A stretch of 21,731 nt of DNA. Origin: a virus. Both the position numbers and the translations under genes were made by a program. Within the stretch, counting starts at the first letter, position 1. Every line of letters starts with the position of its first letter. The notes beneath the pieces were generated by a model. The model did not search any database, had not been told where the DNA came from, and saw only the letters and a program-made list of their open reading frames with translations. Positions 1-21,731 of this stretch are shown piece by piece. The DNA is taken from positions 1 to 21,731 of IMG/VR virus record IMGVR_UViG_3300025168_000780. The stretch is one strand, 5' to 3'.

Positions 1-33
1 GTGCGAGTTTTGAGGATTAAAAGTTAGTTTCAT

Positions 34-54
34 AGCTACTTATTATTAAGGGAG
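34..54 (+). promoter_or_regulatory. Leader of tail tube gene: candidate late motif plus Shine-Dalgarno
   Basis: The 64 bases before the first gene contain CTACTTATTATTAAG followed by GGGAG, a good ribosome binding site 10 nt before the ATG. The CTACTTA part recurs at 1708 and 11988, each time shortly upstream of a gene in the late half of the window. This is read as a possible late promoter or processing element; only the similarity is seen. The first 27 bases could be the end of a preceding gene, which in T4-like order would be the tail sheath, but three frames close there and none can be chosen. Confidence 0.3.
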
Positions 55-64
55 AAATATAAAA

Positions 65-586
65 ATGGCAATCAGTTGGGCTCAAGCCGGAGTTGATCCA
101 AAAAGAAGATTTAAGTTTAAACTTAAGCTAGGTGATGTGGCGGAGTACTATGTCAAAACGGCAACAATGCCCAAGGCAAATGTTTCCACAATAGAACATA
201 GCTACTTCGATTACAATTTTAAGTTCCCAGGTCGTGTTACTTGGGATCCGATTACGGTAACGATGGTCGCTCCATCTCAGGGAATTGAAGACCCAACAGA
301 CTTACTCTATGATTACTTTAGAGTTGCTGGATATTTCTTTCCCGATGAGTCCCCAGGCTTGACTGCTAATTCTCTTTCTAAGCAAGGATTTAGTGATGCT
401 TTTGGTGGCGACCCTCAACTACAGTTGATGGATGGCAGCGGAATGGTCATTGAGGAATGGACTCTCCGTAATGCTTTCTTAACAAATGTGGATTACGGTG
501 GTAGTTTAGATTATACATCGGATGAAATGCTTGAGCTTTCAATGGAAATCTCATTTGATTGGGCACAGAAGACACAATCAGGCTAA
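65..586 (+). CDS. Tail tube protein, T4 gp19-like
   Basis: A 173-residue protein of the gp19 family, whose hexameric rings stack to form the inner tube of a contractile tail. Its length is close to T4 gp19 (163 residues). Seen features are the N-terminal basic strand (RRFKFKLKLGD), the repeated beta-rich pattern, the central FPGRVTWDPITVTMVAP segment typical of tube proteins, and a C-terminal strand ending ELSMEISFDWAQ. The start follows a GGGAG site at 50-54. It is followed by the gp26-like gene and the tape measure, the usual tube, assembly protein, tape measure order of tailed phages. Assignment is from remembered family patterns. Confidence 0.85.
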   Translation: MAISWAQAGVDPKRRFKFKLKLGDVAEYYVKTATMPKANVSTIEHSYFDYNFKFPGRVTWDPITVTMVAPSQGIEDPTDLLYDYFRVAGYFFPDESPGLTANSLSKQGFSDAFGGDPQLQLMDGSGMVIEEWTLRNAFLTNVDYGGSLDYTSDEMLELSMEISFDWAQKTQSG

Positions 587-623
587 ACATCCGACAATTG
601 TTTCTTAAGAAAGGTTTTAAAAT

Positions 624-1490
624 ATGAGCAGAAATGAAGGACGCTTCAGTGCAGCCGAGGGTTCCCCAACTCCAGAGGACGAGGGGACTTCGGCTGTTGC
701 TGCATCTGCGGCAGGTTCGCAGTTTAATTGGGCATTGCCCACAGAATTTGTGGAGCTACCCAGCAAAGGTAAATACTACCCACCGGGACACCCTCTACAT
801 AATCAGGCAACGGTAGAGATAAAGTATATGACTGCCAAAGAAGAGGATATCCTAACGGATCGTGCTCTTCTCAAAAAGGGTATAGCAATTGATCGAGTCC
901 TGGAGAATTTGATCGTTAACAAAGCGATCAAACTTGATGATTTGCTAGTTGGTGATAAAAACGCAATCCTAGTGAAGGCAAGAACTACAGGATATGGATC
1001 AAGTTATGATACACGAGTAATCTGCCCGAACTGTCTTACACCTTGTGAGCACTCATTTGACCTAGAAGAGCTTGGACATATTGATTTTGAACAATCCTTA
1101 GAAGATGACGAGGTTGAATTAACAGAGAGTAATACATTTAGAGTCACACTTCCAATGTCAAAAGTTACGATTGAATGTCGGATGCTGACTGGTGGGGATG
1201 AAAGCTCTATCGCAAAAAAAGCACTCCGAAATGACCGTAAGAATGAAGCGTCAACCACTTTGACAACACAGTTGGGTATGTTGATTGTTTCCATAAACGA
1301 TAATACTGATAAATTTACAAAAGCTAAGTTTATTGCAGCGATGCCAGCCAGAGATTCACGATACCTGAGAGGTATCCTAGAAAAAGTCACTCCTAACATT
1401 GATATGACTCAAGACTTTGAGTGCGAACATTGTGGTGAACAAGCGGTCCTGGAGGTGCCGCTGAACACTGACTTTTTTTGGCCTAAGTGA
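624..1490 (+). CDS. gp26-like baseplate/tail assembly protein (T4_baseplate family), frame-0 product
   Basis: A 288-residue protein resembling the T4 gp26 baseplate family. Family features seen: LPSKGKYYPP near residue 45, a mixed motif around ATVEIKYMTAKEEDIL (62-77), and a central all-beta part. Two Cys pairs, CPNC (134-137, with Cys141) and CEHC (267-270), could form a zinc ribbon. The N-terminal 35 residues are Ser/Ala/Glu-rich and probably disordered. The protein ends FFWPK, and the two Phe codons lie in a run of seven T. Its place between tail tube and tape measure is the usual position of tail assembly chaperones, which in many phages have a frameshifted longer form. The start at 624 follows GAAAGG at 609-614. 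The role is inferred from family and position. Confidence 0.7.
   Translation: MSRNEGRFSAAEGSPTPEDEGTSAVAASAAGSQFNWALPTEFVELPSKGKYYPPGHPLHNQATVEIKYMTAKEEDILTDRALLKKGIAIDRVLENLIVNKAIKLDDLLVGDKNAILVKARTTGYGSSYDTRVICPNCLTPCEHSFDLEELGHIDFEQSLEDDEVELTESNTFRVTLPMSKVTIECRMLTGGDESSIAKKALRNDRKNEASTTLTTQLGMLIVSINDNTDKFTKAKFIAAMPARDSRYLRGILEKVTPNIDMTQDFECEHCGEQAVLEVPLNTDFFWPK
1473..1479 (+). other. Probable programmed frameshift site (seven-T slippery run)
   Basis: The frame-0 codons GAC TTT TTT TGG CCT AAG TGA place two Phe codons on a run of seven T, four codons before the stop. A P-site Phe-tRNA moving one base forward, or two bases back, would continue into an open frame of 66 codons that has no start codon of its own. 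A one-base backward slip meets TAA after two codons, so it is excluded as the productive event. The site is seen directly; use of it is inferred. Confidence 0.6.
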
Positions 1491-1680
1491 TGAGTACGCT
1501 GAATCAATCTACGAAGAATTCTTTAATTTAAAGTACTATGGAGGTTGGAGCTTTTTTGAGGCTTACAATCTGCCGATCGTATTAAGAAGATGGTTCTTAC
1601 GAAGGCTTGTGACGCAAAAAGAAAAAGAAGCTAAATCGCACGATGATGCGATGAGAAAAGCAAAATCAAAGCGTCGCTAA
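1480..1680 (+). CDS. Start-less C-terminal extension of the gp26-like protein (frameshift product)
   Basis: This 66-codon frame begins GLSDEYAESIYEEFF, continues YYGGWSFFEAYNLPIVLRRW, and ends in a Lys/Arg-rich tail. In this frame a TGA lies at 1462-1464. The first ATG after it is at 1651, near the end, and a GTG occurs only late (about 1609), so ordinary initiation cannot produce it. The composition is protein-like, and the segment resembles small helical tail proteins with a G-G-W/F, EAYNLP and RRWF pattern. Joined to the upstream gene it would give about 351 residues. The alternative is a decayed separate gene, but the frame is intact to its stop, which argues against decay. The ATG at 1490, overlapping the frame-0 stop, opens only 13 codons in a different frame. 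Confidence 0.6.
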   Translation, partial: GLSDEYAESIYEEFFNLKYYGGWSFFEAYNLPIVLRRWFLRRLVTQKEKEAKSHDDAMRKAKSKRR

Positions 1681-1702
1681 ATATCATTAAAATAGTGAAT
1701 TA

Positions 1703-1720
1703 CAACCTACTTACTAAGCA
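1703..1720 (+). promoter_or_regulatory. Candidate late promoter motif (second copy)
   Basis: CAACCTACTTACTAAGCA lies 26 nt before the start of the gene at 1747. Its first 11 bases are identical to 11984-11994. The gap 1681-1746 holds no gene. The role as a late promoter is inferred from recurrence and position only. Confidence 0.35.
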
Positions 1721-1746
1721 AACGTGTATATTGCTGAGGAATCTCT

Positions 1747-2085
1747 ATGCTTACTGAAGACCAATTAAAAGAAATAGTGTTCGATCTTGGCGCTGCTCGC
1801 AAAGGGCAGCTTGATGAAAATATCCTTCATGTCTTCGCTGCGTGGATTGAGTATTTGCTATCAAAAATGTATAAAGGCAGGCGAATTCCGGTTAAGGTCC
1901 GGGGTAACAGAATAGAGGTTCAGCGATTTACCGATGCCTTGGTTAACGAAAAAAGATATATGGATTATATCAAGAAATACGGACTTGATGATCCAATGAC
2001 CTACAAACAAAAGTCAAAACTTAACGTGGCAATTAAAAGATTTGAGCGAGAAGCACAAATTAATTGGCCTATCAAAAACCCATAG
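1747..2085 (+). CDS. Small tail-region protein of unknown function
   Basis: A 112-residue, mostly helical, basic protein that is not recognised. Visible features are an amphipathic N-terminal helix (LTEDQLKEIVFDLG), a basic beta-like segment (RRIPVKVRGNRIEV, residues about 47-60), and a C-terminal helix rich in Lys and Arg. There are no membrane segments and no cysteines. The start follows GAGGA at 1737-1741. It sits between the gp26-like gene and the tape measure, so a role in tail assembly is a reasonable guess from position alone. Confidence 0.75.
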   Translation: MLTEDQLKEIVFDLGAARKGQLDENILHVFAAWIEYLLSKMYKGRRIPVKVRGNRIEVQRFTDALVNEKRYMDYIKKYGLDDPMTYKQKSKLNVAIKRFEREAQINWPIKNP

Positions 2086-2096
2086 GACCCTAAGCC

Positions 2097-4541
2097 GTGG
2101 CTGACGAAAAAACACCAGATGAATTAGCGGAGCAAGCCAAAGCCGCCAAAGCGGCAGCGGAAGCTACTGAATTATTAACTGCACGACAGAAAGCCCTTGA
2201 AGAACAAGGTGGCTTGACCCGTAAGCAGCTTAACGATATTAATTCTTCCCTTCGGGAACAGCTTAATTCTTATACAGATATTAATTCAATTACTGACGAA
2301 TATCGTGCAGTTATTAGTACTCTTGCCAGCGTCGAGGCGGACTTAGCGAGGGCTCAAGGCGAAGGAAACAAAGTTCTTGAGGCGCAATTGCTGTCTCTTA
2401 AAAAGACCAACGAAGAACGCAAAAAAGCACTTGAAGTAAAGTCCGCCGACGCTGACGAAACCAAAGACAAAATCGTTCCTGGGCTTAAAGAACTCGGTGA
2501 TGAGCTTATAAATAACACCAAGCTTACTGCTGAAAACACCAAGAAGCGTTCCGAAGCACAACTCGCCTTAGATAGACTTTCAGATTCTGAAACCAGATCT
2601 GGGCTTGCCCTCAATTCATTTTCAAAGGCTCTTTCCGTAGCGAAAATGCAGGAAGCAGACTTCTCTGCCGGTGGCATGGATATGGTTGGCACCCTAGCAG
2701 AGATAGGGTTTAAGTTTGATGCCGCCTCGAAGGCAGTAGAAGTAAATACAGGACTAGGAAGACAGAGCGTTGAGCAAATGAAGTCCCTTGTTTCTGAAAA
2801 TTATGAACTTGGTGTTACAACGGAAGAGGCTTCAAAAGCAATATCTACATTGAATTCTCAATATGGCGGGTTTATTGGGGCCAACCAAGCGACGCAGAAG
2901 GAACTGGCGAATACAGTCCTTCAGCTTGAAAGACTTGGTGTGTCGTCTGAATCATCTGCCAAGGCACTTGACTTGTTGGACCGAGGATTTGGCATGGGCG
3001 CTGATGGTGCCAGGGAGGCTCTCGATGAGTTTGATAAACTGGCCCAGGGTTTATCGTTGCCCACATCGCAAGTTGTCGATGACTTTACAAAAATAGGACC
3101 TCAGCTTGCTCGCTTTGGAAAACAGGGTACCAAACAGTTTGCATCACTGTCAAAGCAGGCTAGGTCTCTTGGGCTTAATATTGAGGATGCCTTCAATATT
3201 GCTGAGGCGATGGATACGTTTGAAGGCGCTGCTGATATGGCAGGGAAATTGAACGCACAACTAGGGCTGCAAATTAATTCTGTTGATATGCTGGGGGCTA
3301 CTCACGAACAACGTATAGAGATGCTCCGACAAGAGTTTAAGCAAAGCGGACAGAATTTTGATCAGCTTGATAGGCGTCAAAAACAAGCCGTTGCTGAAAT
3401 GATGGGGGTATCTGTTGACGTTGCTGGTAAACTTTTCGGTGATCCAGTTAAATATAAGCAATACCAAAAAGATCAAGAGGAAGCTGCTGCCCGAGCCGAA
3501 CGACTAACCGCCGTGCAAACAAAACTAGCCGCTATTGGTGACAGGCTTATGGTTGCTTTTGGCCCTGTATTGACTCTGTTCTCGGGACTTGCTAATATTT
3601 TATCGTATGGATACATACCACACGCAATTGCTTTGTTTACTGGGTTTATCGGAGTTCTTAAGACTTTATCAATGGTAAAGTTGGCTGTTGCCGCTGCGGA
3701 ACAAATGGGTGTCGCCTCAACAAAATCATCAATACTGGCAAGAACAGCCGAAAATGCAAAAACCTTAATTGGAATAGGGCTTGATAAGATTAAGGGCTTC
3801 TTCAGGTTAAAAGAGATCGCCGACACCAAAAAATCAATAGGCATGAAGATTATAGAAAATGAAGTTGAAGAAGAACTTAATGACACTAAGAAAGAAAGTG
3901 TCAAGCAAAGCGGAAATTCTGGAATGGCGGCGATGAAATTAATACCTATAATGCTAGCCTTGGGCGCTGCTGTACTTATGGTTGGTGCTGGAATTTATTT
4001 GGCTGCGACAGGTATGGCCAACTTTGTTGATGCATTTGCTAAATTAAGCATGGAGCAAATTGTTGCCTTTGGGTTTGGACTAGTAGGACTCGCAATAGGG
4101 TTGTATATGTTGATTCCGGCTTTGGCTTCGTTCGCTAGTAGCTTAGTTTTATTAGGCGGTGGCGCAGCCATCGCAGGATTATTGGCTCTTGGACTCGCTC
4201 TAATGATGATTGGTGCAGGTATTGGAATGATAGCCGCTGGTGCCGGCGCTGCATTTGAGGGAATTTCTAATGTGCTTGAGACGTCTTCTACAGTATCACC
4301 AGCAAATATGAAGGCAACAATGCAAGTTTTAGATAAAATGATTGACGTGCAGGTAGCCTCTGCATTTGCAAATGTACCAGCGTTGACCGCTATAGCCGAT
4401 TCGGTGATGTTCGGTGGTGATGATACACCAGGCGGCGAAAGATCTTCTGAGAAAACAATTGAACTTAAAGTTAATGAACGAATTTTAGGGAATGTGGTAG
4501 TAGATATTATGAACAATCGTTATGATCTTACTCCGAGGTAA
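2097..4541 (+). CDS. Tail tape measure protein
   Basis: An 814-residue protein with the composition of a tape measure, which sets tail length and is carried inside the tube. Residues 1-160 are Ala/Glu/Lys/Leu-rich with long predicted coiled coils. Residues 170-480 are helical, with many Gln, Ser and Ala. A hydrophobic stretch lies near 484-525, and a strongly hydrophobic Gly/Ala-rich region near 616-725 could form several membrane segments, as in tape measures thought to help DNA cross the inner membrane. It uses a GTG start 11 nt after the preceding stop; no good in-frame ATG is close. It is longer than T4 gp29 (590 residues). The identification rests on composition and gene order, not on a catalytic motif. 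Confidence 0.75.
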   Translation: MADEKTPDELAEQAKAAKAAAEATELLTARQKALEEQGGLTRKQLNDINSSLREQLNSYTDINSITDEYRAVISTLASVEADLARAQGEGNKVLEAQLLSLKKTNEERKKALEVKSADADETKDKIVPGLKELGDELINNTKLTAENTKKRSEAQLALDRLSDSETRSGLALNSFSKALSVAKMQEADFSAGGMDMVGTLAEIGFKFDAASKAVEVNTGLGRQSVEQMKSLVSENYELGVTTEEASKAISTLNSQYGGFIGANQATQKELANTVLQLERLGVSSESSAKALDLLDRGFGMGADGAREALDEFDKLAQGLSLPTSQVVDDFTKIGPQLARFGKQGTKQFASLSKQARSLGLNIEDAFNIAEAMDTFEGAADMAGKLNAQLGLQINSVDMLGATHEQRIEMLRQEFKQSGQNFDQLDRRQKQAVAEMMGVSVDVAGKLFGDPVKYKQYQKDQEEAAARAERLTAVQTKLAAIGDRLMVAFGPVLTLFSGLANILSYGYIPHAIALFTGFIGVLKTLSMVKLAVAAAEQMGVASTKSSILARTAENAKTLIGIGLDKIKGFFRLKEIADTKKSIGMKIIENEVEEELNDTKKESVKQSGNSGMAAMKLIPIMLALGAAVLMVGAGIYLAATGMANFVDAFAKLSMEQIVAFGFGLVGLAIGLYMLIPALASFASSLVLLGGGAAIAGLLALGLALMMIGAGIGMIAAGAGAAFEGISNVLETSSTVSPANMKATMQVLDKMIDVQVASAFANVPALTAIADSVMFGGDDTPGGERSSEKTIELKVNERILGNVVVDIMNNRYDLTPR

Positions 4542-4546
4542 AATAA

Positions 4547-5386
4547 ATGAGTGTATATGACCCAAAAAGTTTAACAGACGGCATAAGTTCACAGGAAGCA
4601 TTAAACGGAGAAAATATCTCTGGCGAAAGGAATTTGTATAACGAAGGTTTTAAGCTCGAGATAGAGCACGTCCCCACGGGATACAAGGTTAACTTCCCGG
4701 CTTACCTTGAAAATTTTAGTGATGCATACACCCAAAACTGGAACGCTGAGACTGTCTACGGGCGAATGGATCCGATTGCTGTTTATCAGAATACGAGTCG
4801 TGCAATCGCTATGTCCTGGAACGTTCCAGCCAATTCTTTTAGACAAGCTAAAGAAAACATGGATGTTATAAATACCTTAATGACTTTTATGTATCCTAGT
4901 TATTCAACTTCCGGAGCAGGCAACGTGTTGAATATGTCGCCTTTGGTGCGAGTGAAATTTCTTAATCTAATTCATAACGCAGCTAATCCTGATCTTGGTC
5001 TTTTGGGGTATATAAACGGCTTTACAGTTGATGTTCGTTCCGATGACGGAGTGTTCCAGCAGCGTGGTCAGGGATTGGGAGAATACACAGCGAACGACGG
5101 AACGGTCTTTGACACTCAGGGGGTTGAAGCAAAAGCTCCTGCCGTCTATCCCAAGACTGTCACTTTAAATTTTGAACTTAATGTTCTCCACGAACAAGCT
5201 ATGGGCTGGACGTCAGGCAAAGAGGGAGATCCAGTTTTGCGTCAGTCAACGGGCGGTTATCCCTATAGGACAGACCAACCAGTTCCCTCACTAAATAATC
5301 CTGGATCGGCAAACGTAACAGCGCCAGCTACCACAAATTCAAGTGACCCAAATCAAACCGCTGGACAGATAACGTCTCAGAATTAA
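4547..5386 (+). CDS. Baseplate-tail tube junction protein (gp48/gp54-like)
   Basis: A 279-residue protein of the type joining baseplate hub and tail tube in contractile tails. Seen: a beta-rich core beginning FKLEIEHVPTGYKVNFPAYL (from residue 36), then FSDAYTQNWNAETVYGRMDP and the helical segment after SRAIAMSWNVPA. These match the layout of gp54/CIS-tube-like initiator proteins, which have a tube-protein fold. A second beta part (residues about 140-220) holds GLLGYINGFTVDVRSDDGVF and KTVTLNFELNVLHEQ. The last 40 residues are Ser, Thr, Asn and Gln-rich and probably flexible. The ATG is 5 nt after the tape measure stop, with GAGG at 4535-4538 inside that gene, so translation is probably coupled. 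Whether it corresponds to gp48 or gp54 cannot be decided. Confidence 0.65.
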   Translation: MSVYDPKSLTDGISSQEALNGENISGERNLYNEGFKLEIEHVPTGYKVNFPAYLENFSDAYTQNWNAETVYGRMDPIAVYQNTSRAIAMSWNVPANSFRQAKENMDVINTLMTFMYPSYSTSGAGNVLNMSPLVRVKFLNLIHNAANPDLGLLGYINGFTVDVRSDDGVFQQRGQGLGEYTANDGTVFDTQGVEAKAPAVYPKTVTLNFELNVLHEQAMGWTSGKEGDPVLRQSTGGYPYRTDQPVPSLNNPGSANVTAPATTNSSDPNQTAGQITSQN

Positions 5387-5401
5387 TGGAGAATCTAAGA
5401 A

Positions 5402-5761
5402 ATGGCAGGTAGGAGATATAACGGAAGACAGCTTATTGTGAATGACGATATGTCATATCAAGAGTCTTTCTTCGACAAGCGAGATATTAAGCAACTGATA
5501 CAGTATGATACTGCTAGGTTTTATTATCCCACTCCGGCTGAACGCCAAGCTATGAATTTGTCTACTTTAAATTGGACAGCTACTTCTAAACTTTATAATT
5601 TAGCTTTTGAGTATTATGGGGATCCTTCATTGTGGTGGATTATAGCCTGGTTTAATCAAAAACCAACTGAGGCTCATTTTAAAATTGGGGATGTGTTTTA
5701 TGTACCTTTAGATTATAGGCAGGTGATAGAGTTTTTCCAAAAACAGAACGGTGATATTTAA
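5402..5761 (+). CDS. LysM-like baseplate protein (gp53/gpX-like)
   Basis: A 119-residue protein whose C-terminal half has the pattern of phage LysM-type baseplate proteins: KLYNLAFEYYGDPSLWWIIA, then WFN (residues about 61-83) and GDVFYVPLDYRQV (about 96-108). In contractile tails such proteins follow the tape measure region and strengthen the baseplate around the hub; T4 gp53 and P2 gpX are the usual comparisons. The N-terminal half lacks a known domain. A GGAG site lies at 5389-5392. Its stop overlaps the next start by one base (TAATG), so the two are probably translated together. Confidence 0.65.
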   Translation: MAGRRYNGRQLIVNDDMSYQESFFDKRDIKQLIQYDTARFYYPTPAERQAMNLSTLNWTATSKLYNLAFEYYGDPSLWWIIAWFNQKPTEAHFKIGDVFYVPLDYRQVIEFFQKQNGDI

Positions 5762-8421
5762 TGGGAACATCAGAAGAAAAAGCCGAGCCAACAGCAGAAG
5801 ATACAATTGCTCTAAGACAGGCAAATACCCAAGCCTTCTTGTTGGGTGGTATGCCAGATGTTGCTCGAACTGTTGACCGGGCACCTTCTAAGTTTAAATT
5901 AGATAATGTGTTGGCTACACAAACTATTTTCACGGGTGCTGACAGTGTTAATGCGGCTACACTTGTTTCTAGAATGTCAAATCCTCCAATCATAAGCAAG
6001 TTCTTGGAAGCCACCCCAGCCCAGCTTAGTGTCTTGGTCCCCAACATAGAGTTCTTTTATGTTCTTCAGGATAGTGAAAAAAAGACACTAAAAAGCGAGC
6101 CTATTAATTTTAGCGACCATAGTTCCGGAGAAAGAATAAAATTCCTTTCTAAAAATAGGCACCTCATCAAGGACTCTGAAGACTTTAATAAGATACTTAA
6201 AAAAACTACCAATGACGCAGACGACGTTGGTGTCAAAGAGTTTACTTGGATGTTTGACAACAAACACGAGGGAAACAAAACACTCAAAGCTACTTTGACA
6301 TTGCATTTTGGCTCTATTCTAGATCTTTTAAACGATAAATATTTGCGATTCATATTTAACAGAAATACTGCGGAAGAAGGAGTTAAGGATAAAGAATCTT
6401 CACAAAGTCTAAAGGAAATCCTGACAAGATTTGATAAGATGCAGCATGCTGCCGTATCTGCTTTTAGAAATAAGTATTCTAAAGAAGACCAAAAAGATTT
6501 CCGACAAATAAAGGTAAGAGTTGGCTGGTCTAAGCCTGAGCGAAAACCGAAGAAGAACAACGACAAAGACGGCAACGAATTACCAACTGATGTTTTTGCT
6601 GGAATGACTGCGACGCAAACAAAGGAATTCTATGATGCTGTGGAAGCTACACAGAAAATAATTCTTCTTAACCTAACTCAATATAAATTAAACTTTGGAC
6701 AACAGGGGCAAGTAGGACTTACCATCGATTATGTTGGTTCGCTTGATAGTGTTTTATCCGACCCAGAAAAAACTAATATCTTTAGTAGAACTCATGAGTC
6801 AAACACTAACCGGACAGTCCCCAGAGCCTTAAGATACGAAACTGGGCTCGGGATACGAGCCCCAAGCCAGGCAGAGGGCACATCCTTTAAGGATTCTGCT
6901 TTTGGATATAAAGAGGGACAGAAGGATAAAGGCTCTGTTACGTTTGCCAACAAACAACTGATGGGCAGTTTAGCCAATGCTCTCCACGATGCGCCAGTTA
7001 GAGATGAAGTAACATTTGTAAATGATTCTTTTATAACAAACCTTGGTGCCTTACAATACGAACAAAAAACACTCTTGATGTTGCGTCAATATTTAAAAGA
7101 AAATAATGATGCATCTAATAGCAAACATGAAAAACTTTTTGAAGCGATAGATGATGGACTGGAAGCTGTCCGCCAGGCTGAATCAATCTTAGAAAAAAGG
7201 CTGGCATCACTCAAGTATTCTCAATTTATGGGCGCACTTTTAAATTCTGGCAAGATCAAGACTGCAAGAATTCGACCAAGTATATTGAAAGCAAACTCTG
7301 TTGAATCAGCAGCAGCAGGGGCCGGCGGTCAATTGATTGTCGGTCAGGCCACATCTAAGCAGAGAAAAAGCAAAAAAAAGCAGTTTGATAAAGCGATGAA
7401 AAACCTGTCCAAAAAAGACGCAGGAGTAGATGAAGACAAAGAGGGTGTTTTAGACCCTGAGTCCACTGAAAAGTCTGGACAGACTCATAAAGGACTAGAG
7501 GTTTTATTCTTCACCGTTGGAGATCTTCTAGATATTGCGGCGGGTGCCTTGGACAAAAGACACGAAATACTGGAGTCCTTGGACGGCAACATCCTTTTGG
7601 GTGGTTTTAGTGGATATGATGCAGGTATCATAGGTTCCAAAAAGAGGAATATGATTTTTTCTGTTGCCGATATACCAATCAGTGTCGATTGGTTCGGACA
7701 ATGGTTTATTGATAATTTTTTGGGCGGCAACCCACCTCCAAACAAGATAAGCTTAAGAGATTTTACAAACAAGCTTTTGAACAATATGGTTGCTCCTTTA
7801 ATAAACGAGGCGTTTAAAAATTCTAACAGAACGGTTGGTGTTAATTTTTCTATGACTTCCATTGCTTACCCGAGAGATGAGAAAGTTAATTTGCGCAGTA
7901 AATCAAATCATGGACGTGTGACTTTCGACGCTATTGACGAAATGGTCAAGTCCATTGTTGGGGCTGCGCCTGTAAATTCACCCACGACTACTTACTTTCC
8001 GGTTTTCTGCACTGTGAAACAATCTGGTACAAATAAAAGCCTTGTAGGCAACAAGGCCCAAGATCAGGCTAAAGGCATCTATCATTTAACCCTGGGTAGT
8101 GACAGGGGACTGGTAAAGACTTTTTCTTTTTCGGAAAAGAAAATGCCTCAACTTAGGGCTATAAACATAGAAAACAATAACGCTGGGTCAGCATTGGTCC
8201 TGCCACAAGACGTTGAACTAACAATGGTTGGCAACACTTTTTTCAGGAATGGCAGCGTTATTTATATTGATGCTGGTTTTGCTCTTGGTAATTTGGTGTC
8301 CAAAAAACTGGGGATTGGCGGATATTATATGGTGGTAAAATCTGAAAACACCATAAATGCCTCTATTTATGAGACAAGGTTAACTTGTATGTTCCTCCAG
8401 TCGCCTGGAGCAGCGGGATAA
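5761..8421 (+). CDS. Large probable baseplate structural protein, possibly hub-related
   Basis: An 886-residue protein without a firmly recognised domain. An N-terminal part (residues about 80-110) reads TPAQLSVLVPNIEFFYVLQD, with later beta strands such as KATLTLHFGSILDLL (about 176-190). A Lys-rich, probably disordered linker spans about 530-575. The C-terminal 60 residues (PQDVELTMVGNTFFRNGSVI then GIGGYYMVVKSENTIN) resemble the ending of phage hub proteins, where the motif G-I-G-G-Y-Y-x-V precedes a strand-rich end. Position directly after the LysM-like protein, with a one-base overlap, supports a baseplate or hub role. The run of eight A at 7372-7379 lies in the Lys-rich linker. Function is inferred from position and the weak C-terminal pattern. 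Confidence 0.5.
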   Translation: MGTSEEKAEPTAEDTIALRQANTQAFLLGGMPDVARTVDRAPSKFKLDNVLATQTIFTGADSVNAATLVSRMSNPPIISKFLEATPAQLSVLVPNIEFFYVLQDSEKKTLKSEPINFSDHSSGERIKFLSKNRHLIKDSEDFNKILKKTTNDADDVGVKEFTWMFDNKHEGNKTLKATLTLHFGSILDLLNDKYLRFIFNRNTAEEGVKDKESSQSLKEILTRFDKMQHAAVSAFRNKYSKEDQKDFRQIKVRVGWSKPERKPKKNNDKDGNELPTDVFAGMTATQTKEFYDAVEATQKIILLNLTQYKLNFGQQGQVGLTIDYVGSLDSVLSDPEKTNIFSRTHESNTNRTVPRALRYETGLGIRAPSQAEGTSFKDSAFGYKEGQKDKGSVTFANKQLMGSLANALHDAPVRDEVTFVNDSFITNLGALQYEQKTLLMLRQYLKENNDASNSKHEKLFEAIDDGLEAVRQAESILEKRLASLKYSQFMGALLNSGKIKTARIRPSILKANSVESAAAGAGGQLIVGQATSKQRKSKKKQFDKAMKNLSKKDAGVDEDKEGVLDPESTEKSGQTHKGLEVLFFTVGDLLDIAAGALDKRHEILESLDGNILLGGFSGYDAGIIGSKKRNMIFSVADIPISVDWFGQWFIDNFLGGNPPPNKISLRDFTNKLLNNMVAPLINEAFKNSNRTVGVNFSMTSIAYPRDEKVNLRSKSNHGRVTFDAIDEMVKSIVGAAPVNSPTTTYFPVFCTVKQSGTNKSLVGNKAQDQAKGIYHLTLGSDRGLVKTFSFSEKKMPQLRAINIENNNAGSALVLPQDVELTMVGNTFFRNGSVIYIDAGFALGNLVSKKLGIGGYYMVVKSENTINASIYETRLTCMFLQSPGAAG

Positions 8422-8427
8422 AAAAAG

Positions 8428-9882
8428 ATGGCACAAAGAGCAAAACCAGTAATAACCAATGAGCCATATCTTTTCTCTATTGCGACTGACGACTCAAACT
8501 CTAACAGGACCCATGAGCAAAGAAGAAAATACTCACACGATATTGTTCGCCTTATAGGTCCAAAGCGCCCGTTTGACTTTTGGGGAAAAGACACTTATCT
8601 TGGACGAATAAATGTTGTGGGAAATGCTAGTATAGTAAATGAAACATATCTAAAGCAACTCAGACACTCTGATTCAAAAGAGCCTTTGTTTGCCATAAAC
8701 TTTGTAGCTGACGCCTGGCGAGACTTTGTTGACAAGTTGCAAGAACTAGCAGAAAAGGGGATATTGGATCCAGACGGACCTTATGCCAATCTTATAGCCA
8801 AGAAGTCCTTTAGGAGTGTGACTGCTGATTATCATAGGTATATGATTGATACAGTTTACCCTCTATTCACAGAATCTTACCTTGGGACCTTCAATCTAGA
8901 GAACAAAAGAATAAGGGATGTGGATTCATTTTTAAAAATATTTACTAATTTTGTTAATGAGTACGCCAAAGTGGTAGGTCCCATAACTGTATCTGGGTTT
9001 ATTGAAAGCACGTTTTGTTCTCCACTAAATAGTGGTTTGGTGATAAGCACAAGCGAAGATGATCACAATATTGATTTTACAAAATCTGAAAAGTATATGT
9101 TGGATGAGAACTTTGATCTTGTTTCTTCTATTGCAACTTATTACGGATTTGGTATTGATCAAAATGCGCCCTGGAGATTTGTTGCAGATCTTTCATCTCC
9201 GGCTATGAAAGAATATATGAGGGGCGTTGAAATAGAGAGCTTTGATTTAGGGAACCAAAACGATACAGATGACTGCGACAACCCTTTTATCCCAGATGAT
9301 TTTCCTGTTATAGACCCATTTGGTTACTCGGCAATACCGGGACTAGAAGATATTGTTAGACACGCTGTGGGATATAATGAATATCGAGAATCCTTAGCCG
9401 GTGTTGAGGATGCCGAAACAACTTTCAAAGTATTTTATTCAACAGCACACACAGAGGTGTGGCGCACTGATATGGATATCATCAAAGTTTATTTCTTAGA
9501 CTTCTACAATTCCCTAGTAAACCGTCAGCCTAATGTAAGTGTTCTCATCCCAGACGACACTGGAATATGCCTCAAGTCTCGTGTTGAGCTTATCAATCGT
9601 CAAGTAATGTCGTATAATAAGTTTAAGCAAAATGGAGCCTATGGTGACAAATGGAATTTAAAGTGCTACTATCTTCTTCGAAGAATTGAGAGAAAGATGA
9701 AACACTCAAACAAGTTTGTCAAGGAAAGTCTTAAAGAACTGATGAACGTTTATAATTTTGTTAGTGGTAACACCGATAGAAAATATCTGCTGGCGTTAAA
9801 GTATCTACAGCAAGATATCCTTGAACCAATTACAGCCTCTTCCTTAACGCTTGACACAGTTGGCGATATAAATAGAGTATAG
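8428..9882 (+). CDS. Conserved-looking protein of unknown function, probably structural
   Basis: A 484-residue soluble protein that is not recognised. It is rich in aromatic residues and Asp, with segments such as FWGKDTYLGRINVVG (residues about 51-65), YHRYMIDTVYPLFTES (about 136-151), NAPWRFVADLSSPAMKEYM (about 247-265), and a helical, Lys-rich C-terminus (RRIERKMKHSNKFVKESLKE). There are no membrane segments, catalytic motifs or long repeats. The gap from the upstream gene is 6 nt, so it is in the same transcription unit as the baseplate genes; a virion role is the best guess. It is followed 14 nt later by a polymerase gene with a TTG start. Confidence 0.75.
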   Translation: MAQRAKPVITNEPYLFSIATDDSNSNRTHEQRRKYSHDIVRLIGPKRPFDFWGKDTYLGRINVVGNASIVNETYLKQLRHSDSKEPLFAINFVADAWRDFVDKLQELAEKGILDPDGPYANLIAKKSFRSVTADYHRYMIDTVYPLFTESYLGTFNLENKRIRDVDSFLKIFTNFVNEYAKVVGPITVSGFIESTFCSPLNSGLVISTSEDDHNIDFTKSEKYMLDENFDLVSSIATYYGFGIDQNAPWRFVADLSSPAMKEYMRGVEIESFDLGNQNDTDDCDNPFIPDDFPVIDPFGYSAIPGLEDIVRHAVGYNEYRESLAGVEDAETTFKVFYSTAHTEVWRTDMDIIKVYFLDFYNSLVNRQPNVSVLIPDDTGICLKSRVELINRQVMSYNKFKQNGAYGDKWNLKCYYLLRRIERKMKHSNKFVKESLKELMNVYNFVSGNTDRKYLLALKYLQQDILEPITASSLTLDTVGDINRV

Positions 9883-9896
9883 AAAAAGAGTAAAAC

Positions 9897-11105
9897 TTGT
9901 TATTTCAAACTTTAGATGATAAGTCAGAGTGCGTCGGGATTTATTGCGACGGGCAATTAATATTTGACTTAGTGGATTTTCCTGAACAGATCTCTAGGAC
10001 GTGGAAATACTCTTCGTACTTACGAGATATAGAAGACATAGAGTATGCTAGTCTGTACCTTCAGGGACAGGACATACAGGATGCTATCCCAGAATATTTG
10101 AAAGATGACTGGGAGGATACGTCGGACAAGATCCGTGCGTTCCACAGGTCACTGCAAATATCAAAAGTAAATCAGTTTGAGAATTGTTTTTTTGATTTGG
10201 TTCCACAACGATTCCTGGTTGACTTTTGTGAAGTCAAGAACGATATTACAGATTACATCATAAAAAACATTGACAGGCCACAAAGATATGACTATCTTCT
10301 TAAGGTGTGCCAAATGCTAGAAGATATATCAAATAGAAGGCTAAACATAAATCTTAAGAAGTTGAAATCCTACCCAGAGAATAATATTCTAAAAGACATT
10401 TCTACAGGGAGCAGGTTTATAACTTATAATCAGTTTGGTACAAAGACTGGAAGATTAAGCACAGCTAAGAAGTCTTTTCCAATCCTAACGCTGAAGAAAG
10501 ACTATAGATCAATTATAGAGCCGGTCAATGACCGTTTTCTGGAGATCGACTTCAACGGGGCCGAGGCTCGTGTTCTTCTTGGGTTACTGGGAAAACAACA
10601 GCCTGACCAAGATGTTCATAACTTTCACCGGGATGAGGTTTTCTCTGGATCATTAACCAGAGAACAGAGTAAGACATCTTTTTTTGCGTGGCTATATGGG
10701 GCCAAATCAATCAACAATAGCAAAGAGGGCGATGTACTCAAGAGCTTCTATGATAAAGAAAATGTTGTCAATCAATTCTGGGATGGGACAACAGTAACAA
10801 CATCTTTGGGTAAAGTTATAAATGATGTTGACAGACATCACGCACTGAATTATATTGTTCAATCTACAACTGCTGAACTCACTTTGTTACAAGCTCTTAA
10901 GGTTGACTACCTATTGAGGACTAGGGCAAAAAAATCATTTATCTCTTGTATTATTCACGATTCTGTGGTTATAGATTTATCCGATGAAGACTCTCATCTT
11001 GTTCCATCTATAAAAGCTTTGATGAGTTCAACAAAATTTGGTGTGTTCAAGATAAATACTAGTATGGGTAATTCCTTGGGGAATTTAAAACACTATGAAG
11101 AATAA
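9897..11105 (+). CDS. Compact family A DNA polymerase, no exonuclease domain recognised
   Basis: A 402-residue protein holding the core motifs of DNA polymerase I-type enzymes. Seen in order: TKTGRLST (182-189); motif A, FLEIDFNGAEARVLLGLL with catalytic Asp218; the O-helix REQSKTSFFAWLYGA with Arg255, Lys259, Tyr267 and Gly268; LNYIVQSTTAE (317-327), equivalent to the Asn and Gln of Klenow; and motif C, IIHDSVVIDL, with Asp355. The usual Glu after that Asp is Ser356. The polymerase part is much shorter than Klenow, and the first 160 residues show no DxE exonuclease motif, though SECVGIYCDGQLIFDL could be a remnant. The start is TTG with AAAGAG just upstream; no ATG suits. It follows structural genes by 14 nt, away from the replication block. 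Possible roles are gap repair or RNA primer removal; both are inference. Confidence 0.8.
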   Translation: MLFQTLDDKSECVGIYCDGQLIFDLVDFPEQISRTWKYSSYLRDIEDIEYASLYLQGQDIQDAIPEYLKDDWEDTSDKIRAFHRSLQISKVNQFENCFFDLVPQRFLVDFCEVKNDITDYIIKNIDRPQRYDYLLKVCQMLEDISNRRLNINLKKLKSYPENNILKDISTGSRFITYNQFGTKTGRLSTAKKSFPILTLKKDYRSIIEPVNDRFLEIDFNGAEARVLLGLLGKQQPDQDVHNFHRDEVFSGSLTREQSKTSFFAWLYGAKSINNSKEGDVLKSFYDKENVVNQFWDGTTVTTSLGKVINDVDRHHALNYIVQSTTAELTLLQALKVDYLLRTRAKKSFISCIIHDSVVIDLSDEDSHLVPSIKALMSSTKFGVFKINTSMGNSLGNLKHYEE

Positions 11106-11952
11106 AATTATTGGCTTAGGAAAAGTCGGCTGTGGTATCGCCACAGAGTTTGAAGAATACCCAGAGTACCGTGTGTATAAAATTGGCACAGATTTAGAAT
11201 CACGAGGTAACTTTCACACTCACTTAGTAATTGAAAAGCAAGAGAGTATTCAAGACTATGAAGAGAAGTTTGATTCAATTGACGCAGAAGCTTATCTAGA
11301 GACGATCAAGCCAACTGATGAAGTTTTGTTTGTTGTTGAGGGTGGGGATCCAGTATCAGGAGTGATCCTAAGTCTTCTGGAGAAGATAAAGAACACAAGA
11401 ATAAGCATCCTATATGTATGCCCGGACCCAGATGTTAGTTCTTTGGTACAAATGAGAGATAGTAAAATAGTTTTTAATATTTTGCAGGAATACGCTCGCA
11501 GCGGTCTTTTCAAGAGGATGTATATTTTCAATCGAACAAAGGTAGAAGAGTTGATTGGGGATGTGTCTATTGCAGAGTATGAAAAGAGCGTTTATCATTT
11601 CATAGCATATATGATAGCTATGACAAAGTACTTTGACAATTCAGGATCTGTACTTGAGAGCCGAAATGAACCAGTGAATATAGCAAGAATATCAACTTTT
11701 GGAGTCACTTCATTAGACAAGCGAGCGGAAATTCGTTTTCTTTATCCGATAGAAGAAGAGAAAAATGCACACTTTTATTTTGGCATTCCTGATGAAATGC
11801 TGGCTACGGACAACGAATTGATGAGAAAGATTAAAACGCAAATGAAAAACTTCTCAAAAGAAGGAGTAGATACGGGCTTTTCAGTTCACGCCACGGATCT
11901 TGAGAGAACTATAGTACTGTGTTCGTTCCATGCCAGTAAGATTCAAAACTAA
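11095..11952 (+). CDS. Divergent FtsZ/tubulin-like protein
   Basis: A 285-residue protein with the outline of the FtsZ/tubulin fold. IIGLGKVGCGIA (5-16) matches the N-terminal glycine loop. EYRVYKIGTDLES (24-36) matches the following strand, where FtsZ has I-N-T-D. VLFVVEGGDPVSGVILSLLE (77-96) matches the strand, T4 loop and helix, and ISILYVCP the next strand. YIFNRTKVEELIG (143-155) and the helix after it resemble the FtsZ region beginning N-D-K-L. The canonical GGGTGTG is EGGDPVSG, and no N-x-D-x-x-D T7 loop is seen, so GTP hydrolysis and normal polymerisation are uncertain. The C-terminal part (about 195-285) is beta-rich, compatible with the tubulin C-terminal domain. It overlaps the polymerase gene by 11 nt. 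A Rossmann-type NAD-binding protein is the main alternative. Confidence 0.5.
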   Translation: MKNKIIGLGKVGCGIATEFEEYPEYRVYKIGTDLESRGNFHTHLVIEKQESIQDYEEKFDSIDAEAYLETIKPTDEVLFVVEGGDPVSGVILSLLEKIKNTRISILYVCPDPDVSSLVQMRDSKIVFNILQEYARSGLFKRMYIFNRTKVEELIGDVSIAEYEKSVYHFIAYMIAMTKYFDNSGSVLESRNEPVNIARISTFGVTSLDKRAEIRFLYPIEEEKNAHFYFGIPDEMLATDNELMRKIKTQMKNFSKEGVDTGFSVHATDLERTIVLCSFHASKIQN

Positions 11953-11983
11953 AGGCATAGACCACCCGTCAAATCGCATTTCT

Positions 11984-12002
11984 CAACCTACTTATATAAG
12001 CA
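11984..12002 (+). promoter_or_regulatory. Candidate late promoter motif (third copy)
   Basis: CAACCTACTTATATAAGCA, 47 nt before the gene at 12050, shares 11 identical bases (CAACCTACTTA) with 1703-1713 and CTACTTAT with 37-44. A TATAGT hexamer also lies about 10 nt downstream without a clear -35 box, so a weak sigma70 promoter is an alternative. The intergenic stretch 11953-12049 holds no gene or clear terminator. Confidence 0.35.
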
Positions 12003-12049
12003 GCTAACTATTATAGTTATTGTAGTAGGAATTGGGAATAGTATAAAAA

Positions 12050-12493
12050 ATGAACAAAACAAACTCAAGAGGAATATTATTGGCCTCTTTCATCACATCA
12101 GATTCTGAAGAAGATATCCTAACAGAAGTAGAAAACATAGCTAATACTTTCTACCTTTCCAACAATATGATATTTCTGTTGAAGATTACTGATGCGCCCG
12201 AGAAAAAAATTATAACATACAACGCCCTCATAGAAAAAGGGAAACCATTAAATACACGATTGTTTACGATGCGTGTTCACAGAAAAAAGAACACAAATAC
12301 TTTATATACAATAAATGCCTTAAACGCTGCGGTCGCCAAAGATAATAATGGTAAAACAGGGAAACACTTAAAGCTTGACTGGGAGCAATACAGAAACTCA
12401 ATAATGTTATTGACGGGCTCAGAATTAAAGACACACCCAGTGGAAGTCTTGAGGGTGTTTAAGGTCGAGACAAGTGAAGAACCCGAAGAATAG
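12050..12493 (+). CDS. Protein of unknown function
   Basis: A 147-residue protein, not recognised. It begins with a hydrophobic strand (RGILLASFIT), followed by an acidic helix (SEEDILTEVENIANTF), another hydrophobic strand (NNMIFLLKIT), and a basic central part (FTMRVHRKKNTNTLYTINAL, residues about 76-95). KLDWEQYRNSIMLLTG near 110-125 and an acidic end complete it. This alternation suggests a compact alpha/beta protein without membrane segments. It follows the tubulin-like gene after a 97-nt gap with its own candidate promoter motif. No function can be given. Confidence 0.75.
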   Translation: MNKTNSRGILLASFITSDSEEDILTEVENIANTFYLSNNMIFLLKITDAPEKKIITYNALIEKGKPLNTRLFTMRVHRKKNTNTLYTINALNAAVAKDNNGKTGKHLKLDWEQYRNSIMLLTGSELKTHPVEVLRVFKVETSEEPEE

Positions 12494-12622
12494 ATGTCGG
12501 ATAAATATTTTAGTGCCCTTGTAGCATTGCTTTACTTCCCAGTTTATTGTTCTATATTGTTACTAGACAAAATCAGGGAGAATGGAAATGACACACGAAG
12601 GGCTGGCAGAAGAATTAGTTAA
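12494..12622 (+). CDS. Possible 42-residue small membrane protein
   Basis: An ATG placed directly after the preceding TAG opens 42 codons. The peptide has one clear hydrophobic segment (YFSALVALLYFPVYCSILLL, residues 5-24) and a basic, Arg-rich end. The positive tail after the helix would be typical of an inner-membrane peptide. It overlaps the next gene's start in another frame, and the promoter at 12531 lies inside it, both of which weaken the case. GAAGAA before the ATG is only a weak ribosome site, though coupling to the preceding stop is possible. Confidence 0.35.
   Translation: MSDKYFSALVALLYFPVYCSILLLDKIRENGNDTRRAGRRIS
12531..12558 (+). promoter_or_regulatory. Sigma70-like promoter before the MscS-like gene
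   Basis: TTTACT, a 16-nt spacer, then TATATT. The -35 is preceded by GC, as at 12946 and 20704. It lies 29 nt before the preferred start at 12588. Confidence 0.55.
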
Positions 12623-12929
12623 ATTAGCAGAACATCTTGTGGGTGGCTACGGGATGTTATTTATAGTTGCTTTCCTAACTTTTATGTTCAGAGATTTTGT
12701 AACCAATTTTGCTGCTGGACTTAAATTTATGTTCGGCTCTGATTTCGATGTAGATGATTTAGTCTGGATCGCCGGAAACAAAAAAGCCCGCATCGTTCGT
12801 CAGACTCCCACAAAGACGGTCTTTCACTTATTAGAGTCTGATCGCAAGCTCGTGGTACCGAACGTTGACCTTTATAAGCTAAGGGTAGAAAAAGCCTTGT
12901 CGGGCGCTAACGAAGGCAAGGACATTTAA
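12588..12929 (+). CDS. Miniature MscS-like mechanosensitive channel protein
   Basis: A protein of about 113 residues that aligns by eye with the pore helix and beta domain of MscS channels. One hydrophobic helix (YGMLFIVAFLTFMF) leads into TNFAAGLKFMF, like the E. coli MscS segment S-N-L-A-A-G. Then comes DFDVDDLVWIAGNKKARIV, a Thr-rich strand, and LVVPNVDLYKLRVEK, where MscS has V-I-P-N. The sensor helices TM1-TM2 and the large C-terminal vestibule are absent. Two ATGs are possible: 12582 lies only 1 nt after AGGGAG (12575-12580), while 12588 lies 7 nt after it and is preferred. It could form a small inner-membrane pore, modify a host channel, or act in lysis; these are guesses. Confidence 0.65.
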   Translation: MTHEGLAEELVKLAEHLVGGYGMLFIVAFLTFMFRDFVTNFAAGLKFMFGSDFDVDDLVWIAGNKKARIVRQTPTKTVFHLLESDRKLVVPNVDLYKLRVEKALSGANEGKDI

Positions 12930-12947
12930 TAAAAACATCTTAAAAGC

Positions 12948-12975
12948 TTTACACCCTCTCCCAATGTGGTATAGT
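12948..12975 (+). promoter_or_regulatory. Sigma70-like promoter of the ssDNA-binding protein gene
   Basis: TTTACA, a 16-nt spacer, then TATAGT, in the 83-nt gap before the SSB gene. AAAGGAG at about 13000-13006 is a strong ribosome site 6 nt before the ATG. Both suggest high expression, as expected for a protein needed in large amounts. Confidence 0.65.
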
Positions 12976-13012
12976 AGATACACGGTCAACTAACCAGTAA
13001 AGGAGAAATACA

Positions 13013-13789
13013 ATGGGTATTGACTTGAGCAAGATGAGAGCAAAGCACGCTGCTCTTACGACCAGGGGAGGCGACTCCTCAGAAAACTATTGGAAGCCAG
13101 ACGAGGGCACGCACCAGTTGCGACTAGTATGCCCGCCAAACGGCGATCCATTCTTTGAGGCATATTACCACTACGGCATGGGTGCCGAAGGTAAGACTAC
13201 TGTCCTCAGTCCACGCACTAATGGCGATCCCGATCCCATTGCAGAGTGGGGAACCAGTCTTTGGAACGAAGGCACTGACGGCTCAAAGGAAGCAGCAAAA
13301 CGCTTCTGGCCTAAGATGCGAGTGTTCGCTCCCATCGTCGTCCGTGGCGAAGAGGACAAAGGCGTTCGCTGGTGGGGCTTTTCCCGCACCACCTACCAAG
13401 CACTACTTGATGTAGTTCTTGACCCCGAGTACGGGGACATTACCGATACCGAAAAGGGTACGGACATTCGCATTGACTACGGCAAGAAGTCGGGTCAATC
13501 ATTCCCAACGACTGATGTGCGCCCTATGCGCCGCACCTCACCCTTGGCGAAGACCGAAGAAGAAATCAACACTCTTCTTGAAACCATCAAAGTCGCTGCG
13601 GATGTTTTTGAAGTTGCTACTTACGAGGCTTGCCAAAAGGTTCTTAATGATACCTTAGGCGAATCTGACACCGAGACCACAACTACCTCGGAGTCTACTC
13701 GTTATAGCAATAACACCCCAGCCCAAAAGGATACGGGCATCGAAGGTGTTCAGGACATTGAGTCAGCGTTTAACGATTTGCTGTCATAG
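13013..13789 (+). CDS. ssb: Single-stranded DNA-binding protein, gp32-like
   Basis: A 258-residue protein of the phage gp32-like SSB type, which coats ssDNA and coordinates polymerase, helicase and RecA. Seen: a basic N-terminus (LSKMRAKHAALTTRGG); an OB-fold region with FFEAYYHYG (47-55), KTTVLSP (61-67) and RFWPKMRVFAPIVVRGEEDK (97-116); then GVRWWGFSRTTYQALL and YGDITDTEKGTD (140-151), the conserved gp32-type pattern. A Ser/Thr-rich linker (about 215-240) leads to an acidic tip ending DIESAFNDLLS, the usual partner-binding tail. The Cys/His zinc site of T4 gp32 is not seen. It has a strong promoter and ribosome site, and a stable hairpin follows before recA. Confidence 0.85.
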   Translation: MGIDLSKMRAKHAALTTRGGDSSENYWKPDEGTHQLRLVCPPNGDPFFEAYYHYGMGAEGKTTVLSPRTNGDPDPIAEWGTSLWNEGTDGSKEAAKRFWPKMRVFAPIVVRGEEDKGVRWWGFSRTTYQALLDVVLDPEYGDITDTEKGTDIRIDYGKKSGQSFPTTDVRPMRRTSPLAKTEEEINTLLETIKVAADVFEVATYEACQKVLNDTLGESDTETTTTSESTRYSNNTPAQKDTGIEGVQDIESAFNDLLS

Positions 13790-13805
13790 TTGACCAGCAC
13801 CCGCA

Positions 13806-13833
13806 GGGGGGCACGGGGTTACAGGTGCCCCTC
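13806..13833 (+). other. GC-rich hairpin between SSB and recA
   Basis: GGGGCAC (13808-13814) pairs with GTGCCCC (13825-13831) around a 10-nt loop, extended by a G-U and a G-C pair. No run of T follows, so it is not a standard terminator. It may protect the 3' end of the ssb message or partly reduce readthrough into recA. Confidence 0.5.
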
Positions 13834-13853
13834 CCTATGGAAATGGAGTTTAA

Positions 13854-14924
13854 ATGGCTAAAGCGGCTCAAGCTAGCCTTGTAAATGATTTGCGCAACGA
13901 ATTAAACAAGGCAGCTAAAGAAAATATTGCGTATGATTTACACGGGGACAACCCCACGGATGTAAAGACTTGGATTTCAACCGGCTCAACGCTTTTGGAT
14001 TATATTATTTCCAACCGCAGAGACGGCGGGATCCCTGTTGGCAAACTTACCACGATTGCTGGTGAGTCTGCTAGTGGCAAGAGTCTTGTTGTGACTCAGA
14101 TTCTAGCGAACACACAAAAGATGGGAGGCGTCGCTGTTTATATTGATACAGAGAACGCAGCCTCCCCAGATTTTATGGAACAACTAGGCCTTGATACAAA
14201 GAACAACTTTATGTATGTTCAGCCCGGCACGATTGAAGAGGTGTTCGAAACTATTGAACGTCTCATCGGACTCATCAGGGAGAAGGCCCCTGATAAGCTA
14301 GTCTGTATTGTGTGGGACAGTGTTGCTGGAACTCCAGTCAAGGCTGAGATTGAAGGGGACTATGATCCCAACAGCCGTATCGGTCTGACTGCCAAGGCAC
14401 TAGCCAAAGGTATGCGGAAAGTAACGGAGACACTTGGCAAGGCTCAGATCGCTATGGTTTTCACTAACCAGTTGAAGACTAACATCGGCGTGATGTTCGG
14501 GGACAACCGAGTGGAGCCAGGTGGTAAGGCACTACCCTACCACGCTTCCAGTCGTATCTGGCTGACCCAGCACAAGGGAAAAGCCAACGGTCAGATTCTA
14601 AACGAGAAGAAGCAGGTCATTGGTTTCCATACCAGTGCCAAGACGATGAAGTCTCGCTTCGGACCATCACCAAGGAGTTGTCAGTTCGATGTACTGTTTG
14701 ACCTTGCTAACGACCGTGTTGGCGTTGATGATGAAAGTTCCTGGCTTAGTGCTATCGCTGGCACGCCTGGCTGTATTCGCAGCGGCGCTTGGTATACTGT
14801 CAATGTTGACGGCGAAGATAAAAAGTTCCAAAGCAAGGACTTTCCGAAACTTCTAGAAGACAAGAAATTTAAAGAAAGAATTCTTGACATTCTAGAGGAT
14901 GAGTGTAAAATAGGTAAGAAGTAA
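13854..14924 (+). CDS. recA: RecA/UvsX-family recombinase
   Basis: A 356-residue strand-exchange ATPase. Seen: STGSTLLDYII (42-52), Walker A GESASGKS (70-77), YIDTENA (96-102) with catalytic Glu100, Walker B LVCIVWDS (149-156), and the L2 region beginning TNQLKTNIGVMFGD (204-217) with the conserved Gln206. Then EPGGKALPYHASSRIWL (221-237) matches the RecA pattern for DNA-binding and ATP-site residues. Walker A is closer to bacterial RecA than to T4 UvsX. It would load on gp32-coated DNA for recombination-dependent replication and repair. The start follows ATGGAG at about 13844. The C-terminal lobe is more AT-rich than the core. It is followed after 18 nt by the 5' nuclease gene. Confidence 0.92.
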   Translation: MAKAAQASLVNDLRNELNKAAKENIAYDLHGDNPTDVKTWISTGSTLLDYIISNRRDGGIPVGKLTTIAGESASGKSLVVTQILANTQKMGGVAVYIDTENAASPDFMEQLGLDTKNNFMYVQPGTIEEVFETIERLIGLIREKAPDKLVCIVWDSVAGTPVKAEIEGDYDPNSRIGLTAKALAKGMRKVTETLGKAQIAMVFTNQLKTNIGVMFGDNRVEPGGKALPYHASSRIWLTQHKGKANGQILNEKKQVIGFHTSAKTMKSRFGPSPRSCQFDVLFDLANDRVGVDDESSWLSAIAGTPGCIRSGAWYTVNVDGEDKKFQSKDFPKLLEDKKFKERILDILEDECKIGKK

Positions 14925-14942
14925 ACTCTTACCGGAGACCCC

Positions 14943-15896
14943 ATGAAAAGATTGCTTATCATTGATGGACAAAATATGTTCATCCGTAACTATGTTATGT
15001 CTCCCCAATTGGATATCAACGGGAATCCAATTGGGGGGCTGACTGGTTTTATGCGCTCCCTTCAGAAGGAAGTGCGCCGTGCTAAACCTGACCGAGTTGT
15101 AGTTTGTTGGGAAGGTCCGGGTGGCTCACAAGCTCGCAGGGAAAAGAACAAGAATTATAAACTTGGACGTAAAGCCCCAAAGCTTAACCGAGAGTATGAG
15201 TTTGCTACACCAGAAGCTGAAAGAGAAAATAAATACGACCAGCTTATGAAGCTGACGGAGTATCTGGAGCAACTTCCTGTTCTTCAGGTGTCCTTGGAGA
15301 ATGTAGAGGCTGACGACATCATCGCTTGGCTCTGTCATTGTAGTGAGTATGACGAGTGGCAGAAGGTTATTGTATCTAATGACCAAGACTTTTTGCAGCT
15401 TTGCGATGATAAGACTGTTTTGCTGCGACCCGGCAAGAACGAACAGGTTATTAATAAGAATAAAGTGCTTGAGGAATATGGTATACATCCTCGTAACTTT
15501 GCGTGGGCACGAGCAGTTGTTGGAGACAAATCTGACAATTTAGAAGGAGTTAGGGGACTAGGCTTAAAGACAATGGCTAAAAGATTTCCCTTCCTTTCAG
15601 AAAATAAAGACTATGGTCTTGAAGATATTTTAACGCACGCAGAAAATAATAAAAATAAAGTCCAGGCTTTTCAAAAAGTTCTTGAAAGTAAAGAAATTAT
15701 TGCCTCAAATTATGATATTATGCAGCTATATACCACTGTCATATCACCGCAAGGAGTCCGCAAATTAAAATATGCAATTGAGAACGACGGGGTTGATCTC
15801 AATCGCACCAAAATTAGGACAATGCTCCTCAAAGATGGGATTGGCACTTTAAATATTGACGAGCTTATGTTGATGCTCAACTCTCACAGAAAATAA
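14943..15896 (+). CDS. 5'-3' exonuclease (FEN family; RNase H of T4 type)
   Basis: A 317-residue structure-specific 5' nuclease that removes RNA primers and flaps. Acidic metal-ligand positions are present: LLIIDGQNMF with Asp8, VEADDII with Glu122, Asp124 and Asp125, VIVSNDQDFL with Asp147 and Asp149, and VVGDKSDNL with Asp195 and Asp198. GVRGLGLKTMAKRF (202-215) is the helix-three-turn-helix DNA-binding motif. The basic arch region (about 62-80, RREKNKNYKLGRK) matches the family. The fold is complete, and its length is near that of T4 RNase H (305 residues). The final third, from about 15540, is noticeably richer in A and T. GGAGACC at about 14934 supports the start. It would work with the polymerases and SSB on the lagging strand. 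Confidence 0.88.
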   Translation: MKRLLIIDGQNMFIRNYVMSPQLDINGNPIGGLTGFMRSLQKEVRRAKPDRVVVCWEGPGGSQARREKNKNYKLGRKAPKLNREYEFATPEAERENKYDQLMKLTEYLEQLPVLQVSLENVEADDIIAWLCHCSEYDEWQKVIVSNDQDFLQLCDDKTVLLRPGKNEQVINKNKVLEEYGIHPRNFAWARAVVGDKSDNLEGVRGLGLKTMAKRFPFLSENKDYGLEDILTHAENNKNKVQAFQKVLESKEIIASNYDIMQLYTTVISPQGVRKLKYAIENDGVDLNRTKIRTMLLKDGIGTLNIDELMLMLNSHRK

Positions 15897-15905
15897 ACGA
15901 GAGTT
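15879..15905 (+). terminator. Weak hairpin at the end of the 5' nuclease gene
   Basis: AACTCTC (15879-15885) pairs perfectly with GAGAGTT (15899-15905) around a 13-nt loop spanning the stop codon. Only a poor T-rich stretch follows, so termination would be partial at best. It sits directly before a promoter. Confidence 0.3.
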
Positions 15906-15909
15906 GCCC

Positions 15910-15937
15910 TTCACATTTTCAGCAATTAAGTTATAGT
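15910..15937 (+). promoter_or_regulatory. Sigma70-like promoter before the helicase gene
   Basis: TTCACA, a 16-nt spacer and TATAGT, 18 nt before the helicase ATG. It has the same spacer length as the promoters at 12531, 12948 and 20706. Confidence 0.55.
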
Positions 15938-15955
15938 AGAGGACAAGGAATTTAA

Positions 15956-17461
15956 ATGACCGAACAACAGCACGATACATTTAGCAAGTTCGGAAAATCC
16001 TTCCAAGAAAAATTAGTAAAGACCATCCTCTTTGATCGTAACTTTGCGAATCAAATGGAGGAGGTTCTAGACACCAGTTATCTAGAGTTGAAATACCTTC
16101 AAGTTTTTGTGGACCTGATGTTCCAGCACAAGCAGTCCTACCCGCACCCAACTTATGAAGCAATGGTTTCAGTTGTGCGGACACAGACCGAAGATTACTC
16201 AGATAGTATTATTAAACAGGTCATCGAGTTTATGGCTCGCATCAAGAGCAATGCTATCGGTGACGAGGACGAAGAGTATGTCAAGGAGAAGTCCCTAGAC
16301 TTTTGTAAGAAGCAGAAATTAAAAGAGGCTATCCTCAAGTCGGTAGACCTCCTTCAGTCCCAGAGCTTTGATCAGATCCAAAAGGTCATCAATGAGGCGA
16401 TGAACCTCGGCGCTGATAACGACCACGGGCACGACTACCATGAAGATGTTCTTGACCGCTTTGAGATGAAGATGCGCAATCCCGTCTCTACTCATTGGGA
16501 TGAAATTGATATGATTACCAAAGGCGGACTTGGCAAGCGAGAGCTTGGCGTAGTGGTCGCCCCAACTGGCGCAGGCAAGTCTATGGCTCTTGCCCACCTC
16601 GGCGCAATGGCTGTGGTCAAAGGCAAGACGGTAGTCCACTACACTTTAGAACTCGCAGACACTGTGGTTGGCCAACGCTATGACTCTTGTATCACGGGTA
16701 TCGAGCTAACGAGCTTAATGTCTATGAAGGATTCTATTGTTGAGGCAGTAGCACTTATCCCTGGACAACTCATTATTAAAGAGTATCCCACCAAGTCGGC
16801 ATCCACTCGCACAATTTTGACGCACCTAGAGAAACTGAAACAAAAGGGTATCAATCCCGATATGATTATCGTGGACTACGCTGACCTTTTGAAACCAACA
16901 GCCTCTGGATTTAAGACTCAGGAACTCCGCCACAGTCTCGGCAATACCTATGAAGAACTACGAGCCATCGGTCAAGTGTGGGACATTCCAGTATGGACAG
17001 CATCCCAGACCAACCGTAGTGGATTGAACGCCGAGGTCATCACGATGGAAGCTATCAGTGAAGCATTTAGCAAGTGCTTTGTGGCTGACTTTATCTGTTC
17101 CATCTCCCGCACGGTTGAGGATAAGACTGAGAACAAAGGTCGTATGTTCGTAGCCAAAAACCGCAACGGTGTTGACGGCATTGTCTACCCAATGGAAATT
17201 GATACCTCTAGGGTTCACATGCGAGTTCTTCCGCCTGACGAGCACTCAACAATTGATGCAGTGGTGATGAAGACTAAGCAGGAACAAGATGAACACCTTC
17301 GGAAGAAGTATAAAAAGTTCAAAGCGACCCGAGACAAGAAAGCAGAAGACGCCCGCCAAAAAGCGGACGATAAAAAAAAACAGAATGAAGACCAAAAAAG
17401 TATTAAACAAGGGTTACGAGATTTAAAACAAAAACTTGAAGAGGAGAAAGCGGCATCATGA
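15956..17461 (+). CDS. Replicative DNA helicase, DnaB family (gp41-like)
   Basis: A 501-residue hexameric 5'-3' helicase. Residues 1-150 form the helical N-terminal domain. The RecA-like motor has GGLGKRELGVVVAPTGAGKS ending with Walker A (202-209), the catalytic Glu region HYTLELAD (228-235), Walker B MIIVDYADLL (303-312), and the sensor WTASQTNRSG (347-356) with Gln351. FVAKNRNG (398-405) supplies the Lys/Arg finger. Residues about 438-501 form an extra, very charged Lys/Glu/Gln tail, probably helical, that could bind a loader, primase or polymerase. The gene has its own promoter. Its end overlaps the ribonucleotide reductase start by four bases (ATGA), so translation is probably coupled. 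A run of nine A (17372-17380) lies in the tail. Confidence 0.9.
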   Translation: MTEQQHDTFSKFGKSFQEKLVKTILFDRNFANQMEEVLDTSYLELKYLQVFVDLMFQHKQSYPHPTYEAMVSVVRTQTEDYSDSIIKQVIEFMARIKSNAIGDEDEEYVKEKSLDFCKKQKLKEAILKSVDLLQSQSFDQIQKVINEAMNLGADNDHGHDYHEDVLDRFEMKMRNPVSTHWDEIDMITKGGLGKRELGVVVAPTGAGKSMALAHLGAMAVVKGKTVVHYTLELADTVVGQRYDSCITGIELTSLMSMKDSIVEAVALIPGQLIIKEYPTKSASTRTILTHLEKLKQKGINPDMIIVDYADLLKPTASGFKTQELRHSLGNTYEELRAIGQVWDIPVWTASQTNRSGLNAEVITMEAISEAFSKCFVADFICSISRTVEDKTENKGRMFVAKNRNGVDGIVYPMEIDTSRVHMRVLPPDEHSTIDAVVMKTKQEQDEHLRKKYKKFKATRDKKAEDARQKADDKKKQNEDQKSIKQGLRDLKQKLEEEKAAS

Positions 17462-19329
17462 GCGACACAGACTTATCAACGGAAATCCTATCGGATATCA
17501 CGGTATATATGAAGTATGCCCGATATCTTCCGGAAAAGCAACGCCGTGAAACTTGGGACGAACTCGTCGCTCGTAATATGGAAATGCATATGAAGAAGTA
17601 TCCCAATCTCAAGCAAGAGATTAAGGATAACTATCAGCTTGTATATGATAAAAAGGTGTTGCCTTCAATGCGCTCTATGCAGTTTGCAGGCAAGCCTATT
17701 GAAATCTCTCCCAATCGTGTATTCAATTGCGCCTATGCCCCTGTGGATGACTGGCGTGTGTTCGGCGAGATTATGTTTTTGTTGCTTGGTGGAACCGGCG
17801 TGGGCTACTCTGTCCAGCACCACCATGTAGACGAACTTCCAGAGATTCACAAACCTAACTCAGAAAGAACTCGGAGGTATTTAGTAAATGATAGTATTGA
17901 AGGATGGGCTGATGCAGTCAAACATCTTATCCGCAGCTACTTCTTTGGTGGCTCTAAGCTACGATTTGATTATAGTGATATTCGCCCTAAAGGTGCTCGC
18001 CTTGTAACTTCTGGTGGCAAAGCCCCAGGACCCCAGCCTCTCAAAGAGTGCTTGGTTAAGGTCGAGGGGGTTCTGAACGAAAAGGTTGATGGTGAAAAGC
18101 TGTCCGCTATTGAAGTCCACGACATCGTTTGCCATATTGCCGACGCTGTTCTGGCTGGCGGCATTCGCCGAGCGGCTCTTATCTCTTTGTTCTCCGCAAG
18201 TGACAACGAGATGATTGCCTGCAAGGCTGGCAACTGGTGGGAGACCAACCCACAGCGAGGACGAGCCAACAACTCTGCTGTACTTTTGCGGCACAAAGTC
18301 ACAAAAGAATTCTTCCTAGACTTATGGAAACGAGTGGAAGCATCCAACGCTGGCGAACCTGGCATCTACCTGTCCAACGACAAGGACTGGGGAACCAACC
18401 CCTGCTGTGAGATCGGACTACGACCATTCCAGTTCTGTAACCTTACGGAAGTTAATGTTAGTAACATCACAGGACAAAATGATCTAGAGGAACGAGTGAG
18501 GGCTGCCACCTTTATCGGCACCCTCCAAGCAGGCTACACAGACTTTCATTATCTTCGCCCAGTGTGGCAGCGAACAACTGAAAAGGATGCACTCATTGGT
18601 GTGTCTATGACAGGCATCGCTTCGGGTCGAGTGCTCCAAGACGACATTAGTTTGACGGATGCTGCGAACGTAGTCAAAGAAGAAAATGCCCGTGTTGCTG
18701 ATAAGATTGGAATCAATCAGGCAGCCCGTACAACCTGCGTAAAGCCAGCAGGCACAACGAGTTTAGCACTAGGAACATCTAGTGGCATCCACGCCTGGCA
18801 TAACGATTATTATATCCGCCGAATCAGAGTTGGCAAAAATGAGCCAATTTATTGGCACCTAGCAATTCACCACCCAGAACTGGTGGAGGATGAGTTCTTC
18901 CGTCCACACGATACAGCCGTCATCTCGGTGCCTCAACGAGCACCCGAAGGTTCTATCCTGCGTGATGAGTCTGCCTTCCAGCTTTTGCGGCGAGTAAAGA
19001 AGATTACCAAAGAGTGGGTTAATCCCGGCAAGCGATCAGGACAAAATGGTCACAATGTTTCAGCTACTATTTCTTTACGGGAAAACGAATGGTCTGACGC
19101 TGGCGAATGGATGTGGGAGAACCGCAAACATTATAATGGGCTGGCTGTGCTGCCCTTCAATGGCGGCACCTATCAGCAGGCACCATTTGAAGACTGCTCC
19201 AAGGAGAAGTTTGATGCTATGATGGCTACGCTTGAAGGTGTTGACCTCTCTAAGATTGTAGAAGAAGATGACAACACTGATCTTAAGGGTGAAGCAGCCT
19301 GTGCAGGCGGCGAGTGCGAAATTACTTAA
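17458..19329 (+). CDS. nrdJ: Class II (adenosylcobalamin-dependent) ribonucleotide reductase
   Basis: A 623-residue enzyme making deoxyribonucleotides, of the monomeric type known from Lactobacillus leichmannii RTPR (739 residues). VFNCAYAPVDDWR places redox Cys91. WGTNPCCEIGLRPFQFCNLTEVN-type sequence places the radical Cys316, Glu318 and the second redox Cys327. The 11-residue Cys316-Cys327 spacing equals that of RTPR. The C-terminal CAGGEC (615-620) is the reducing Cys pair, with the same spacing as in RTPR. FLLLGGTGVGYSVQ (107-120) is the family's nucleotide-region signature. It is about 115 residues shorter than RTPR. Radical formation would depend on host vitamin B12 and oxygen would not be needed. 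It is coupled to the helicase gene by an ATGA overlap. Confidence 0.88.
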   Translation: MSDTDLSTEILSDITVYMKYARYLPEKQRRETWDELVARNMEMHMKKYPNLKQEIKDNYQLVYDKKVLPSMRSMQFAGKPIEISPNRVFNCAYAPVDDWRVFGEIMFLLLGGTGVGYSVQHHHVDELPEIHKPNSERTRRYLVNDSIEGWADAVKHLIRSYFFGGSKLRFDYSDIRPKGARLVTSGGKAPGPQPLKECLVKVEGVLNEKVDGEKLSAIEVHDIVCHIADAVLAGGIRRAALISLFSASDNEMIACKAGNWWETNPQRGRANNSAVLLRHKVTKEFFLDLWKRVEASNAGEPGIYLSNDKDWGTNPCCEIGLRPFQFCNLTEVNVSNITGQNDLEERVRAATFIGTLQAGYTDFHYLRPVWQRTTEKDALIGVSMTGIASGRVLQDDISLTDAANVVKEENARVADKIGINQAARTTCVKPAGTTSLALGTSSGIHAWHNDYYIRRIRVGKNEPIYWHLAIHHPELVEDEFFRPHDTAVISVPQRAPEGSILRDESAFQLLRRVKKITKEWVNPGKRSGQNGHNVSATISLRENEWSDAGEWMWENRKHYNGLAVLPFNGGTYQQAPFEDCSKEKFDAMMATLEGVDLSKIVEEDDNTDLKGEAACAGGECEIT

Positions 19330-19354
19330 AGGGAAACAAAAAGTATTATATAAT
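19326..19354 (+). promoter_or_regulatory. Weaker candidate promoter before the small-gene block
   Basis: A perfect TATAAT (19349-19354) has a poor -35 candidate, TTAAAG, 17 nt upstream. It precedes a strong ribosome site (AGGAAAGGAG) of the gene at 19377. Confidence 0.4.
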
Positions 19355-19376
19355 GTGAAGAGGAAAGGAGTCTGTT

Positions 19377-19610
19377 ATGGCTACCCTAAACTTTATTATG
19401 CCCGATGATCTTAAAGAGGGCTTTTGTGAACGAGAAGAAAAGCAGTCCAAGAACAAACACACTTGGTTGCCATCGGGACAAACACGAGCAATTGTTGGTG
19501 ATGAGATAGCCATTGAGTGCTATTGTAAGCACTGCAATATGCGTGAGTGGACTCAAACTTCTCGCTTTGAATTTGAAATGCTACAGGACTATTGGAAGGA
19601 ACTAAGATGA
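19377..19610 (+). CDS. Small Cys-containing protein, unknown function
   Basis: A 77-residue protein, not recognised. It has Cys17, His28 and a cluster CYCKHC (Cys48, Cys50, His52, Cys53) followed by MREWTQTSRFEFE, so one zinc ion could be bound. The cluster resembles short phage zinc-ribbon halves with a following R/E-W-T. It has a strong ribosome site, AGGAAAGGAG at about 19361-19370. Its stop overlaps the next gene's ATG (ATGA), suggesting coupling with the GroES-like gene. Confidence 0.7.
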   Translation: MATLNFIMPDDLKEGFCEREEKQSKNKHTWLPSGQTRAIVGDEIAIECYCKHCNMREWTQTSRFEFEMLQDYWKELR

Positions 19611-19858
19611 AACCATTGAATCGCAGACTACTTATTGAAGTCACAGAGGAGGAACCAGAACAGGGAGCATTCTTCGTTCCGGCGGAGGAAAAGGTTGAAG
19701 AGTTCTTAGCGGCTAAGGTTATGGACTGTGCTATTGACTGCACTACCGACCTAACCGGCAAGACTGTGGTCATCCATTCTTTTGGGATAGAAGAGGTAAC
19801 GGTCAGAGGAAAGAAATATACTTTCATTGGCGAGAATCACCTGATCTGTGTAGAATAA
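19607..19858 (+). CDS. Very small GroES-like co-chaperonin
   Basis: An 83-residue protein with GroES-type layout. It starts MKPLNRRLLIEVTEEEPEQG, matching the GroES N-terminus (R-P-L-x-D-R and E-x-E). Next is a short mobile-loop candidate GAFFVPAEE with the hydrophobic trio that binds GroEL. The ending KKYTFIGENHLICVE matches the GroES C-terminal strands. T4 gp31 (111 residues) plays this role for capsid folding. An in-frame ATG at 19592 exists, but 19607 has AGGA 6 nt upstream and gives the GroES-like beginning, so it is preferred. The middle (VMDCAIDCTTDLTGKTVVIH) is divergent. Confidence 0.65.
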   Translation: MKPLNRRLLIEVTEEEPEQGAFFVPAEEKVEEFLAAKVMDCAIDCTTDLTGKTVVIHSFGIEEVTVRGKKYTFIGENHLICVE

Positions 19859-19862
19859 TATA

Positions 19863-20036
19863 ATGAACAGTAAATGCCAAGAACTTATCAAAGAGATCAA
19901 TAATCGTTTGGAATTGTCTCTTGATAAACAAAGGACTGAGAAGTCACGTTGGCATCATAAACAACTGGCTCGCCTACAACTTCGAGAACTAAGAAAGCTT
20001 CTCACTGAGGCAAAGTCCCAGCCGGAAGGCAACTAA
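19863..20036 (+). CDS. Small basic helical protein, unknown function
   Basis: A 57-residue reading frame, 4 nt after the GroES-like gene. The product is almost wholly helical and charged: CQELIKEINNRLELSLDKQR, then WHHKQLARLQLRELRKLLTE. Leu spacing suggests a coiled coil. The upstream ribosome site is weak, so coupling with the previous gene is likely. No family is recognised. Confidence 0.55.
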   Translation: MNSKCQELIKEINNRLELSLDKQRTEKSRWHHKQLARLQLRELRKLLTEAKSQPEGN

Positions 20037-20049
20037 GAAAGGTAATATT

Positions 20050-20364
20050 ATGAGACTTGAGGGAGAACCCTGCGTCATTGACGTAGGAGCATTTGTAATG
20101 AATTGTCATCACGGACTTCTCCGCATGGGTGTTGTCGCTTCTAAGAGAGTGGACCAACAAGGATGGACTCAGTGCAAAGTTAACTGGTTAGAGGATGACA
20201 TCTACGAAGCTCATAAAGCGTGGGGTCTAGAGATAGATTCAGATAAAGTTTATAGTGATGAGACTCGGGTTGACTATTTAAAACCAGTAAGTCCCAAGTG
20301 GTTACATAACGTCTTGGGGTCCTATGGGAGATATAAAAATGAGCAAAGAACAAAAAACGGCTGA
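20050..20364 (+). CDS. Small protein with possible SH3-like barrel, unknown function
   Basis: A 104-residue protein. The middle (GLLRMGVVASKRVDQQGWTQ then CKVNWLEDD, residues about 22-50) has the strand pattern of small SH3-like barrels, with a glycine-valine turn and a W-x-x-C-K-V-x-W segment. This is only a pattern impression. It has GAAAGG 9 nt before the ATG. It overlaps the following gene by 26 nt. The function is unknown. Confidence 0.65.
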   Translation: MRLEGEPCVIDVGAFVMNCHHGLLRMGVVASKRVDQQGWTQCKVNWLEDDIYEAHKAWGLEIDSDKVYSDETRVDYLKPVSPKWLHNVLGSYGRYKNEQRTKNG

Positions 20365-20680
20365 AGAAGTTACTGACGACTTGATTCCAAAGCCACCATC
20401 TAAGTTGGCCCCCCGAGGAATTACTAGTTTCACTGTTTTCCGTCAGCAAGATGAGACGGGTGTTTCAGGTGAAGGTGTCGTAATTGAAGGCGTCGTCATG
20501 GCGACAGGTCAATGCGTTGTTCACTGGCTCTACCCACCGCCCCGTGGAGGTATCGCCATCTTTGATAGCATGAGTGACTTTGTGAAAGTTCATATTGAAC
20601 CTCACCCAGCTAATCAAACTATCATCACTTATCAAGATGGACACAAGGAAGTTTATGGCGGAACAAAGGACGAGGAATAA
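20339..20680 (+). CDS. Small phage protein of unknown function
   Basis: A 113-residue protein. After a polar N-terminus (about 30 residues), ITSFTVFRQQDETGVSGEGV, then VIEGVVMATGQCVVHWLYPP and a later DFVKVHIEPHP form a beta-rich domain that resembles small uncharacterised phage proteins, with the H-W and DF-x-K-V-H-I segments as landmarks. An ATG at 20324 is also in frame, but GGGAG at 20326-20330 lies 8 nt before the ATG at 20339, which is preferred. The stop codon lies in the loop of the terminator at 20669-20703. Confidence 0.7.
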   Translation: MSKEQKTAEEVTDDLIPKPPSKLAPRGITSFTVFRQQDETGVSGEGVVIEGVVMATGQCVVHWLYPPPRGGIAIFDSMSDFVKVHIEPHPANQTIITYQDGHKEVYGGTKDEE

Positions 20681-20703
20681 GTTACAATCTTCGTCTTCTT
20701 TTT
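20669..20703 (+). terminator. Factor-independent terminator before the polymerase III gene
   Basis: GACGAGGA (20669-20676) pairs with TCTTCGTC (20688-20695), eight pairs including one G-U, around an 11-nt loop. It is followed at once by TTCTTTTT. This is the only hairpin here with a proper T tract, and it ends the small-gene block. Confidence 0.65.
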
Positions 20704-20705
20704 GC

Positions 20706-20733
20706 TTGACTAATCCCAGAACTAGTCTATAAT
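20706..20733 (+). promoter_or_regulatory. Strong sigma70-like promoter of the polymerase III gene
   Basis: TTGACT, a 16-nt spacer and a perfect TATAAT, 29 nt before the ATG. It is the closest to consensus in the window and begins 2 nt after the terminator's T tract. Confidence 0.75.
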
Positions 20734-20762
20734 AAAACCATAAGAAAATAGAAAGGTTGCTA

Positions 20763-21731
20763 ATGGATAACCGCACCGAAAGCAAGATCCCATTCGTGGG
20801 ATTACATGCTCACTCTGGACTCTCACCGTTTGACGGGCTGGGGATGCCTGGCGAACATATGGACTTCGCCTATGAGAATGGGATGAACGCCCACGCTCTG
20901 ACCGACCACGGTCACATGAACGGGCTCTCGTTTCAGGTGGAACATTTAAAGAAAATGAAGGAAGACGGTAAAGACTTCCGAGCCATCTACGGATGCGAAT
21001 CCTACTTCATTAAGTCCCATCGTAAATGGCGCACGATGTACGAGGAGCACAAGGCTAACTCTAAGAAGCAGAAGAAGGAAGAGTATGGGATGGTCATCGA
21101 GGATGAGGACCGCCAGAAGAAGTTCAATCCTCTCAATAGCCGCAGTCACCTTGTGATGTTTGCCCAGAATCAGACCGGGTTAAATAATCTTTTTAAACTA
21201 GTTTCTGATAGTTACCAGCCTGAAAACTTCTATCGTTATCCTCGTATGGATTTTGAGATGCTAGACAAGTATAACGAGGGGCTCATCATCAGCACCGCTT
21301 GTATGTCTGGTCCACTGTTTGGAGACTTTTGGAAGAACCGAGATAAGAGTCCAGACCATGTACTGTCTGCAATGCGGGACACTATTGCTCAGTTCAAGGA
21401 GATCTTCGGCGACAGGTTCTACGGAGAGATCCAGTGGAATGATATTCCTGAGCAGCATCTCGGCAACAATCTTATTATTCAAGCCTGTATGGAAATGGGC
21501 GTAGAGGTCATCAGCACAGCCGATAGCCACTACCCACGACCAGAGCTTTGGAAAGAGCGAGAGATGTACAAGCGCATCGGCTGGGGAGGCAAGATCCCAG
21601 CGTGGGCTGAGGGCGGTAACGGCCTTCCCGACTCGGTTGATGAGGTCGGCTATGAACTCTATCCGAAGAACGGCGACCAGATGTGGGAGAGTTATAAGAG
21701 CTACTCCGCCAAGCATCGCACCGAGTACGAT
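20763..21731 (+). CDS. dnaE: DNA polymerase III alpha subunit (DnaE-type), N-terminal part only
   Basis: The first 323 residues of a bacterial-type replicative polymerase; the frame runs off the window, so the catalytic palm and the rest are unseen. The part seen is the PHP domain. GLHAHSGLSPFDGL gives His15, His17 and Asp24. ALTDHGHMNG gives His49. IYGCESYF gives Glu79, and SRSHLVMFA gives His129. IISTACMSG gives Cys180, and ISTADSHYPRP gives Asp254 and His256. Together these match the nine metal ligands of PHP domains that retain activity; E. coli DnaE has lost some of them. A Lys-rich insertion spans about 86-120. GAAAGG lies 6 nt before the ATG. It has a terminator-promoter boundary of its own. 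Confidence 0.88.
   Translation, partial: MDNRTESKIPFVGLHAHSGLSPFDGLGMPGEHMDFAYENGMNAHALTDHGHMNGLSFQVEHLKKMKEDGKDFRAIYGCESYFIKSHRKWRTMYEEHKANSKKQKKEEYGMVIEDEDRQKKFNPLNSRSHLVMFAQNQTGLNNLFKLVSDSYQPENFYRYPRMDFEMLDKYNEGLIISTACMSGPLFGDFWKNRDKSPDHVLSAMRDTIAQFKEIFGDRFYGEIQWNDIPEQHLGNNLIIQACMEMGVEVISTADSHYPRPELWKEREMYKRIGWGGKIPAWAEGGNGLPDSVDEVGYELYPKNGDQMWESYKSYSAKHRTEYD

Follow-up and report, generated by a model that had tools for sequence, protein, structure and literature searches.

The stretch of DNA analysed here, referred to below as the window, is the IMG/VR virus record IMGVR_UViG_3300025168_000780, positions 1–21,731 (21,731 nucleotides), and all coordinates are given on it. The following features were assigned:

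65–586, plus strand: tail tube protein (T4 gp19-like), the upstream gene; phrog_4542, E 1.5e-20
624–1490, plus strand: gp26-like tail assembly chaperone, short form, 288 aa, frame 0; PF12322, phrog_150
1451–1455, plus strand: Shine–Dalgarno (SD)-like GGAGG, 17 nt 5′ of the first Phe codon, retained in the near clade
1462–1464, plus strand: TGA in the +1 frame, 8 nt 5′ of the T run, which restricts the position of a shift (read from the sequence)
1470–1484, plus strand: putative shift site GAC_TTT_TTT_TGG_CCT, conserved in 109 +1 clusters
1480–1680, plus strand: T domain, 66 codons and a stop in the +1 frame, the predicted C-terminal part of the long form (about 351 aa)
1747–2085, plus strand: 112-aa ORF between the chaperone and the presumed tape measure
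2097–4541, plus strand: presumed tail tape measure protein, 814 aa, assigned by position and size

The resemblance of ORF 624–1490 to T4 gp26, which had been suggested from the sequence alone, was borne out by family searches, in which this ORF matched PF12322 (57.6 bits against a curated Pfam cut-off of 24.5; E 1.9e-15) and phrog_150 (E 9.4e-19). The tail tube gene additionally matched PF06841 (E 6.4e-6), at a score under the curated cut-off. Searches against Pfam and phrog gave no convincing family match for either the 112-aa ORF or the presumed tape measure protein, and a tape measure is annotated at the corresponding place in phages immuto and LIS04. The gp26-like gene is thus situated between the tail tube and the presumed tape measure, which is the position of the G/GT-type chaperones.

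The 3′ end of the gp26-like gene reads GAC TTT TTT TGG CCT AAG TGA. The sequence-only reading had reported a run of seven T followed 12 nt later by the end of the gene; the run is indeed seven T long (1473–1479), and the stop codon ends 11 nt past it. Beyond the stop of frame 0, the +1 frame continues as had been described, open from 1465 to 1677 (71 codons, 66 of them past the slip) with no ATG, GTG, or TTG, up to a TAA at 1678–1680, and after the two Phe codons (FF) it encodes GLSDEYAESIYEEFFNLKYYGGWSFFEAYNLPIVLRRWFLRRLVTQKEKEAKSHDDAMRKAKSKRR. The two restrictions placed on entry into this frame were also recovered, in that the +1-frame TGA at 1462–1464 forces entry from 1465, and a −1 slip would end quickly, at a TAA about three codons beyond the T run.

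Relatives of the window were collected to establish the frame of the extension. With tblastn, Microcystis phage Mel-JY01 and the huge phage LR756508 were found to carry the extension in the +1 frame, overlapping their gp26-like gene. At least 600 IMG/VR stretches encode relatives, of which 80 were kept, and later scans added loci near Immutovirus and the cyanophages, giving 262 loci for analysis, 162 of them in the group formed by the window and Immutovirus-like phages. Within this group, the extension lay in the +1 frame in 160 of the 162 loci (155 complete and five ending at a contig end), including Flavobacterium phage immuto and Mel-JY01, and in the −1 frame in the other two (L053 and L055), which form one cluster. 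When the relatives were grouped at 90% identity, 109 clusters had a +1 extension, or 110 clusters when the −1 relative is included. Conservation of site, frame, and extension, which the sequence-only reading had proposed as a check, was found in 160 of 162 loci and 109 clusters, with strong synonymous constraint, and the arrangement exceeds what chance would give. The +1 extension likewise occurs in SP-15, LIS04, and GXN1, and the same arrangement was found in seven loci on MAG contigs binned with Flavobacteriales, Saprospiraceae, and other bacteria. A scan of genome contigs with the LIS04 protein gave no matches. The phages sharing the +1 site make up a large group, most of them aquatic.

The two Phe codons and the codon that follows them fell into few classes among the 110 clusters: TTT TTT TGG (78), TTT CTT TGG (22), TTT TTT TAC (3), TTC TTT TGG (2), TTT CTA followed by TTC or TGG (2), TTT TTT TTT (1), TTT CTT TAC (1), and TTC TTC TGG (1), the last being the −1 relative. 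An in-frame UUU_Y was present in all 109 of the +1 clusters, so that P-site re-pairing one base forward would be available in each, and UUU_Ynn has been reported to be especially prone to +1 shifting in bacteria (PMC5009743). The −2 slip known from phage Mu would produce the same fusion with one extra Phe. On the seven T of the window, tRNA-Phe could move back by two bases and pair again, and a −2 shift leads into the same frame as a +1 shift. At TTC TTT TGG (L038 and L041) and at TTC TTT CGT, the site of Streptococcus phage GXN1, however, a −2 slip would put tRNA-Phe on UCU, meaning that two-base-back re-pairing does not hold for all relatives, and TTT CTA sites suit −2 poorly as well, whereas UUU_Y fits every +1 cluster. 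A −2 slip is accordingly very improbable, and of the two routes that the sequence-only reading had left open, +1 is favored by the relatives and −2 is disfavored.

The same site classes bear on explanations that place the change of frame outside translation. Slippage of RNA polymerase on the T run would yield mRNAs with one U fewer or two more, and the seven T of the window and of most relatives would suit such slippage, but 27 of the 110 clusters (TTTCTTT, TTTCTA, or TTCTTTT) contain runs of no more than four T and still retain the +1 frame, which makes this explanation extremely unlikely. Runs of T are error-prone on some sequencing platforms, and an error of sequencing or assembly in the homopolymer would also separate the two reading frames; yet about 110 clusters, drawn from numerous metagenomes, isolates, and MAGs, repeat the frame relation, and homopolymer-free sites show it as well. 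A homopolymer error, whose probability is close to nil, was ruled out by this comparison.

The limits of the conserved +1 frame coincide with the FF codons. In 105 +1 clusters, stops of the +1 frame before the first Phe were found at codon −8 (25), −4 (30), and −2 (11), and no +1-frame stops were found from codon −1 to +15. The residues read in the +1 frame are variable upstream and near-invariant from FF on (F, F, G, and L in 98, 98, 94, and 100%, respectively). The T domain might instead be a small protein in its own right, begun at an internal start or by re-initiation, as a usable start exists in some relatives, Mel-JY01 is annotated with such a protein, and the cyanophage T ORFs have an ATG just beyond the stop in 22 of 23 clusters (in P-SSM2, this corresponds to the annotated 57-aa gp51). 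Against this possibility, the window has no ATG, GTG, or TTG in frame ahead of the domain, and in 37 of the 109 clusters none occurs between the nearest upstream stop and the seventh codon beyond the slip; in 26 of the 109, all seven table-11 starts are absent between the last stop and the slip, leaving no access to the second frame from an ordinary start. The remaining +1 clusters carry chance starts. We consider a separate protein quite improbable.

The bases around the site are more constrained than the encoded amino acids demand. The codon ahead of FF, where it is NNY (66 clusters), ends in C in 65 and in T in one, where the corresponding share of C is 26% over these genes and 31% at codons that precede other TTT codons; where it encodes Asp, it is GAC in 24 cases and GAT in none. 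The only NNT before FF belongs to the L053 cluster, the extension of which lies in −1. The Pro codon after the site is CCT in 110 of 110 clusters against a background of 39%, an invariance attributable to the Leu codon of the +1 frame, which requires it. Because the clusters are related to each other, these counts are not independent draws, and binomial figures would overstate their independence. Further upstream, 25 of the 30 clusters of the near clade have GGAGG in a matching position, and the Glu codon within it is GAG in 25 of 25, compared with 39% in the genes. The motif lies 17–20 nt from the slip, and at that distance it is not conserved in the immuto group. The SD-like GGAGG of the window (1451–1455) sits farther from the slip than known stimulators. 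RNAalifold detected no downstream RNA structure in two groups.

These observations are very probably explained by a +1 programmed ribosomal frameshift at UUU_Y that would yield a short and a long tail assembly chaperone. Most ribosomes would terminate at 1488–1490 and release the 288-aa short form. Some would move one base forward at UUU_U, the peptidyl-tRNA-Phe passing from UUU at 1476–1478 to UUU at 1477–1479, after which GGC at 1480–1482 would be read next and translation would continue to the end of the T domain, the C-terminus of the resulting long form (about 351 aa). On the model of lambda G/GT, coating of the tape measure protein would fall to the short form, and recruitment of tail tube subunits to the T domain. 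The site, the frame, the synonymous constraint, and the homology are all read from sequences, and it is from these that we infer the occurrence of the slip, its efficiency, and the role of the two forms in assembly.

The short form was also modeled. An alignment-based AlphaFold2 model of the 288 residues reached a pLDDT of 88.7, compared with 34.5 for a single-sequence model. VIA-align applied to Foldseek-ranked chains placed residues 27–126 nearest to YqbN (3klu, Z 5.9) and the HK97 chaperone (2ob9, Z 5.5), both modest values under Z 8 that lend support to a chaperone fold without establishing it, well ahead of the remaining chains at Z 2.9 or less. Foldseek against the PDB alone gave a best E of 1.5 for the short form, and a sequence-based search of solved structures gave no convincing match.

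Outside the +1 groups, the T domain was found in the −1 frame of the same gene in cyanophages, HTVC008M, Cr30, KVP40, phiW-14, PA5oct, 121Q, a Vibrio jumbo phage, RAS14, XacN1, and LR756511. In nearly all of these −1 phages, the heptamer T_TTT_TTY lies at the same FF codons, the slip context being less clear in Vi01. The codon before FF ends in T in 23 of 23 cyanophage clusters, and the cyanophage −1 frame reads FFR, which is conserved upstream of the ATG chosen by annotators. The cyanophages and jumbo phages (P-SSM2, S-PM2, KVP40, PA5oct, and 121Q), each with one full PF12322 or phrog_150 copy per genome, share the gene and the FF codons with the window and have a homologous T domain, but they would slip −1 at T_TTT_TTY, unlike the +1 of the window. 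The homology of the domains was evident in hhalign comparisons of the +1 T domain with the cyanophage −1 domain (E 1.2e-7) and of the latter with the C-terminus of T4 gp51 (E 6e-12). The direct comparison of the +1 T domain with gp51 was weak (E 0.044), and the two are therefore connected by way of the cyanophage domain.

PF12322 is present in full twice in T4, in the short gp26 and in gp51, which has a C-terminal tail. The former is the counterpart of the short form, and the latter consists of PF12322 and a tail whose homology to the T domain is traced through the cyanophage domain, so that T4 has a duplicated gene pair instead of a frameshift. The end of T4 gp26 (GAG TTC TTT GAG) lacks the −1 heptamer, and no T domain lies behind it. 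In the phylogenetic tree, gp26 and gp51 of T4 and 44RR formed one clade, which fits an origin of the pair by duplication. In three Bacteroidota genomes with contractile-injection-like loci (L298, L299, and L300), the PF12322-like and T-like parts form one in-frame protein, which would correspond to the long form alone. In two of the three, the T-like part is matched by DUF6760, which suggests kinship between DUF6760 and the T domain. An extension in frame 0, which the sequence-only reading had named as evidence against a frameshift, is therefore present in distant relatives (T4 gp51 and the injection-system-like loci) and nowhere in the clade of the window. A weak second PF12322 match with internal stops was seen in one +1 phage, the L029 record (G002:C1:42395-42730), and is perhaps a decayed copy or a chance match.

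The +1 relatives formed two groups in the tree, one with the window, Immutovirus, and LR756508 and the other with SP-15, LIS04, and GXN1, and L053 was nested in the first. In L053 (3400–3560) and L055, the site reads AAT TTC TTC TGG and the extension is in −1 inside the +1 clade, an apparent switch of direction or else an unrecognised sequence change. Considering these patterns together, it is likely that members of one homologous chaperone family have changed between −1 and +1 shifting and that the selected base before FF sets the direction, NNT (giving T_TTT_TTY) with −1 and a base other than T with +1; L053 and L055 would have regained NNT and −1, and the T4 pair would have been fixed by gene duplication.

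The idea that this family is the T4-side counterpart of the lambda and Mu chaperones, which had been raised from the window alone, is correct but was already published in 2022. As relayed by later papers (PMC10885494 and PMC12846349), Vladimirov et al. (2022) identified T4 gp26 and gp51 as tail assembly chaperones and described T4-like phages, some of which have a short gene and a longer fusion gene; poly-T −1 signals are also credited to that study (PMC12846349). A 2010 paper had remarked on the reduced gp51 of cyanophages (PMC3037559), and a 2016 review still gave T4 as an exception to chaperone frameshifting (PMC5009743). Lambda G/GT and the Mu chaperones share with the window the place of the gene between tail tube and tape measure, and they slip −1 and −2, respectively, whereas the window would slip +1. 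The +1 direction is shared with HF1-like haloviruses and HSTV-2, where the HF1-group site TTT-CGC is also UUU_Y (PMC7230728, PMC5009743), although these are archaeal viruses and their +1 chaperone frameshift is a proposal (PMC7230728). Influenza A PA-X (UCC_UUU_CGU) shares the P-site slip from UUU to UUC with the GXN1 site TTC TTT CGT C, but it belongs to a eukaryotic virus and its gene is unrelated to the chaperone. No earlier account of the +1 clade was found in the literature searched, which left most subscription journals out of reach, and the broad +1 UUU_Y clade in the T4-type family, together with the base-level signature of direction, appears to be new.

Many T4-type phages therefore appear to use a chaperone frameshift, in both directions, beside lineages with a duplicated or fused gene. 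The family offers a natural experiment on what sets +1 versus −1 slipping on nearly identical codons, and it provides a bacterial UUU_Y site with neither a stop codon in the A site nor an obvious RNA structure. Current annotations miss or wrongly split the T domain; in immuto (MW353176), SP-15 (KT624200), and Mel-JY01 (PP395634), the annotation shows it as a stand-alone short hypothetical protein or covers its tail only. Elsewhere in the window, a GroES-like co-chaperonin at 19592–19858 matched PF00166 with 23 bits, barely over the cut-off. The window also contains a short family A DNA polymerase gene (9897–11105, 402 aa, PF00476) and, at 20757–21731, a PHP-domain protein resembling the start of a DnaE-like polymerase, a polymerase type different from that at 9897–11105.

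Follow-up and report, generated by a model that had tools for sequence, protein, structure and literature searches.

A very likely catalytically dead member of the tubulin/FtsZ superfamily encoded beside a small DNA polymerase in a family of viruses

We found that a viral gene, here called tub1, encodes a degenerate protein of the tubulin/FtsZ superfamily, which is very likely a catalytically dead tubulin ('pseudo-tubulin'); its fold is predicted, and the loss of hydrolysis is inferred. The whole stretch of DNA analysed (the window) is one viral record of 21,731 bases, in which tub1 occupies 11095..11952 on the plus strand and encodes 285 aa, and the assignment rests on an AlphaFold2 model, structural matches and a family of at least 586 viral loci. 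Tubulin-superfamily proteins are almost always GTPases, and the phage tubulins PhuZ and TubZ are already known. An abundant and conserved viral branch without the catalytic element, one lineage of which is also without the nucleotide site, is a natural test of this fold in the absence of GTP turnover.

The frame 11095-11952 is no chance reading frame, because its relatives, at identities from 93% down to 27%, are distributed over many independent viral contigs. Its dN/dS was 0.044 against the nearest distinct relative, the median in the family was 0.055 (17 close pairs), and its ATG overlaps the stop codon of the upstream polymerase gene. Thus, it is a real gene, as the preliminary description of this DNA had held, and it is under strong purifying selection. 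The family loci were confirmed by a profile scan of IMG/VR; their number is a lower bound and may include redundant contigs. No relatives were found in GenBank phages by tblastn with three family members as queries or in cellular genomes in one scan, and the single sequence gave nothing useful against Pfam, PHROGs or PDB sequences. The family has no name and is carried by a large group of uncultured viruses of bacteria, which we take to be probably marine from the IMG sample numbers.

The tub1 model, built with 14 sequences, showed pLDDT of 89.9 and pTM of 0.89. A Foldseek search of the PDB returned FtsZ and TubZ as its top matches (best E 2.5e-12). VIA-align of residues 1-285 gave Z of 24.4 for CetZ, 23.7 for TubZ and 22.5 for FtsZ, with 263-282 residues aligned at Z 21-24, and the best 50 rows were all tubulin, FtsZ, CetZ or TubZ. 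The predicted structure is a complete two-domain tubulin/FtsZ fold, with the GTPase-type domain, the core helix H7 and the C-terminal domain in one chain. The sequence criterion for the superfamily, profile similarity above decoys, is also met: hhalign gave E 1.9e-4 against an FtsZ profile built from 10 sequences and a stronger E 3.4e-6 against the phage TubZ-like protein described below as tub2, whereas ten unrelated phage decoy families gave E 0.035-0.82. With the tub1 profile as query, tub2 ORFs are also retrieved (E 1e-7 to 9e-7). For TubZ and PhuZ proper, the comparison with tub1 was by fold and not by profile. The family lies below the Pfam thresholds: the window tub1 did not match PF00091 (Tubulin GTPase domain, cut-off 33 bits), and only weak matches were obtained in 7 of 58 relatives (best E 0.0064). 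The preliminary description had proposed a tubulin/FtsZ-like identity, to be checked by fold search and profile search and to be refuted by a plain Rossmann dehydrogenase fold or the lack of a tubulin C-terminal domain. Both searches were positive, with matches to FtsZ, TubZ, CetZ and tubulin across both domains, and the refuting outcome did not occur; this interpretation of the fold was therefore right. A plain Rossmann/NAD-binding protein, for which a GxGxxG pattern and weak TrkA_N matches could speak, was rejected on the full-length fold match, and marginal PDB profile matches (phosphoglycerate mutase, E 0.005) were judged to be chance.

In FtsZ and tubulin, the T7 loop supplies the catalytic acids for the GTP of the neighbouring subunit. 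In the tub1 model, helix H7 (residues 159-182) is followed by a 16-residue linker without any helix (residues 183-198; 11641..11688, plus strand) in place of the T7 loop and helix H8, then by strand S7 (199-205), and S8 comes directly after S7 without H9. The linker is exactly 16 aa long in all the 136 aligned members, and an NxDxxD-type T7 motif is absent from it in this whole set, save for one chance acid pattern. Inspection of the segment between S2 and S4 revealed no recognisable T3 glycine loop. Since the T7 acids are absent and the model lacks H8 and H9, we infer from sequence and model that canonical GTP hydrolysis is very unlikely for any member of the family. That such decay can occur in the superfamily is shown by the thaumarchaeal FtsZ Nmar_1262 of Nitrosopumilus maritimus, which reportedly has no T7 loop, shows no GTP-binding activity and does not polymerise (PMC3684127). 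It resembles tub1 as an FtsZ-family protein without the T7 loop but is cellular, not viral; the two sequences were not compared.

With regard to the nucleotide site, the loss comes in two grades. We defined the window's clade as the 21 sequences at >=40% identity, leaving the remaining 115 of the 136 outside. The T1 glycine loop IIGLGKVGCGIA (residues 5-16; 11107..11142, plus strand), which reads IIGLGKVGC in the window, is retained in both groups: G7 is kept in 135, G9 in 136 and G12 in 134 of the 136 members, and GLGxxGC in nearly all of them, so that the T1 criterion of FtsZ/TubZ is met. On the other hand, the T4 position of the window tub1, EGGDPVSGV (residues 82-90; 11338..11364, plus strand), has Asp for Gly85 and then Pro, and does not meet the GGGTGTG-like signature of the FtsZ/TubZ/PhuZ GTPases. 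Gly85 is present in 105 of the 115 members outside the clade and in none of the 21 inside, all of which have P86. Similarly, the T6 base-contact position, which aligns to an invariant Asn of tub2, is R147 in the window (11533..11535, plus strand) and Asn in the rest of the family (111/115 outside against 0/21 inside), and the H7 base-contact position is Y167 (11593..11595, plus strand) in place of the family's Asn (112/115 against 2/21). In the window's clade, the contacts to base and phosphate have been lost together while purifying selection continued, giving it the look of a pseudo-GTPase, though this may be one event because the clade members share ancestry. The preliminary description had claimed the replacement of GGGTGTG by EGGDPVSG, the loss of canonical GTP-site residues, the absence of a T7-loop acid pair and an order of elements, from the glycine loop to an N-R-T-K helix, that follows FtsZ and tubulin. 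All of these were confirmed, the last as to order, and the T1 glycine loop is present and conserved. The reading of the N-R-T-K segment was only partly right: it matches the 'N-D-K-L' region of FtsZ (T6/H6), but the profile alignment places the base-contacting Asn at R147 and not at N146, so that this Asn is lost as well. Overall, tub1 is like FtsZ in the two-domain fold, the T1 loop, the element order and the profile match, and differs in lacking T3, T7, H8 and H9 and in altered T4, T6 and H7.

Outside the window's clade, T4 Gly85, T6 Asn147 and H7 Asn167 are kept, and therefore most members may still bind guanine nucleotide, which is an inference from the residues. This raises the alternative of a nucleotide-stabilised static polymer, in which most tub1 proteins would bind GTP via T1, T4, T6 and H7 and form stable, non-turning filaments, while the window's clade would have gone a step further and do without nucleotide. 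Its support is that the main branch keeps the T1 glycines, the T4 Gly and the T6 and H7 Asn while T7 is missing throughout. Against it, known T7 mutations of FtsZ disturb polymerisation (PMC3684127), and the model is without H8 and H9, the helices that form the lower interface. We consider this alternative very unlikely, though still open.

The most invariant residues of tub1 are not in the nucleotide loops. The most conserved motif is VFNILQEYARSG (residues 126-137; 11470..11505, plus strand) in the C-terminal half of helix H5, where Q131 and S136 are found in 136/136, R135 in 135/136 and E132 in 131/136 members; Arg198 before S7 is also invariant. The C-terminal end of H5 likely faces away from the nucleotide, as inferred from the fold topology without examination of coordinates.

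The genomic position of tub1 is almost fixed. A small family-A DNA polymerase, PolA (9897..11105; 402 aa; PF00476, E 1.6e-13), overlaps its start; no 3'-5' exonuclease domain was seen in these 402 aa, and the catalytic Asp, His-Asp, Lys, Arg and Tyr are invariant in 65 of 65 polymerases. In 52 of the 54 loci measured, the tub1 ORF overlaps or abuts that of PolA (-16 to +2 nt between PolA stop and tub1 start), which suggests that the two genes are likely translationally coupled, an inference from the ORF overlap. With few exceptions, a locus runs from baseplate/tail genes through a 484-aa protein, PolA and tub1 to optional small genes, and then on to SSB, RecA, exonuclease and helicase; many loci also have ribonucleotide reductase. 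In the window, the module after tub1 comprises a single-strand DNA-binding protein (13013..13789; phrog_1192, E 2e-16), a RecA/UvsX-like recombinase (13854..14924; tblastn to phage RecA, 39% to that of Microcystis phage Mel-JY01), an exonuclease (14943..15896; phrog_107, E 4.5e-23) and a DnaB-like replicative helicase (15956..17461; phrog_19, E 1.8e-71), all on the plus strand like PolA. The window phage also encodes ribonucleotide reductase and, at 20757-21731, the start of another DNA polymerase (phrog_405, PHP/DnaE-like) besides the small PolA-type one. The T4-like tail genes noted in the preliminary description were confirmed by PHROG matches to T4-type tail tube (phrog_4542, 1.5e-20), baseplate hub (phrog_150, 9.4e-19) and wedge (phrog_7145, 1.9e-8). 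The conserved 484-aa protein upstream of the polymerase (8428-9882 in the window) has no significant Pfam or PHROG match. A 147-aa protein of unknown function follows tub1 (12050..12493, plus strand); it was found in 11 loci, all in the window's clade, where the nucleotide site is degraded, and it is a candidate for a tub1 partner. A small protein with a hydrophobic stretch at 12582-12929 matches the mechanosensitive channel beta-domain weakly (E 0.0095).

This arrangement suggests a possibility that tub1 is a replisome subunit unrelated to filaments, that is, a structural accessory of the small PolA-type polymerase or SSB, with the fold reused as a protein-binding scaffold. The constant order of PolA, tub1 and SSB with overlapping ORFs, the intact catalytic residues of the polymerase and the location of the most invariant tub1 residues, at the H5 C-terminal end and before S7, are in favour of it. 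On the other hand, most of the family still conserves the nucleotide site, for which a mere scaffold would have no use, and related phages have the module without tub1: at the corresponding place in Mel-JY01 and in the 484-kb LR756508, tub1 is absent and other genes are found, with the same module downstream. Thus, tub1 is not obligatory for such a replication module. The replisome reading is unlikely, though it remains open. The Mel-JY01 gene P0002, near the place of tub1, was rejected as its counterpart, as no tubulin features were read in it by eye. The PolA-like proteins of Mel-JY01 (L097:13778-15004) and LR756508 (L098:10827-12185) have YDA in motif C instead of the His-Asp of the window's polymerase family, which points to relatives that are divergent or inactive.

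A second tubulin, tub2 (examples in L187:1399-2535 of G001, L188 of G004 and L189 of G007; families L192-L304), came to light when the long contigs behind the tub1 loci were searched with the tubulin model of Pfam. Most tub2 proteins are 345-434 aa long, and they fall into two types: one has 378 aa, and the first example of the second has 402 aa. The first type is above the Pfam cut-offs for PF00091 and TubZ-like_C, and the other reaches 28.4 bits against the PF00091 cut-off of 33. The T1, T4 and T7 motifs are present in both types, as is a glycine segment resembling T3, and a joint tub2 profile matches FtsZ over the full length (E 8.3e-16). The tub2 model, made by the same method as that of tub1 but weaker (pLDDT 72.6), has H8 and H9 (249-256 and 277-292). 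Thus tub2, which belongs with the TubZ/TubZ-like phage tubulins (PF00091 + PF22453), shares the fold of tub1, gives its best profile match and is co-encoded in the window's clade, but has all the T loops, the T7 acids, H8 and H9, whereas tub1, of about 285 aa, lacks the T7 acids and both helices. The tub2 genes adjoin those for terminase, portal and head protease; a common genomic slot was rejected, as one type of tub2 precedes terminase and the other is placed between portal and head protease.

All the eight L187-type tub2 contigs that reach about 32 kb downstream (G001, G004, G011, G016, G018, G020, G021 and G022) also carry a window-clade tub1, with tub2 about 32 kb upstream of it. In one main-branch genome (G007), tub1 occurs together with tub2 of the other type. 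The window record does not extend far enough to show tub2, but the virus likely has it, because its tub1 belongs to the tub2-carrying clade. A bolder reading is a two-tubulin system. In it, tub2 would be the intact GTPase and tub1 its paralogue, which would have abandoned nucleotide binding in the lineage with L187-type tub2; by analogy with alpha/beta tubulin or with a dedicated cap, the two would co-assemble and so organise the replication and packaging of phage DNA. We regard it as unlikely but not excluded; which of tub1 and tub2 gave rise to the other is unresolved. From phages with two distinct tubulins one could learn how subunits that hydrolyse and subunits that do not came to split, which is otherwise studied in alpha/beta tubulin.

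Our favoured function, which we offer tentatively and which may well prove wrong, is that of an adaptor or cap that acts on a tubulin-type polymer without hydrolysing GTP and is tied to phage replication; it is inferred without interaction data. In this view, tub1 would bind via tubulin-type subunit contacts without turnover, sit at the end or side of a GTP-driven polymer and hold the replication machinery or phage DNA in place. In phages with tub2 this polymer would be that of tub2, and in the others that of host FtsZ or of tub1 itself. The fold, the absence of T7, H8 and H9, the clade's loss of G85, N147 and N167, the selection and the position between PolA and SSB support this, together with the canonical tub2 in 8/8 sufficiently long contigs of the clade with the lost site and a tub1 profile nearer to tub2 than to FtsZ. 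Two results stand against it. Mel-JY01 and LR756508 have the same downstream module without tub1 there. Moreover, tub2 was not detected with the tub2 profile in six tub1 contigs of 123-191 kb whose packaging module is otherwise intact, and thus tub1 cannot depend on tub2 in general; a general need for tub2 was rejected. Host FtsZ as partner is a possibility but a conjecture, because no host is known. The preliminary description had suggested a regulator of host FtsZ or a scaffold; these roles remain proposals, with the non-hydrolysing part supported by the lost catalytic residues.

Alternatively, tub1 may possibly be a decoy of host cell division, which would mimic an FtsZ subunit and cap one protofilament end, growth stopping there for want of T7 and H8. 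SulA and MciZ stop FtsZ growth by other folds. The FtsZ-like fold with one polymerising face altered, and the retention of tub1 in phages without detectable tub2, are in line with a decoy. However, tub1 is fixed in a replication operon with its ORF overlapping the polymerase gene, which is not typical of early genes for host takeover; no host is known, and by profile tub1 resembles phage tub2 rather than FtsZ. Returning to the adaptor or cap, if tub1 does bind tub2 or FtsZ, it would be a ready-made protein for either purpose.

PhuZ of the nucleus-forming jumbo phages is likewise a phage-encoded protein of the tubulin superfamily, and a role of tub1 in placing phage DNA is plausible by this likeness. 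PhuZ forms dynamic filaments in phages above 200 kb (PMC4244570, PMC8314001), whereas tub1 lacks the catalytic element and its contigs reach at most 191 kb. The fixed place of tub1 beside a DNA polymerase would link the cytoskeleton of phages to their replication in a group other than the jumbo 'phage nucleus' phages. In the open-access literature searched (most subscription papers and all preprints were outside its scope), we came across neither a phage tubulin without T7 that is tied to a DNA polymerase nor such a two-tubulin arrangement. A survey of jumbo phages reported two distinct FtsZ/tubulin representatives among them (PMC7824862). In our own material, a jumbo-size contig of 284,429 bp (L295 in G010), without tub1, carries a tub2-type tubulin among different neighbours.
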